Of a DNA stretch of 64,000 nucleotides, positions 1 through 64,000 are shown piece by piece. The position numbers and the translations under genes are program-made. The stretch's first letter is position 1, and every line of letters begins with the position of its first letter. The notes beneath the pieces were generated by a model. The model ran no database searches, had not been told where the DNA came from, and was given only the letters and a program-made list of their open reading frames with translations. The DNA is from Tepidicella xavieri (GTDB taxonomy: Bacteria > Pseudomonadota > Gammaproteobacteria > Burkholderiales > Burkholderiaceae_C), in NCBI RefSeq assembly GCF_004363315.1, contig NZ_SNYL01000001.1, forward strand, positions 15,885-79,884, read 5' to 3'.

Positions 1-204
<204 letters not shown>

Positions 205-218
205 AGGAGGAGATGCAC

Positions 219-2040
<1,822 letters not shown>

Positions 2041-2068
2041 TGTTTTCATCAACCAACGAGCTGACAAC

Positions 2069-3460
2069 ATGAAACGATGGTTCTGGAGCGTGTGCCTGGC
2101 GCTGGGGCTGGCACTCGGAGGAGCGGGGGCTTGGGCGCAGGCCAGTGCGGACGGCGCTGCCGAAACCGTCACCGAAGCCGCGGTGGCAGTGGCGGAGGCT
2201 GCGGCGCCCGCCGAGGCGCCCGTCACCGAAACGGTGGACAAGGGCGACGTGGCCTGGATGATGGTGGCCACGCTGCTGGTGGTGATGATGGTGGTGCCAG
2301 GACTGGCGCTGTTCTATGGCGGGCTGGTGCGCAGCAAGAACATGCTGTCGGTGCTGATGCAGGTGATGGTGGTGTTCTCGCTCATCGTGGTGCTCTGGGC
2401 GGTGTACGGGTACAGCCTGGCCTTTGGTGGCGCGGGCCTGATCATCGGCAACCTCGACAAGGCCTTCCTCATGGGCATCACCATGGATTCGCTGGCCGCC
2501 ACCTTCACCGAGGGGGTGATGATCCCGGAGCTGGTGTTCGTCGCCTTCCAGGCCACGTTTGCCGGCATCACCTGCGCGCTGATCGTGGGCTCGTTCGCCG
2601 AGCGCATCAAGTTCGGCGCGGTGCTGCTGTTCTGCACGATCTGGTTCACCTTCAGCTATCTGCCGATTGCCCACATGGTGTGGGGCGAGGGTGGCTACCT
2701 GCTGGACAAGGGGGCGCTGGACTTCGCCGGGGGGACGGTCGTGCACATCAATGCCGCCATGGCCGGTCTGGTGGGGGCCTACATGGTGGGCAAGCGCATC
2801 GGTTATGGCCGCGAGTCCATGGCTCCGCACAGCCTGACGCTGACCATGGTGGGCGCTTCCCTGCTGTGGGTGGGCTGGTTCGGGTTCAATGCCGGCTCCA
2901 ATCTGGAAGCCAATGGCGGTGCGGCTCTGGCCTTCATCAACACCCTCGTGGCCACTGCCGCCGCCGTGCTGGCCTGGTCGCTGGGTGAAGCCATGCACAA
3001 GGGCAAAGCCTCCATGCTGGGGGCCGCTTCGGGGGCCGTGGCCGGTCTGGTGGCGATCACGCCGGCTTGCGGTTCGGTGGGGCCGATGGGCGCGATCATC
3101 ATCGGCTTCATCGCCGGGTTGCTGTGCCTGTGGGGCGTCACTGGCTTGAAGAAGATGCTGGGCGCGGACGACTCGCTGGACGTGTTTGGCGTGCATGGCG
3201 TGGGGGGCATCGTCGGCGCCTTGCTGACGGGCGTGTTCGCCGCCCCGGGCCTGGGTGGCACCGGCGGCGAGGATTTTTCCATCGCCGGCCAACTGTTCGT
3301 GCAGGCCGAAGGCGTGGTCATCACCATGGTCTGGTCGGCCGTGGTGGCGTTCATCGCGTACAAGATCGTCGATGTGGTCATGGGCCTTCGTGTGAGCGAG
3401 GAAGCCGAGCGCGAGGGCCTGGACATCACTTCGCACGGCGAATCGGCCTACAACCGCTGA
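2069..3460 (+). CDS. amtB: Ammonium transporter AmtB (second copy)
   Basis: A 463-residue Amt channel with an N-terminal signal peptide (hydrophobic core then AWAQA) and an Ala/Glu-rich stretch of about 50 residues before the first channel span near VAWMMVATLLVVMMVVPG. Landmarks are ALFYGGLVRSKN, the GASLLWVGWFGFNAGS signature and the two pore histidines in GGTVVHINA and DVFGVHGVGG. It imports ammonium at low concentrations and is the target of GlnK. It follows glnK by 28 bases behind the sigma-54 promoter. The frame is open upstream to 1808 inside glnK, but the ATG at 2069 begins the signal peptide. This is the typical proteobacterial AmtB; the copy at 219 belongs to a different Amt subgroup. 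Confidence 0.94.
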   Translation: MKRWFWSVCLALGLALGGAGAWAQASADGAAETVTEAAVAVAEAAAPAEAPVTETVDKGDVAWMMVATLLVVMMVVPGLALFYGGLVRSKNMLSVLMQVMVVFSLIVVLWAVYGYSLAFGGAGLIIGNLDKAFLMGITMDSLAATFTEGVMIPELVFVAFQATFAGITCALIVGSFAERIKFGAVLLFCTIWFTFSYLPIAHMVWGEGGYLLDKGALDFAGGTVVHINAAMAGLVGAYMVGKRIGYGRESMAPHSLTLTMVGASLLWVGWFGFNAGSNLEANGGAALAFINTLVATAAAVLAWSLGEAMHKGKASMLGAASGAVAGLVAITPACGSVGPMGAIIIGFIAGLLCLWGVTGLKKMLGADDSLDVFGVHGVGGIVGALLTGVFAAPGLGGTGGEDFSIAGQLFVQAEGVVITMVWSAVVAFIAYKIVDVVMGLRVSEEAEREGLDITSHGESAYNR

Positions 3461-3486
3461 CGACAGCGGAGTCTCCTGGGGTTGGG

Positions 3487-3518
3487 CCCGTGTGGCTTCG
3501 GCGCACGGGTCATTTTTT
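3487..3518 (+). terminator. Rho-independent terminator after amtB
   Basis: Arms CCCGTG (3487-3492) and CACGGG (3504-3509) enclose an inner GC-TTCG-GC tetraloop hairpin and are followed by TCATTTTTT. It lies 26 bases after the amtB stop. Confidence 0.65.
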
Positions 3519-3547
3519 ATGTCTCAAAACCGTCACAATGGCGCTCC

Positions 3548-4312
3548 ATGGAATGGCTTTTCGTGACGCTGGCCTCGGGCCTGGCCGGTTTTGTGGATTC
3601 GATCGTGGGCGGGGGTGGTCTGATCCTGGTGCCGGCGCTGTTTGCGGCGTTTCCCCATGCCCACCCGGCCACGCTGTTTGGCGTCAACAAGAGCGCTTCG
3701 GTGTGGGGCACGGCGGCGGCCACCGTGCAGTATGCCCGGCGGGTGGAGATGCGCTGGTCGGCCCTGTTGCCGGCCGCGGCGGTGTGCTTCGCCGGCGCCA
3801 TGGCCGGTGCCTGGCTGGTCACCGTGGTCTCGCCCGACTTTCTGCGTCGCGTGCTGCCGCTGGTGCTGCTGGCGGTGCTCGTCTATACCCTGGCCCGCAA
3901 GGATCTGGGGCGGCACCACGCGCCCCGTTTCCATGGCCGGCAAGAGACGCTGGCAGCCTGCACGCTGGGGCTGACCATTGGCTTTTACGACGGTTTTTTT
4001 GGCCCGGGCACGGGCAGTTTCTTCGTGTTTCTGTTCGTGCGCTGGCTGGGTTATGACTTTCTGAATGCCAGCGCTTCGGCCAAGTTGCTCAACACCACCT
4101 CCAACCTGGCGGCGCTGGGCCTGTTTGCCTGGAAAGGCCATGTGTGGTGGCACATCGGCCTGGCCATGGCCGTGGCCAATGTGGCCGGCAGCCTGCTGGG
4201 CACGCGGCTGGCGCTCAGGCACGGTGCCGGCTTCGTGCGCGGGGTATTCATCGTGGTGGTGACGGCGCTCATCCTCAAGACAGGCTGGGACGCCTGGGCG
4301 ATGATGCCCTGA
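3548..4312 (+). CDS. TauE/SafE family sulfite exporter-like membrane protein
   Basis: A 254-residue integral membrane protein of the TauE/SafE (formerly DUF81) family. It begins MEWLFVTLASGLAGFVDSIVGGGGLILVPAL, where the glycine-rich VGGGGLI segment is typical. The second half repeats the pattern around GFYDGFFGPGTGSF, giving the internal duplication and about eight spans expected. Family members export sulfite, sulfoacetate or other organic anions, but the substrate cannot be read from sequence. The ATG at 3548 is preferred to the upstream in-frame start at 3482, which would cover the amtB terminator. The gene converges with mrdA. Neighbouring genes give no clue to substrate. Confidence 0.85.
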   Translation: MEWLFVTLASGLAGFVDSIVGGGGLILVPALFAAFPHAHPATLFGVNKSASVWGTAAATVQYARRVEMRWSALLPAAAVCFAGAMAGAWLVTVVSPDFLRRVLPLVLLAVLVYTLARKDLGRHHAPRFHGRQETLAACTLGLTIGFYDGFFGPGTGSFFVFLFVRWLGYDFLNASASAKLLNTTSNLAALGLFAWKGHVWWHIGLAMAVANVAGSLLGTRLALRHGAGFVRGVFIVVVTALILKTGWDAWAMMP

Positions 4313-4325
4313 TCCTGACCAGGGC

Positions 4326-6278
4326 TCAGTCCCCGCCGGGCCAGGGCACTTCGGCGATGGGCCGTGGCTGGCCGATCGGCGCGGCGGACTGCCCCTTTTG
4401 GGTGGCGGCGATGTCTTCTTCGCTGGGGTACAGGCCCAGCAACAGGTAATCGAAGACGCGACGCGCGATCGGGGCGGCGCTGGCCGAGCCGAAGCCGGCG
4501 TTTTCTACGATCACCGCCAGGGCCACGGTGGGGGCCTCCACCGGCGCGAAGGCCACATACAGGGAATGGTCGCGCTGGTGTTCGGCCAGCTTGGCCGCGT
4601 CGTAGCGCTCGCGCTGGCCAATGCTCACGGCCTGGGCGGTGCCGGTCTTGCCGCCGCTGCGGTAGGGGGCGCCGGCGAACACCCGCGCCGACGTGCCTTC
4701 GGTGGTGACGGCCTCCATCGCTTCGAGCACGGCTTGCAGGTGTTCGGGCTTGTAGCCCAGTGGGGTGCCGGCGGCGCGGTAGATGGGCCGGCCTTCGGGG
4801 TCCCGGGCGCTGTGCGTGCTCAGCCCCAAGTGCGGGGTGTGGCGCACCCCGCCGTTGGCCAGGGTGGCCATGGCCGAGGCCAGCTGCAGCATGGTGAAGC
4901 TGTTGTAGCCCTGGCCGATGCCGACCGAGATGGTCTCGCCCGCGTACCAGCGTTGATGCTCAGGGCGCTTGAACGTGGCCCGTTTCCAGGCTGGGCTGGG
5001 CAGGATGCCGCGCGCCTCGCCCATCAGGTCGATGCCGGTGAGCTGGCCGAACCCCAGCGGCTGCATGAAGTCGTGGATGGCGTCGATGCCCATGTCGTTG
5101 GCCAGCGTGTAGTAGTACACATTGCTGGAGACGACGATGCTGCGCCGCAAATCCACCATGCCCAGGTTGCGCTCGCCGACGCTGCGAAAGCGATGATTGC
5201 CGAACATCCAGAAGCCAGGGTCGTTGATGGCGGTGGAGGGTTTGCGCAGGCCGGTTTCCAGGGCGGCCAGCGCCATGAACGGCTTGTAGGTGGAGCCGGG
5301 CGGGTAAGTGCCGCGCAAGGCCCGGTTCAGCAGGGGCCGGTCGATCGACTCATTGAGGGCGCGCCAGTTCTCCACGTCGATCCCTTCCACGAACAGGTTG
5401 GGGTTGAAGGTGGGCATGCTGACGAAGGCCAGAATTTCGCCGTTGCGCGGGTCGATGGCCACCAGGGCGCCGCGGCGTTCGCCGTACAGGCGCTCGACGA
5501 GGTGCTGCAGCCGGGCGTCGATGGTCAGGCGCACCGAGTCGCCGGGGATGGGCGCGACGGTTTCCAGGATGCGCACCGCGCGCCCGGCGGCCGACGTCTC
5601 GACTCGCTCGAAGCCGGTGGTGCCGTGCAACTGGTCTTCATAGCTCTGCTCGATGCCGAGCTTGCCAATGTGGTCCGTGCCGCGGTAGTTGGCGCGACGC
5701 TCCTCTGGCCAGTTGGCCATCATTTGCTGATCGCGCTGATTGATCCGGCCCACATGCCCGATGACGTGGGCGGCCGTTTCGCCCAGTGGATAGTGGCGCT
5801 GACTGCGAGCCTGGATATTCACCCCGGGCAGGCGGTAGAGTTGGGCCGCGATGATGGACATCTCCTCCGGGCTCAGGCGGGTGCGCAGAGGCAGCGAGTC
5901 AAAGCGCCGGGATTCCGCCACCAAGCGTTGGAAGCGGCGCAGATCGCGCGGCGAGATTTCGATGAGTTCGGCAATCGCGTCGATCGTCTCCTGCAGCCGC
6001 CCGGCCTGCGCGGGGATGATCTCCAGCGTGAAAGTGGGCTGATTGTCGGCGAGTACCACGCCGTGGCGGTCGAGGATGCGACCGCGTGGCGGGGGAACCG
6101 GGAGCACCGCGGTGCGGTTGCTTTCAGCCTGCGTCAGCAGGGCCTCGTGGCGATGGATTTGCAGCACGTACATCCGCGCCCCGATGAGGCCGAGGGCCAG
6201 CAGCACCACGACCAGCGCGACCCAGACCCGCGTGCGAAACCGCATCAGTTGCAGTTCGACATTCTTCAGCTCGGTCAT
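4326..6278 (-). CDS. mrdA: Penicillin-binding protein 2 (elongasome transpeptidase)
   Basis: A 650-residue class B penicillin-binding protein that cross-links peptidoglycan during lateral wall growth with RodA and MreBCD. It has a short cytoplasmic N-terminus, one membrane span at about residues 18-40, the PBP dimerisation region starting RGRILDRHGVVLADN, and a C-terminal transpeptidase domain. Catalytic motifs are STYK (SxxK), SSN (SxN) in VVSSNVYYY and KTG in GGKTGTAQAV. The start MTELKNVELQ at 6278 was chosen because the upstream open frame reads through the mreD stop region. It follows mreD by 13 bases and is the last gene of the mre operon. No rodA follows: the next gene, tauE-like, converges. 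Confidence 0.95.
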   Translation of the reverse strand: MTELKNVELQLMRFRTRVWVALVVVLLALGLIGARMYVLQIHRHEALLTQAESNRTAVLPVPPPRGRILDRHGVVLADNQPTFTLEIIPAQAGRLQETIDAIAELIEISPRDLRRFQRLVAESRRFDSLPLRTRLSPEEMSIIAAQLYRLPGVNIQARSQRHYPLGETAAHVIGHVGRINQRDQQMMANWPEERRANYRGTDHIGKLGIEQSYEDQLHGTTGFERVETSAAGRAVRILETVAPIPGDSVRLTIDARLQHLVERLYGERRGALVAIDPRNGEILAFVSMPTFNPNLFVEGIDVENWRALNESIDRPLLNRALRGTYPPGSTYKPFMALAALETGLRKPSTAINDPGFWMFGNHRFRSVGERNLGMVDLRRSIVVSSNVYYYTLANDMGIDAIHDFMQPLGFGQLTGIDLMGEARGILPSPAWKRATFKRPEHQRWYAGETISVGIGQGYNSFTMLQLASAMATLANGGVRHTPHLGLSTHSARDPEGRPIYRAAGTPLGYKPEHLQAVLEAMEAVTTEGTSARVFAGAPYRSGGKTGTAQAVSIGQRERYDAAKLAEHQRDHSLYVAFAPVEAPTVALAVIVENAGFGSASAAPIARRVFDYLLLGLYPSEEDIAATQKGQSAAPIGQPRPIAEVPWPGGD

Positions 6279-6291
6279 GGGCGGCGTGCGG

Positions 6292-6822
6292 TCAGATCGG
6301 GCGGGTGTCGTCCGGGTCGTGAGCGCGGCGCTGCGGGGCCAGCAGCAGCACCGTGGCCAGCGGCCACAGCAGGGCTTCGAAGCCCGGCGCCAGCAGGGCG
6401 GACCATCCCGCCCAGCCAGAGCCGGCCAAGCCGCGGGCCATCCACTGCAGGGCATGGGCCACGAGGAACAGGGGCAGCACGTGCAGCGCCTGGCGCGGCA
6501 GGTCGAACCACAGCACCCGCCGATGAATCACAACCGCCAAATAGCCCAGCACCGCATAGGCCAGCGCGTGCTGACCCAGCAGGGAGCCGTGGTGCACGTC
6601 GATCACGAGCCCGAAGGCAAACGCCGTGCCGACGCCGATGCGCCGTGGCTGGTGGATGATCCAGAAAGCCAGGGTGACGGCCAGGAAATCCGGCATCCAG
6701 GGCGATCGCCCGAGCAGCGCGATATGCACCAGCATGTTGAGCAACACCGCCCCGATCAGCGTGCCCCAGATGAACCAGGGGTTGGCCGGCAGCAGCAGGG
6801 CCTGTCCCGCACGCATCATCAT
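6292..6822 (-). CDS. mreD: Rod shape-determining protein MreD
   Basis: A 176-residue hydrophobic inner-membrane protein of MreD size with five to six predicted spans. Recognisable elements are FIWGTLIGAVLLNML near the N-terminus and FAFGLVIDVHHGSLLGQHALAY, a conserved MreD segment. It links MreC to the elongation machinery. Its ATG overlaps the mreC stop by four bases, so the two are likely translationally coupled. Start choice follows this overlap; a second Met two codons later is possible. Confidence 0.9.
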   Translation of the reverse strand: MMMRAGQALLLPANPWFIWGTLIGAVLLNMLVHIALLGRSPWMPDFLAVTLAFWIIHQPRRIGVGTAFAFGLVIDVHHGSLLGQHALAYAVLGYLAVVIHRRVLWFDLPRQALHVLPLFLVAHALQWMARGLAGSGWAGWSALLAPGFEALLWPLATVLLLAPQRRAHDPDDTRPI

Positions 6823-7709
6823 GGCCGGGCCTCCGTCGGGGTGTCGTTGCCCGGCAGCCGGGGCCGGCCAGCCGGGGCCACCACCAGCACATGCAGGGTA
6901 TTGTCCATGCGGGCCATCGGTTCGGCCTCGATGCGGGCAAAGCCACTGCCCCCCGTGGCCGAGACGTGGACCACCGTGGCCACCGGCAGACCAGGTGGAT
7001 AGACGCCGTCGATGCCGCTGGTCGTCAGCACGTCGCCGGCCTCCGTCTCCGTGTTCACCGACTCGAAGCGCAACTCCAGTCGCCCGCCCGGCATCCCGTA
7101 GGCCAGGCTGCGCTGCCCGGTGCGGGTGTTGATCACGGGGATGGCCTGCTGACGGTCCACCAGCAGGGTCACTTCCGAGGTGGCCGGGTACACCCGCGTC
7201 ACCTGACCGAGCACGCCATAGCCGTCCATCACCGCCGAGCCGGGCTGGACGCCATCGCGCTGCCCCAGGTTGATGACGACCTTGCGCGAAAACGGGTCGG
7301 GCAACTCATAGAGGATCTGGGCGCCTTGGGCCCCGGTGGGCAAGCGCTCCTGCATGCCCAGCAAGGCGCGCAGTTCCCGGTTTTCCTGCGAGAGGTGCTC
7401 CACGATGGCGGCACGCTGCGCCTGGCGCACCAACTCGGCCCGCGCTTGCGCCGCTTCTTGCTGGGCAGCCTGCAGACTGCCCAGGTATTGGCCGGACCAG
7501 CGCGCGGCATGCAGGGGTTGCAGCGCCAGCCATTGCAGGGGATAGATCGCGGTGGCCACCACCTGACGCACCGGCTCGGCCCACTGGCGTTTGGCATCCA
7601 CCACCATCAGCAGCGCGGCGATGGCGCTGAGCACCAGCAGCTTGGACAGCGCCGATGGCCCCTGTTTGAAAAACGGGGGCGGCGTGCGATCGACGGTTCC
7701 CAGCGGCAT
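6819..7709 (-). CDS. mreC: Cell shape-determining protein MreC
   Basis: A 296-residue bitopic protein with a single N-terminal span (about residues 20-38, LSKLLVLSAIAALLMVVDA), a coiled-coil region rich in Gln, Ala and Arg (about 65-110), and the periplasmic beta-barrel MreC domain, with DPFSRKVVINLG and VMDGYGVLGQV as conserved stretches. MreC bridges cytoplasmic MreB to PBP2 and activates it. It lies 18 bases after mreB and overlaps mreD by four bases. The proline-rich C-terminal tail is variable in the family. Confidence 0.94.
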   Translation of the reverse strand: MPLGTVDRTPPPFFKQGPSALSKLLVLSAIAALLMVVDAKRQWAEPVRQVVATAIYPLQWLALQPLHAARWSGQYLGSLQAAQQEAAQARAELVRQAQRAAIVEHLSQENRELRALLGMQERLPTGAQGAQILYELPDPFSRKVVINLGQRDGVQPGSAVMDGYGVLGQVTRVYPATSEVTLLVDRQQAIPVINTRTGQRSLAYGMPGGRLELRFESVNTETEAGDVLTTSGIDGVYPPGLPVATVVHVSATGGSGFARIEAEPMARMDNTLHVLVVAPAGRPRLPGNDTPTEARP

Positions 7710-7727
7710 GGCCGGTGGCGGGAGCGA

Positions 7728-9034
<1,307 letters not shown>

Positions 9035-9334
9035 ATGTCCCTGACCTTGCAAGACATCGGGCGCATTGCCCACCTCGCGCGCCTGGAGCTGCCCGAAGCC
9101 CAGGCGCAGACCATGCTCCAACGGCTCAATGGGTTTTTCGACATCGTCGAGCAGATGCAGGCGGTGGACACCGCTGGCGTGCCGCCCTTGGCCCACCCCG
9201 CCGAGGTGTTCGAAGACGTGGCCCTGCGGTTGCGCGACGACGTGGTCAGCGAGACCAACCAGCGTCAGGCCAACCAAGCCAGCGCCCCGGCGGTGGAAAA
9301 CGGGCTGTTCCTGGTGCCCAAAGTCATCGAGTGA
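9035..9334 (+). CDS. gatC: Aspartyl/glutamyl-tRNA amidotransferase subunit C
   Basis: A 99-residue GatC, the small subunit that wraps around GatA and GatB in the amidotransferase converting misacylated Glu-tRNA(Gln) or Asp-tRNA(Asn). The family signature is visible as [12 protein letters not shown] near the N-terminus and [13 protein letters not shown] in the middle. The C-terminus ends with the conserved FLVPKVIE. The open frame extends far upstream, but the ATG at 9035 gives the usual length. It is followed by gatA after 10 bases. Confidence 0.95.
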
Positions 9335-9344
9335 GGGGGGAGGC

Positions 9345-10835
9345 ATGACCGATCTGCACCAACTCGACGTCAGCGCCCTGGCCGCGATGCTGGCCGCGCG
9401 ACAGGTCTCCAGTGTCGAAGTCACCCAACATTTGCTGGCCCGTGCCCGCGCCCATGAAGGCCTGGGCGCCTATTTGGCCTTGGACGAGGCGGTGAGCCTG
9501 GCCCAAGCGCGAGCGGCCGACGCCCGTCTGGCCCAGGGCGAGCGTGCTCCGTTGCTGGGCGTTCCCCTGGCCCACAAAGATGTTCTGGTGACCAAGGACT
9601 TTCCCACCACGGCCGGCAGCAAGATGCTGCAAGGCTACCGCAGCCCGTTCGATGCCACCGTGGTGGCCCGGCTGGCCGCAGCGGGCGCGGTGACGCTGGG
9701 CAAGCTCAACTGCGACGAATTTGCGATGGGGTCGGGCAACGACAACTCGGCCTATGGCCCGGCGCGCAACCCTTGGGACACGACCCGCGTGCCGGGCGGG
9801 TCTTCGGGCGGATCGGCCGTGGCGGTGGCCGCGCGGCTGGTGCCCGCCGCCACCGGCACGGACACGGGCGGCTCCATCCGTCAGCCGGCCAGCTTCACCG
9901 GCATCACCGGCATCAAGCCCACCTATGGCCGCTGCTCGCGTTACGGCCTCATCGCGTATGCCTCCAGCCTGGACCAGGCTGGCCCCATGGCCCGCAGCGC
10001 CCGCGACTGCGCCTTGTTGCTCTCGGTGATGGCCGGCCCAGACCCCGACCGCGACTCCACCAGCCTGGATCGCCCGGCCGAGGATTACACCCGCGGACTG
10101 GACGACCCGCTGCCGGGTGCCACGCCGCAGCGGCCGCTGGAGGGTCTGCGCATTGGCTTGCCGCGCGAGTTTTTCGGCGCGGGCTGCGCCGATGACGTGC
10201 TGGCCCCCATTCGCGCCGCGCTGGCCGAATGCGAGCGGCTGGGCGCGGTGTTGGTGGACATCGCCTTGCCGCGCACCGAACTGGCCATCCCGGCGTACTA
10301 CATCATCGCCCCGGCCGAAGCCAGCTCCAACCTCAGCCGTTTCGACGGTGTCAAGTTCGGCCATCGGGCGCAGGACTACACCGATTTGCTGGACATGTAC
10401 AAAAAGTCGCGCAGCGAAGGCTTCGGGCCCGAGGTGCAGCGCCGCATCCTGATCGGCACCTATGTGCTGTCGCACGGCTACTATGACGCCTACTACCTCA
10501 AGGCGCAGCAAATCCGCCGCCTGATCGCGCAAGACTTTCAGGCCGCGTTCCAGCACTGCGATGTGATTGCCGGGCCGGTGGCCCCGACCGTGGCCTGGGC
10601 CATCGGCGAGAAGACCGCCGACCCCGTGGCCGCCTACCTGGCCGACATCTACACCCTGCCGGCCTCGCTGGCCGGTTTGCCGGGCATGAGCGTGCCGGTG
10701 GGCTTTGGTCGGGGTGGCATGCCCGTGGGGCTGCAATTGATCGGCAACTATTTCCAGGAAGCACGCCTGTTGGGCGTGGCACACCACTACCAGCGTGTGA
10801 CCGATTGGCACACCCGCGCACCGGCGGCGGTCTGA
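9345..10835 (+). CDS. gatA: Aspartyl/glutamyl-tRNA amidotransferase subunit A
   Basis: A 496-residue amidase-signature enzyme that releases ammonia from glutamine for transamidation of Glu-tRNA(Gln)/Asp-tRNA(Asn). The Ser-cisSer-Lys catalytic triad is readable: Lys in PLAHKDVLV, the glycine/serine-rich stretch [15 protein letters not shown], and the nucleophile Ser in [12 protein letters not shown]. The start ATG at 9345 follows GAGGGGGGAGG, a strong ribosome-binding site. The open frame continues upstream into gatC but that is a shadow. It sits between gatC and gatB. Confidence 0.97.
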
Positions 10836-10859
10836 CACGGCACGAGGCGTCATTTTCCT

Positions 10860-12344
10860 ATGAGCAACCCAGCATCCGCATCTCCTCTGGTCCAGGGCTA
10901 CGAAGTCGTCATCGGCTTCGAGACCCATGTGCAACTGACGACCGCCAGCAAAATCTTCAGCCGCGCCTCCACCGCCTTCGGCGCCGAGCCCAACACCCAG
11001 GCCTGCGCCGTGGATCTGGCCTTGCCCGGCACGCTGCCGGTGATGAACCGCGGGGCCGTCGAGCGCGCCATCCGCTTTGGCCTGGCCGTCGGCGCCCATG
11101 TGGCGCCACGCAGCATCTTTGCCCGGAAAAATTATTTCTACCCCGATTTGCCCAAGGGCTACCAAATCAGCCAATACGAAATTCCGGTGGTGCAGGGCGG
11201 CGCGGTGAGCTTTTACCTGGGCAATGACCGCAAAACCGTGCGCCTGGTGCGTGCCCACTTGGAAGAAGACGCCGGCAAGAGCCTGCATGAAGACTTCCAC
11301 GGCATGAGCGGCATCGACCTCAACCGCGCGGGCACGCCGCTGCTGGAAATCGTGACCGAGCCGGACATCCGCTCCAGCGCCGAGGCCGTGGCTTATGCCA
11401 AGGAACTGCACAAGATCGTGACGTGGATCGGCATTTGCGACGGCAACATGCAGGAAGGCAGTTTCCGCTGCGATGCCAACGTCTCCGTGCGCAAGCCCGG
11501 CCAGCCCTTGGGCACGCGGCGCGAGATCAAGAACCTGAACTCCTTCAAGTTCATGCAGCAGGCCATCGACTTCGAGGTGCGCTGGCAGATCGAGCAGTTG
11601 GAAGACGGCCACGCCATCGAGCAGGCCACGGTGCTGTTCGACCCCGATACGGGCGAAACCCGCGCCATGCGTACCAAGGAAGACGCGGCCGACTACCGCT
11701 ACTTCCCCGATCCGGACCTGCCGCCGCTGGTGATCGCGCCCGAATGGGTGGAGCAGGTGCGCGCCAGCCTGCCCGAGCTGCCCCGGGCGATGGCCGAGCG
11801 CTTCGTGCGCGACTACGGCCTGCCCGAGTACGACGCCACCACGCTCACACAGAGCCCGGCCATGGCGGCCTATTTCGAGGCCGTGGTGGCCGCGGCCGGG
11901 ACGGCCCTGGCCAAGCCGGCGAGCAACTGGATCATGGGCGAAGTCTCGCGCCGGCTCAATGCCGAGGAGCGCGACATCACCGAGGCGCCGGTCAGTGCCG
12001 CCGTGCTCGCGGCGTTGCTGCGGCGCGTGGCTGACGGCACGGTGTCCAACAACGCCGCCAAGCAGGTGATGGATGCGCTGTGGGCGGGCTCCATCGCCGA
12101 GGCCGATCCTCAGGCCCAGGTCGATGCGGTGATCGAAGCCAAGGGCCTCAAGCAGATGAACGACGCCGGCGCGCTGGAACAGATCATCGACGAGGTGCTG
12201 GCTGCCAACGAAAAGAGCGTGGCCGAGTACCGTGCCGGCAAAGACAAGGCGTTCAATGCCCTGGTCGGTCAGGTCATGAAAGCCAGCAAGGGCAAGGCCA
12301 ATCCGGCCCAGGTCAACGAACTGCTCAAGCGCAAGCTGGGCTGA
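10860..12344 (+). CDS. gatB: Aspartyl/glutamyl-tRNA amidotransferase subunit B
   Basis: A 494-residue GatB, the subunit that binds the misacylated tRNA and phosphorylates and amidates its aminoacyl group. Conserved motifs include [13 protein letters not shown] at the N-terminus, [30 protein letters not shown], and the [13 protein letters not shown]-like stretch (here [14 protein letters not shown]). The C-terminal YqeY-like domain ends with [10 protein letters not shown]. It lies 24 bases after gatA and completes the gatCAB operon. It converges with the DUF4124 gene. Confidence 0.97.
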
Positions 12345-12359
12345 GTGCGGGCGGCAGGC

Positions 12360-13004
12360 TCAGCGCTGGGCCTGGTCGCGCTCTTTCCAGAGGCGCTGCA
12401 GCACCGCCAGCTCTTCGTCGAAGCGCTGGTTGATGCGCTCGATTTCCCGGCGCTGGTCGTCCAGGAAGGCGCGCTGGGCCGCGATTTGCTGCTGGTTGTC
12501 GAGCTGGCGCTGCTGCAACCATTGGGGGGCCCGGCTGGGGTCGCGCTGGTAGAACTCCAGTTCGGCCAGAATCGCCTGGCGCTGCTTTTCCAACTCCTGC
12601 TCGCGACGCTGTCCGGTCTCGATCACCGCCTGCACTTGCCGCAGCGCTTCTGTGCGCGCGTGCTGGTGGGCGTCCGGGCTGGGGTAGCGGATCAGCATCG
12701 CCTGTTCTTTGCGGCGCTCCTCTGCCGCGCGGGTGCGGGCATCGGCTTCGGCGCGCTGCCGGGCTTCGGCGCGGGCCCGTTCCTCTGCCGTCAGGGAGGG
12801 GGGGATGACGCGCCGCACCGTGCCGCTGGGGTTGAGCTCGTATTGCTCGCGGTCCAGGCATTCGGTGATCAGCCGGTCTGACGTCAGTCGCCTGCCCTTG
12901 GCATCGACGCAGGTGTAAATGCCGCCGCCCTGGGCGAGGCCCCAGACACCGAGCACCAAGGTGCAGCCGATGAGCCAGCGAAAGCGGGAACGCGACGGAA
13001 TCAT
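12360..13004 (-). CDS. DUF4124 domain-containing protein, probably exported
   Basis: A 214-residue protein with an N-terminal hydrophobic segment (RFRWLIGCTLVLGVWGLAQG) that looks like a signal peptide. A short DUF4124-type domain follows (GGGIYTCVDAKGRRLTSDR, about residues 25-65), then a long charged region rich in Arg, Glu and Gln from about 75 to the end. That region is predicted to form coiled coil. DUF4124 proteins are common in Burkholderiales and have no established function. The start at 13004 was chosen because it gives the signal peptide; the much longer open frame upstream is antisense to the exonuclease gene. It follows pyrE by 17 bases on the same strand. Confidence 0.8.
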   Translation of the reverse strand: MIPSRSRFRWLIGCTLVLGVWGLAQGGGIYTCVDAKGRRLTSDRLITECLDREQYELNPSGTVRRVIPPSLTAEERARAEARQRAEADARTRAAEERRKEQAMLIRYPSPDAHQHARTEALRQVQAVIETGQRREQELEKQRQAILAELEFYQRDPSRAPQWLQQRQLDNQQQIAAQRAFLDDQRREIERINQRFDEELAVLQRLWKERDQAQR

Positions 13005-13021
13005 GGTGGGCTCTGAGGGGT

Positions 13022-13723
13022 TCAACGGACGCCGTATCGGTCCCGATAGGCCTGCACCCGTGCCTGGTGCTGCCCCATGTCCTCCCCGGCGTGGTGTTGC
13101 AGATATTGCAGCAGATCGGCCAGCTTGGCAATGGCGCACACGTGCAGGCCGAGTTGCGCTCGCACATACTGCACCGCGCTGTAGGGCACATCGCGCACTT
13201 GCCCGTCGGGGCCGGCTTCGGTGGCCATTTCCTGCCGGTCCAGCGCGATGGCCACCGCATGCGGCTCGGCGCCGGCGGCGCGGATCAGCGCGATCGACTC
13301 GCGCGCGGCGGTGCCGGCGCTCATCACGTCGTCGATGATGAGCACGCGACCGCGCAGCGGCGCGCCCACCAGCGTGCCGCCTTCGCCGTGGTCCTTGGCC
13401 TCTTTGCGGTTGTAGGCCAAAGGCACGTTGCGCCCACGTCGCGCCAGTTCCACCGCCACGGTGGCGGCCAGCGGAATGCCTTTGTAAGCGGGGCCGAACA
13501 CCATGTCGAAGTCGATGCCGCTGGCCAGGATGCGGTCGGCATAGAACCCGGCCAGCCGTCCCAGCTTGAGGCCGTCGTCGAACAGGCCGGCATTGAAAAA
13601 GTAGGGACTCAGCCGGCCGGCCTTGGTCTTGAACTCGCCAAAGCGCAGTACCCCGGATTCGACGGAAAATTGCACGAAAGCCTGCGCCAGTGCGTCCACT
13701 GGCGTTTCTCTTTCCATGTTCAT
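13022..13723 (-). CDS. pyrE: Orotate phosphoribosyltransferase
   Basis: A 233-residue enzyme of pyrimidine synthesis that joins orotate to PRPP to give OMP. The PRPP-binding motif is VLIIDDVMSAGTAARES at about residues 130-146, and the flexible-loop region RKEAKDHGEGG precedes it. FNAGLFDDG and VFGPAYKGIPLAA are further family stretches. The first Met (13723) is preceded by AAGGAATT at a workable distance; a second Met two codons later is possible. Its start codon faces the exonuclease III gene with essentially no gap. pyrC lies about 10 kb away. Confidence 0.95.
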   Translation of the reverse strand: MNMERETPVDALAQAFVQFSVESGVLRFGEFKTKAGRLSPYFFNAGLFDDGLKLGRLAGFYADRILASGIDFDMVFGPAYKGIPLAATVAVELARRGRNVPLAYNRKEAKDHGEGGTLVGAPLRGRVLIIDDVMSAGTAARESIALIRAAGAEPHAVAIALDRQEMATEAGPDGQVRDVPYSAVQYVRAQLGLHVCAIAKLADLLQYLQHHAGEDMGQHQARVQAYRDRYGVR

Positions 13724-13733
13724 GGGGAATTCC

Positions 13734-14525
13734 TTGTTTCGATTGACCAGCCTCAACCTCAATGGCATCCGATCTGCCGCCGCCAAAGGGCTCGAAGCCT
13801 GGGTTGCAGCCACTGCGCCCGATTGTATGGGGGTGCAGGAGCTCAAAGCCCAGGCCCCCGATGTGCAGGGTCGTTTCGAGGCCCTGGCCGGCCTCAAGGG
13901 CTACTTCCACTACGCCACCAAAAAGGGCTATTCGGGCGTGGGCATCTACAGCCGGCACGAGCCCAGTGAGGTGATCGTCGGCATGGGCGAGCCCGAGTTC
14001 GATGACGAGGGCCGCTACCTGGAATTGCGTTTCGACACCCCGCAGCGCCGGCTCAGCCTCATCAGCTGCTATTTCCCCAGTGGCTCGTCCGGGGACGAGC
14101 GCCAGGACGCCAAGTACCGGTTTCTGGATCGGATCTATCCTTGGATGGTCAAACTGCGCCAGCAGCGCCAGGTGCTGCTGGTGGGCGACGTGAATATCGC
14201 CCACCACGAAAAGGACCTGAAAAACTGGAAAGGCAACCTGAAAAACAGCGGCTTTTTGCCTGAGGAGCGCGCCTGGATGACCCGGCTGCTGACCGAGGGC
14301 GGCTATGTGGATGTGTACCGCCGGTTGCACCCCGACGAGACCGAGGCCGCCTACACCTGGTGGAGCAACCGGGGCCAGGCTTGGGCGAAGAACGTGGGCT
14401 GGCGCATCGACTACCACCTGGCCACCCCCGCGCTGGCCGAAACCGCCCGCCAGGCCAGCGTGTACAAAGCGCAACGCTTCAGCGACCACGCGCCACTGAC
14501 CATCGACTACGACTTTTGTCTGTAG
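13734..14525 (+). CDS. xth: Exodeoxyribonuclease III (AP endonuclease, Xth family)
   Basis: A 263-residue endonuclease/exonuclease/phosphatase-fold enzyme that incises DNA at abasic sites in base excision repair. The N-terminal LTSLNLNGIRSAA carries the metal-ligand Asn region, GVQELKAQ has the catalytic Glu, VLLVGDVNIAH the Asp/Asn pair, and the C-terminal RIDYHLATP and FSDHAPLTIDYDF the final Asp-His. Start choice is uncertain. TTG at 13734 gives the N-terminus FRLTSLNLNG and has GGGGA just upstream, while in-frame ATGs at 13716 and 13722 coincide with the pyrE start codons on the other strand. The gene is divergent from pyrE. Confidence 0.9.
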   Translation: MFRLTSLNLNGIRSAAAKGLEAWVAATAPDCMGVQELKAQAPDVQGRFEALAGLKGYFHYATKKGYSGVGIYSRHEPSEVIVGMGEPEFDDEGRYLELRFDTPQRRLSLISCYFPSGSSGDERQDAKYRFLDRIYPWMVKLRQQRQVLLVGDVNIAHHEKDLKNWKGNLKNSGFLPEERAWMTRLLTEGGYVDVYRRLHPDETEAAYTWWSNRGQAWAKNVGWRIDYHLATPALAETARQASVYKAQRFSDHAPLTIDYDFCL

Positions 14526-14557
14526 GGCAGACCATTAGATGCCAATCGACGCTCATT

Positions 14558-14585
14558 CAGAGGCGGGGAACTTATCTCCCCTTCT
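14558..14585. terminator. Possible bidirectional terminator between xth and the DMT transporter gene
   Basis: Arms CAGAGGCGGGGA (14558-14569) and TCCCCTTCTG (14576-14585) can form an interrupted stem with one bulge and one G-U pair over a 7-base loop. It lies between two converging genes. No long T tract follows on the plus strand, so it is tentative. Confidence 0.4.
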
Positions 14586-14587
14586 GA

Positions 14588-15655
14588 TCAGTGTCTATGT
14601 CGATGGTGGATGTCTGGATAGTGGGGGTGCGAGTGGGTGATGACCGTGTGCCGGTGCTCATGCACGTGCGGCTCCTGTCCATTCCAGGCGAAGGCATGCG
14701 GGTGCTGGTGATGCTCGTCATGGACATGGGCGTGGCTATGAATCAGCGGCTCGTGGGTGTGTTCGTGCGCATGGCGTTCGGTCAGGTGGAGCCAGATTCC
14801 CAAGGCCATGAGACTGCCGGCTGCCCAGAATCCTGTGCTGGCTTGCTCGCCCAACCAGACCAGGGATACCAGGGCACCGACAAATGGTGCCACCGAAAAG
14901 TAAGCGCCGGCCCGTGCCGTTCCCAACCCGCGCAGCGCCAGCACGAACAGCGCTAAGCTGATGCCGTAACCGAGCAGGCCCACGGCCATGGCGCCTAACG
15001 CCGATGACCAGCCAGGCCATGTGGCCCCCAACATGGCGGCCAGCGTGATATTCACACTGCCGGCGACCAGTCCTTTGCTGCCCGCGATGAACAGGGCGTC
15101 TGAGGCAGAGACATTGCGGGTCAGGTTGTTATCGATGGCCCAGCACAGGCATGCCAGGGCAATGAGCCCGGCTCCCCAGCCTCCCCCGGGTTGACTGGCA
15201 TTGGCCGAGGGCCACGACAAGAGGACGCCGCCTGCGACGATGGCCAGCATGCCCAAGACGACCCGGCGGTCTGCGTTTTCCTTGAAAACCACCCATGCCA
15301 GCACTGCCGTCAGCACCGCCTCTAGATTGAGCAGCAGCGAAGCCGTGGATGCCCCGGTATGCTGCAGGCCGAACATCAGGGCAACAGGCCCTAATACACC
15401 CCCAAATGCGATGGCAGCCGCCAGCCATTTTCCTTCCCCGGGACGCAGCCCGGAGGGCTGCCAGCCCCGATCGCGCCACAGGCGTGTGGCCAACAGCCCC
15501 AGGCCGCTGCCCAGATATAGCAAGCCTCCCAATAGCACGGGTGGTATCGCCTCCAGCAGCAGCTTGGCCATTGGCGTGCTGGCGCCGAACAGTACCGCAG
15601 CGCCTAAAGCAAACCCTATGCTGGTCTGTATGCCATGGGCTGAGGTGGCGGACAT
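14588..15655 (-). CDS. DMT/EamA family transporter with histidine-rich C-terminal tail
   Basis: A 355-residue membrane protein with ten predicted spans in two EamA repeats (about residues 10-140 and 155-290). TSIGFALGAAVLFGASTPMAK is the first span and GASTASLLLNLEAVLTAVLAW is typical of the family. Family members export amino acids or other metabolites; the substrate is unknown here. Residues about 292-355 form a striking cytoplasmic tail with clusters such as HEHTHEP, HSHAHVHDEHHQHPHA and a terminal HHRHRH, likely to bind divalent metal. The gene and the stretch before it look less GC-rich than the surroundings, which may mean acquisition. It is the last gene of the minus-strand run, 10 bases after the 5'-nucleotidase. 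Confidence 0.85.
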   Translation of the reverse strand: MSATSAHGIQTSIGFALGAAVLFGASTPMAKLLLEAIPPVLLGGLLYLGSGLGLLATRLWRDRGWQPSGLRPGEGKWLAAAIAFGGVLGPVALMFGLQHTGASTASLLLNLEAVLTAVLAWVVFKENADRRVVLGMLAIVAGGVLLSWPSANASQPGGGWGAGLIALACLCWAIDNNLTRNVSASDALFIAGSKGLVAGSVNITLAAMLGATWPGWSSALGAMAVGLLGYGISLALFVLALRGLGTARAGAYFSVAPFVGALVSLVWLGEQASTGFWAAGSLMALGIWLHLTERHAHEHTHEPLIHSHAHVHDEHHQHPHAFAWNGQEPHVHEHRHTVITHSHPHYPDIHHRHRH

Positions 15656-15665
15656 GGCTGCAGGT

Positions 15666-16565
15666 TCAGGTGACGTTGGCGATGCCGCTGGCCACATGGC
15701 CGGCCGGCACGTGGCGCGCGGCGTGTTCGATGTGACCGGTCTGGTCGTCGAAAAAGAAATCCGGCTCGAATTCGCGCAGGAACTCGCCCTTGGGCAGGCC
15801 GCCCAGGAACATGGCCTCATCGACCTCGATGTTCCAGTCCATCAGCGTGCGGATGGCCCGCTCATGGGCCGGGGCGCTGCGGGCCGTCACCAGCGCGGTG
15901 CGGATGCGCATCTGGGCGGTGCCGGCATTTTGCAGACGGTGCAAGGCTTCAAGCAGCGGCTTGAACGGCCCGCCGGGCAGGGGGCGGCTGGCGTTGCTGA
16001 CCTCGTGCGCTTGAAAGGCGCTGAGCCCCTCGGCCTGGAAGACGCGCTCGGCCTCGTCGGAAAACAGCACCGCGTCGCCGTCGAAGGCAATGCGCACTTC
16101 GTGCGGGTGCGCGTCGCTGGCGCGGACCGACTGCGGGTACACCTGGGCCGCGGGCACGCCCACATCCAGCGCGGCCCGCACGTCACTGAGGTGGGCCGAC
16201 AGGAACAGATTGGCCCGCAGGGGGCGCAGGTAGCGCCACGGTGGCTGGCCCCGGGTGAAGACCCCCCGTTGAATGCTGAGCCCATAGTGGCTGGCCGAGC
16301 GGAACACCCGCATGCCTGAGACCGGATCGTTGCGCGACAGGATCACCACCTCCACCCGCTGCTGTTGCGGCGAATTGAAGCTCAGCAACTTGTGGACCAG
16401 CGAGAACGCCACGCCCCGGCCCGCCGGTTGCTCCAACCGACTGAGTTGCAACTGCATATAGGCACGGTCGTCGCCCTGTTCGAACACTTCGTTTTCGGCT
16501 TCGAAGTCGAACAGGGCTCGCGATGAGATGGCCACGACCAGTTGGCCGTCGAGGGTGGCAGGCAT
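15666..16565 (-). CDS. 5'-nucleotidase, NT5C1 (PF06189-like) family
   Basis: A 299-residue protein resembling the cytosolic 5'-nucleotidase family found in many Burkholderiales. It has an N-terminal LVVAISSRALFDFEAENEVF segment carrying a DFE motif, a central HLSDVRAALDVGVPAAQVY, an IAFDGDAVLFSDEAERVF stretch typical of HAD-type aspartate loops, and C-terminal FFFDDQTGHIEHAA. The expected reaction is dephosphorylation of nucleoside monophosphates. The start MPATLDGQLV at 16565 gives family length. The gene sits 10 bases after cobC. Whether it acts in cobalamin lower-ligand metabolism or general nucleotide turnover cannot be told from sequence. Confidence 0.75.
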   Translation of the reverse strand: MPATLDGQLVVAISSRALFDFEAENEVFEQGDDRAYMQLQLSRLEQPAGRGVAFSLVHKLLSFNSPQQQRVEVVILSRNDPVSGMRVFRSASHYGLSIQRGVFTRGQPPWRYLRPLRANLFLSAHLSDVRAALDVGVPAAQVYPQSVRASDAHPHEVRIAFDGDAVLFSDEAERVFQAEGLSAFQAHEVSNASRPLPGGPFKPLLEALHRLQNAGTAQMRIRTALVTARSAPAHERAIRTLMDWNIEVDEAMFLGGLPKGEFLREFEPDFFFDDQTGHIEHAARHVPAGHVASGIANVT

Positions 16566-16575
16566 GGTGTGCGCA

Positions 16576-17184
16576 TTATTCCATTCGGTGGACGATCCAG
16601 TGGCCAAAGTCGCAGACCGTCGAGGGCCAGTCGCGGGCCGCCATCGAGGTGGGGGGCTGGAGGCCGGGTTGGCGCAGGCAGACTTCCACCGCCCGGATGA
16701 CGCCGGCATGGGTGAACCACAACACCCGCCGCGCGCCGCAGGCGTGGGCCTGGGAGAGGCCGTCGCGCAGGGCGTCGGCCACGCGCGTCAGCAACCGCGC
16801 CACCGATTCCCCCTGCCCCGGGCAGTGATGAAAAAAGTCCTGCGCCCAGGCGTCGAGCGCGTTGCGAGCGATGCCGTCCCATGGCTGGCCTTCCCAGTGG
16901 CCAAAGTCCATTTCCTGCAGGCGTGCGTCGGCGGTGGCGTGGGGCAGCCCGCAAGCGGCCGCGGCGCGTGCCAGCGCGTGCGCCCGCGCCGACGGGGAAT
17001 GCCACGCCATGGCCGGCCCGTCGTCGGCAGGGGACGCCTGCCAGGCGCGGGCCAGGGCCTCGGCACGGGCCTGGGTATGGGCAGCGTCTGCCGGCAGGTC
17101 CAGCCGTCCGTAACACAGGCCCTCCGGGGCCAGTGGCCGGGCGTGGCGCACCAGCCACAGTTCCAGGGGTTTGGGGGCGGTCAT
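16576..17184 (-). CDS. cobC: Histidine phosphatase, probable alpha-ribazole phosphatase
   Basis: A 202-residue phosphoglycerate-mutase-like phosphatase. The catalytic histidine lies in LWLVRHARPL (the usual RHG appears as RHA), the acid in EMDFGHWEGQPWD, and the second histidine in VLWFTHAGVIRAVE. In the cobalamin pathway CobC removes the phosphate from alpha-ribazole-5'-phosphate or adenosylcobalamin phosphate. Assignment as CobC rests on its position 9 bases after cobS, because this superfamily is broad. The two may be translationally coupled. Confidence 0.8.
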   Translation of the reverse strand: MTAPKPLELWLVRHARPLAPEGLCYGRLDLPADAAHTQARAEALARAWQASPADDGPAMAWHSPSARAHALARAAAACGLPHATADARLQEMDFGHWEGQPWDGIARNALDAWAQDFFHHCPGQGESVARLLTRVADALRDGLSQAHACGARRVLWFTHAGVIRAVEVCLRQPGLQPPTSMAARDWPSTVCDFGHWIVHRME

Positions 17185-17193
17185 CGGCGCGAC

Positions 17194-18048
17194 TCAGCGG
17201 CTGCCCATGGCCAGCGCCATCGCCAGGTAAAACCCGATTTCGCTGACCTGCTGCGCCGCGCCCAGTCCATCGCCGGTGAAGCCTTGCAGCCGGCGCTGCA
17301 GCTGCCCGTGGACCAGCGCCCAGCCCAATGCCGACCCGGCCACCCCCCACCACAGCGCGGTGCTGGCGCGAGCGCCGTCTTGCAGGGTGCCCAGCCAGTG
17401 GGGGGCGGTGGCGTGCGCCCCCATCAGCGCCAGGGCCAGCGCCAGCCCGCACCACAGGGCGCCGGTGAGCAGCGCCGCGGTGGAAATCTGGTCGGCCAGC
17501 GGCTTGGACTTGCTGCCCGCCGCATCGCCCACGTGGGGCAGCCAGCGGATGGTCAGCAGCGGCCAGGTGCGCGACGCCACATGGGCCAGGAACAGCGCCA
17601 GCAGCGCCCCGCCCAGGGAGAGTTGCCCCAGCACGGCCAGCAGGCTCACCTTGGCCAGCAGGGCCAGCACCAGCGCCATGGCGCCGAAAGCGCCGATGCG
17701 CGAGTCTTTCATGATCTCCAGCGCCCGCTCGCGCTGGTGGCTGCCGCCCAGGCCATCGGCCACGTCGGCCAGACCGTCCTCGTGAAAGCCCCCGGTCAAC
17801 AGCACGGTGGCGATGGTGCTGAACACCGCCGCCACCCAGGTGATGCCTGCCACCGGGGGCAGGTACCAGCACAGCAGCCCATAAACGCCCGCGGCCACCG
17901 CGCCCACCACCCAGCCCACGCCAGGGAAGTGCGCGGCGCTGGCACGCAGCATGGCGGGGCTGAAGCCCACCCAGGCGGCCAGCGCGCCCGTGATGGGGAT
18001 GCGCGTGAAGAATTGCAGGGCCAGCAGAAAGTGTTTCAGGCTTTGCAT
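17194..18048 (-). CDS. cobS: Adenosylcobinamide-GDP ribazoletransferase (cobalamin synthase)
   Basis: A 284-residue integral membrane enzyme that joins alpha-ribazole to adenosylcobinamide-GDP in the last stage of cobalamin assembly. The family signature LLALQFFTRIPI is at residues 7-18, and the acidic motif GGFHEDGLADVADGLGG near residue 95 is diagnostic. About six spans follow. It lies 15 bases after ilvA and 9 before cobC. No other cobalamin genes and no cobalamin riboswitch are visible, so the rest of the pathway must be elsewhere. Confidence 0.94.
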   Translation of the reverse strand: MQSLKHFLLALQFFTRIPITGALAAWVGFSPAMLRASAAHFPGVGWVVGAVAAGVYGLLCWYLPPVAGITWVAAVFSTIATVLLTGGFHEDGLADVADGLGGSHQRERALEIMKDSRIGAFGAMALVLALLAKVSLLAVLGQLSLGGALLALFLAHVASRTWPLLTIRWLPHVGDAAGSKSKPLADQISTAALLTGALWCGLALALALMGAHATAPHWLGTLQDGARASTALWWGVAGSALGWALVHGQLQRRLQGFTGDGLGAAQQVSEIGFYLAMALAMGSR

Positions 18049-18063
18049 GGCTGGCCGGGGTGT

Positions 18064-19641
18064 TCAGTGCTGCAAGAACAGGCGGTACAGCGGGTTCTCG
18101 GTCTCTTCCACGTAGGGGTAGCCCAACGTGTCGAGGAATTTCTGAAACGCCTTGCCGTCTTTGGCCGGCACCTGCAAGCCCACCAGGATGCGGCCGTAAT
18201 CCGCCCCTTGGTTGCGGTAGTGGAACAGGCTGATGTTCCAGCCGGGGCGCATCAGGCTGAGGAATTTGAACAGGGCGCCGGGCCGTTCCGGGAAAACGAA
18301 GCGCAGCAGCCGTTCGTCACGGGCCAGCGGGGAACGCCCACCGACCATATGGCGGATGTGTTCCTGGGCCAGGTCGTCGTGCGTCAGGTCCAGCGTCGGG
18401 AAGCCGTGTTTCTGGAAGGTGGCGGCGATCTTGCCGCTTTCCCCTTTGCCGTGGGTCGTCAGGCCGACGAACACATGGGCGTGCTGGGTGTCGCTGATGC
18501 GGTAGCTGAACTCGGTGACATTGCGCGGCCCGCCGGGCAGGCCGCCGATGGCTTGCAGAAAGCGCTTGAAGCTGCCGCGCTCTTCGGGGATGGTGACGGC
18601 AAACAGCGCTTCGCGCTCCTCGCCCACCTCGGCGCGCTCGGCCACGAAGCGCAGCCGGTCGAAGTTCATGTTGGCGCCGCACAGGATGGCGGCGTAGGTC
18701 TCGCCCTTGGTCTTGCGTTCGGCCACGTATTTTTTGATCGCGGCCACCGCCAGCGCGCCGGCCGGCTCCACGATGCTGCGCGTGTCCACGAATATGTCTT
18801 TGATGGCGGCGCACACCGCGTCGGTGTCCACGGTGATGAATTCGTCCACCAGTTCGCGGCTGATGCGGAAGGTTTCCTCGCCCACCAGCTTGACGGCCGT
18901 GCCATCGCTGAACAGGCCCACATCGGGCAGGGTGACGCGTTGTCCGGCGGCCACCGAGCGCATCATCGCGTCGGAGTCGTTCATCTGCACGCCAATGACC
19001 TTGACCTCGGGCCGCACCGCCTTGATGACATTGGCCACCCCGCTGATGAGGCCCCCCCCGCCAATGGCCACGAACACCGCATCCAGCCGCTGGCTGCCCA
19101 GGCTCTGCAGCTGACGCAGCATCTCCAGGGCGATGGTGCCTTGCCCGGCGATCACGTACGGGTCATCGAACGGGTGGACGAAAGTCAGCCCTTGCGCTTG
19201 CTCCAGCCGCACGGCGTGCTGATAGGCGTCGGAATAACTGTCGCCATGCAGCACCACTTCCCCGCCCAGGGCCTTGACGGCGTCGATTTTGACTTGGGGT
19301 GTGGTGGTGGGCATGACGATCACCGCCCGCGTGCCCAGCTTGTGCGCCCCCAGCGCCACGCCTTGGGCATGGTTGCCGGCCGAGGCGCAGATGACGCCGC
19401 GTTGCAGCTGCTCGGGCGACAAGTGCGCCAGCTTGTTGTAGGCGCCGCGCAGCTTGAAGCTGAAGACGGGCTGCTGGTCCTCGCGCTTGAGCAGCACCTT
19501 GTTGTGCAGCCGCCGGCTCAGGGCCTTGGCCGGCTCCAGAGCGGATTCGATCGCCACGTCATACACGCGGGCGGTCAGGGTGAGCTTGAGGTAGTCGGCG
19601 GGCGACAGCGCAGCGGGTGGGGCAGGCGGTTTCTGGGGCAT
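18064..19641 (-). CDS. ilvA: Threonine ammonia-lyase, biosynthetic
   Basis: A 525-residue PLP enzyme that deaminates threonine to 2-oxobutanoate, the first step of isoleucine synthesis. The PLP lysine is Lys63 in SFKLRGAYNK, and the glycine-rich cofactor loop is VAIGGGGLISGVA near residue 190. Two ACT-like regulatory domains make up the C-terminal 200 residues, as in the isoleucine-inhibited biosynthetic form rather than the short catabolic TdcB. The gene is 67 bases after the thioesterase gene and is followed closely by cobS. Confidence 0.95.
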   Translation of the reverse strand: MPQKPPAPPAALSPADYLKLTLTARVYDVAIESALEPAKALSRRLHNKVLLKREDQQPVFSFKLRGAYNKLAHLSPEQLQRGVICASAGNHAQGVALGAHKLGTRAVIVMPTTTPQVKIDAVKALGGEVVLHGDSYSDAYQHAVRLEQAQGLTFVHPFDDPYVIAGQGTIALEMLRQLQSLGSQRLDAVFVAIGGGGLISGVANVIKAVRPEVKVIGVQMNDSDAMMRSVAAGQRVTLPDVGLFSDGTAVKLVGEETFRISRELVDEFITVDTDAVCAAIKDIFVDTRSIVEPAGALAVAAIKKYVAERKTKGETYAAILCGANMNFDRLRFVAERAEVGEEREALFAVTIPEERGSFKRFLQAIGGLPGGPRNVTEFSYRISDTQHAHVFVGLTTHGKGESGKIAATFQKHGFPTLDLTHDDLAQEHIRHMVGGRSPLARDERLLRFVFPERPGALFKFLSLMRPGWNISLFHYRNQGADYGRILVGLQVPAKDGKAFQKFLDTLGYPYVEETENPLYRLFLQH

Positions 19642-19708
19642 GGGTGGTACGGTGCAGACGCGCAGAATGATAAGCCCACGCCAGAGGCGCGGGCGGCCCT
19701 GGGGCAGT

Positions 19709-20173
19709 TCAGCGCGCCGGTGCGGCCGGCGCTGGCACCGGTCGTGGCCGGCCTTGCTCGTCGATGGCCACGTAGGTCAGCGACGCTTCGGTCACCTTCA
19801 CAAACTCGCCTTGCGCATTCATCCGCTCGGCAAACACCTCCACCTGCACGGAGATGGACGTCTTGCCCACGCGGGTGATGGCGCTGTAGAAGCTCAGAAT
19901 GTCACCGACGCGCACCGGCTGCTTGAAGATGAACTGGTTGACCGCCACGGTGGCGATGCGGCCCTGGGCCAGCCGCGCGGGCAGCACGGAGCCGGCCAAG
20001 TCCACCTGGGCCATGACCCAGCCGCCGAAGATGTCGCCATTGGCATTGCAGTCTGCCGGCATGGGAATGACTTTGAGCACCAGCGTCTTGTCCGCTGGCG
20101 GGGTGTCGATGCGGCGGGCCTCGCCAGCCGCTGTGTGGTCACTGCCACTTGGGGGCAAAATCGGATGGTTCAT
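19709..20173 (-). CDS. Acyl-CoA thioesterase, YciA-like hotdog fold
   Basis: A 154-residue single hotdog-domain protein. The active-site region reads DCNANGDIFGGWVMAQVDLAG-like, where N-x-x-G-D-I-F-G-G is characteristic of YciA/BACH acyl-CoA thioesterases. ATVAVNQFIFKQPVRVGDI follows. It is expected to hydrolyse short to medium acyl-CoAs in the cytosol. The C-terminus is a Pro/Ala tail. An alternative ATG at 20191 adds six residues and would share its CATG with the start of the divergent ABC transporter. The proposed start MNHPILPPSG is preferred on similarity of length to the family. Confidence 0.85.
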   Translation of the reverse strand: MNHPILPPSGSDHTAAGEARRIDTPPADKTLVLKVIPMPADCNANGDIFGGWVMAQVDLAGSVLPARLAQGRIATVAVNQFIFKQPVRVGDILSFYSAITRVGKTSISVQVEVFAERMNAQGEFVKVTEASLTYVAIDEQGRPRPVPAPAAPAR

Positions 20174-20189
20174 GCCCTGATTGTCATCC

Positions 20190-22100
20190 ATGCGCGATTT
20201 GTCCACCGCCCGCTCCGGCCCGGCTGCCATGGCGTCGGCCCCACCCCCCGGAGAGCAGGCCCGCCCCCGTTCCGATTGGGCGGTGCTGCGCCGCTTGTTG
20301 CCGTATTTGTGGCAATACCGCTGGCGCGTGGCAGCCGCCCTGGCGTTCATGGTGGCGGCCAAGCTGGCCAATGTGGGGGTGCCGTTGCTGCTCAAGGAAC
20401 TGGTGGACGCGCTGACACCGGCGCCAGGGCAGTCTTTGCTCGGCTTGCCACCCGGCACGGAACCCTGGCTGCTGGTGCCCGTGGGGCTGCTGCTGGCCTA
20501 TGGCCTGCTTCGCTTTTCCACCTCGCTGTTCACCGAATTGCGCGAGCTCATCTTTGCCAAGGCCACCGAAGGGGCCACCCGCGCCATCGCCCTGCAGGTG
20601 TTTGGGCACCTGCACCAGCTCAGCCTGCGCTTTCACCTGGAGCGCCAGACCGGCGGCATGACGCGCGACATCGAGCGCGGCACCCGTGGCGTGCAGTCGC
20701 TCATTTCGTATTCGCTCTACAGCATCCTGCCCACTTTGCTGGAGGTGGCACTGGTGCTGGCGTTGCTGGGCGTGAAGTTCGAGCTCTGGTACGTCTGGAC
20801 GACGTTGATCGCCCTGGTCCTGTACGTGTTTTTCACCGTCCGGGTGACCGAATGGCGCACCCAGTTCCGCCGCCACATGAACGAGATGGAGTCCGTCAGC
20901 CAGACCAAGGCCATCGACTCCTTGCTGAATTACGAGACCGTCAAATATTTCAACAACGAAGCGTTCGAGGCCCGCCGCTACGACGAAGCCTTGCAGCGCT
21001 TGCGCCGTGCCCGCCTCAAGAGCCAGGCCACCCTGTCGCTGCTCAACGCCGGGCAGCAGCTCATCATCGCGGTGGCGCTGGTGGCCATGCTCTGGCGCGC
21101 CACGGTGGGCGTTGCCCAAGGTCACATGACTCTGGGCGATCTGGTCATGATCAACGCGTTCATGATCCAGCTCTACATCCCGCTGAATTTTCTCGGCGTG
21201 CTGTACCGCGAAATCAAGCAAAGCCTGACCGATCTGGACAAGATGTTTGCCCTGCTGGACAAAGAGCGTGAAGTGGCCGACGCCCCCGACGCCCAGCCGT
21301 TGCGGCTCGATGCCGCCCCAGACATCCGCTTTGAGGACGTGCGCTTCGGCTACGAGCGTGACCGCGACATCCTGCACGGCGTCAGCTTCACCATACCGGC
21401 GGGCAAGACAGTCGCGGTGGTCGGGCCATCGGGGGCTGGCAAATCCACCTTGGCGCGGCTGCTCTATCGTTTCTATGACGTGGGCCGCCCCGGCGCCGGG
21501 CCGCACGAACCGACTGGGCGCATCACCATTGCCGGGCAGGACATCCGCCACGTCACCCAGGACAGCTTGCGCCGGGCCATCGGCATCGTGCCGCAAGACA
21601 CGGTGCTGTTCAACGACACCATCGAGTACAACATTCTCTACGGCCGCCCCGATGCCGGCCACGACGAGGCCGTGCGGGCGGCCCGCGCGGCCCACATCCA
21701 TGACTTCATCGCGCGGCTGCCCAAAGGCTACCAAACCCTGGTGGGTGAGCGCGGCCTGAAGCTCTCCGGCGGTGAAAAGCAGCGCGTCGCCATTGCCCGC
21801 ACCCTGCTCAAGGACCCCCCGATCCTGATTTTCGATGAGGCCACTTCGGCGCTGGACAGCGCCAACGAACGCGCCATCCAGGCCGAGCTGCGGCAGGTGG
21901 CGCGTGACAAAACCACCCTGGTGATCGCGCACCGACTCTCCACCGTGGTGGACGCGCACGAAATCATCGTGCTAGAGCAGGGCCGGGTGGTCGAGCGCGG
22001 CACCCACGCCGAGCTGCTGGCCGCCGGCGGCCGCTATGCCCAGATGTGGGCCTTGCAACAAAACACCGCGGAGCAAGAGGATGGACACCAAGTGGCTTGA
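20190..22100 (+). CDS. ABC transporter ATP-binding/permease protein, ATM1/HMT type
   Basis: A 636-residue half-transporter with a fused membrane domain (about residues 30-340) and ATPase domain (about 375-610). Motifs are Walker A GPSGAGKSTL, signature LSGGEKQRVAIA, Walker B ILIFDEATSALD and the switch histidine in VIAHRLST. The stretch NYETVKYFNNE in the coupling region is typical of the ATM1/HMT subfamily, whose members export glutathione-linked iron-sulfur precursors or metal complexes. Substrate is inferred only from the subfamily. The start is uncertain: ATG 20190 or 20229. The start region abuts the divergent thioesterase gene, so its promoter must lie within that gene. Confidence 0.88.
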   Translation: MRDLSTARSGPAAMASAPPPGEQARPRSDWAVLRRLLPYLWQYRWRVAAALAFMVAAKLANVGVPLLLKELVDALTPAPGQSLLGLPPGTEPWLLVPVGLLLAYGLLRFSTSLFTELRELIFAKATEGATRAIALQVFGHLHQLSLRFHLERQTGGMTRDIERGTRGVQSLISYSLYSILPTLLEVALVLALLGVKFELWYVWTTLIALVLYVFFTVRVTEWRTQFRRHMNEMESVSQTKAIDSLLNYETVKYFNNEAFEARRYDEALQRLRRARLKSQATLSLLNAGQQLIIAVALVAMLWRATVGVAQGHMTLGDLVMINAFMIQLYIPLNFLGVLYREIKQSLTDLDKMFALLDKEREVADAPDAQPLRLDAAPDIRFEDVRFGYERDRDILHGVSFTIPAGKTVAVVGPSGAGKSTLARLLYRFYDVGRPGAGPHEPTGRITIAGQDIRHVTQDSLRRAIGIVPQDTVLFNDTIEYNILYGRPDAGHDEAVRAARAAHIHDFIARLPKGYQTLVGERGLKLSGGEKQRVAIARTLLKDPPILIFDEATSALDSANERAIQAELRQVARDKTTLVIAHRLSTVVDAHEIIVLEQGRVVERGTHAELLAAGGRYAQMWALQQNTAEQEDGHQVA

Positions 22101-23025
22101 AGATTTCGTCAGCTTGGCCGAAACGCGCAGCTTCAGCCGCTCGGCCCAGTTGCGCCACGTCACCCAGCCGGCGTTTTCGCGCCGCATCCAGTCCCTGGAA
22201 GCCTGGGCCGGTACCGATCTGGTGGACCGCAGTTCCTACCCCACCCGGCTCACCCCGGCCGGCCAAACCCTGTACGAGCAGGCGCTGGACATCCTGCATG
22301 CCCTGCAAACCACCCGCAGCATGTTGCGCCAGCACACCGCGGTGGCCAAGGACACGATCGAATTCGCCGTGCCCCACACCCTGGCCTTCAGCTTCTACCC
22401 GGCCTGGCTGTCGTCGCTGCGCGCCACGGTGGGGCCGGTCAAAAGCCGGCTGACCGCGCTCAATGTGCACGACGCCGTGCTGCGCCTGACCGAAGGCAGC
22501 TGCGACCTGCTGCTGGCTTATCACCACCTGTCGCAACCCATCCAGCTCGATACCGAACGCTACGAGATGCTGCGCTTGGGCGAGGAAATCCTGGCCCCTT
22601 ACGCCAAGCCCGATGCCCACGGCCAGCCGTTGTACCGCTTGCCAGGCACGGCCGCCCAGCCCGTGCCTTTTCTGGCCTATGCCCCTGGCGCCTATCTGGG
22701 GCGGGTGGTCGAATGGGTGCTGCGCCAGTCGGGCGAGGCGGTGCACACCCAGCGCGTGTACGAGACCGACATGTCCGAAAGCCTCAAAGCCATGGCCATC
22801 GAAGGCCACGGCGTGGCGTTCCTGCCCACCAGCCTGGTCCAGCAGACCCTGGCCGATGGCCGGCTGGTGCCTGCGGCGCCAGCGGGCGACACCTGGCGCG
22901 GGGCCATGGAAATCCGCCTGTACCGGGAGCGGCCAAACGAACGCCCGGGCGGGCGCAAAGGCAAAGCCGTGACCCAGGCCTTCTGGGACGACGTGCAGCG
23001 CCACCTGGCCCGAGATAGTGGCTGA
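22081..23025 (+). CDS. LysR-family transcriptional regulator, HypT-like
   Basis: A 314-residue LysR regulator. The N-terminal winged helix-turn-helix (about residues 1-65) reads WLEDFVSLAETRSFSRSAQL, then HVTQPAFSRRIQSLE. The effector domain follows from about residue 90. The N-terminus closely resembles E. coli HypT (YjiE), the hypochlorite-responsive regulator, though I cannot show the same function. The start ATG at 22081 lies inside the last codons of the ABC transporter gene (20-base overlap), which suggests cotranscription. Confidence 0.85.
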   Translation: MDTKWLEDFVSLAETRSFSRSAQLRHVTQPAFSRRIQSLEAWAGTDLVDRSSYPTRLTPAGQTLYEQALDILHALQTTRSMLRQHTAVAKDTIEFAVPHTLAFSFYPAWLSSLRATVGPVKSRLTALNVHDAVLRLTEGSCDLLLAYHHLSQPIQLDTERYEMLRLGEEILAPYAKPDAHGQPLYRLPGTAAQPVPFLAYAPGAYLGRVVEWVLRQSGEAVHTQRVYETDMSESLKAMAIEGHGVAFLPTSLVQQTLADGRLVPAAPAGDTWRGAMEIRLYRERPNERPGGRKGKAVTQAFWDDVQRHLARDSG

Positions 23026-23235
23026 CGCGAATGCGCCAAATCCGGGCCAGCTACTCATCCCATACCCGAATGGTTATCATCGCTTCTATGCGCGATTTGC
23101 TCCTCTCGGCCTGCATGACGCACCCGCTTGCGGTGTGTGGCCGAACCGTGGCCGCACATCACTGAGCCCGGCGGTCGCCATTTCCTCCTTTTCACATTTG
23201 CGCCGCTCCAGATCGCCGGGCCCCCAGGCGGCCAT

Positions 23236-23253
23236 GGGCCTTGAGGCCCTTTT
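23236..23253 (+). terminator. Terminator-like hairpin just before the Rnk-like gene
   Basis: GGGCC (23236-23240) and GGCCC (23245-23249) form a 5-bp stem over TTGA, followed by TTTT and then immediately the Shine-Dalgarno GGAG of the next gene. It may end transcripts from the LysR gene or act as an attenuator for the downstream gene. The upstream part of this 238-bp spacer (23026-23235) shows no gene or clear promoter. Confidence 0.35.
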
Positions 23254-23263
23254 GGAGCATCTC

Positions 23264-23686
23264 ATGTCTTTGTCTGCTTTCATCGATCGCACCGTCACCG
23301 AACTCGACCACGTCCGCCTGCGCAATCTCATGCGTCGCCGTCAAGATGCGCTGCCGCAAAGCGCAGTCCACCTTCTGTCGGAACTCATCGACAACGCGGA
23401 TGTCGTGCCATCCAGGGATGTTGGGGCCGAAATCGTCACCATGTATTCGCAGGTGCGTCTGCGCGAGCGGCCCCAGGGCCATGAGCGCGTGTTGACCCTG
23501 TGTTACCCCGATGACGCCGAGCCTGAAAAGGGCTTTGTCTCGGTGCTCTCCCCCGTGGGCGTGGCGTTGCTGGGCGCACGCGCAGGCTGCTGCATCCGTT
23601 GGCTGGCACCCGATGGCCGTCAGCACGAGGCCGAAGTGGCGGAAATCCTGTTCCAGCCTGAAGCCAGCGGGGATTACACCCTGTGA
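23264..23686 (+). CDS. Rnk/GreA-like C-terminal domain protein
   Basis: A 140-residue protein resembling Rnk (nucleoside diphosphate kinase regulator) and the C-terminal domain of GreA/GreB. It has a short N-terminal helical region ([14 protein letters not shown]), then [18 protein letters not shown] and LVYP-like [20 protein letters not shown], then [13 protein letters not shown], which is the conserved FKBP-like Gre/Rnk stretch. Such proteins bind RNA polymerase near the secondary channel; Rnk itself competes with GreA and DksA. GGAG lies 7 bases before the ATG. The upstream frame extension to 23018 lacks gene-like features. The exact role is not known. Confidence 0.8.
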
Positions 23687-23750
23687 GGGCGGCGTGACTC
23701 CATGGGGCGGGCCTGCAGGCAGTGTCGGGTCCGATGAGACAATACCCGCC

Positions 23751-24794
23751 ATGACCACCGCTGCCTCCTCCCTGACCCTGACCCGCCCCGACGACTGGCA
23801 CCTGCACGTGCGCGACGGCGCGGCCCTGCACACCGTGGTGCCGCACACGGCCGCCCAGTTTGGCCGCGCCATCATCATGCCCAACCTCAAGCCGCCGGTG
23901 ACCACCGCGGCGCAGGCGCTCGCTTACAAAGCCCGCATCCTCGCGGCGGTGCCGGCGGGCCTGAGCTTCGAGCCGTTGATGACGCTGTACCTCACCGACA
24001 ACCTGCCCCCGGCCGAAATCGCCCGGGCCCAGGCCGCTGGCGTGGTGGCCTGCAAGCTTTACCCGGCCGGGGCCACCACCAACAGCGACGCCGGCGTGAC
24101 CGACATCCGCAAGATCTACCCGACGCTGGAGGCCATGCAGCGCCATGGCCTGCTGCTGTTGGTGCATGGCGAAGTCACCAGCCCCGACATCGACCTGTTT
24201 GACCGCGAGGCCGTGTTCATCGAGCAACAGCTCGAACCGTTGCGGCGCGACTTCCCCGGCTTGAAGATCGTGATGGAGCACATCACCACCAAGGAGGCCG
24301 CGCAGTACGTGGCTGGCGCAGACGGCCATCTGGCCGCCACCATCACCGCGCACCACCTGCTGTACAACCGCAACGCCATCTTCACCGGAGGCATTCGGCC
24401 GCACTATTACTGCCTGCCCGTGCTCAAGCGCGAAGAACACCGCCAGGCCCTGGTGGCCGCCGCCACGAGCGGCAGCCCCAAATTCTTCCTGGGCACCGAC
24501 AGCGCTCCCCACCCGGCCCATCTGAAAGAGCACGCCACCGGCTGCGCCGGCTGCTACACCGCGCATGCGGCGCTGGAGATGTATGCCGAGGCGTTCGAGG
24601 CCGCCGGCGCGCTGGACAAGCTCGAAGGCTTTGCCAGCTTCCACGGCGCCGATTACTATGGCCTGCCGCGCAACCAGGGCACCGTCACCCTGCGGCGCGA
24701 GGCGTGGACCCCGCCCCAGAGCTTCCCCTTTGGCGACGCCGAGCTCAAACCCCTGCGGGCCGGCGAGACCTTGCCGTGGCGGCTGCTGGCCTGA
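23751..24794 (+). CDS. pyrC: Dihydroorotase, class II
   Basis: A 347-residue zinc amidohydrolase that cyclises carbamoyl aspartate to dihydroorotate. The metal ligands are in [10 protein letters not shown] (HxH), [12 protein letters not shown] (the carboxylated Lys), LLVHGEVT and MEHITT, and the catalytic Asp is in [10 protein letters not shown]. The length matches the E. coli-type PyrC rather than the multifunctional form. The ATG at 23751 is preferred; the frame is open further upstream into the preceding gene. The DUF3025 gene starts inside its last codons. Confidence 0.96.
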
Positions 24795-25600
24795 CGGTCT
24801 GGCAAGCGCCTGCCATCGACTGGGCCGCGGCCTGGATGACGCCGTGGCGTGCCTGGGGGCAGGCCTTGTGGCGGCAGGTGCAGGCTGCCCAGTCGCGGGC
24901 ATCGGCGCCAACGGCCGTGGTGGCCACGGTTCTGCAAGCAGCGGGTTGGGCGCCGGTGCGCTTCGTGCCCCAGGCCGAGCTGCCGGCTGGGGTGGCGTAT
25001 GAAAGCCACATCTTTGCCACCGGCAGCGTGCCCACCCGCGACAACCTGCACGACTTTTTCAATGCCCTGGTCTGGATGCGGTTTCCGCAGACCAAGCGGG
25101 CCCTCAACCGCTTGCAGGCCCAGGCCATCGAGGCCGCCGGTGGCGTCGGGGCCACCCGGGGCCCGTTGCGCGATGCGTTGACGTTGTTCGACGAAAACGT
25201 TTTGTTGCTGCAGGCCCCCGAGCCGTTGTGGCAGGCCCTGCGGGCGCGTGCCTGGAAGCCCCTGTTCGGGGCGCTGCGCCCGTTGTGGGCCCAGGCCCAG
25301 GTCGTGACCTTCGGGCACGCGCTGACCGAAAAACTGGTCCAACCCTACAAATCCATCACCGCGCACGTGCTGTGCCTGCCCTTGCCGCGCGACCTGCCGC
25401 CCGATCCGGGCACCGGCCCTCACCCGTGGGACGCCTGGCTGGCCCCGCGCCTGCGCGCCGACTGGCTGGCCGCCAAGCCCTATACCCCGCTGCCGGTGAT
25501 GGGCATACCCGGCTGGTGCCCGGCCAATGAGGACGCGGCGTATTACGACGACACCGAGGTGTTTCGTCCCCCGCGCCCGGCTCGCCCGGCCGGCGCTTGA
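24776..25600 (+). CDS. DUF3025 domain-containing protein
   Basis: A 274-residue protein of a family with no established function found in beta- and gammaproteobacteria. Recognisable stretches are [26 protein letters not shown] (conserved DNLHDFFN core), [11 protein letters not shown] and the C-terminal [18 protein letters not shown]. The GTG at 24776 overlaps the end of pyrC by 19 bases and gives a start [15 protein letters not shown] 24836 is an alternative. No signal peptide or membrane segment is evident. Its stop codon overlaps the -35 element of the putative htpX promoter. Confidence 0.75.
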
Positions 25601-25623
25601 GATCGGTCACACCGGCCCCATCT
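25596..25623 (+). promoter_or_regulatory. Sigma-32 (heat-shock) promoter candidate for htpX
   Basis: CTTGAG (25596-25601) and CCCCATCT (25616-25623) match the RpoH consensus elements CTTGAA and CCCCATNT with a 14-base spacer. The element lies about 90 bases before the htpX ATG. HtpX is a stress-induced membrane protease in other proteobacteria, which supports the call. Confidence 0.65.
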
Positions 25624-25712
25624 CGATCGGGTAAAGTGTCGCCTCGCTTTTGGGGAACCTGGGCCGCCGCCTCAGGTCTGAGTGAGGCCCTTCTTCTGGA
25701 GAAACGAATCCT

Positions 25713-26582
25713 ATGAAACGCATACTTTTGCTGGTTCTGACCAACGTGGCCGTGATGGCCGTGCTGTTGATCACCACCCGCATCCTGGGCGTGGACCGCT
25801 TCCTCACGGCCAATGGCCTGAACATGACCGCGCTGGCCATGTTCTCGCTGGTGATTGGCTTTGGCGGCGCCTTCATTTCGCTGCTCATCTCCAAGCCCAT
25901 GGCCAAGTTCAGCACCGGGGCGCGTGTGATCAACCAGCCGCGCACCGCCGATGAGGCCTGGATCGTGGAGACCGTGCGCCGTTTTGCCGACAAGGCCGGC
26001 ATCGGCATGCCCGAAGTGGCCATTTACGACGGCCCGCCGAATGCCTTTGCCACGGGCGCTTTCAAGAATTCGGCGCTGGTGGCCGTCTCCACCGGCCTGC
26101 TGCAGAACATGACGCGCGAGGAGGTGGAAGCCGTCATTGGCCACGAGGTGGCGCACATCGCCAACGGCGACATGGTGACCATGACGCTGATCCAGGGCGT
26201 GATGAACACGTTCGTGGTGTTCCTCAGCCGCGTCATCGGCTACATCGTGGACAGCTTCCTGCGCCGCGGCTCCGACAGTCAGGGCGGTCCGGGCATCGGC
26301 TACTTCGTCACCACCATCGTGATGGACATCATCCTGGGCTTCCTCGCTGCCATGATCGTGGCCTGGTTCAGCCGCCAGCGCGAATTCCGCGCCGATGCCG
26401 GGGCCGCGCAACTCATGGGCCGCAAGCAGCCCATGATCAACGCCTTGGCCCGCCTCGGCGGGCTGCAGCCGGGTGAGTTGCCCAAAGGCATGCAGGCCCT
26501 GGGCATCACCGGCGGGCTGGGCAAGCTGTTCTCCACCCATCCGCCGATCGAGGAGCGTATTGCCGCCCTGCAGCAGCGTTGA
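25713..26582 (+). CDS. htpX: Membrane protease HtpX
   Basis: A 289-residue M48-family zinc metalloprotease of the inner membrane that degrades misfolded membrane proteins alongside FtsH. Two N-terminal spans ([19 protein letters not shown] and the GGAFISLLI region) precede the zinc site [11 protein letters not shown] (HExxH near residue 145). A second membrane region follows at about 155-220, and the third ligand is in [11 protein letters not shown]. The C-terminal [14 protein letters not shown] is typical. It is preceded by a sigma-32-like promoter. Confidence 0.95.
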
Positions 26583-26609
26583 GCCTGGTCGCCCGCGCCA
26601 GCCGTCTGC

Positions 26610-27776
26610 TCAGGCGGTGCGCGTGGGCATCACGTGTACCCATTCGCAATCCAGCCGCACCTGTAGCGGCTGGTTTTTTTGCAGCCATTGACGCTGCGGG
26701 CCGGAGCGGGCCAGCCGCAGCGTCACGCCGCCCAGGGCATCGACACGGGCTTGCGCCAGCGTCGTCTCACCCAGGTTACGCACGCTGGTGACGGTGGCAT
26801 CGAGCGTGACCGTGCCCAGTTCTGCGGACGCGGACTCCGGCGCCATTTCATGGCCGATGCGCAGGCCGTCACCCTGGATCACCCAGGTCACGGCTTGGCC
26901 GGGGGACAGGCGTTTTTTGTCGCGTACGCGCAGCTTCACCGCGGTGGGCTCGCTGGCTGGCGTGAGCCATTGCAGCCAGCCGGCCTGGTCGGCTTCGTCT
27001 TGATCCGATAGCGGGCCGACCCAGCGGCCTTTGAAGCGGTTCATCACGCCCACCAGATCGGCCACCCGGGCGTTGCGCGGCGAGCGGTAGATGTGCGATG
27101 GCGTGCCTTGCTGCAACACCTGGCCGGTGTCCATCACCACCAGGGTGTCGGCCAGCTGGCGGGCTTCGACCAGATCGTGCGTCACCAGCACGATGGGGAT
27201 GCGCAGTTCCTGGCGCAGCTCGGCCAGCAGGTCGTAGAGGCTTTGCCGGTTCATCTGGTCCACCGCGGAAAACGGCTCGTCCAGTAGTAGCAGCCGCGGT
27301 TCGCGTGCCAGGGCCCGGGCCACGGCCACCCGTTGCTGCTGTCCGCCCGAAAGCCCGGCGGGCCGACGCGCCTGCTGTTCGGGGGACAGGCGCACGTGCG
27401 CCAGCCAGTGCGCGGCTCGTTCGCGCCGCAGCGCTGGCGGCAGGTGCAGCAGCGACAGGGCCACGTTGTCGATGGCGCTGAGGTGGGGCATGAGGGCATA
27501 GTTCTGGAACACGAGCCCCACATGGCGGCGCTGTGGCGGCAGGCAGATGCCGGCATCGGTGTCCACCCACACCTCGCCGCCCACTTCCACCCGGCCACGC
27601 TGCGGCCGCATGAGGCCGGCCAGGCAGCGCAGCATCGAGGTTTTCCCCGCGCCGGAAGGGCCCACCAGCGCCATCATTTCCCCCGGCTCGCAGGTGAAAG
27701 CCCCATGCAGCGGCATGGGCAGCGTTTGCTCGATCTGCACCTTCAGCGCAGCGGGGGACGCGGGGCGTTGGCTCAT
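26610..27776 (-). CDS. modC: Molybdate ABC transporter ATP-binding protein
   Basis: A 388-residue ATPase that powers molybdate uptake. Walker A is GPSGAGKTSM, the Q-loop VFQNYALMPHL, signature LSGGQQQRVAVARAL, and Walker B LLLLDEPFSAVD. The C-terminal 130 residues form the TOBE/MOP regulatory region, with KLRVRDKKRLSPGQ. It starts at MSQRPASP; its ATG overlaps the end of modB by four bases. The much longer upstream frame is antisense or out of frame with modB. It converges with htpX. Confidence 0.92.
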   Translation of the reverse strand: MSQRPASPAALKVQIEQTLPMPLHGAFTCEPGEMMALVGPSGAGKTSMLRCLAGLMRPQRGRVEVGGEVWVDTDAGICLPPQRRHVGLVFQNYALMPHLSAIDNVALSLLHLPPALRRERAAHWLAHVRLSPEQQARRPAGLSGGQQQRVAVARALAREPRLLLLDEPFSAVDQMNRQSLYDLLAELRQELRIPIVLVTHDLVEARQLADTLVVMDTGQVLQQGTPSHIYRSPRNARVADLVGVMNRFKGRWVGPLSDQDEADQAGWLQWLTPASEPTAVKLRVRDKKRLSPGQAVTWVIQGDGLRIGHEMAPESASAELGTVTLDATVTSVRNLGETTLAQARVDALGGVTLRLARSGPQRQWLQKNQPLQVRLDCEWVHVMPTRTA

Positions 27777-28438
27777 CGGGTCTTGACCATGCGTGCGGTG
27801 GCAAAAAACGAGGCGGCCACGGCCAGCAGTGACAGCACCAGCAGCAGCAGCGCCATGCGGTCGGCGCTTTCCAGATCGAAAGCCTGCACCCGGTCGTAGA
27901 TGCTGATGGCGATGGTTTTCGTCTCGCCGGGGATGCTGCCGCCCATCATCAGCACCACGCCAAATTCGCCCAGCGTGTGCACGAAGGTCAGCACCATGGC
28001 CGAGAGCACGCCCGGCCAGGCCAACGGCAGCTCCACGCGCCAGAAGGTCTGCCAACTGCTCAGCCCGCTGACGGCCGCGGCCTCGCCCAGATTCGGGGGA
28101 ATGGCTTCGAAGGCGCGCTGGATGGGCTGCACCATGAACGGAATATTGAACACCACCGAGGCAATGACCAGCCCCAGAAAATTGAAAGTCAGCCGCAGGT
28201 TGAAGGTCTCCAGCACCCAGGCCCCCAGCGGGGAGCCCGCGCCGAATGTCACGAGCAGGTAGTAACCCAGCACCGTGGGCGGCAGCACCAGAGGCAGCAC
28301 CACCAGGGCTTCGATCCAGGCCTTGCCCCGCAACCCGGTTCGGGCCAGCCAGCGGGCCAGCGCCAGCCCCATGGGCAGCAGCACCAGCAGCGTCACCGCG
28401 GCCAGCTCGACCGACAGGAGCAGCGCCTCCCAATCCAT
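27773..28438 (-). CDS. modB: Molybdate ABC transporter permease
   Basis: A 221-residue inner-membrane permease with about five spans. The EAA coupling loop reads EAAAVSGLSSWQTFWRVELPLAWPG, and LVVLPLVLPPTVLGYYLL is the family-typical second span. The start MDWEALLLSVELA at 28438 is likely; an adjacent ATG at 28441 adds one residue. The gene begins 13 bases after the modA stop and overlaps modC. Confidence 0.92.
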   Translation of the reverse strand: MDWEALLLSVELAAVTLLVLLPMGLALARWLARTGLRGKAWIEALVVLPLVLPPTVLGYYLLVTFGAGSPLGAWVLETFNLRLTFNFLGLVIASVVFNIPFMVQPIQRAFEAIPPNLGEAAAVSGLSSWQTFWRVELPLAWPGVLSAMVLTFVHTLGEFGVVLMMGGSIPGETKTIAISIYDRVQAFDLESADRMALLLLVLSLLAVAASFFATARMVKTR

Positions 28439-28451
28439 CATGGCGCAGTGC

Positions 28452-29234
28452 TCAGGGCTGCTTGGGCATGACAAAACCGTACTTCTCCATCACCGCCTGC
28501 GCGGCGGGCGTGGAGAGGTAGTCGTAAAACTGGCGCGCGGCCTGGGGCGCGTCTTTCATCAGCACCATGCGCTGGGCCAGCGGCTGGTGCCACGACTCGG
28601 GGATGAGGGCGAAATCGCCCAGCCGCGCCACCTGGGGGGCCAGCGCCAGCGAATAGGCGATGATGCCCCCCTCGGTGGAGCCCGAGGTGGCGAACTGGGC
28701 CGCTTGCGAGATGTTTTCGCCAAACACCAGCTTGGGCTCGATCGCCTCCCACAGGCCGGCGTGCTTGAGCGCTTCGCGGGCGCGCATGCCATAGGGAGCA
28801 TGGTCGGGCGCGGCGATGGCGAACTTGCGCAGCCGCCCGTCCTTCAGCGCCGCGGCCAGGTCTTTGAGCTCGCCGTCGGCCTTCAGCGGGGAGCCTTTGG
28901 GCACCATGATGCCGATGCGCCCGTAGGCGTACAGCCGGCCGCGGTCCAGCGTCTTGCCGGCGTCGGCCAGCTTGAAGACGAAGTCCTCGTCGGCCGACAT
29001 GAATAGGTGAAACGGCGCGCCTTGCAGGATTTGCGAGTAGAAGTTGCCCGAGGAACCGAAGATCAGCCGCAGGCGTTGCCCCGTCTCTTTCTCGAACTGG
29101 GAGGCCAGTTCTTCGATGGCGAATTTCAGGTCCGAAGCCGCGGCGACCGTGGGCACCGGCTGCGCAGCCGCGGGGGCGGCCCAGAGGGCCCAAAGGATGG
29201 GCCAGACACACAACGAACGAAACCAGGTTTTCAT
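28452..29234 (-). CDS. modA: Molybdate ABC transporter substrate-binding protein
   Basis: A 260-residue periplasmic binding protein with a signal peptide (hydrophobic core PILWALWAAPAAA, cleavage likely after AQP or nearby). The mature part begins PTVAAASDLKFAIEEL, which carries the oxyanion-binding Ser common to ModA. IFGSSGNFYSQI, FHLFMSADEDF and GSTEGGIIAYSLAL are family motifs. It delivers molybdate or tungstate to ModBC. It is the first gene of modABC and is divergent from modE across 93 bases carrying a palindromic candidate operator. Confidence 0.94.
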   Translation of the reverse strand: MKTWFRSLCVWPILWALWAAPAAAQPVPTVAAASDLKFAIEELASQFEKETGQRLRLIFGSSGNFYSQILQGAPFHLFMSADEDFVFKLADAGKTLDRGRLYAYGRIGIMVPKGSPLKADGELKDLAAALKDGRLRKFAIAAPDHAPYGMRAREALKHAGLWEAIEPKLVFGENISQAAQFATSGSTEGGIIAYSLALAPQVARLGDFALIPESWHQPLAQRMVLMKDAPQAARQFYDYLSTPAAQAVMEKYGFVMPKQP

Positions 29235-29263
29235 GACGGCTCCAGGCAGGTGTTAGGGGGATT

Positions 29264-29287
29264 CAATATCTTTCAAAATAGATATCG
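29264..29287. promoter_or_regulatory. Candidate ModE operator between modA and modE
   Basis: An inverted repeat ATATCT (29266-29271), 8 bases, AGATAT (29280-29285) extends to 7 of 8 matching bases per arm (CAATATCT and the reverse of AGATATCG). It lies in the 93-bp gap between the divergent modA and modE starts and would overlap the modA promoter. A further GTATATCG sits near 29296. AT-rich ATAT-containing palindromes are typical of ModE sites, so repression by molybdate-bound ModE is the likely role. Confidence 0.55.
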
Positions 29288-29327
29288 CTGGCGGAGTATA
29301 TCGCGTTCGGCGCGCTATCATCCGGCC

Positions 29328-29708
29328 ATGAAGCCCGCCTTGCATGTGACGCCGCTGGAGGAGCGCACCCGGTTCCGCATCCAGATCAAGCACGCCGTGG
29401 CCATCGGGCCGGGCAAGGCGGATGTGCTGCAAGGCATTGCCGAGACGGGGTCGATCGCCGAAGCGGGGCGGCGTCTGGGCATGAGCTACCAGCGCGTGTG
29501 GTCGCTCGTGGAGGCGATGAACCGGGACTTCGTAGAGCCACTGGTGCACAAGCAGCGTGGGGGTTCCGCTGGCGGCGGCGCCACGCTGACCCCGATGGGC
29601 CAGCGCGTGCTGGCGCTTTACCGCGCGGTGGAGCGCCAGGCCCAGCAGGCCATCGAAGCCCCGCTGGGCGAGTTGGTGCGGCTGATCCGAACCGCCGATC
29701 AGCCGTAG
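29328..29708 (+). CDS. modE: Molybdenum-responsive regulator ModE, DNA-binding domain only
   Basis: A 126-residue LysR-like winged helix protein of the ModE N-terminal type. The helix-turn-helix is in LQGIAETGSIAEAGRRLGMSYQRVWSLVEAMN, and GGGATLTPMGQRVLALY is the conserved wing region. The C-terminal di-MOP molybdate-sensing domain of E. coli ModE is absent. Single-domain ModE proteins are known, but how molybdate is sensed by them is less clear. It is divergent from modABC and its last 10 bases overlap the end of the convergent FAD oxidoreductase gene. Confidence 0.88.
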   Translation: MKPALHVTPLEERTRFRIQIKHAVAIGPGKADVLQGIAETGSIAEAGRRLGMSYQRVWSLVEAMNRDFVEPLVHKQRGGSAGGGATLTPMGQRVLALYRAVERQAQQAIEAPLGELVRLIRTADQP

Positions 29709-31579
29709 GCCAGGGCAGCGCGGGCGCCCCGGTCGGGCGGTGGGGCCTCGATGCCCAGTGCATGGCAGGCCAGCGCTTCGGCCACTCGCAGGCCGTCCAC
29801 CCCGGCCGACAGGATTCCGCCCGCGTAGCCCGCGCCTTCCCCCGCCGGGTACAGGCCGCGCACGTTCAGGCTTTGGTAGTCGTCTCCACGGGTGATGCGC
29901 AACGGCGACGAGGTGCGTGTTTCCACCCCGGTCATCACCGCATCGGGCATGTCGTAGCCCTTGATCTGGCGGCCGAAGGCGGGCAGGGCCTCGCGCATGG
30001 CTTGCACCGCGTAGGCGGGCAGCACGTCGGCCAGGTTGCCCAGGCGCACTCCCGGTTTGTAGGAGGGCAGCACCGTGCCGAAAGCGCTGGAGGGGCGGTC
30101 GGCCAGGAAGTCGCCCACCCGTTGCCCAGGGGCCTGGTAGTCGCCGCCTCCCGCTTCGAATGCCCGGCTTTCCAACTGGCGCTGCAACACCACGCCAGCC
30201 AAGGGGTGGATGCGTCCCTGGGCGTGCCCGGCCTGGGCCTGGGCGGCGTAGCGGGCGCCGTCGGCCGCGCCGAAAGCGGCCACCCAGGCGTCGGTGTCTA
30301 GCGGAAAGTCGGTCGGGTCGATGCCTACCACCATGCCGGCATTGGCGTTGCGCTCCGCCCGCGAGTATTGGCTCATGCCGTTGGTCACAACCCGCTGCGG
30401 TTCGCTGGTGGCCGCCACCACCGTGCCGCCGGGGCACATGCAAAAGCTGTACACCGTCCGGCCGTTGCTGGCGTGGTGCACGAGTTTGTAGTCGGCAGCG
30501 CCCAGCAGCGGGTGCCCGGCGTGACGGCCCCAGCGGGCACGGTCGATCACGCTTTGCGGATGTTCGATGCGCACCCCGATGGAAAACGGCTTGGGCTCTA
30601 GGTACACGCCAGCGTCGTGCAGCTGGGCGAAGGTGTCGCGTGAGCTGTGGCCCAGCGCCAGCACCACCCGCTCGGCGGCCAAGGTGTATGCCGTGCCGCT
30701 GGCCATGTCCAGCACCTGCAAGCCGCGCAAGCGCATGCCGGCAAAGCCGGGGGGCGCGGGCGCCGCCGGGTCGGGCTCGCAGCACAGGGCGGTGACCTTG
30801 TGCTGGAAGCGGATCTCGCCGCCCAGCGCCACGATTTTCTCGCGCAAGGCCTCGACCACCTTCACGAGCTTGAACGTCCCGATGTGGGGGTGCGCCATGT
30901 AGAGAATTTCGGGCGGCGCGCCGGCGTCCACGAACTCCTGCATCACCTTGCGGCCCAGGAAGCGCGGGTCTTTGATCTGGCTGTAGAGCTTGCCATCGGA
31001 AAACAGGCCGGCGCCGCCTTCGCCGAACTGCACGTTGGACTCAGGGGTGAGCACCTTTTTGCGCCACAGGCCCCAGGTGTCCTTGGTGCGCTCGCGCACT
31101 GGCTTGCCCCGTTCGAGCACGATGGGCCGCAAGCCCATTTGCGCCAAGGCCAAAGCGGCAAACAGCCCGCAGGGCCCCAGGCCCACGACGACCGGCCGCG
31201 CCTCGGTCTGGGCGGGCCAGCCGGCTGGCGCGTGGGCCGGGGGGCGCCAGCGCATGTCGGGTGTCGGCTGGATGTGGGGATGGCCGGCATGGCGTTGCAG
31301 CAACTCGGCTTCCAGCGCCGGGTCGGCCAGCGCCACGTCCACGATGAAGACGGCCAGCAGCTCGGGCTTGCGGGCATCGAAGCTGCGCTTGTGCACGTGC
31401 AGGTGGGCGATGGCCGTTTCAGGCACGCCCAGGGCTTGGGCGGCCAGCGCGGTCAGCGCCGCAACCGGGTGCGGGGGCGGCAGGCGGTCGGCTGCGGTTT
31501 CGGCGGGCGCGTCGGCGGCCCGGCGCTCCTCGACGGGCAGGGCCGCCAGGGGCAGTTTCAATTCGGCAATGCGGATCAT
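29699..31579 (-). CDS. FAD-dependent oxidoreductase (COG2509-type)
   Basis: A 626-residue NAD(P)/FAD-dependent protein of an uncharacterised dehydrogenase family. The first 110 residues form a separate domain (IAHLHVHKRSFDARKPELL), followed by the dinucleotide fold at VVVGLGPCGLFAALAL (about residue 130). QFGEGGAGLFSDGKLYSQI, VLALGHSSRDTFAQL and CMCPGGTVVAATS are recurrent stretches. The C-terminus has GVETRTSSPLRI and YPAGEGAGYAGGI. Substrate is unknown. It ends inside the modE stop region (convergent) and its start is 71 bases before rnpB on the opposite strand. Confidence 0.82.
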   Translation of the reverse strand: MIRIAELKLPLAALPVEERRAADAPAETAADRLPPPHPVAALTALAAQALGVPETAIAHLHVHKRSFDARKPELLAVFIVDVALADPALEAELLQRHAGHPHIQPTPDMRWRPPAHAPAGWPAQTEARPVVVGLGPCGLFAALALAQMGLRPIVLERGKPVRERTKDTWGLWRKKVLTPESNVQFGEGGAGLFSDGKLYSQIKDPRFLGRKVMQEFVDAGAPPEILYMAHPHIGTFKLVKVVEALREKIVALGGEIRFQHKVTALCCEPDPAAPAPPGFAGMRLRGLQVLDMASGTAYTLAAERVVLALGHSSRDTFAQLHDAGVYLEPKPFSIGVRIEHPQSVIDRARWGRHAGHPLLGAADYKLVHHASNGRTVYSFCMCPGGTVVAATSEPQRVVTNGMSQYSRAERNANAGMVVGIDPTDFPLDTDAWVAAFGAADGARYAAQAQAGHAQGRIHPLAGVVLQRQLESRAFEAGGGDYQAPGQRVGDFLADRPSSAFGTVLPSYKPGVRLGNLADVLPAYAVQAMREALPAFGRQIKGYDMPDAVMTGVETRTSSPLRITRGDDYQSLNVRGLYPAGEGAGYAGGILSAGVDGLRVAEALACHALGIEAPPPDRGARAALAYG

Positions 31580-31637
31580 GACAGGCTCGTATTCATCAAG
31601 CAGTGGCTGCGATGATACGCGCTGCGTTCCATTGGGG

Positions 31638-31643
31638 GATAAT
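31638..31643 (+). promoter_or_regulatory. -10 element of the rnpB promoter
   Basis: GATAAT lies 7 bases before the first base of the RNase P RNA, the right distance for a sigma-70 start at about 31651. The -35 region around 31615 is weak. Confidence 0.5.
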
Positions 31644-31650
31644 CCGAAAG

Positions 31651-32021
31651 GTGAAGCCTGCCAGGCCGCCGCTGGCGCAAGGCCCGAAAGGGCGCGCTGG
31701 AGGAACGTCCGGACTGCACAGGACGGCGTAGCAGCTAACGGCTGCCCACCGTGAGGTGAGGATCAGAGCAACAGAGACGAGTCCCCATGAACCATCCGCT
31801 GCGGTGGCAGGAGCGTGGGGGGTGAAACGGGCAATCTCTACGCGCAGCAACACCAAGTAGGCCAGCCACGGCAGCGGGCAACCGCTGCCGACCCTGTGGT
31901 TCCGCAGGGCGTGCTGGCGGGTAGGTGGCACCGAGCCGCGTGGGCGACCCGCGGCCCAGAGGAATGGCGGTCACATCGGGGCAACCCGATGCACAGAATC
32001 CGGCGTATCGGCAGGCTTCAC
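31651..32021 (+). ncRNA. rnpB: RNase P RNA (type A)
   Basis: About 371 bases forming the catalytic RNA that matures tRNA 5' ends with RnpA. The ends pair perfectly as helix P1: GTGAAGCCTGCC (31651-31662) with GGCAGGCTTCAC (32010-32021). Universal core elements are visible in order: GAGGAACGTCCGGACTG near 31700, CAGAGACGAGTCC near 31773, GGGTGAAACGG near 31821, and ACAGAATCCGGCGTATCGG at the 3' end. A short T tract (32022-32026) follows and serves as terminator. It lies between the divergent FAD oxidoreductase and the convergent NUDIX-MBL gene. Open frames through it are spurious. Confidence 0.97.
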
Positions 32022-32032
32022 TTTTTCTTCCC

Positions 32033-33685
32033 TCACGGCTGCACGGCGCCCAGGCTTTGCAGCCGCTGCACATGGGCCAGCAGCGAGCGCTGGGCCACCG
32101 GCCAGAGGCGCTCGGGCACGTCGTCGTAGGCCAGGCGCACCCAGTCCTCGAGGGTGCCGTGGGGCAATCGTCGCATGGCTTGGGCCACTTTGGCCTCGCG
32201 CTGCAAGCGGTGTTGCTTGAGTTGGGCGATGGCCTGTCGGGCCGCGCCCAGCACATACCCGTGCGCCGGCAGAATGAATTCGATGCCGTAAGCCTCGCAG
32301 GCGGCGTCGAGCCGGTCCAGCGAACGCAGGTAGGCGTCCATGTCGCCGTCGGGTGGGTCGATGACCGTGGTGCTGCCGTTGAGAATGTGGTCGCCGCTGA
32401 ACAGCAACCCGTCTTCTTCCAGCACCAGGCACAGATGGTTGGCCGCATGGCCGGGCGTGTGGATGGCCTGCAGCGTGTGGCAGATGCCATCGCTTTGGCG
32501 CAGGCACAGGCGCTCGCCGTCGGCCAGCACCCGATCGGGGGCGAACTGGCTGTGGGCGCGGGCGGTGGAGGCGCTGGGCAGGCCGAGGATGGGCGGCGCG
32601 CTGCCGTGCCGGGCGCACCAGGCTTGGAGCAGGGCGGCGCCGGGCGCATGGTCGGGGTGGGAATGGGTGCAGACGATGTGGCGGATGTCGCCGCCGGCAG
32701 CCCGCCAGAGCCGCTCCACGTGCGCTGCATCCGCCGGCCCCGGGTCGATCGCGATATATCCGCCGTCCGGGCTGCCCACCAGGTAGCTGTTCGTCCCGGG
32801 GCCGGTCATGAACCCGGGGTTGGGGGCGGTCAGGCGTTGCACGTTTTTCAGCAAGGCCACGGGCTGCTCGCTTTGCCAGTCCAGGTGGTGGGCTATCTGG
32901 CCGTCCGGGCAGGTGAGGGCCAGTTCGCCGAAGGGCGGCTCGTGCTCCATGTAGCGGGCCTCTTTGCCAGCGAGCCAGCCGGCCCGGGGGCAACTCGTCC
33001 ACAGCGGGTCGTCGTGGCTGGCGCAGGCATCCAGCAGGGCTTGCACCGATGCATAGGCTTGGAGGCGCTCCAGCGTTTTGACGGTGGGATAGACCATGAA
33101 GAAGTCGCCGCGTTCGTGGCGGGCGAGGGCATCGGCCGGACGCACCCAGACGGGCTCGAATTGCTCCCGGTCGTCGGCAATGGGCGTCTGGCCTTCGGGC
33201 ATGCGGGCCACGAGGAAAGGCACGTCGAAGCGCCGGGGCAGATCCCGGTCGGTGATCCAGCGTGCCAGCACGAACACCTCATCGGTGGCCAGCCGCCATT
33301 GGCGCGCCTGACACTGGGGCCACAGGGGCGCATGCCGGTCTGCGGTGGCCAGATCGCTGGCCGTGACCCAGGCGCCGTCGGGCCGTCGGGCCAGCAGCAC
33401 GCCCAGTTCCTCGAAGCTTTCGCGCACGGCGGCCAGGGCGGTGATCAGCGTGTCGTCCGTTTGCCCGTCACGGCGTTGCGCGCAGGCCAGGCCTTGCGCG
33501 TCCTGGGCGTCGATCGTCCCGCCCGGGAACACATACGCGCCGGGCGCAAAGCTGGCTTGGGTGGAGCGCCGGGTCATCAGCACCTCGGGGCCTGTGGCGC
33601 TGTCGCGCAGCAGCAGCAAGGTGGCGGCGGGGCGCAACGGCGCGGGCGTCTGCGGGGGGTGCAACAGTTGCGAGGCGCGGGGCAT
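32033..33685 (-). CDS. Fused NUDIX hydrolase and metallo-beta-lactamase-fold hydrolase
   Basis: A 550-residue two-domain protein. Residues about 15-255 resemble a NUDIX hydrolase: AYVFPGGTIDAQD and AAVRESFEELGVLLA give a Nudix-box-like GG and REx2EE pattern. Residues about 285-470 form an MBL hydrolase with the metal site THSHPDHAPG, HTPGHAANHL and FSGDHIL, similar to RNase Z/LACTB2-like proteins. A C-terminal helical extension (REAKVAQAMRRLPHGTLED) resembles the LACTB2 winged tail. Such fusions occur in Comamonadaceae; the reaction is unknown. The start at MPRASQLLHP was chosen over an upstream extension. It converges with rnpB. Confidence 0.8.
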   Translation of the reverse strand: MPRASQLLHPPQTPAPLRPAATLLLLRDSATGPEVLMTRRSTQASFAPGAYVFPGGTIDAQDAQGLACAQRRDGQTDDTLITALAAVRESFEELGVLLARRPDGAWVTASDLATADRHAPLWPQCQARQWRLATDEVFVLARWITDRDLPRRFDVPFLVARMPEGQTPIADDREQFEPVWVRPADALARHERGDFFMVYPTVKTLERLQAYASVQALLDACASHDDPLWTSCPRAGWLAGKEARYMEHEPPFGELALTCPDGQIAHHLDWQSEQPVALLKNVQRLTAPNPGFMTGPGTNSYLVGSPDGGYIAIDPGPADAAHVERLWRAAGGDIRHIVCTHSHPDHAPGAALLQAWCARHGSAPPILGLPSASTARAHSQFAPDRVLADGERLCLRQSDGICHTLQAIHTPGHAANHLCLVLEEDGLLFSGDHILNGSTTVIDPPDGDMDAYLRSLDRLDAACEAYGIEFILPAHGYVLGAARQAIAQLKQHRLQREAKVAQAMRRLPHGTLEDWVRLAYDDVPERLWPVAQRSLLAHVQRLQSLGAVQP

Positions 33686-33814
33686 GGCGGTCTCCGAAAA
33701 GGCGTCAGGGGCTGGTGACAATGGTAATCGTGTGTAACGAAACGGGGTGCCAGTTCCCATTTAGGGGGGTGCCCCGGGATAATGGGAGTCTGGTTCATCA
33801 ACAGGAGGATCGTC

Positions 33815-34483
33815 ATGTATCCGATCGGACGTCAGACGCTATGGACCGCCGCGGCGGTGGCGGTGCTCGTGGGCGCGGCCGGCTGCGCCAACATGACCGA
33901 GGAGCAGCAACGAGGCACGGCCCGGGGGGCCGCCATCGGGGCGGCGGCCGGTGCCGTTCTTGGGGCCGTGACCGATGGCAGCAAAGGGGCCGTGCGGGGC
34001 GCGGCCATTGGCGCGGGGGTGGGGGCCGTGGGCGGGCACATCTGGTCCACCCGCATGGAAGAGCAAAAGCGCCGCATGGAGGAAAGCACCCGAGGCACGG
34101 GGGTGGAAGTCACGCAGACGGCCGACAACCAGCTCAAGCTCAACATCCCGAGCGATGTGTCGTTTGCTGTCGGCCGGGCCGACATCCAGCCCAACTTCCG
34201 GCCCATCCTCGACACCTTTGCCCAGGGCATGGTGCGCAACCCTGAGGCGCGCGTGCTCATCGTCGGCCATACCGACAGCACCGGCTCCGATGCGATCAAC
34301 AACCCACTGTCGATCAACCGGGCGGCCAGCGTGCGCGACTACCTCGCCGCCCGTGGCGTGCCGATCTCGTCGATGACCATCGATGGCCGCGGCTCGCGCG
34401 AGCCGGTGGCCAGCAACGACACCGCCGAAGGCCGCGCCCGCAACCGGCGTGTCGAGATCTTCATGGCCGAACCGGCCCGTTGA
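33815..34483 (+). CDS. OmpA-family lipoprotein with glycine-zipper domain
   Basis: A 222-residue outer-membrane lipoprotein. The signal peptide ends in a lipobox, VLVGAAGC, with the acylated Cys at about residue 25. A glycine-zipper segment follows ([20 protein letters not shown] and a second copy, about residues 35-75). The C-terminal OmpA domain (about 110-222) contains [14 protein letters not shown] and [15 protein letters not shown], the peptidoglycan-binding motif. It resembles YiaD/PAL-type proteins that link the outer membrane to peptidoglycan. AGGAGG lies 10 bases before the ATG. A -10-like GATAAT is at 33778-33783. dapF follows after 64 bases. Confidence 0.88.
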
Positions 34484-34547
34484 TGGGTGCCTGGATGGGC
34501 GCGGGAATCGGGCGCCGGATGCGGCAGCCGTGCCCGATAATGGCGCC

Positions 34548-35432
34548 ATGCGGATTCCGTTCACCAAGATGCAAGGCGCCGGCAACGATTTCGTCGTGCT
34601 CGACGAAACGCAGCAGGCCTATGGCCTGACGCCCGCCCAATACCGTTTTCTTGCCGACCGGCATTTTGGGGTCGGGGCCGATCAAATCCTGAGCGTGCGG
34701 CCCGCTCCCCATCCGGGCGTCGATTTTGCCTACGTCATCCACAACGCCGATGGCGGCGAGGTGGAAAACTGTGGCAACGGCGCCCGCTGCTTCGTGCGTT
34801 TCGTGCACGACCGTGGGCTGACCGCGCGGCGGCAGGTCCGGGTGCAGGTGCATGGCGGCGTCATGACCTTGCAGCTCGATGACGATGGCCGCGTCACGGT
34901 GGACATGGGGCCGCCGGTGTTCGACCTGCCCCGCATCCCCTTCGATCCGCAGGGCTTGACGCCACGTTTCGTGGGCGCCTGGGAGGTGTGGCCGTTGCCG
35001 TTGGCCTGGATGGGTGGCATGGCCGAGGTGCCGGTGTCGGTGCTGTCGATGGGCAATCCCCATGCCGTCTGGCGGGTGGACGATGTGGATGCCGCGCCGG
35101 TGGCCGACTGGGGGCCGCTGATCGAGCGCCATGCGAACTTCCCCCGCCGCGTCAATGCCGGCTTCCTGCAGGTGCTCGACCGGCGCACGGCGCGGCTGCG
35201 GGTGTTCGAGCGCGGCGTGGGCGAGACGCTGGCCTGCGGCACCGGCGCCTGCGCGGCCGTGGTGGCCGGCATTCGCCACGGCTGGCTCGACGAGCGGGTG
35301 GACGTGCGCCTGCCCGGTGGCACGCTGACCATCGCCTGGGCCGCCTCCCAGGGGCTCGACGCCCCGGTGCTCATGACCGGGCCGGCCGAGCCGGTTTTCG
35401 AGGGCGTCATCGACGTGCCAGACCTCCCCTGA
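34548..35432 (+). CDS. dapF: Diaminopimelate epimerase
   Basis: A 294-residue cofactor-independent epimerase converting LL- to meso-diaminopimelate for lysine and peptidoglycan synthesis. The two active-site cysteines are in [10 protein letters not shown] (near residue 75) and LACGTGACA (near 227). [15 protein letters not shown] is the N-terminal signature. The product supplies the MurE encoded at 50503, which has the DAP-type DNPR motif. The order dapF-DUF484-xerC is the same as in E. coli. The upstream open frame belongs to the preceding gene's opposite reading. Confidence 0.96.
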
Positions 35433-35455
35433 CCTTTCTTGTTCCGGAGCCGATC

Positions 35456-36139
35456 TTGGACCACCCACACACCATCCCCCCCATCACCGAAGACGACATC
35501 GCCCAGTTTTTGGTCAACACGCCTGGTTTTTTCGAGCGCCACGCCGAAGTGCTGGCCAGCGTGCAGCTGACCAGCCCTCACGGGCAGCGCGCCGTCAGTC
35601 TGCAGGAGCGGCAGGCCGAGATGCTGCGCGAAAAGATCCGACACCTCGAGCTCAAGGCCGCCGAGATGATCCGCCACGGGCAGGAGAATGTGGTCATCGC
35701 CGACCACTTGCACCGCTGGACGCGCGGGCTGTTCATGGTGCGCCAGCCGGATGAGCTGCCCCAGGCCGTGGTGGAGGGCTTGCGCGACGAATTCAACCTG
35801 CCTCAAGTGGCCCTGCGGCTGTGGGACTTGCACCCCGACTGGACCGATGCGCCGTTTTGCCAGGGGGTCAGCGCCGACGCCAAGGCCTTTGCCCAGTCGC
35901 TGGCGCAGCCTTATTGCGGGGCCAACCCGGGGCTGGAAGCGGCGAACTGGCTGCCTGAGCCGCAGGCGGCGGCTTCGCTGGCGCTGCTGCCCTTGCGGCC
36001 CGCGGCCGAGGAGCCGGTGTTCGGGCTGCTGGTGCTGGCCTCGGACGACCCGCGGCGCTTCCATGCCCAGATGGGGACCGATTTCCTGCAGCGCATCGCC
36101 GAACTGGCCGCCGCCGCTTTATCGCGGCTGCAACCCTGA
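35456..36139 (+). CDS. DUF484 family protein
   Basis: A 227-residue protein of the DUF484 family, which has a GAF-like fold. Conserved features are ITEDDIAQFLVNTPGFFERHAEVLA at the N-terminus, SLQERQAEMLREKIRHLE as a coiled-coil helix, and LLVLASDDPRRFHAQMGTDFLQRI at the C-terminus. It is always found between dapF and xerC in many proteobacteria but its function is not established. The start is a TTG at 35456, with GGAG about 8 bases before it; no ATG is available nearby. It is 23 bases after dapF. Confidence 0.85.
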   Translation: MDHPHTIPPITEDDIAQFLVNTPGFFERHAEVLASVQLTSPHGQRAVSLQERQAEMLREKIRHLELKAAEMIRHGQENVVIADHLHRWTRGLFMVRQPDELPQAVVEGLRDEFNLPQVALRLWDLHPDWTDAPFCQGVSADAKAFAQSLAQPYCGANPGLEAANWLPEPQAAASLALLPLRPAAEEPVFGLLVLASDDPRRFHAQMGTDFLQRIAELAAAALSRLQP

Positions 36140-36162
36140 GCCTGTCCGACAGGCCGCTTGCC

Positions 36163-37104
36163 GTGAGCGCCGCGCCCGACGATTCGCTGATTGTCCGTTA
36201 CCTGGACCATGTGCGGGTGGAAAAGCGCCTGTCGGCCCGCACCCAGGCGCTGTATGCCCGGCATTTGCAGGTCTTGCGTGAGCAATGCCAGCAGGCTGGC
36301 CTGGCCTGGGACCAGGTGCGTGAGGCCCATGTGCGGCGCTGGGCGGCCGAGCTGCGCGCGCGAGGGCTGCACCCGCGCAGCGTGGCGCTGGCCCTGTCGT
36401 GCTGGCGCGGGTTCTACACCTGGCAGGGGCGGCAGGGGCTGATCCGGCAGCACCCGGTGCAAGGGGTGCGTGCGCCCAAGGCCGCCAAGCCGCTGCCCAA
36501 GGCGTTGGCGGTGGAGGAAGCCCTGCGGCTGGCTGGCCATGCCCCGGACGCTGCCGCCAGCGACTGGCAGGCCGTCCAGGACCGCTGCATGGTCGAGCTG
36601 CTCTATGGCAGCGGTCTGCGCATTGCCGAACTGCTGGGCCTGGACCGGCGCTATCACCCCCAGGCGCGGGGCTGGATAGACCGTGCGGCCGCCGAAGTGC
36701 ACGTGTGCGGCAAGGGGGGAAAGTGGCGCGCCGTGCCGCTGGGCTCAGCCGCTGCGCAGGCGCTGGACGAATGGCTGACCGCGCGTGCGCAGATGGGCTT
36801 GCCGGTCGATGGCGAGGCCCTGTTCCTCGGTGCCCGCGGGCAGCGGCTCACGCCCCAGGTGGCGCGTCGCCGTCTGCAGACCTGGGCCCTGGCCGCCGGC
36901 CTGCCCAACCGGGTGCATCCCCACATGCTGCGGCACAGCTTCGCCACCCACATCCTGCAATCCAGCGCCGATCTGCGCGCGGTGCAGGAACTGCTGGGCC
37001 ATGCCCACATCGGCACCACCCAGGTCTATACCCGGCTGGATTTCCAACATCTCAGCCGGGTGTACGAGGCGGCTCACCCTAGGGCGCGGCGCACGGCCAA
37101 GTAA
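36163..37104 (+). CDS. xerC: Tyrosine recombinase XerC
   Basis: A 313-residue site-specific recombinase that with XerD resolves chromosome dimers at dif. The N-terminal SAM-like domain covers about residues 8-95. The catalytic residues are visible: Arg in YGSGLRIAELLGLD, Lys in GKGGKWRAVPLG, HxxR in HPHMLRHSFATH, His in LLGHAHIGTTQ and the nucleophile Tyr in VYTRLDF. It starts at a GTG, MSAAPDDSLIVRYL. Its place after dapF-DUF484 supports XerC rather than XerD or a phage integrase. Confidence 0.94.
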   Translation: MSAAPDDSLIVRYLDHVRVEKRLSARTQALYARHLQVLREQCQQAGLAWDQVREAHVRRWAAELRARGLHPRSVALALSCWRGFYTWQGRQGLIRQHPVQGVRAPKAAKPLPKALAVEEALRLAGHAPDAAASDWQAVQDRCMVELLYGSGLRIAELLGLDRRYHPQARGWIDRAAAEVHVCGKGGKWRAVPLGSAAAQALDEWLTARAQMGLPVDGEALFLGARGQRLTPQVARRRLQTWALAAGLPNRVHPHMLRHSFATHILQSSADLRAVQELLGHAHIGTTQVYTRLDFQHLSRVYEAAHPRARRTAK

Positions 37105-37192
37105 CCCTACCTACGCCAGTGTTTTTCGCCGCGCGGCACCGAGTGCGCCAGAATGGACGACGCTGTTTTTCCCACAACCCAAGGAGACCCCG

Positions 37193-37621
37193 ATGAAAAC
37201 CTGGCTGATCGCGCTCAAAGCCCTGTGTCTGGGCCTGTTTTTCAGTGCCACCGTTCAAGCGACCGAGCCGGTGAAGGTGGTCTATCACATGAGCGAAGGC
37301 ATCCCCCAGGCCACGCGTGGGCTCAACAACATCCGCAACCATCTGGCGGCCGATCCCTCGGCCAAGATTGTCGTCGTCACCCATGGCTTGGGCATCGACT
37401 TCCTCATCGACGGGGCCGTGAACCAGGCCGACCAGCCCTTTGCGGGCGCCGTGGCCGATCTGGCCTCCAAAGGGGTGCAGTTCTTCGTGTGCAACAACAC
37501 CCTGGTCGGCCGCCAGCTCGATGCCTCCAAGCTGGTGATGGAAGCCAAGATCGTGCCTTCCGGCGTGGCCGAGGTGGCCCGCTTGCAAGCCAAGGAAGGC
37601 TTCGTCTATCTGCGCCCCTGA
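37193..37621 (+). CDS. DsrE-family protein, probably periplasmic
   Basis: A 142-residue protein with a signal peptide (LIALKALCLGLFFSATVQA) followed by a DsrE/DsrF-like domain. PVKVVYHMSEG opens the domain, IVVVTHGLGIDFLIDGA is the core strand-loop, and FFVCNNTLVGRQLD carries the conserved Cys near residue 102. Cytoplasmic DsrE members move sulfur; the exported group in betaproteobacteria has no settled function. AAGGAG precedes the ATG at good distance. The 88-base gap after xerC shows no clear promoter. Confidence 0.8.
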   Translation: MKTWLIALKALCLGLFFSATVQATEPVKVVYHMSEGIPQATRGLNNIRNHLAADPSAKIVVVTHGLGIDFLIDGAVNQADQPFAGAVADLASKGVQFFVCNNTLVGRQLDASKLVMEAKIVPSGVAEVARLQAKEGFVYLRP

Positions 37622-37680
37622 GCGCTGCGAGCCCCGCCGCGGCTTGGGGGCCTGCCGTGGCGTCGGCACAATAGCGCCCC

Positions 37681-38868
37681 ATGAAAACCATTCGACTCAA
37701 GCCGGGCAAGGACAAATCCCTGCGCCGGCGTCACCCCTGGGTGTTCGATGGCGCCATTGCCAAGGGTGGCGCCGATGCGGGTGAGACCGTGCGTATCGAC
37801 AGCCACGAGGGCGACTTCCTGGCCTGGGGCGCCTATTCCCCCGCTTCTCGCATTCGGGTGCGCGTCTGGAGTTTCGAGCAGGCCCAGCGCATCGATGCCG
37901 CGTTCTTCCGCCAACGCCTGAGCCAGGCCATGGCCTGGCGCAACGCCTGGGCCTTGCCCAGCGATGGGGTGCGTCTGGTGCATGGCGAATCCGACGGCCT
38001 GCCCGGCTTGGTGGTGGACCGGTATGCCGATACGCTGGTGGCGCAGTTCACCAGCTGCGGCACCGAACGCTGGAAATCCGTCATCGCCGATGCCTTGCTC
38101 GACCTCACGGGGTTGTCGCGCCTGTACGAGCGATCCGACGCCAGTGTGCGGGCCCTGGAAGGCTTGCCCGAAGTCACGGGCTGGCTGCGCGGCAGCGGGC
38201 CCACGGCCCTGACCATTCAGGAGCATGGCTGGAAACTGGGACTGGATGTGGCCACGGGCCACAAGACCGGCTACTACCTGGACCAGCGCGACAGCCGCCG
38301 CGACTGTGCCGACTGGGTGCGCCGCCTGGGGCTGAAAACGGTGCTCAATGGCTTCAGCTACACGGGCGGCTTCACGGTGGCGGCCTTGGCCGGAGGGGCC
38401 GAGCAGGTCATCTCGATCGACTCTTCTGGTCCGGCGCTGGAACAGGCGCGGGCCAATGTGGCCCTCAATGGCATGGACCTGTCGCGCTGTACTTTTATCG
38501 ATGCCGACGTCAACGCCAGCTTGCGGGCCTTTTGGGCCGAGGGGCGGCGGTTCGATGCCATCGTGCTCGATCCGCCCAAGCTGGCCCCCACGGTGGCCCA
38601 TGCCGAACGGGCGGCCCGCGCCTACAAGGACCTCAACCGCCTCGGCCTGAAGCTGCTGCGCCCGGGAGGCGTGCTGTTCACCTATTCATGCTCCGGCGGC
38701 ATTGGGGTGGAGCTGTTCCAGAAGATCGTGGCCGCTGCGGCGCTCGATGCCGGCGTGGACGCTGTCATCGCGCAGCGCCAAGGCGGTGCCGCCGACCATC
38801 CGGTGGCCTTGTCTTTCCCAGAGGGGGAATACCTCAAAGGCTTGGTGGTGATCAAGCGCGGTCCATGA
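37681..38868 (+). CDS. rlmI: Class I SAM-dependent rRNA methyltransferase, RlmI-like
   Basis: A 395-residue methyltransferase with an N-terminal PUA domain (about residues 2-80, LKPGKDKSLRRRHPWVFDGA), a linker domain and a C-terminal SAM fold. The SAM motif I is VLNGFSYTGGFTVAALAGG near residue 220, and the catalytic region is IVLDPPKLA, with the late Cys in FTYSCSGGI. It matches the RlmI/YccW group that makes m5C1962 in 23S rRNA. The order of domains and the length (396 in E. coli) agree. Other related methyltransferases cannot be excluded. Confidence 0.85.
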   Translation: MKTIRLKPGKDKSLRRRHPWVFDGAIAKGGADAGETVRIDSHEGDFLAWGAYSPASRIRVRVWSFEQAQRIDAAFFRQRLSQAMAWRNAWALPSDGVRLVHGESDGLPGLVVDRYADTLVAQFTSCGTERWKSVIADALLDLTGLSRLYERSDASVRALEGLPEVTGWLRGSGPTALTIQEHGWKLGLDVATGHKTGYYLDQRDSRRDCADWVRRLGLKTVLNGFSYTGGFTVAALAGGAEQVISIDSSGPALEQARANVALNGMDLSRCTFIDADVNASLRAFWAEGRRFDAIVLDPPKLAPTVAHAERAARAYKDLNRLGLKLLRPGGVLFTYSCSGGIGVELFQKIVAAAALDAGVDAVIAQRQGGAADHPVALSFPEGEYLKGLVVIKRGP

Positions 38869-38887
38869 CCGTGAACGCCCGGGGTTC

Positions 38888-38916
38888 TTGACAGCCCCAC
38901 TACACTTGCTGATGAA
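38888..38916 (+). promoter_or_regulatory. Promoter candidate for the CobW GTPase gene
   Basis: A consensus -35 TTGACA (38888-38893) is followed after 17 bases by GATGAA (38911-38916), a weak -10. A GC hairpin, GGGGGC-GCC-GCCCCC (38919-38933), lies right after it in the leader. I saw no Zur-like palindrome. Confidence 0.45.
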
Positions 38917-38969
38917 GCGGGGGCGCCGCCCCCTGGTGTTCTGACCTTTCCTGGCATCGACCGACGAAC

Positions 38970-40067
38970 ATGGCCCTCATTCCCGCCACCATCCTCACCG
39001 GCTTTCTGGGCTCGGGCAAGACCACGCTGCTCAAGCGCGTGCTGACCGAAGCCCATGGCCAGAAAATCGCCGTCATCGAAAACGAGTTTGGCGAAGAAAA
39101 CATCGACAACGACATCCTGGTCAACGACACCGAGGAGCAGATCATCCAGATGAGCAACGGCTGCGTGTGCTGCACCATCCGCGAAGATCTGCGCAGCACG
39201 CTGTCGATGCTGGCGGCCAAAAAGCGCAAAGGGCTGCTGGACTTTGAGCGCGTGGTCATCGAAACCACCGGCCTGGCCGATCCTGGCCCTGTCGCGCAGA
39301 CCTTTTTCATGGACGACGAGGTGGCCGAGAGCTATCTGCTGGATTCGATCATCACCCTGGTCGATGCCAAGCATGCGATGCAGCAGCTCGATCACCGGGT
39401 GGAGGCCCAGCGCCAGGTCGGGTTTGCCGACCAGATTTTCATCAGCAAGGCCGATCTGGTGTCGTCGGCCGAGCTCGATGCCTTGGTGCATCGCCTCAAG
39501 CACATGAACCCGCGCGCGCCGATCGAGACGGCCCATTTCGGCGCGGTGCCGCTGTCCAAGGTGCTGGACCTGCGGGGCTTCAACCTCAACGCCAAGCTCG
39601 ACATCGATCCGGATTTCCTCAAACCAGACGGTCACGATCACCACGACGATCATGACCACAGCCATTGCGATCATGCGCATGGCCACTGCGCGCACGACGG
39701 GCACGCGCACCCCCATGAGCACGGCCAGCACTGCGACCACCCGGGGCACGCCCACCATCACCACCACGACGATGACGTCAAGAGCTTCGTGTACCGCAGC
39801 CAGCGGCCGTTCGACCCGGCGCGGCTGGAGGACTTCCTGGGTGCCATCGTCCAGGTGTACGGGCCCAAGCTGCTGCGCTACAAAGGCGTGCTCTACATGC
39901 AGGGAACCGACCGCAAAGTCATCTTCCAGGGCGTGCACCAGCTCATGGGCTCTGACCTGGGGCCGCAGTGGCGCGATGACGAAGTGCGCCAGAGCAAGAT
40001 GGTGTTCATCGGCATCGATCTGCCGCGCGACATCCTCGTGCAGGGGCTGGAGCAATCGCTGGTCTGA
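38970..40067 (+). CDS. CobW/COG0523-family GTPase, histidine-rich
   Basis: A 365-residue G3E-family GTPase thought to act as a metal chaperone. Walker A is [11 protein letters not shown] at residues 10-20, the CxCC metal motif is [11 protein letters not shown] near residue 65, and the GTPase base motif is ISKADL. Residues about 218-270 are extremely His/Asp-rich ([18 protein letters not shown] and HHHHDDD clusters) and lead into the C-terminal CobW domain. Such tails bind zinc or related metals. The target is unknown. It is followed by a dksA that lacks three zinc-finger cysteines. Confidence 0.9.
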
Positions 40068-40225
40068 GCACCGCCGGGCAAGGGTTGCGTTGCGCCGGCG
40101 GGCTGAGCGTACAATCGGCCGCGTCCGGATCTCTCGGCCCCTTGCAACCCACGATAACTTCAAGCAAGATGGCCCAAGCGGGATCCATCACGGCCGCCCT
40201 GCGGCCCTCAGAGAGGAGTATCGTC

Positions 40226-40888
40226 GTGAAAGACACTGCCAAGTCGTCCTCCGCGGCCCCCCGCGGGGCCGCCGGCAAAAGCGCTTCCCGCCCCACTCAG
40301 GCGGCAGGCGCCAAGGCCGCCCCGGTCAAGACGGCCGCCGCGCCTGCCCCTCGTCCCGAAAAGGATCAGGCTACCCCCACCTTGTCGACTCCAGAGCGTG
40401 ACATGACACCGATCTCATCCGCCCCCCCTTCCAAGAAGGACCCGAAGCTCGCCAACAACTGGAAAACCAAGCCGGTGGAAGAGCTCACCGATGCCGATGT
40501 CCTGGCCATGCCCGACAGCGAGTACATGAACGAGGTCCAACTGGCCTACTTCCGGCGCAAGCTGGAGCAGCTCAAGCGCGACATCCTCATCAATGCGGGG
40601 GAGACCACCGAACACCTGCGCGAGGAAACCGTCGTCGTGCCCGATCCGGCCGACCGCGCCACCATCGAAGAAGAACACGCCCTGGAGCTGCGCACCCGGG
40701 ACCGCGAACGCAAGCTGCTCAAGAAAATCGAGCAATCCATCGCCCGCATCGACTCCGGCGACTACGGCTACTGCGACGAGACCGGCGAGCCCATCGGCGT
40801 GGGGCGGCTGCTGGCCCGGCCCACGGCCAGCCTGTCGATCGAAGCCCAGCAGCGCCGCGAGCTCAAGCAGAAGCTGTTCGGCGACTGA
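40226..40888 (+). CDS. dksA: RNA polymerase-binding transcription factor DksA (degenerate zinc finger)
   Basis: A DksA protein of about 220 residues that acts with ppGpp in the secondary channel of RNA polymerase. The core starts near SEYMNEVQLAYFRRKLEQL; the coiled-coil tip retains DPADRA (the D-x-x-D-x-A motif). The C-terminal region reads GYCDETGEPIGVGRLLARP and then SLSIEAQQR, so only one of the four zinc cysteines remains. Residues 1-75 are an Ala/Lys/Pro-rich extension. The GTG at 40226 is preceded by GAGAGGAG; an internal ATG at 40403 would give just the core (161 residues). A possible promoter has TACAAT at 40110. Confidence 0.9.
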   Translation: MKDTAKSSSAAPRGAAGKSASRPTQAAGAKAAPVKTAAAPAPRPEKDQATPTLSTPERDMTPISSAPPSKKDPKLANNWKTKPVEELTDADVLAMPDSEYMNEVQLAYFRRKLEQLKRDILINAGETTEHLREETVVVPDPADRATIEEEHALELRTRDRERKLLKKIEQSIARIDSGDYGYCDETGEPIGVGRLLARPTASLSIEAQQRRELKQKLFGD

Positions 40889-40936
40889 CCACAGAGGCCG
40901 GCCCAAGGGACTAGACAGACACCGGGCCGAATCGCC

Positions 40937-42679
40937 ATGGACAAGGGAGAAACGGGCTCCACCGGGTTGCTGTCCAAGCTGGCGCGCTTCGTGCGTCACC
41001 CGACGGTGGATTGGAACGAACTCGACCAGCGCGCCCGCGGCGTCGATGCCGAGCGCGAGGCGCTCAAGGCGGCCATTTTGCGCAAACGGCGCAACGACAA
41101 GGTGCGCCACAACGAGCTCAACCAGCTTCGCGCCGTGATGCAGGCGCGGCAGCAGGCCGTGCCTTCCGCAGGGAGCAGCGGCTCTGGCGCTTCGGCCGCA
41201 GGCGTGTCGGTGCTGCCTTCTTCTTTCCACGCGCCGTCACCGGCCGATGGCGACAAAAATCGCACCATCGAGCAGATCGCCCGCATCGAACAGCAGATGT
41301 CCCAGAATTGGCTGCGTCGGCGCCAGGAGGACAAGGCCAGCGGTTTGCGCATCGGCAGCGGGACCGACATTCCTGCCCAGATGGAGGGTGGGCTGACCCA
41401 ACCGGCCCATCTCGGCGCCCGCACGCTTGCGCCCGAGGAGCCGATCTCCATCGATGTGGTGGCCAGCGATCCGAACGCCACCGGCGCCGATCTGATGGCC
41501 GCTCTGGCGCATCCGGCACTGGGCGAAGCCGCCGTGTTCTTTGCCAATGGCGACATGGTTCGGGCCGAGGAGGGGCTGCGTGCCCTGATGGTGCAGGAGG
41601 TGCGTTCCCTGACGGCCAGAGTGGCTGGGCTGGCGCTGCTGGACCTGTTCCATGCCCGACGTGATTTCGAAGCGTTCGAGGAGTTTGCCGCCGAATTTGC
41701 CGAGCGTTTCGGAGTGCCTGTGCCGCGCTGGCCCGCGGCACTGCAGGCGGTGCCGGCACCCACGCCCGACAGCGGGCATGCCGCGCCTGAATCCGCCGGT
41801 ATCTGGGTCAGCCCCCTGTTCCTCGACGCCGCTGCCGTGGAGGCGCTGGAGCGCATCGTGGCAGCGCCAGGTGCGGTCAAGTGGCTCGACTGGAGCGGAC
41901 TGCTTTCGGCGGATTTGCCTGCGGCGCAGGCCTTGCAGCGGGCGGTGCATGGCTGGCTGGAGCGGCCGATCGAGTTGCGCTTCCAGGGCGCGGCCGTGTT
42001 GCGGCGCCGGCTCAAAGCCAGCACGCCTTCCGGTCGGCGGGAGAACGACCCCGTGTGGTGGTTGCTGCGCCTGTCGATGCTGCGGCTGATGCGCCGCCGT
42101 GACGAATTCGACCTGGCCGCACTGGACTATTGCGTGACCTATGCCGTGGCACCGCCCGAATGGCGTGAGCCCGTGTGCCGCTTCTTGGCGGTGGACAGCA
42201 TGCCCGCTTCGATGGCCGACGGGTTGGCGCCCATGGCCGAACCGATCCAGCCGCTGAGCACGCAGTTGGGGGGGCTCGACGTGCATGAGTGGCCGGCGCT
42301 GGAGACCACGGTGGCCGGCAGCGAGACCCAGTTTCCTTCGGCACCGACGCAGCTCTCCTCCGAATGGCCCACCACGCTGCCCATCGTCACCGGCGCCACG
42401 GCCCAACTGAGCGGTACCTTGCTCGGTGAGATGCCGCAGGCCATGGCCGCCCTCGATGCCGCCTTGGCCACTCACCCCGCCAAACAGGTGTTCGCCATCG
42501 ATTGCCAGGGCTTGGACCGGCTGGACTTCGCTGCAGCCGGCACGCTCATGCAGTGGCTGCTGGCGGCCTCGGCCCGTGGCGTGCAGGTCGAGTTGCGCGG
42601 CATCAGCCGCTTGCTGGCCGCTTTCTTCCATGTGGTGGGTATTGACGAGGCCGTGACGCTGCGCCTGCGACAATACTGA
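40937..42679 (+). CDS. STAS-domain protein of unknown function
   Basis: A 580-residue protein between dksA and hslVU. The N-terminus (about 1-75) is basic and helical ([18 protein letters not shown]). The middle part is rich in Ala and has a repeat-like helical region around [25 protein letters not shown]. The C-terminal 90 residues ([21 protein letters not shown] to the end) resemble a STAS domain, with the loop residues [14 protein letters not shown] where anti-sigma antagonists carry the phosphoserine; here Ala-Ala-Gly replaces the usual Asp-Ser. No signal peptide or span is seen. hslV follows after 2 bases. Confidence 0.7.
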
Positions 42680-42681
42680 AC

Positions 42682-43242
42682 ATGGAACACCAGGACCCCT
42701 CTCTCTTTTACGGCACCACCATCGTCTGCGTGCGCCGCCTCACCCCGCAGGGGGTGCAGGTCGCCATCGGTGGCGATGGCCAGGTCACGCTCGGCCACAT
42801 CGTCGTCAAGGGCACGGCGCGCAAGGTGCGCAAGCTCTACCACGGGCAGGTGCTGGCCGGTTTTGCCGGCGCCACCGCCGATGCCTTCACGCTGTTCGAG
42901 CGTTTCGAGGCCAAGCTGGAAAAGCACCAGGGCCACCTGGTGCGCGCCGCCATCGAGCTGACCAAAGATTGGCGCACCGACCGCGTGCTGCGCCGCCTGG
43001 AGGCCATGCTGGCCGTGGCCGACAAGACCGCCAGCCTCATCATCACTGGCAACGGCGACGTGCTGGAGCCCGAGCATGGCATCGTGGCGATTGGCTCCGG
43101 TGGCGCCTACGCGCAGGCCGCTGCCAAAGCGCTGGTCGATCACACCGAGCTGGATGCGGAAGCCATCGTGCGCCAGTCGCTGGCCATTGCGGGCGAGCTG
43201 TGCATCTATACCAACATGAACCACACCATCGAGGTCCTGTAA
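42682..43242 (+). CDS. hslV: ATP-dependent protease peptidase subunit HslV
   Basis: A 186-residue proteasome-like peptidase. The catalytic N-terminal Thr of mature HslV is Thr12 in [11 protein letters not shown], so a short propeptide ([11 protein letters not shown]) must be removed; E. coli HslV has only the initiator Met. [20 protein letters not shown] and [16 protein letters not shown] are family stretches. It forms a double hexamer capped by HslU. It starts 2 bases after the STAS gene and ends 3 bases before hslU. Confidence 0.96.
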
Positions 43243-43245
43243 GCC

Positions 43246-44574
43246 ATGTCGTCTGCCATGACCCCCCAGGAAATCGTCTCCGAGCTCGACGCCCACATCA
43301 TCGGCCAGACCCAGGCCAAGCGGGCCGTGGCCATTGCCCTGCGCAACCGTTGGCGCCGCCAGCAGGTGGACGACAAACTGCGCCCCGAAATCACGCCGAA
43401 GAACATCCTGATGATCGGCCCCACCGGCGTGGGCAAGACCGAGATCGCGCGCCGCCTGGCCAAGCTGGCCAACGCCCCGTTCATCAAGGTGGAAGCCACC
43501 AAGTTCACGGAAGTCGGCTATGTCGGCAAGGACGTGGACAGCATCGTCCGCGACCTGGTGGACATGGCGGTGAAGCAGACACGCGAGCAGGCCGCCGCCA
43601 AGGTGCGCGCCCGCGCCGAGGATGCGGCCGAAGAACGCATTCTCGACGTGCTCGTGCCGCCGCCGCGCCTCGGCGATGGGGAGCACGAGCGCGATGGCAC
43701 GGCCCGTCAGGTGTTTCGCAAAAAGCTGCGCGAAGGCCAGCTCGATGACAAGGAGATCGAGATCGAAGTCCAGGCGGCGCAGCCCCATCTGGAAGTGATG
43801 ACGCCCCCCGGCATGGAGGAAATGGCCGAACAGCTGCGTGGCCTGTTCTCTCAGCTCGGCGGCGCCAAGCGCAAGACGCGCAAGCTCAAGATCGCCGAGG
43901 CGCGCCAGCTGCTCATCGACGAGGAAGCCGCCAAGCTCATCAACGAAGAAGAGATCAAGCTGCAAGCGATTCACAACGCCGAGCAAAACGGCATCGTCTT
44001 CATCGACGAGATCGACAAGGTGACCAGCCGCAGCGAGGGGCAGACCACCGGCGAGGTGTCGCGCCAGGGCGTGCAGCGCGACTTGCTGCCGCTGGTGGAG
44101 GGCACCACGGTGTCCACCAAGTACGGTCCGATCAAGACCGATCACATCCTGTTCATCGCCAGCGGGGCCTTCCACCTGAGCAAGCCCAGCGACCTGATTC
44201 CGGAATTGCAGGGGCGCTTCCCCATCCGGGTCGAGCTGCAGTCGCTTTCGGTGGCCGACTTCGAGGCCATCCTCACGCAGACCCACGCCAGCCTGGTGCG
44301 CCAGTACCAGGCGCTGCTGGCCACCGAGGGGGTTCGGCTGGAGTTCACGCCCGAAGGCATCACCCGGTTGGCGCAGATCGCGCACGAGGTCAACGAGCGC
44401 ACCGAGAACATCGGCGCCCGCCGCCTCTCCACGGTCATGGAGCACCTGCTCGACGAGGTGAGCTTCGATGCCGCCCGGCTCAGCGGGCAGACCGTGACCG
44501 TGGATGCGGCCTATGTCGATGCCCGCCTGGCGGCGTTGAGCCGCAACGAGGACCTGTCGCGCTACATCCTCTGA
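43246..44574 (+). CDS. hslU: ATP-dependent protease ATPase subunit HslU
   Basis: A 442-residue AAA+ unfoldase that feeds substrates to HslV. Walker A is [15 protein letters not shown] near residue 60, the pore motif is in [10 protein letters not shown] (GYVG), Walker B is [10 protein letters not shown] near 250, and the intermediate domain lies at about 110-230. The C-terminus LSRYIL docks into HslV. MTPQEIV at 43258 is an alternative start. It directly follows hslV. Confidence 0.97.
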
Positions 44575-44591
44575 CGCCGCCATGGGCCCCC

Positions 44592-44614
44592 AAGGCGCTG
44601 CCTGCGGGCGCTTT
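44592..44614 (+). terminator. Weak terminator candidate after hslU
   Basis: AAGGCGC (44592-44598) and GCGCTTT (44608-44614) pair over 7 positions with one G-U, and the right arm ends in TTT. It lies 18 bases after the hslU stop. Confidence 0.4.
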
Positions 44615-44724
44615 GAGGGCTAACCCCATGTGCCGTGGGCATCGGGCATGGTACGGTCCAGGGTGAGCCCGGGCAGGGCGATGGGAGGAACCTTTGCCCC
44701 GCGGGCCTGTCCAGCGGAGGCATC

Positions 44725-45615
44725 ATGTCAGTTTCCATCCGTTCCTGCGGCCGTACGCACTGCCCGCCCGGGGAGGTGATTGCGGATTGCCGGGTCCGTC
44801 AGACCCAGTTGCCCGCCGTGCCCAGCACGCTGCTGATTCCGCTGGCCGCCCGTGCGCACGGGGCCCGGCTCTACCCCTGGTTGGACTGCCAGGATCATGA
44901 TGCACGGCATTTGCTGGACTGCCTGCAGACCGATTGGCGTCCCATGCTGCAGGACCGCGTGGCCGTGCTCAACGTGTTGTGGCGCACCCGCCTGATCAAA
45001 GGGTGGGCCGGGGCGTTTTTCCAGCGTCACCCCGAAGCCACCGGCGTGGCCTTGGGTTGCGGGCTGTCGCACTACTTTCAGTGGTTGGACGTCGGCACCA
45101 ACCGCTGGATCGACGCCGATCTGCCCGAAGTCTGCCAGTTGCGGCACACCCTGCTGCCGCCGGCTCGGGAACGCCGCCTCAATGCCGCCGTGGACCTCAC
45201 CCGGCCGGGCTGGTGGGAGGCGCTGTCGCTGTCGCGCTTGGACGATGGCCAGCCGCTGTTCCTCGTCTGCGAGGGGGTGCTGATGTACCTGTCTCCGCCC
45301 CGGGTGCGGGCCATTCTGGCCGAGTTTGCCGATCGGGCGCCCGCCGGATCGGTGCTGGCGCTGGACGCCATTTCCCATGTGGGGGTCGGGCAAGCCAGGC
45401 ACAGCCTGAGCGTGGGCCGCACGGGGGCCGAATTTCATTGGGGATTGCACCAGATCGATGAACTTCTGCACATCCACCCGCGTCTGAGGATCGCCGAGTC
45501 GCGCAGCGTCTCTGAGTGCTACGGCTGGATGGGCTGGGCCGCCGAGACGCTGTGCCTGCCCTGGACCGGCGCGCCCCTGTATGCGTTGGTGGCGCTGACG
45601 GTGGGGCCTCGCTGA
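44725..45615 (+). CDS. Class I SAM-dependent methyltransferase, leucine carboxyl methyltransferase (PPM1) family
   Basis: A 296-residue protein resembling the PPM1/TcmP group of O-methyltransferases. LLIPLAARAHGARLYPW at about residues 35-51 and RVAVLNVLWRTRLIKGW are typical of the N-terminal helices. The SAM site is ATGVALGCGLSHYFQWLD with Asp in WIDADLPEVCQLR, and the post-motif is FLVCEGVLMYLSP. In bacteria such enzymes modify small metabolites; the substrate is unknown. GGAGG precedes the ATG at 44725. It is followed by the DUF4893-like gene after 25 bases. Confidence 0.8.
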   Translation: MSVSIRSCGRTHCPPGEVIADCRVRQTQLPAVPSTLLIPLAARAHGARLYPWLDCQDHDARHLLDCLQTDWRPMLQDRVAVLNVLWRTRLIKGWAGAFFQRHPEATGVALGCGLSHYFQWLDVGTNRWIDADLPEVCQLRHTLLPPARERRLNAAVDLTRPGWWEALSLSRLDDGQPLFLVCEGVLMYLSPPRVRAILAEFADRAPAGSVLALDAISHVGVGQARHSLSVGRTGAEFHWGLHQIDELLHIHPRLRIAESRSVSECYGWMGWAAETLCLPWTGAPLYALVALTVGPR

Positions 45616-45640
45616 CCGCTGATTCACAGGAGGACGAACC

Positions 45641-46174
45641 ATGACCACCCAGCCTTTGCTGGCGGCGCTGGCCGCCGCCCTGATGGCCGTCGGCTCGGCC
45701 TGGGCCGAACCCGCGCCACGCCTGTCAACGGCCGATCAAGCCCGTATCGACCAGTGGGAGGAACACCGCGCCCGGGCCGTGGCCCATGCGAATCTGCATG
45801 CGCCGGCTGAGGCGTTGGACGAACTCGCTCATGTGCTCGACGGCCATCCCCGCGTTTGGTTGGGGGAAGATTTCACCGGCCCATGGCGGTGCCGTGCCGT
45901 GCGGCTCAGCGAAGCCGAGCCGGTTCGGCTGTTCCCCTGGGGCGATTGCCGTGTCACCGAAGACGCCCAGGGGCTGATGCTGGAAAAACGCGGCGGCTCT
46001 TGGCGCACGCGCGGGCGCCTCTATCCGCGCAGCGACCGCGAACTGCTCTACATCGACGCCAGCGCACGCCAGGTGGCTGTGGCCGTCAGCCCGTTGGAGG
46101 AGCGCCTGCGGCTCGAATTTCCCCAGCCCCGCCCCGGGGTGGCCCTGGAGGTGTTGGAACTGCGCCGGCCCTGA
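45641..46174 (+). CDS. DUF4893-like exported protein
   Basis: A 177-residue protein with a signal peptide (LLAALAAALMAVGSAWA). The body has LSTADQARIDQWEEHRARAV, then WRCRAVRLSE, a GDCRVTEDAQGLMLEKRGGS stretch and RTRGRLYPRSDRELLYID, a pattern I associate with DUF4893. Function is not known. AGGAGGA precedes the ATG by a good distance. It may be cotranscribed with the methyltransferase gene upstream. Confidence 0.6.
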   Translation: MTTQPLLAALAAALMAVGSAWAEPAPRLSTADQARIDQWEEHRARAVAHANLHAPAEALDELAHVLDGHPRVWLGEDFTGPWRCRAVRLSEAEPVRLFPWGDCRVTEDAQGLMLEKRGGSWRTRGRLYPRSDRELLYIDASARQVAVAVSPLEERLRLEFPQPRPGVALEVLELRRP

Positions 46175-46249
46175 ATCCAGCGCAGTGATTTCAGCGCAGT
46201 GACCCCGCCGGCGGATTGATACACTGTCGGCCTACGACGGTGGATCCCT

Positions 46250-46810
46250 TTGAATCAAGACATTGGCCAATTGCGGGAGCTGGCGGCCCGGCTCCTCATC
46301 ACACCCTCTGCGCTGGGGGAATTGAGCTTCGACGATGCGCTGCAGGTCGTCGATCGCATGCGGCTGCGCGTCATCGAGGCGGGCACGGTCTTTGTTCGCG
46401 AAGGGGAGTCGGCCGGCAGCGACCACATGCTACTCATCCTCGATGGGGAGTTGTCTGTCGAAAACACCGATCTGGGGCAGGGCGAGGCCGACATGGTGGT
46501 GCGGCTCATGGGGCCGGGCAGCTTGATTGGCGAGCTGGGCCTGCTCGATGGGGCGCCGCGCTCGGCCAGTTGCGTGGCCCACACCGACATCCTCGCTGCC
46601 GAATTGGGGCGTGAAGCCCTCGTGCGCCTGATCGAAGACGATCCGCGCGTCGGCGCGCGGCTGCTGCTGGCGATTGCCAAGCGCATCGCCGACCATCTGC
46701 GCGATGCCACGCGCCGTTTACGGCTTTTCACCCAGATGAACCGTGTACTCAGCCGCGAACTGGCGCCGCTCGACCCTGCGCCGCCGGCCAGCGATCCCCC
46801 GCTGGTCTGA
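46250..46810 (+). CDS. Cyclic-nucleotide-binding domain protein without DNA-binding domain
   Basis: A 186-residue protein made of one cNMP-binding beta barrel. The phosphate-binding cassette reads MGPGSLIGELGLLDGAPRSAS, with Gly-Glu and the Arg of a genuine cyclic-nucleotide site. EAGTVFVREGESAGSDHMLLIL precedes it. The C-terminal helix (RLLLAIAKRIADHLRDATRRLRLF) corresponds to the Crp dimerisation helix, but no helix-turn-helix follows, so it is unlikely to act as a classical regulator. It starts with TTG at 46250; no better start is evident. It lies just upstream of the mraZ promoter. Confidence 0.75.
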   Translation: MNQDIGQLRELAARLLITPSALGELSFDDALQVVDRMRLRVIEAGTVFVREGESAGSDHMLLILDGELSVENTDLGQGEADMVVRLMGPGSLIGELGLLDGAPRSASCVAHTDILAAELGREALVRLIEDDPRVGARLLLAIAKRIADHLRDATRRLRLFTQMNRVLSRELAPLDPAPPASDPPLV

Positions 46811-46885
46811 ACCTGCCGTTCATCGGCTCGCGGCGTCACCCGAGCAGCGCCCTCAATCTCATAAATCACTTCCATAACGCCGGCT

Positions 46886-46911
46886 AAGTCCTTATTTTAT
46901 TGAGGACTTTT
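46886..46911 (+). terminator. Hairpin after the cNMP-domain gene, probable terminator
   Basis: A perfect 7-bp inverted repeat, AAGTCCT (46886-46892) and AGGACTT (46903-46909), encloses an AT-rich loop and is followed by TT. CTAAGTCCTT (46884-46893) is repeated imperfectly as CTAAGTCTTT (46939-46948). The hairpin lies in the AT-rich leader region of the dcw cluster, so it might instead be regulatory. Confidence 0.4.
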
Positions 46912-46977
46912 GGTCCGCATTGGCTTTGATTTTTGGCGCTAAGTCTTTGATTTCATTCAAAAAAACTCGACCTCGGG

Positions 46978-47007
46978 TTGTTCGGCGCGCCCATTTGGTG
47001 ATACAGT
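46978..47007 (+). promoter_or_regulatory. Candidate mra promoter of the dcw cluster
   Basis: TTGTTC (46978-46983) and TACAGT (47002-47007) are separated by 18 bases and would start transcription near 47014. The -10 overlaps the first GTGGN box, which fits repression by MraZ. The surrounding 150 bases are clearly more AT-rich than the genome. Confidence 0.5.
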
Positions 47008-47040
47008 GGAAAAAAGTGTCATTAAGTGGTGAAAAGTGGG
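47006..47040 (+). promoter_or_regulatory. MraZ operator: four GTGGN-type boxes at 10-bp spacing
   Basis: Pentamers GTGGA (47006-47010), GTGTC (47016-47020), GTGGT (47026-47030) and GTGGG (47036-47040) are each separated by 5 bases that are nearly all A or T. MraZ in E. coli and other bacteria binds TGGGN/GTGGG repeats with 5-bp spacers just upstream of its own gene, so autoregulation of the whole dcw cluster is likely. The array ends 18 bases before the mraZ start. Confidence 0.8.
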
Positions 47041-47058
47041 TTTTAGGGCCTGACGACC

Positions 47059-47487
47059 GTGTTCCAAGGTGCTTCCTCTCTCAGTCTCGATGCCAAGGGG
47101 CGGCTTTCCGTGCCGACCCGGTATCGTGACGTCCTGAGCGCCACGGCCGGCGGGCAACTCACCGTCACCAAGCATCCGCACGGCTGCCTGATGGTGTTTC
47201 CGCGCAACGAATGGGAAAAATTCCGCGAGCGCATCGCGGCGCTGCCCATGTCGGCGCAGTGGTGGAAACGCATCTTTCTGGGCAACGCGATGGACTGCGA
47301 GATGGATGCCGCTGGCCGGGTGTTGATCTCGCCCGAGCTGCGCGCCGCCGCGGGCCTGAGCAAAGAAGCCATCCTGCTGGGCATGGGCAACCATTTCGAG
47401 CTCTGGGACGCCCAAGCCTACGCGGCCCAGGAGGCCGAGGCCATGCAGGGCGAACTGCCCGATGCCCTCAAGGACTTCTCTTTCTGA
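47059..47487 (+). CDS. mraZ: Transcriptional regulator MraZ
   Basis: A 142-residue AbrB-like DNA-binding protein, first gene of the dcw cluster. It has the two SpoVT/AbrB repeats, each marked by a DxxxR motif: [15 protein letters not shown] and [14 protein letters not shown]. It starts with GTG ([10 protein letters not shown]). It forms ring-shaped oligomers that bind the repeats immediately upstream and represses the cluster. rsmH follows after 9 bases. Confidence 0.95.
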
Positions 47488-47496
47488 GGTTCGACG

Positions 47497-48432
47497 GTGC
47501 AAGCGTCCTACACACATTGCACCGTCTTGTTGAACGAAGCGGTCGAAGCCCTTCACATCCAACCAGACGGCCACTACATCGATGCGACCTTCGGGCGCGG
47601 CGGACATGCGCGGCTGATCCTGTCGCGGCTGTCGCCGTTGGGGCGCCTGACGGTGTTCGACAAAGACCCGCAAGCCATCGAGGTGGCGCAGGCCTTGGCC
47701 AGCGCCGATGCACGGGTGGCGGTGCGGCACGAGGGCTTCAAGGCGCTGGCCGAACTGCCCGCGGCCAGCGCGGACGGCATTCTCATGGACCTGGGGGTGA
47801 GTTCGCCCCAGCTCGACGACCCCACGCGGGGGTTTTCCTTCCGGCACGACGGGCCGCTGGACATGCGCATGGACCCCACGCGGGGCATGAGCGTGGCCGA
47901 GTGGCTGGCCGATGCCAATATTGCCCAGATGGCGGAGGTGATTCGTGAATACGGCGAAGAACGGTTTGCTCCACAGATTGCAAAGGCGATTGATCGTCGC
48001 CGACAGGAACGGGGCCCTGTTCGAACCACCGCTGAGCTGGCCGAAATCGTGGCTGGCGCGGTCAAAACCCGCGAGCCGGGCAAGGACCCTGCAACGCGCA
48101 CATTTCAGGCTCTTCGGATTTTCATCAACGCCGAGCTTGAGGAGCTGCAACAAGCGTTGAGCGCCAGCCTGCGGGTGCTCAGGCCCGGGGGCTGGCTGGT
48201 GGTGATCAGTTTCCACTCGCTGGAGGACCGCATCACCAAACAGTTCATGGCACAGCACGCCAAGGCGGCGTATGACCGCCGCGCCCCGTTTGCCGCGCCG
48301 CGGCCGACCCTGCTGGAGCAGGTGCGGCGGGTGATGCCTTCGGAGGCCGAGGTGGCGGCCAATCCGCGTGCCCGCAGTGCCGTCATGCGCGTGGCCTGCC
48401 GCACGTCAGCGCCAGTGGAGGGGCGGCCATGA
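47497..48432 (+). CDS. rsmH: 16S rRNA (cytosine(1402)-N(4))-methyltransferase
   Basis: A 311-residue methyltransferase of the MraW family. The SAM motif is [16 protein letters not shown] near residue 30, [22 protein letters not shown] is the conserved central stretch, and [16 protein letters not shown] near 245 is the catalytic region. It starts with GTG and lies 9 bases after mraZ; its stop overlaps the ftsL start by four bases. The segment from about 47940 to 48000 has visibly lower GC (about half) than the flanks. Confidence 0.96.
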
Positions 48433-48773
48433 CGCGGCTCAATCTGGTGTTGTTGCTCGCGGTGCTGGCCAGCGCGTTTTACCTGGTGCACCTGCAATAC
48501 GAGTCGCGCCGCCTGTATGTGGCGATGGAGCGGGCCCGCGCGGTGGGCGACCGGCTGGCGGCCGATCATGAACAGCTGGTGGTGCAAAAGCGCGCCCAGG
48601 CCACGCCCGCGCGGGTGCAACAGATTGCGGTGCGCCAGCTCCAGATGCGTCCGGCGCATCCGGGGATCACCGAATACGTGGCGCTGCCTGCGCAGTCCGG
48701 CGCCGATGGTGCGGCCACCGGTCAGGTGCAGCGCCTGCTGGGACCGGCGGCGCAGCCCGGGGGGCGGCCATGA
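48429..48773 (+). CDS. ftsL: Cell division protein FtsL
   Basis: A 114-residue bitopic protein with a single N-terminal span ([20 protein letters not shown], about residues 4-23) and a periplasmic coiled coil with heptads around [15 protein letters not shown]. It forms a complex with FtsB and FtsQ that activates FtsW-FtsI. Its start overlaps the rsmH stop and its stop overlaps the ftsI start, both by four bases. Confidence 0.92.
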
Positions 48774-50503
48774 AGCGCGGCATCACCTACGGCTCCAGCC
48801 CGCTGCTGACCAGCGCCACGCCGGTGTGGCGCAGCCGCCTCATCGTGGCCGGTTTCGCGCTGGCGTTTCTGGCCCTGGCGGGCCGCGCCGCCTATGTGCA
48901 AGTGTGGGGCAACGAGTTTTATCAGCGCCAAGGCGAAGTGCGGTTTGCCCGCACGCTGGAACTGCCGGCCAACCGGGGCCGCGTGCTGGATCGCAATGGC
49001 CTCATCCTGGCCACCAGCGTGGTGGCGCAGAGCGTCTGGGCCATCCCGGAAGACATCGACCGCCAGCACCCCAAGCTGCCCGAGATGGCCCGTCTGCTCG
49101 GCATGTCGATGGCCGAGCTCAACCGCCGCCTCGATGCCCATCCCACTTTCGTGTGGGTGCGGCGGCAGGTGGACGAGCCCATCGCGCTGCAGGTGCGCGA
49201 CCTCGGCATTCGGGGGGTGTACCTGCGCAAGGAATACAAGCGCCAGTATCCCGAAGGGGAAGCGGCGGCCCATGTGGTGGGCTTCACCAATGTGGAAGAC
49301 GTGGGTCAGGAGGGGATCGAGCTGGCCTTCAACGAGCGCTTGTCGGGGCGGCCGGGCTCGCGCCGTGTCATCCGCGACCGTCTGGGCCGCGTGATCGAGG
49401 ACGTGCGGGAGGCCATTCCACCGGTCGATGGACAGGACATCCAGCTCTCGATCGACAGCAAGATCCAGTTCTTCGCGTACGAGCGCCTGCGCGAAGCGGT
49501 GCGCGAGCACAAAGCCCGCGGCGGTAGCATCGTGGTGCTGGACGCCGTCACCGGCGAGGTGCTGGCGTTGGCCAACTACCCGAGCTACAACCCCAACGTG
49601 CGGCGCCACCTCAGTGGCGAGCAACTGCGCAACCGCGCGCTCACCGACACGTTCGAGCCCGGCTCGACCGTCAAGCCCTTCATTGCCGCCTTGGCGCTGG
49701 AACGCGGGCTGGTCCAGCCCGAGACCGTCATCGATACCGGGCGCGGCCGCATGACCATGGGCGGCTTCACCATCAGCGACGTCAAGGACCACGGCCCACT
49801 GACCGTCAACGAAGTGATCCAGAAGTCCAGCAACGTGGGCACGGTGCGCTTGGCCATGCAAATGCCGGCCCGCGACATGTGGGAGACCTATGTGCAGGCC
49901 GGTTTTGGCCAGAAGCCGCAAGTGCCGTTTCCGGGCGCGGTCAGCGGCCGCCTGCGCTCCTACAAGACCTGGCGCCCGGTGGAGCAGGCGACCATGAGCT
50001 ACGGCTATGGCCTGTCCACATCGCTGTTCCAGTTGGCCCAGGCGTACACCGTGTTCGCGCGCGATGGCCAACTGGTGCCGGTGACGCTGCTGCGCAGCGA
50101 CGAGAAGGCCAAAGGCGTGCCGGTGTTCAGCGAAAAGAACGCCTTGGCGGTGCGGCGCATGCTGGCGATGGCCACCGGCCCCGGCGGCACGGCGCAGCGG
50201 GCGCAGACCGTGGGCTATTCGGTCGGCGGCAAGACCGGCACCGCCCGGGTGCAGGAAGGCAAGGGCTATGCGGCGCGGCGCTATCGCAGCTTTTTCGTGG
50301 GTTTGGCGCCGGTGGAGTCGCCCCGGGTGGTGGTGGCGGTGATGATCGACGAGCCCAGCAATGGCCAATATTTCGGCGGCGTGGTGGCCGCGCCCGTGTT
50401 CAGCGCCACCGTTCAGCAGACCTTGCGCGTGCTGGGCGTGCCGCCCGACATGAGCGTGCGGCCCCACATCGTGGCCGAAGAGATCGTGGAGGAGCTTCTC
50501 TGA
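48770..50503 (+). CDS. ftsI: Peptidoglycan transpeptidase FtsI (PBP3)
   Basis: A 577-residue class B penicillin-binding protein of the divisome. One N-terminal span (LIVAGFALAFLALAGRAAYV, about 24-43) precedes the dimerisation region RGRVLDRNGLILATS. The transpeptidase domain has SxxK in PGSTVKPFIAAL near residue 303, SxN in IQKSSNVGTVRLA, and KTG in GGKTGTARVQEG. It cross-links septal peptidoglycan made by FtsW. Its stop shares one base with the murE ATG. Confidence 0.97.
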   Translation: MKRGITYGSSPLLTSATPVWRSRLIVAGFALAFLALAGRAAYVQVWGNEFYQRQGEVRFARTLELPANRGRVLDRNGLILATSVVAQSVWAIPEDIDRQHPKLPEMARLLGMSMAELNRRLDAHPTFVWVRRQVDEPIALQVRDLGIRGVYLRKEYKRQYPEGEAAAHVVGFTNVEDVGQEGIELAFNERLSGRPGSRRVIRDRLGRVIEDVREAIPPVDGQDIQLSIDSKIQFFAYERLREAVREHKARGGSIVVLDAVTGEVLALANYPSYNPNVRRHLSGEQLRNRALTDTFEPGSTVKPFIAALALERGLVQPETVIDTGRGRMTMGGFTISDVKDHGPLTVNEVIQKSSNVGTVRLAMQMPARDMWETYVQAGFGQKPQVPFPGAVSGRLRSYKTWRPVEQATMSYGYGLSTSLFQLAQAYTVFARDGQLVPVTLLRSDEKAKGVPVFSEKNALAVRRMLAMATGPGGTAQRAQTVGYSVGGKTGTARVQEGKGYAARRYRSFFVGLAPVESPRVVVAVMIDEPSNGQYFGGVVAAPVFSATVQQTLRVLGVPPDMSVRPHIVAEEIVEELL

Positions 50504-52038
50504 TGCGGCACTTGTCGAGTGTGTCCGAAGCCGTGCAGTGGCTCCAGGCCCTGCAGGCGCAGCGGCTGGTGTGCGACAGCCGCCAACTGGCACCGGGCGA
50601 CGCGTTCGTGGCCTGGCCCGGCAGCGGGCAGGATGGCCGCCGCTTCGTCAATGCCAGCCTGCGAGCCGGTGCCGTGGCCTGCCTCATCGAGGCCGAAGGT
50701 GCCGAGGTGTGGGGCTTCACCGACGAGCGGGTGGCCGCTTTGCCGGGACTCAAACGGCTGGCCGGGGAGATGGCCAGCGGCTTTTACCGCCACCCCTCGC
50801 AACGGCTGCGCACCGTGGCCGTCACCGGCACCAATGGCAAGACCTCCACCGCCTGGTGGTGCGCCCAATGGCTGGCCGCCGTGGGGGATGAAGCGGGGTT
50901 GATCGGCACCCTGGGCGCGGGTGTGCCGGGGGGCGCGCTTGAGCCCACCGGCTTTACCACGCCCGACCCCACGACGCTGCAAGCCTTGCTGGCCCGATTC
51001 GTCCAGGAAGGCCGGCGCACGGCGGTGATGGAGGCTTCCTCCATCGGCATCGAGGAAGGCCGCCTCAACGGCCTGCAATTGCACACCGCCGTATTCACCA
51101 ACCTCAGCCAGGACCATCTGGACTATCACGGCACCATGGAGGCCTACTGGGCGGCCAAGAAGGCCCTGTTCGACTGGCCCGGTTTGCAGGTGGCGGTGGT
51201 GAATCTGGACGATGCCCGCGGGCGCGAGCTGGCCGACGAGCTGGCTGGCCGCGCGCCAGCCCTGGATGTGTGGACGGTTTCGGTGGACGAGGCCGGAGCC
51301 CGGCATCACGATGCCCGCTTGCGCGTGGTCGAACGCGCCTGGACCGCGACCGGTCTGCATTTCGTGGTCGAGGAACTGCCCAGCGCGGAGCGGGTGGCCA
51401 TGTCGCTCGGCGTGGTGGGGGACTACAACCTGTGCAACCTGCTGTGCGCGCTGGCGGTGTTGCGTGCCGGCGGCGTGACGCTGCAGGCCGCCGCCCAAGC
51501 CAGCCATGCCCTGACAGCGGTGCCCGGGCGCATGCACGCGGCCTGGACCGATGGACCGGCCGAGCTGCCGTTGGTGCTGGTGGACTACGCCCACACCCCC
51601 GATGCCTTGGAAAAAGCCTTGCGCGCGCTGCAGCCGCTGGCCGCGCACCGGGGCGGACGGTTGTGGTGCGTGTTTGGCTGCGGGGGCGACCGCGACCGCA
51701 CCAAGCGCCCGTTGATGGCCGCCGCCGCCGAGCGCGAGGCGGCCCGGTTGGTGCTGACCAGCGACAACCCGCGCAGCGAAGACCCGTTGCAGATCCTCCT
51801 CGACATGCAGGCCGGCTTGACCGAGCCGGTCCGCGCCATCGTCGAGCCCGATCGCGCCGAAGCCATCCGTGAAGCCGTGCAGATGGCCGATGCCCGTGAT
51901 GTGATCCTGCTGGCCGGCAAGGGGCACGAGGACTATCAGGAAGTGGCTGGCGAACGGCGTCCGTTTTCCGACGTGGTGCAGGGCCGTCTGGCGCTGCAGG
52001 CCCGCTGGCAGGCGCAACAGTCAGGGGGGCAGGCATGA
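50503..52038 (+). CDS. murE: UDP-MurNAc-L-Ala-D-Glu:meso-diaminopimelate ligase
   Basis: A 511-residue Mur ligase adding the third residue to the peptidoglycan stem. The ATP site is VAVTGTNGKTSTAWW near residue 105, EASSIGIEEGR and [18 protein letters not shown] are central-domain motifs, and LTSDNPRSEDP carries the DNPR motif that selects meso-diaminopimelate. It starts at ATG 50503 overlapping the ftsI stop; the longer upstream frame is antiphase within ftsI. Its stop overlaps the murF start. Confidence 0.97.
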   Translation: MRHLSSVSEAVQWLQALQAQRLVCDSRQLAPGDAFVAWPGSGQDGRRFVNASLRAGAVACLIEAEGAEVWGFTDERVAALPGLKRLAGEMASGFYRHPSQRLRTVAVTGTNGKTSTAWWCAQWLAAVGDEAGLIGTLGAGVPGGALEPTGFTTPDPTTLQALLARFVQEGRRTAVMEASSIGIEEGRLNGLQLHTAVFTNLSQDHLDYHGTMEAYWAAKKALFDWPGLQVAVVNLDDARGRELADELAGRAPALDVWTVSVDEAGARHHDARLRVVERAWTATGLHFVVEELPSAERVAMSLGVVGDYNLCNLLCALAVLRAGGVTLQAAAQASHALTAVPGRMHAAWTDGPAELPLVLVDYAHTPDALEKALRALQPLAAHRGGRLWCVFGCGGDRDRTKRPLMAAAAEREAARLVLTSDNPRSEDPLQILLDMQAGLTEPVRAIVEPDRAEAIREAVQMADARDVILLAGKGHEDYQEVAGERRPFSDVVQGRLALQARWQAQQSGGQA

Positions 52039-53438
52039 CCCGGGCCTTGGACCTGCTGCTGGCTGAACTCGGCGGCGCCCGTGTGGTGGGCCCCTTGAGC
52101 GGCCCGGTTCGGCGCGTGCACACCGACACGCGCAGCCTGCAACCCGGCGATCTGTTCGTGGCGCTGCGCGGCGAGCGCTTCGATGCCCATGAATTTCTGC
52201 CTCAGGCGCGCGCAGCCGGGGCCGTGGGGGCCATCGCCGAGCGCGGGCTGGCCGCTGCGGGCCTGGGGGGCGTGGAGGTGCCCGATGCCCGGCGCGCCTT
52301 GGGCGAGCTGGCCGCCCGCTGGCGCGCCCAGTTCGAACTGCCCCTGGTGGCCGTGACCGGCAGCAACGGCAAAACCACCGTGACCCAAATGATCGCGGCC
52401 ATCTTGCGCGCGGCCGCGGGCGAGGCCACGCTGGCGACGCAAGGCAATTTCAACAACGACATCGGCGTGCCGCTGACGCTGCTGCGGCTGCGGCCGACAG
52501 ACCGGTTGGCGGTGGTCGAACTCGGCATGAACCACCCGGGTGAAATCGCGGTGCTGGCGCACATGGCCCGGCCCACGGTGGCGCTGGTCAACAACGCGCA
52601 GCGCGAGCACCAGGAATTCATGGCCACGGTGGAGGCGGTGGCCCAGGAGAACGGCAGCGTCTTTGCCGCTTTGCCCCCGGATGGCACGGCGGTGTTCCCC
52701 GCCGCCGATGCCTTCACGGCCTTGTGGCGCGACCTGGCTGGCAGCCGCCGGGTGCTGACCTTCGGCGAGGCCGCGGCGGGCGCCGACGTGCATGCGCAGG
52801 CGCAGTGGGAAGGCGGGGCCTGGGCGTTGGCCGTGACCACGCCTGCGGGCTCGTTCTCGACCCGTTTGCGGGTGGCCGGGCGCCACAACGTGCGCAATGC
52901 CCTGGCCGCGACGGCGTGTGCGTTGGCCGCCGGCGTTGCGCCAGACGCCATCGCCCGCGGTCTGGCGGCGTTTGAGGCCGTGGCCGGGCGTTCGCGGGCG
53001 CTTTCTCTGCCGGTCCAGGGCGGCGTGCTCACGTTGGTGGATGACAGCTACAACGCCAACCCCGACTCCGTGCGCGCGGCCATCGATGTGCTGGCCGAGT
53101 TGCCAGCACCCCGCATTCTGGCGCTGGGCGACATGGGCGAAGTGGGCGAGCAGGGGCTGGCGTTCCACCAGGAGGTGCTGCGTCATGCGCTGGACCAGGG
53201 GATCGAACACATCCTGACCACTGGCCATTGGATGGCCCAGGCCGCCGCTGCGATCGGTGGCGGCGAGCAAGGGCGGCTGCGGCACCATGCCGTTTTCGAC
53301 GATCTGCTCGCCGACGCCCTGTCGTTGCTGCCGCAAGCCGGCAGCGTACTCGTCAAAGGATCGCGCTTCATGCGCATGGAGCGGCTGGTGCAAGCCCTGA
53401 CCGCTGCCACACAGGAGGGATCGTCCCATGCTGCCTAG
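52035..53438 (+). CDS. murF: UDP-MurNAc-tripeptide:D-Ala-D-Ala ligase
   Basis: A 467-residue Mur ligase adding D-Ala-D-Ala. The N-terminal domain has [19 protein letters not shown], the ATP loop is [15 protein letters not shown] near residue 108, [14 protein letters not shown] is specific to MurF, and the C-terminal domain shows [17 protein letters not shown]. It overlaps murE by four and mraY by eleven bases. Confidence 0.97.
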
Positions 53439-54606
53439 TCTGGCCCTCTGGCTCCAGGGACTCAGCCCCGAGTTGGGTTTTCTGCGGGTGTTCCAGTACC
53501 TCACGTTCCGCGCCGTCATGGCCGCGATGACGGCCCTGCTCGTTGGGGTGGCGGTGGGGCCCTACTTCATCCGCCGCCTGACCGAGCTCAAGATCGGTCA
53601 GCCCATTCGGGGCTACGGCATGCAGACCCATCTGAGCAAAAGCGGCACCCCCACCATGGGCGGGGTGCTGGTGCTGTTTGCCATCACCGTCTCGACCCTG
53701 CTGTGGTTCGACTGGAGCAACCGCTTCGTCTGGATCGTGCTGGTCGTGACGCTGGGGTTTGGCGCCATTGGCTGGGTGGATGACTGGCGCAAGGTCGTGC
53801 ACAAAGATCCGGAGGGCATGCGCTCGCGCGAGAAGTATTTCTGGCAGTCCGTCATCGGGCTGCTGGCCGCGTTTTATCTGGTGTTTGCCATTTCCGAAGG
53901 GTCTAACGAGCGGGTGTTCCGCCTGTTTCTGGAGTGGGTGAAGTCGGGGTTCAGCATTGATTTGCCGGATCAGGCGGGCCTGATGGTGCCCTTCTTCAAA
54001 GAGGTCAGCTACCCCTTGGGCGTGTTGGGTTTCGTGGTGCTGACGTATCTGGTCATCGTCGGCGCCAGCAATGCCGTCAACCTCACCGACGGGCTCGACG
54101 GCCTGGCCATCATGCCGGTGGTGATGGTCGGCTCGGCGCTGGGGGTGTTTGCCTACGTGACGGGCAATGCCGTGTTCGCCCGCTATCTGCTGTTGCCCCA
54201 CATCCCCGGCACGGGCGAGGTGCTGATCTTCTGCGCCGCGATGGCCGGCGCGGGGCTGGCCTTTCTGTGGTTCAACGCCTATCCGGCGCAGGTGTTCATG
54301 GGCGATGTCGGCGCGCTGGCCCTGGGGGCGGCATTGGGCACCATCGCCGTGATCGTGCGCCAGGAAATCGTGCTGGCCATCATGGGCGGGATCTTCGTGG
54401 CGTCGGCCGTCTCGGTGATGCTGCAAGTGACTTGGTTCAAGTACACCAAACGCTGCTACGGCGAAGGCCGGCGCCTGTTCAAGATGGCGCCACTGCACCA
54501 CCACTTCGAGAAGTCCGGCTGGCGCGAGACGCAGGTCGTCGTGCGCTTCTGGATCATCACCATGCTGCTGTGCCTGATCGGCTTGTCCACCCTGAAGCTG
54601 CGATGA
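53428..54606 (+). CDS. mraY: Phospho-MurNAc-pentapeptide translocase
   Basis: A 392-residue ten-span enzyme making lipid I from UDP-MurNAc-pentapeptide and undecaprenyl phosphate. The aspartates of the active site are in GWVDDWRK (DDxxK region), [13 protein letters not shown], and the loop [24 protein letters not shown] near residue 350 is the diagnostic HHH motif. Its stop overlaps the murD start by four bases. Confidence 0.97.
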
Positions 54607-56177
54607 AACACGCCTTGCCGCCGCTGAACGATCGCCATGTGCTGGTGCTGGGGCTGGGGGCCTCGGGCCTGGCCATGGCGCGTTGGTGCGCGCTCGCCGG
54701 TGCCCGCGTGACGGTGGCCGACACCCGTCCAACTCCGCCACAGGCCGCCCCACTCATGCAGGAATGGCCGTCGGCGCGCATCGTGTGCAGCGCTTTCGAT
54801 GCCGCGTTGTGGGCCTCGGCCCCCTGGGCGATGGTTTGCCGCAGCCCCGGCATTGCGCCCGCCCAGATGCAGGATGTGCTGGCGGCTGCCCGGGCCGTGG
54901 GGGTGCCGGTGGTGGGTGAGTTGAGCCTGTTTGCGCAGGCGCTGCGGGCGTTGGCAGCCCCGGCGCGGCAGGCCGAGCCAGAGCCGCAGGCCGACCACCC
55001 CGTGCCCTACCGGCCGGTGGTGCTGGCCATCACCGGCACCAATGGCAAGACCACCACCACCGCCTTGACCGCGCATTTGTTGCGCGAGGCCGGCTGGTCC
55101 GTGGGTTTGGCCGGCAACATCGGCCCCACGCTGCTCGATGAGCTGCGCCAGGCGCTCGCCACCGGGGAACTGCCCCAGGCCTGGGTCCTGGAGCTGTCGA
55201 GCTTTCAGCTCGATGGCGTGGAGGATTTCGAGCCCACGGCGGCCACCGTGCTCAACCTGAGTCAGGATCATCTCGATTGGCACGGCAGCATGGCGGCCTA
55301 CGCCGAAGCCAAGCGACGGGTGTTTGGACGCACGGCACTCATGGTGCTCAATCGGGATGATGAGATCGTCATGGGCTGGCAGCCCTCACCCGTGACCGTG
55401 CGCGAAGGGGGGCGCACGCGCACCGAGCCGGGGCGCCCGTTCGTGACGTTTGGCACCGATGGCCCCCGACGCCCGGGCGATTGGGGCCTGGAGACGGTCA
55501 ACGGCATGACCTGGCTGGTGCGCGCCTTGCCGCAGGACGACACGCGCCGCAAAGGGCGCACGGCAACCGACGAGGAAGAGGTCTATCTGCAGCGACTCAT
55601 GCCGGCCGAGGCGCTGCGCATCCGGGGCCGGCACAATGCCAGCAACGCCCTGGCGGCGCTGGCGCTGGCCACCGCTGCCGGTGCGCCATTGGCCCCGATG
55701 CTGCACGGCCTGCGCGAGTACCGTGGCGAGCCGCACCGCGTCGAGCCGGTGGCCATCGTGCGCGACGTGGAGTACATCGACGACAGCAAAGGCACCAACG
55801 TGGGCGCGACGCTGGCCGCCATCAACGGCCTGGGGGCCGAGCGGCGCCTGGTGGTCATCCTCGGCGGCGACGGCAAGGGGCAGGATTTCGCGCCCCTGGC
55901 GCCGGCCGTGGCGCGTCATGTCCGCGCCGTGGCGCTCATCGGGCGCGACGCCGCCGCGTTGCGTGCGGTGCTGGCGCCCACCGGCGTGCCCATGACGGAT
56001 TGCGCCAGCCTGCCCGAGGCCGTGCGCTGGTGCGCGACACAGGCCCAGCCGGGCGACGCGGTGCTGCTGTCGCCGGCCTGCGCCAGCCTCGACATGTTCC
56101 GTGACTACGCGCACCGCGCCGCCGTGTTCGTGGAGACGGTGCGCGAACTCCAGCAAGCGGAGGGCACGCCGGCATGA
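54603..56177 (+). CDS. murD: UDP-MurNAc-L-alanine:D-glutamate ligase
   Basis: A 524-residue Mur ligase adding D-Glu, somewhat longer than the E. coli enzyme (438). The N-terminal fold is [16 protein letters not shown], the ATP loop is [17 protein letters not shown] near residue 145, [12 protein letters not shown] and [12 protein letters not shown] follow. The extra length comes from insertions near residues 110-135 and around 275-335 ([14 protein letters not shown] and [18 protein letters not shown]). The frame is intact. It overlaps mraY and ftsW by four bases each. Confidence 0.96.
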
Positions 56178-57460
56178 ACCAGCCCCGTCTGCCCCATCCC
56201 CTGGCCCGGCTGCTCAGCAGTTGGGGACTTGGACGCGCGGCCAGCACGGCCCAGGCTGAAAGCGGTGAGCTGCCCGTGCGACTGAGCAGCCGCGACTATG
56301 CACGCAGCCGCACCACCGTCGTGCGCGACATGGGCTTTGACCAACCCTTGCTGTGGGTGGTCGTCGCGCTGCTGTGCTGGGGCCTGGTGATGGTGTATTC
56401 GGCCTCGATCGCGCTGCCCGACAACCCGCGTTTCCGCAACTACAGCCATGAGCACTTCGTCATCCGCCATGCCATTGCCATCTGCATCGGCGCCGTCGCA
56501 GGCCTGCTGGCGTTTCAGGTGCCGCTCAAGCGTTGGGAAAAGGCGTCGCCTTGGCTGTTCTTTGGCGCCCTGGTGCTGTTGGTGATCGTGCTCATTCCCT
56601 TCATTGGCAAAGGGGTCAACGGCGCACGGCGCTGGATTCCGCTCGGAGTGATGAACTTCCAGCCATCCGAACTGGCCAAGCTGGCCATGGTGATGTATGC
56701 GGCCGGCTACATGGTGCGCCGCATGGAGGTGAAGGAGCGGTTCTTCCGCGCCGTGGCGCCGATGGGGGTGGCGCTGGCGCTGGCCGGATTCCTGCTGCTG
56801 TTGCAGCCTGACATGGGGGCATTCATCGTGATTGCCGTCATCGCCATGGGCATTTTGTTCCTGGGCGGCGTCAATGCCCGCATGTTCTTCCTGATCGCGG
56901 GCCTGCTGACGGCGGTGTTTGCCGTGCTCATCCTCAGTTCGCCCTGGCGTCGCGAGCGTGTGTTTGCCTACCTCGACCCCTTCAGCGCCGAGCACGCCCT
57001 TGGCAAAGGCTACCAACTGTCCCACGCCCTCATCGCTTTCGGGCGCGGCGAATGGTTTGGCGTGGGCCTGGGGGGCAGCGTCGAGAAGCTGCACTGGCTG
57101 CCCGAGGCGCACACCGATTTTCTGCTGGCCGTCATCGGCGAAGAGTTTGGCCTGGTGGGGGTGTTGGTCCTGATCGCCCTGTTCATGTGGATGGTGCGTC
57201 GCATCATGCAGATCGGCCGCCAGGCCATCGCCCTGGACCAGGTGTTTGCCGGCCTGGTGGCCCAGGGCATTGGCCTGTGGATCGGCTTTCAGGCTTTCAT
57301 CAACATCGGCGTCAACCTCGGCGCGCTGCCCACCAAGGGCCTGACGCTGCCTTTCATGAGCTACGGCGGCTCCGCCATCCTGATGAACATGATCGCCATC
57401 GCCATCGTCCTGCGCATCGACCATGAAAACCGAAAACTCATGCACGGAGGCCGTGTATGA
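56174..57460 (+). CDS. ftsW: Peptidoglycan glycosyltransferase FtsW
   Basis: A 428-residue SEDS polymerase with about ten spans after a 55-residue cytoplasmic N-terminus. Recognisable stretches are [12 protein letters not shown] in the first span, [20 protein letters not shown], the [13 protein letters not shown] region, [17 protein letters not shown] and [11 protein letters not shown]-like [13 protein letters not shown]. It polymerises septal glycan with FtsI. The C-terminus ends LMHGGRV, and the bases encoding it (TGCACGGAGGCCGTGTATGA) carry the ribosome-binding site and ATG of whatever follows. These bases recur three more times in the downstream array. Confidence 0.96.
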
Positions 57461-57469
57461 GTTTTCGGT
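57429..57469. repeat. 41-base palindrome over the ftsW stop / smORF start
   Basis: Arms of 13 bases, 57429-57441 and 57457-57469 (ACCGAAAACTCAT and ATGAGTTTTCGGT), are perfect reverse complements. Between them a G-U pair and CACGG/CCGTG extend the stem to about 19 pairs over the loop AGG. The loop is part of the Shine-Dalgarno GGAGG and the ATG lies in the right arm. At the internal repeat copies the stem shortens to about 12 pairs, and before murG to about 10. Confidence 0.85.
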
Positions 57470-57720
57470 ATCGCCAAAACCTGAAAAAGCACGCGGTCAG
57501 CGTGCGCCCAGCGCAGCGGGGCACTCATGCACGGAGGCCGTGTATGAGTTTTCGGTATCGCCAAAACCTGAAAAAGCACGCGGTCAGCGTGCGCCCAGCG
57601 CAGCGGGGCACTCATGCACGGAGGCCGTGTATGAGTTTTCGGTATCGCCAAAACCTGAAAAGCACGCGGTCAGCGTGCGCCCAGCGCAGCGGGGCACTCA
57701 TGCACGGAGGCCGTGTATGA
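57437..57720 (+). repeat. Tandem 87-bp repeat array between ftsW and murG
   Basis: Unit 1 is 57437-57523 (87 bp), unit 2 57524-57610 (87 bp), unit 3 57611-57696 (86 bp), and a 24-base partial unit 57697-57720 ends exactly at the murG start region. Units 1 and 2 are identical; unit 3 differs only by loss of one A (AAAAA at 57484 and 57571, AAAA at 57658). Each unit contains the SD-bearing hairpin, then a second perfect hairpin GCACGC-GGTCA-GCGTGC (57489-57505 in unit 1) and a third GC-rich inverted pair (GTGCGCCC with GGGGCAC). The first 24 bases are native ftsW end sequence; the other 63 are of unknown origin. Confidence 0.95.
57457..57720 (+). CDS. Small repeat-encoded ORF coupled to ftsW and murG (87 residues)
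   Basis: The ATG overlaps the ftsW stop as ATGA, and the stop overlaps the murG ATG in the same way. The product would be two 29-residue repeats ([20 protein letters not shown] then RGTHARRPC) and a third that shifts frame after RYRQNLK and ends ALMHGGRV, the same last six residues as FtsW (MHGGRV). It is strongly basic with no membrane span. It has a GGAGG at proper spacing and each repeat has its own in-frame ATG. It could be translated simply to pass ribosomes from ftsW to murG. There is no family I recognise, and it may not have a protein function. Confidence 0.5.
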
Positions 57721-58817
57721 ACCGAACTCCCTGCGCGTTGGTCATGGCCGGTGGCACGGGAGGCCACATCTTCCCGGGCCTGGCCGTGGCCGAGGCGCTG
57801 CGTGCCCAGGGCTGGCGCGTGCATTGGCTGGGAGCGCCTGACAGCATGGAGGCGCGCCTGGTGCCACCGCGCGGCTTCGCTTTCGAGCCGGTGGCGTTCG
57901 GCGGCGTGCGTGGCAAAGGCGCTCTGACGCTGGCCCTGTTGCCGTTGCGGCTGTTGCGCGCGTTCTGGCAGAGCTGGCGTGTGGTGCGCCGGGTGCGCCC
58001 CGATGTGGTGCTGGGCCTGGGCGGCTACATCACTTTCCCCGGTGGCATGATGGCCGTGCTGGCGGGCAAGCCGCTGGTGCTGCATGAGCAAAATTCCGTT
58101 GCTGGCTTGGCCAACAAGGTGCTGGCGGGCGTGGCCGACCGGGTCTTCACCGCTTACCCCCGGGCTCTGGCCAAGGGGCAGTGGATTGGAAATCCGCTTC
58201 GGGCCGAGTTCCTGCATCAGCCCGAGCCGGCGCGGCGCTTCGCAGGCCGCAGCGGGCCGCTGAGGGTGCTGGTCGTCGGCGGCAGCCTGGGGGCCAAAGC
58301 CCTCAACGACACGGTGCCGCAGGCGCTGGCCTTGCTGCCGCCAGCGCAGCGCCCCGAGGTCACTCACCAAAGCGGGGAAAAACAGATCGAGGCGCTGCGC
58401 CAGGCCTACGAAGCCGCGGGTGTGCAAGCCCGGCTGACCCCCTTCATCCAAGACACGGCGGCGGCTTTTGCCGCAGCCGATGTGGTGATCGCCCGTGCCG
58501 GGGCCAGCACCGTGACCGAACTGGCCGCGGTGGGCGCGGCCGCCATCTTCGTGCCCTTCCCCCACGCGGTGGACGATCACCAGACCCACAACGCCCGCTT
58601 CCTGGTGGAAGCCGGCGCGGCCTGGCTGTTGCCGCAGACCGAACTCAGCCCCCAGCGGCTGGCCGATCTGTTGCGCGGCCTGGAGCGCCGCGATTTGCAG
58701 GCCCGCGCCGAGCGGGCCCGTGCCTTGGCGCAGACCGGCGCGGTCGATGCGATGGTGCGGGCCTGTGGCGAATTGGCCGGCATGACCCTCTCTGCCTCGA
58801 ACGGAGGCTCTGCATGA
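57717..58817 (+). CDS. murG: UDP-GlcNAc:lipid I N-acetylglucosaminyltransferase
   Basis: A 366-residue GT-B glycosyltransferase making lipid II at the inner face of the membrane. The first G-loop is [32 protein letters not shown] and [13 protein letters not shown] follow, [13 protein letters not shown] is the third loop and [16 protein letters not shown] with [15 protein letters not shown] is the UDP-GlcNAc site. The ATG at 57717 is preceded by GGAGG at 6 bases. The frame is open upstream through the repeat array to 57423, so an N-terminally extended form is possible in principle, but no ribosome site supports it. Its stop overlaps murC by four bases. Confidence 0.95.
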
Positions 58818-60238
58818 AACACGCGATCCGACACATCCATTTCGTGGGCATCGGCGGCGCCGGCATGAGCGGCATCGCCGAGGTGCTGCTCAACCAGGGC
58901 TACGCCATTTCCGGCAGCGACCTGGCCGATGGCCCCACCACGCAGCGGCTGCGCCAGCTGGGCGCGCGCATCCATATCGGGCACGATGCGGCCCACATCG
59001 AGGGGGCCGACTGCATCGTCACCTCCACCGCCGTCAAGCCCGACAACCCCGAGGTGGTGGCCGCCCAGGCCCGGCTGTTGCCGGTGGTGCCGCGCGCCAT
59101 CATGCTGGCCGAGCTGATGCGCATGCGCACCGGCATTGCGATTGCCGGCACCCATGGCAAAACCACCACCACCAGCCTGGTGGCCAGCGTGCTGGCCGCT
59201 GCCGGGCTGGATCCGACCTTCGTCATCGGGGGGCGGCTCAACAGCGCCGGCGCGAACGCGCGGCTGGGGCAGGGCGAATACATCGTGGTGGAAGCCGACG
59301 AGTCCGATGCGTCGTTCCTGAACCTGTTGCCGGTCATGGCGGTCGTCACCAACATCGATGCCGACCACATGGACACCTACGGCCATGACTTTGCTCGGCT
59401 GAAACAGGCGTTTGTGGACTTTTTGCATCGCATGCCGTTTTATGGCGCAGCCATCGTGTGCGTGGACGACCCCACCATCCGCGGGCTTCTGGGCGAGATC
59501 CAACGCCCGATCACCAGCTATGGCCTGAGCGACGATGCCCAGGTGCGTGCCACCGACATCCGCGCCGTGGGCGCCCAGATGCACTTCCGGGTGCAGCGCC
59601 GCAATGGCGTGGCCCTGCCCGATCTGGATGTGGTGCTCAACCTGCCGGGTCAGCACAACGTGCTCAATGCGTTGGCCGCCATCGCCGTGGCGGTGGAGCT
59701 CAACATCCCGGATGAGGCCGTGTTGCAGGCGCTGGCCAGCTTCAAGGGTGTGGGCCGGCGCTTTCAGCGGCACGGCGAGGCCGCGCTGCCTGGCGGTGGC
59801 CGCATTACCCTGGTCGATGACTACGGGCACCACCCCGTGGAGATGGCCGCCACCATGGCCGCGGCGCGCGGGGCGTTTCCGGGGCGGCGCTTGGTGCTGG
59901 CATTTCAGCCCCACCGCTATACCCGCACCCGCGATTGTTTCGAAGACTTCGTCAAGGTCATGGGCCAGGCCGACGCGGTGTTGCTGGCCGAGGTGTATCC
60001 GGCGGGCGAAACCCCGATCGTGGCCGCCGATGGCCGCGCCCTGGCCCGCGCGCTGCGGGTGGCGGGCAAAGTCGAGCCGGTCTTCGTGGACGACATCGCC
60101 GCCATGCCGCAAGCCATTTTGGACAACGCCCGCGACGGCGATGTGGTGCTTTGCATGGGGGCGGGCTCCATCGGCGCCGTGGCGGCCCAGGTGGTGGCCA
60201 TGGCCCCCGCCACCACGCATCCAGAGGTCAACGCATGA
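58814..60238 (+). CDS. murC: UDP-N-acetylmuramate:L-alanine ligase
   Basis: A 474-residue Mur ligase adding L-Ala, the first residue of the stem peptide. The N-terminal motif is [19 protein letters not shown], the ATP loop [15 protein letters not shown] near residue 112 (His in place of Asn, as in MurC), [12 protein letters not shown] and [11 protein letters not shown] follow, and the C-terminal domain has [15 protein letters not shown]. It overlaps murG and ddl by four bases each. In many bacteria murB follows here; it is absent in this cluster. Confidence 0.97.
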
Positions 60239-61212
60239 ACGTCAATCACACCATCGATCCCCGAGCCCTGGGCAAAGTGGCCGTGCTCATGGGCGGGCAT
60301 TCCGCCGAGCGCGAAGTCTCCCTCATGTCGGGCGCGGGCGTGTTGCAGGCCCTCCAATCCCAGGGCGTGGATGCCCATGCCTTCGACCCGGCCCAGCGGC
60401 CTCTGGCCGACTTGCAGCGCGAGGGCTTCGACCGCGCCTTCATCACCCTGCATGGCCGCTTTGGCGAAGACGGCACGGTGCAGGGGGCGCTGGAGCTCAT
60501 GGGCATCCCCTACACCGGCCCAGGGGTGTTGGCCTCCAGCGTGTCCATGGACAAGGTCATGACCAAGCGCATCTGGCAGGCCGAAGGCTTGCCCACACCC
60601 CAATGGCGCCAGGTGGCCAGCGTGCAAGAAACCGAGGCCGCCTTGGCCGCGCTGGGCGCGCCCATGATCGTCAAGCCCGCCCGCGAGGGATCGACCATCG
60701 GACTGAGCAAAGTCACCGAGCCGGCCCAGTGCGCCGAGGCGTATGCGCTGGCCGCTCGGCACGACCCAGAGGTGCTGTGCGAGCAGTTCATCCAGGGCGA
60801 TGAGGTGACCTGCCCCGTCCTGGGCAGCGGGGCGCAAGCCCAGGCGCTGCCGGTCATCCGCATCGTGGCGCCCGGGGGCAATTACGACTACGAGCACAAA
60901 TACTTCAGCGACGAGACGCGCTACATCGTGCCGTGCGATCTGCCGGCCGGCGAGGAGGCCGCCATCCAGGCCCTGGTGCTCAAGGCGTATCGCACCCTGG
61001 GTTGCCGCGGCTGGGCGCGGGCCGACGTGATGATCGACGCAGCCACGCGCCAGCCCTATCTGCTGGAGATCAACACCTCCCCGGGCATGACCGGGCATTC
61101 GCTGGTGCCGATGTCGGCCCGCGCCGTGGGCATGAGCTACGAGGCCCTGTGCCTGCATGTGCTGGCTGCCGCGGCGCTGGACAACCCTTTGCCCACGAAA
61201 GGACGCCTCTGA
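60235..61212 (+). CDS. ddl: D-alanine:D-alanine ligase
   Basis: A 325-residue ATP-grasp ligase producing D-Ala-D-Ala for MurF. Features are [19 protein letters not shown] at the N-terminus, [19 protein letters not shown], the ATP-grasp lysine in [18 protein letters not shown], and the metal-binding end [16 protein letters not shown]. The Ser150-Tyr216-type residues fit DdlB rather than a vancomycin-type ligase. The start overlaps the murC stop. ftsQ follows after 2 bases. Confidence 0.96.
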
Positions 61213-61214
61213 CC

Positions 61215-62018
61215 ATGGCCGGCAAGCCACTCGTCATTCCACTGGATGTCCGCCTCATGGGGTGGGCCGCGAACGGCTTGTTCGCGGTCGCCGTCGTCAT
61301 GGGCTTGGGCGCCGTGGCCTGGTGGGTGGCCCGCCATCCGGCATGGACGCTGGCCGGCATCACCGTGGTGGGCGACGTGGAGCATCAGAGCGCCGTGACG
61401 CTGCGCGCGCATTTGGGGCCCCGCCTGGAGGGCACCTTCCTCACGGTGGACTTGCAGGAGGTGCAGCGCCTGTTCGAGGCTGCCCCCTGGGTGCGCCGCG
61501 CCGTGGTGCAGCGCGAGTTCCCCAACCGGCTGCGCGTGCACATCCAGGAACACGTTGCCGTGGCCTGGTGGGGAGAGGCGGGCAGTGGCCGGCTGGTCAA
61601 CCGTTACGGCGAGGTGTTCGAAGCCCATCCGGAAGACGCCCAGGCCGATCGCTGGAGCGAACTCAGCGGGCCGATCGATCGTGCCGCCCAGGTCTATGCC
61701 GTGTACCAGGTGCTGGCGCCGGTGTTCGAGCGCATGGGCCGCGAGATCGACCGTCTGGAGCTCAATGCGCGCGGCAGCTGGAAGGTCGTGCTCGATGGCG
61801 GCGCCCGCATCGAGCTGGGCCGGGGCGATGCCGACGTCCTGCTCAGCCGCGTGCAGCCATTCGTCGCCACCCTGCCCACCCTGGCGCTGCGCTACGGCCA
61901 GCGCGAGATCGAAAGCGCGGACCTGCGCTACCCCGATGGCTACGCCCTGCGCATGCGCGGCGTGACCACCTTGACCGAAGCCCCGCCGGCGCGTCCGGCT
62001 GCCCCCACGACCCGATAG
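61215..62018 (+). CDS. ftsQ: Cell division protein FtsQ
   Basis: A 267-residue bitopic divisome protein. One span at about residues 18-40 (GLFAVAVVMGLGAVAWWVA) precedes the POTRA domain (AWTLAGITVVGDVEHQSAV, FLTVDLQEVQRLFEAAPWVRRAVVQREFPN) and the FtsQ domain with VNRYGEVFEA and YALRMRGV. It binds FtsB and FtsL and helps recruit FtsW-FtsI. It starts 2 bases after ddl and ends 14 bases before ftsA. Confidence 0.95.
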   Translation: MAGKPLVIPLDVRLMGWAANGLFAVAVVMGLGAVAWWVARHPAWTLAGITVVGDVEHQSAVTLRAHLGPRLEGTFLTVDLQEVQRLFEAAPWVRRAVVQREFPNRLRVHIQEHVAVAWWGEAGSGRLVNRYGEVFEAHPEDAQADRWSELSGPIDRAAQVYAVYQVLAPVFERMGREIDRLELNARGSWKVVLDGGARIELGRGDADVLLSRVQPFVATLPTLALRYGQREIESADLRYPDGYALRMRGVTTLTEAPPARPAAPTTR

Positions 62019-62032
62019 ACGACACACCCATC

Positions 62033-63262
62033 ATGCCCAAGGAATACAAAGACATCGTCGTAGGACTCGACATCGGCACCGCCAAGATCATGGCGGTGGT
62101 GGCCGAGGTGCAGCCGGGTGGCACGCTCAAGCTCGCTGGCCTGGGCGTGGCCCCGAGCAACGGCCTCAAGCGCGGGGTGGTGGTCAACATCGACGCCACC
62201 GTGCAAAGCATCCAGCACGCCCTCAAAGAGGCCGAGCTGATGGCCGATTGCCGAATCGCCCGGGTGTACACCGGCATCACCGGCAGCCACATCCGCGGCA
62301 TCAACTCCCAGGGCATGGTCGCCATCAAGGACAAGGAAGTGATGCCCGCCGACGTGGCGCGCGTCATCGAGACGGCCAAGGCCATCAACATCTCCACCGA
62401 CCAGCGCCTGCTGCTGGTGGAGCCGCAGGAATTCGTCATCGACGGCCAGGAGGTCAAAGAGCCGATCGGGATGAGCGGCGTGCGCCTGGAGGCCAAGGTA
62501 CACATCGTCACCGGCGCGCAAAGCGCGGCCGAAAACATCATCAAGTGCGTGCGCCGCTGTGGGCTGGAGGTGGACCAGCTCATGCTCAACCCGCTGGCAG
62601 CCAGCCAGGCCGTGCTCACCGAAGACGAGAAGGAACTGGGGGTGGCGCTGGTGGACATCGGCGCCGGCACCACCGACGTGGCCATCTTCGCCGGCGGCGC
62701 CATTCGGCACACGGCGGTCATTCCGATCGCCGGGGACCTGATCACCAACGACATCGCCATGGCCTTGCGCACGCCCACCAAGGACGCCGAGGACATCAAG
62801 GTCGAAAGCGGCTGCGCCAAGCAGCTGCTGGCCGACCCAGATCAGCAAGTCGAAGTGCCCGGCCTGGGCGACCGCGGGCCGCGCATGCTCAGCCGGCAGG
62901 CCTTGGCCGGGGTGATCGAGCCGCGCGTGGAAGAGATCTTCGCGCTGGTGCAGGGGGTCATCCGCGACTCCGGGCACGAGGAGCTGCTGTCTAGCGGCAT
63001 CGTGCTGACCGGTGGCAGCGCCGTGATGCCGGGGATGATCGAGCTGGGCGAGGACATCTTTCTCAAGCCCGTGCGACGCGGCATGCCCAAGTACACCGGC
63101 GTGCTCAGTGACATGGTGGCCCAGCCCAGGGCGGCCACCGTCATGGGGCTGTTGGAAGAGGCCAGGCTGGCCCGCTTGCGCGGCCACAAGGTGGCGCAGA
63201 AAGCCGGGACGGTCAGCTCGGCGTTCGGGCGTCTGAAAGACTGGTTCGTGGGGAATTTCTGA
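62033..63262 (+). CDS. ftsA: Cell division protein FtsA
   Basis: A 409-residue actin-fold ATPase that anchors FtsZ to the membrane. VVGLDIGTAKIMAVVAE is the phosphate-1 loop, MLNPLAASQAVLTEDEKELG and VDIGAGTTDVAIFAGG the phosphate-2 region, and SGIVLTGGSAVMPGM the adenosine motif. The C-terminal FGRLKDWFVGNF is the amphipathic membrane-targeting helix. The start is the ATG at 62033; the upstream open frame lies within ftsQ in another phase. Confidence 0.97.
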   Translation: MPKEYKDIVVGLDIGTAKIMAVVAEVQPGGTLKLAGLGVAPSNGLKRGVVVNIDATVQSIQHALKEAELMADCRIARVYTGITGSHIRGINSQGMVAIKDKEVMPADVARVIETAKAINISTDQRLLLVEPQEFVIDGQEVKEPIGMSGVRLEAKVHIVTGAQSAAENIIKCVRRCGLEVDQLMLNPLAASQAVLTEDEKELGVALVDIGAGTTDVAIFAGGAIRHTAVIPIAGDLITNDIAMALRTPTKDAEDIKVESGCAKQLLADPDQQVEVPGLGDRGPRMLSRQALAGVIEPRVEEIFALVQGVIRDSGHEELLSSGIVLTGGSAVMPGMIELGEDIFLKPVRRGMPKYTGVLSDMVAQPRAATVMGLLEEARLARLRGHKVAQKAGTVSSAFGRLKDWFVGNF

Positions 63263-63432
63263 TGAACGTCCGATGCATCCACCACCGATTCCACCGCCAT
63301 GCCCGGCGCAGCCCGCGCGAGGCGCACGTCCGACGATGTCACGACGCGCACGCGCCACCGGGCGGATGAGCCGCCACCGTCGTACACCCATGCAGTTTTC
63401 CAGCGTTATTCAGGCATTCAAGGAGTCAAGCA
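63263..63432 (+). promoter_or_regulatory. ftsA-ftsZ spacer
   Basis: This 170-bp gap is unusual in a cluster whose other junctions overlap or nearly touch. AAGGAGTC about 8 bases before the ftsZ ATG is a good ribosome site. The stretch TTTTCCAGCGTTATTCAGG (63397-63415) is relatively AT-rich and could hold an ftsZ promoter, but no clear -35/-10 pair can be named. No gene is seen in it. Confidence 0.35.
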
Positions 63433-64000
63433 ATGAGCATTGAAATGATCGAAGTCGAGGAGTTCAACCGGGGCACCCAGATCAAGGTGATTGGCGTCGG
63501 CGGGGGCGGCAGCAACGCGGTCGAGCACATGATCCAGAGCCATGTGCAAGGCGTCGAATTCATCTGCGCCAATACCGATGCCCAGGCCCTGGCCCGCACC
63601 GCGGCGCACCGCGTCATCCAACTCGGGCAGACCGGCCTGGGCGCCGGCAGCAAGCCGGAAAAAGGCCGCGCCGCCGCGGAAATGGCCGAGGCCGACATCC
63701 GCGAAGCCATCAGCGGCGCGCACATGCTGTTCATCACCGCGGGCATGGGCGGTGGCACCGGCACGGGGGCAGCGCCGGTGATCGCCAAAATCGCCAAGGA
63801 CATGGGCATCCTCACCGTCGGCGTGGTGACCAAGCCCTTTGACTGGGAAGGCAGCCGCCGCATGCAAAACGCCGATGCCGGCCTGGCCGAGCTGGAGCAG
63901 AACGTCGATTCCCTCATCGTCGTGCTCAACGACAAGCTGCTGGAGGTGCTGGGCGACGACGTGACCCAGGACCAGGCTTTTGCCGAGGCCAACGACGTGC
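63433..64000 (+). CDS. ftsZ: Cell division protein FtsZ, N-terminal part (3' end outside window)
   Basis: The first 189 residues of the tubulin-like GTPase that forms the division ring. IKVIGVGGGGSNAVEHM is the first nucleotide loop near residue 20, FICANTDAQAL follows, and the tubulin signature is MGGGTGTGAAPVIAKIAK near residue 105. EGSRRMQNADAGLAEL and NDKLLEVLGDDV are also conserved. The frame is still open at the end of the window. Its ATG follows AGGAGTCAAGCA at normal spacing. Confidence 0.97.
   Translation, partial: MSIEMIEVEEFNRGTQIKVIGVGGGGSNAVEHMIQSHVQGVEFICANTDAQALARTAAHRVIQLGQTGLGAGSKPEKGRAAAEMAEADIREAISGAHMLFITAGMGGGTGTGAAPVIAKIAKDMGILTVGVVTKPFDWEGSRRMQNADAGLAELEQNVDSLIVVLNDKLLEVLGDDVTQDQAFAEANDV

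Follow-up and report, generated by a model that had tools for sequence, protein, structure and literature searches.

A structured, translatable bridge ORF at the ftsW/murG junction of Tepidicella xavieri and related Burkholderiales

Within the window (the whole 64,000-nucleotide stretch of Tepidicella xavieri DNA that was analysed), the genes ftsW and murG are separated by a tandem array, the features of which are collected in Table 1. TRF identified a single array at 57436-57720, with a period of 87, 3.3 copies and 99% matches. As assembled, it consists of units of 87, 87 and 86 bp followed by a 25-bp partial copy, in line with the three near-identical units and partial fourth reported in a preliminary description of the locus. 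Units 1 and 2 are identical, consistent with the recent expansion or homogenisation postulated there, and unit 3 differs from them only in having one A fewer in an A-run. Units 1 and 2 have the claimed multiple-of-three length; unit 3 does not, and its 86 bp correspond to the form found in relatives, where a start-to-start distance of 2 mod 3 gives ATGA at both ends. Each unit contains GGAGG and ATGA, and the ATGA that combines the ftsW stop with the next start is present at both ends of the array, as had been described.

Table 1. Features of the ftsW/murG junction, in window positions.
Feature	Position	Strand	Remarks
ftsW	56174..57460	+	last codons form arm A; stop TGA overlaps the bridge-ORF start
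Arm A	57425..57447	+	ftsW 3' coding end, 5' side of long hairpin
Array unit 1 (87 bp)	57436..57522	+	
Loop AGG	57448..57450	+	within SD GGAGG
Arm B	57451..57472	+	holds bridge-ORF ATG; reverse complement of A
Bridge ORF, 87 codons	57457..57720	+	three fused small-ORF copies; -4 overlaps with ftsW and murG
Arm C	57479..57487	+	alternative partner for B
Hairpin 2 (GCACGC-ggtca-GCGTGC)	57489..57505	+	terminator-like on minus strand too
Hairpin 3 (GCCC ... GGGC)	57506..57522	+	
Array unit 2 (87 bp)	57523..57609	+	identical to unit 1
Array unit 3 (86 bp)	57610..57695	+	one A fewer; frame as in single-copy relatives
Partial fourth copy	57696..57720	+	SD GGAGG and the ATGA starting murG
murG	57717..58817	+	ATG overlaps bridge-ORF stop (ATGA)

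Each unit holds a small ORF of approximately 28 codons that opens at the ftsW ATGA and closes at the murG ATGA. The units of relatives likewise encode an ORF of 27-30 codons, for example MSCLFHQNRHSAQRCMSRHATWLMHGGRS, extending from the ftsW stop to the murG start. In the window, the internal ATGs are mutually in frame, yielding one 87-codon ORF across the three units with a -4 stop/start overlap at each step (ATGA at 57457 and 57717). The array had been described as adding initiation sites; that its main effect is to provide independent ones is not supported: an SD-ATG is indeed repeated in each unit, but the ATGs share one ORF frame. It is the additional A of units 1 and 2 that joins the copies in this ORF, and since units 2 and 3 start in frame within it, a ribosome arriving from ftsW would need one extra termination-reinitiation for the three units, rather than three.

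To avoid element-biased sampling, MurG was searched for in 150 family genomes, and found in 146 (137 of 141 genera). We collected 144 junctions (30 and 100 new, 14 already in the sample), 142 of which were usable; L160 and L236, each with one gene missing, were left out. The collection did not take in the loci of G106 and G143, whose MurG matches were partial. In 140 of the 142, stop-start steps lead from ftsW to murG without a break, the two uncoupled junctions being L140 (a run of N in the genome, seen in L032) and L265 (no overlap). No intervening ORF is present in 107 of the 140 coupled junctions, including four with a long MurG N-terminus, which bears out the assumption that ftsW and murG normally overlap directly in related bacteria. 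Where the ftsW stop and the MurG anchor are at least 88 nt apart, all junctions are coupled (37/37), 33 via one or two small ORFs and 4 via long MurG N-termini. A wider junction set, partly element-selected, gave 190 coupled junctions out of 192. Here, L064 from Ottowia beijingensis was scored as uncoupled; its FtsW match ends early, and inspection by eye shows that the ftsW overlap is present and that the ORF ends 16 nt short of murG.

An open frame in one genome is weak evidence, because GC-rich inserts shuffled at unchanged length often stay coupled (mean 0.71, 33 junctions). It is the length frame across genomes, as opposed to the open frame of any one genome, that carries the argument in these sequence comparisons and counters a chance open frame. 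The start-to-start distance of single or terminal units is 80, 83, 86 or 89, in each case 2 mod 3, with the exceptions of L062 (104, also 2 mod 3) and L064 (84). For the gene pairs tested in PMC10666635, gaps of approximately 20 nt nearly abolished coupling. A review lists some couplings that tolerate gaps of up to +25 nt and one case of +62 nt (PMC12548453). Going by the effect of the ~20-nt gaps (PMC10666635), an untranslated insert of the size seen here should uncouple murG, or nearly so, and the insert would have to be translated to keep coupling. At the sequence level, the insert provides a frame open from the ftsW stop to the murG start, which a ribosome could pass by termination-reinitiation.

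The same frame behaviour is seen in tandem arrays of other genomes. Among the collected loci we found 13 distinct arrays, a count subject to sampling bias. Every one of the 13 has a terminal unit of 2 mod 3 and keeps the path to murG. The 15 upstream units comprise 10 of 0 mod 3, fused in frame to the next unit, and 5 of 2 mod 3, which are separate and ATGA-coupled; none is 1 mod 3. The array of the window is of the fused kind, and so is L100, also with three units. Neighbouring units are 92-100% alike in nine of the arrays and 75-84% alike in the other four. Assemblies break inside the array in G142 (L105/L123), G357 (L019/L135) and one named MAG (L045/L050), and copy numbers there are therefore lower bounds.

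The element is not confined to T. xavieri. Of 399 family genomes, among them that of the window, 35 gave matches in a DNA search, and the DNA searches yielded 29 loci in other genomes, 26 of them with ftsW/murG (L029, L034 and L036, weak DNA matches lacking these genes, were left out). The junctions among those 26 show a direct overlap, a short gap or an insert, mostly of ~80-95 nt, and related Burkholderiales carry either a single unit of ~80-90 bp or a tandem array at the same ftsW|murG junction. A double-motif scan of 84,980 species returned 32 stretches, with the motif at ftsW/murG in every one (32/32); these include two contig ends of one MAG (L045, L050), and the names comprise Rhodoferax, Curvibacter, Hylemonella, Serpentinimonas barnesii, Ottowia beijingensis and many MAGs. 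Within the family, the strict motif occurs in 14 of 399 genomes (8/141 genera), with 0 for the reversed control, and the covariance model matches 76 of 399 at E <= 0.001 (43/141 genera). All 39 model-match loci examined, which cover part of those 76 genomes, lie at the ftsW/murG junction; a weak model match in G108 is on a different contig from its MurG (at least one such case). At the order level, 6 of 300 genomes gave a match at E <= 1e-5. Four of these belong to other families, and their loci hold ftsW and murG, three with a longer related insert.

In those three, L166 (G640), L167 (G498) and L168 (G573), the longer insert carries an A:B palindrome. The stop within the small ORF of L166 overlaps a GTG preceded by CGGAGG, and by eye the relay thus appears to continue as two coupled ORFs. 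Several genera have bridge ORFs of a second type (L230, L233, L238, L128, L253, L245 and L247), which share the ending 'SDVKR ... NRxLMRGG' and whose middle again looks hairpin-like by eye. A different, truly dispersed GC-rich palindromic repeat at L016:1545-1625 (also in L045 and L171) forms an in-frame MurG N-terminal extension, and has 10 matches in G126, 9 in G137, 23 in G690 and 1 weak match in the genome of the window (G000). The junction had no match in plasmids and the unit none in phages, and a plasmid or phage origin was rejected on this basis.

The junction RNA folds far better than 100 shuffled versions (z -10.4). The unit had been said to form hairpins, and two (hairpins 2 and 3) are found besides the long A:B stem. 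In addition, the preliminary description took some 63 bases of each unit to be unrelated to ftsW. This does not apply to the first ~11-14 of them, which match the ftsW 3' end in reverse complement; the arm following the CAAAA motif, also among these bases, resembles the ftsW 3' end in relatives. When both arms come from the same genome, the 11 outer positions of A:B, compared across 34 genomes, form Watson-Crick pairs in 97.3% of cases and G-U pairs in 0.8%, as compared with 72.0% and 5.2% when arms are swapped between genomes, and none of 5000 permutations matched the observed pairing. L046 was left out of the swap test, as were L017 and L053 from its B:C part. In alignment A1 (35 sequences, with identical-junction rows removed beforehand and L045 left out for want of an upstream arm), A:B together with hairpins 2 and 3 has 93.0% of cells paired and 16 pairs with double changes, and its covariation score of 0.259 compares with at most 0.038 in slid versions. 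For B:C, 80.0% of cells are paired and the score is 0.468, versus at most 0.143 when slid, with two of the five measures no better than chance in the shuffle controls. A:B and B:C share columns 42-52 of A1, and both are conserved, B:C more weakly. Since B pairs with either A or C, A:B and B:C are mutually exclusive. In the alignment, the unit thus keeps a defined covarying structure, made up of the ftsW 3' end (A) paired with the bridge start (B) and two further hairpins, and B can pair with A or with C, never with both.

Junctions that lack an intervening ORF served as a control: pairing at the A:B positions is 0.29 there, and 0 of 107 reach 0.8. Pairing of at least 0.8 is seen in 11 of the 33 junctions with an intervening ORF, indicating that some bridge ORFs are of the hairpin type and that the rest, although coupled as well, are longer inserts or unrelated ones. 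Free folding leaves no part of the bridge ATG open in 33 of 35 sequences. When arm A is occluded, the mean unpaired probability of this ATG is predicted to rise from 0.01 to 0.42, with a wide spread, the value staying at 0.04 or below in seven of the 35 genomes, while SD accessibility falls from 0.78 to 0.49 (calculated over slightly different columns). An A:B/B:C switch is plausible, and not strongly supported by these predicted folds. No Rfam family was found at gathering score in the window stretch, where two weak miRNA matches lie far below it, nor in the loci of four relatives, and assignment to a known RNA family was rejected. Neither a terminator nor a promoter was found on the coding strand at the junction. 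The three terminator-like sites there are all on the minus strand, and at 57592-57576 and 57505-57489 of that strand hairpin 2 followed by T5 resembles an intrinsic terminator for antisense transcription.

Taken together, the alignments describe a structured element whose covarying pairs exceed both shuffled and slid controls, a pattern that DNA-level re-templating could also give. With A:B almost without G-U pairs, re-templating of one arm from the other fits at least as well as RNA-level selection. The main rival reading is that of a template-switch product kept only because coupling is left intact: replication template switching at an existing short palindrome (CTCATGCACGG AGG CCGTGTATGAG) would have made, and would re-perfect, an inverted copy of the ftsW end that has no function of its own and survives only where coupling persists. 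We regard such a mutational relic as a distinct possibility, short of an even chance. Hairpins can be created and maintained by template switching, as described in PMC8794818. By eye, A-B-C reads as the ftsW end, an inverted copy and a direct copy, an arrangement expected from a single snap-back and return, and the high likeness of neighbouring units in nine of the 13 arrays points the same way, as does the weak constraint on the encoded peptide considered below. The distribution also fits. On an FtsW tree (FastTree, 192 rows, branch support not computed), the 49 type I elements need 24 changes, against 38-49 in 100 shuffles, a count that cannot tell gain, loss and transfer apart. The five rows nearest the window on this tree are without the element, and in two other species of the genus a simple ATGA overlap takes its place. 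This patchiness, together with the absence from both congeners, means that the element is not required. However, re-copying from ftsW fails to explain the CAAAA motif or hairpins 2 and 3, since these are no ftsW copies and yet show conservation across genera. A relic is also harder to reconcile with the four arrays in which neighbouring units are only 75-84% alike, and with the persistence of related architecture in other families (L166-L168). Long perfect palindromes tend towards loss, yet one persists here.

Alternatively, the ~22-bp A:B hairpin could act as an mRNA processing site (RNase III-like) or as a stabiliser that separates the ftsW and murG messages. A long near-perfect stem in mRNA would suit such a role, but the conserved frame and overlaps, arm C and the frame rule of the arrays are left unexplained by it, making this quite unlikely.

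We also considered that the small ORF might encode a peptide with a function on FtsW or MurG, perhaps as a mimic of the FtsW C-terminal tail (ENRxLMHGGRV / QNRQLMRGGRA), given that type I ORFs and the longer type II ORFs have an FtsW-like end. This shared tail is necessarily encoded by the SD and ATGA, and compensatory base changes alter the peptide. The ORF core, taken as the codons remaining after omission of the first 5 and last 7, has a pN/pS of 0.62 over 29 close pairs, which is below 1 but compares with 0.13 for ftsW, the structure being a confounding factor. Pairs were of equal length, with ftsW pS <=0.5 and <=12 core differences (one pair is identical), filters by which the sample leans to close relatives. 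In 20 ORFs of 29 codons, differences at the three codon positions are nearly even (1457:1492:1655), as opposed to 2957:638:8908 in ftsW. Judged from these comparisons, nucleotides rather than amino acids appear to be kept, and the peptide looks weakly constrained. With so little sign of purifying selection, the functional peptide was set aside as very improbable.

The genome of the window (2.79 Mb, 36 contigs) holds the element at a single locus, as opposed to the many copies expected of a REP or MITE: all seven DNA matches to the unit, and all four covariance-model matches, fall inside the array. The earlier proposal of a dispersed REP- or MITE-like element that landed here and was then amplified, although in keeping with a palindromic and tandem sequence, is thereby ruled out for this genome, barring copies in unassembled sequence, and is to be given almost no credence given that the named stretches and examined model-match loci of relatives are specific to the junction (32/32 and 39/39) and that arm B matches the host's own ftsW.

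On balance, we favour the view that the insert is a junction-specific, structured and translationally transparent bridge ORF, threefold in T. xavieri, that keeps MurG translation coupled to that of FtsW and may gate re-initiation, with a presumed effect on the level of MurG. In untranslated mRNA, A:B would close the bridge ATG. A ribosome finishing ftsW would cover A, upon which B could move to C and the bridge start would be freed. The bridge ORF would then be translated through hairpins 2 and 3, and the ribosome delivered to murG. In this manner MurG would be made only when FtsW is translated, and in a fixed ratio to it, and amplified copies would be kept only if the path to murG stays open.

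A broader and more doubtful extension, which we put forward tentatively, is that a translation-gated RNA switch, composed of the ftsW 3' coding end and the relay ORF, sets the MurG:FtsW ratio in Burkholderiales. In evolution, this ratio might be tuned through the number of copies and through single-base changes, which would either fuse them, at the cost of one extra re-initiation, or keep them separate, at the cost of one extra per copy. FtsW polymerises septal glycan chains, and MurG makes the lipid II that FtsW uses; the junction may bear on how cells balance the two. As had been stated beforehand, no control of MurG level by such an array is known to have been described, and none of the open-access titles listed by literature searches dealt with this junction. 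Junctions of related bacteria form a natural series, with or without the element, in single copy or as arrays, and with frames fused or separate, in which coupling strength could be compared directly. The element suggests a general rule, whereby an insert between coupled genes survives by becoming a coupled ORF, and it lends itself well to telling RNA-level selection and template-switch mutation apart as the cause of near-perfect covarying stems.

The bridge ORF shares features with several known systems. Leader-ORF attenuators use mutually exclusive hairpins, and here too the position of the ribosome would choose A:B or B:C for one arm. Unlike attenuators, the element lies between two structural genes and no terminator-like site was found on the coding strand of the junction; what the switch would decide is whether a start site is open or closed. 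Rickettsia palindromic elements sit inserted in ORFs and thus resemble the bridge element as palindromic inserts in an open frame, but the latter is not dispersed and occupies a stop/start junction. With REP and BIME palindromes, as characterised in PMC3733652, it has in common that it is short, GC-rich and located between co-directed genes; it differs from that account in its one genomic locus, in the open frame through the element and in an arm matched to the host gene. Hairpins made by template switching, as presented in PMC8794818, are likewise inverted copies of adjacent sequence with near-perfect arms, whereas the bridge has in addition an open overlapping frame, further conserved hairpins and a motif. 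A further parallel is termination-reinitiation coupling at ATGA overlaps (PMC6728339, PMC10666635, PMC12548453), with which the junction shares the -4 overlap, the internal SD, the co-directed genes and a downstream start closed by structure that includes upstream coding sequence, the closure being predicted in our case. In contrast to the couplings covered by those sources, a structured small ORF here forms a relay between the two genes, covaries with the 3' end of the upstream gene and has been tandemly amplified.
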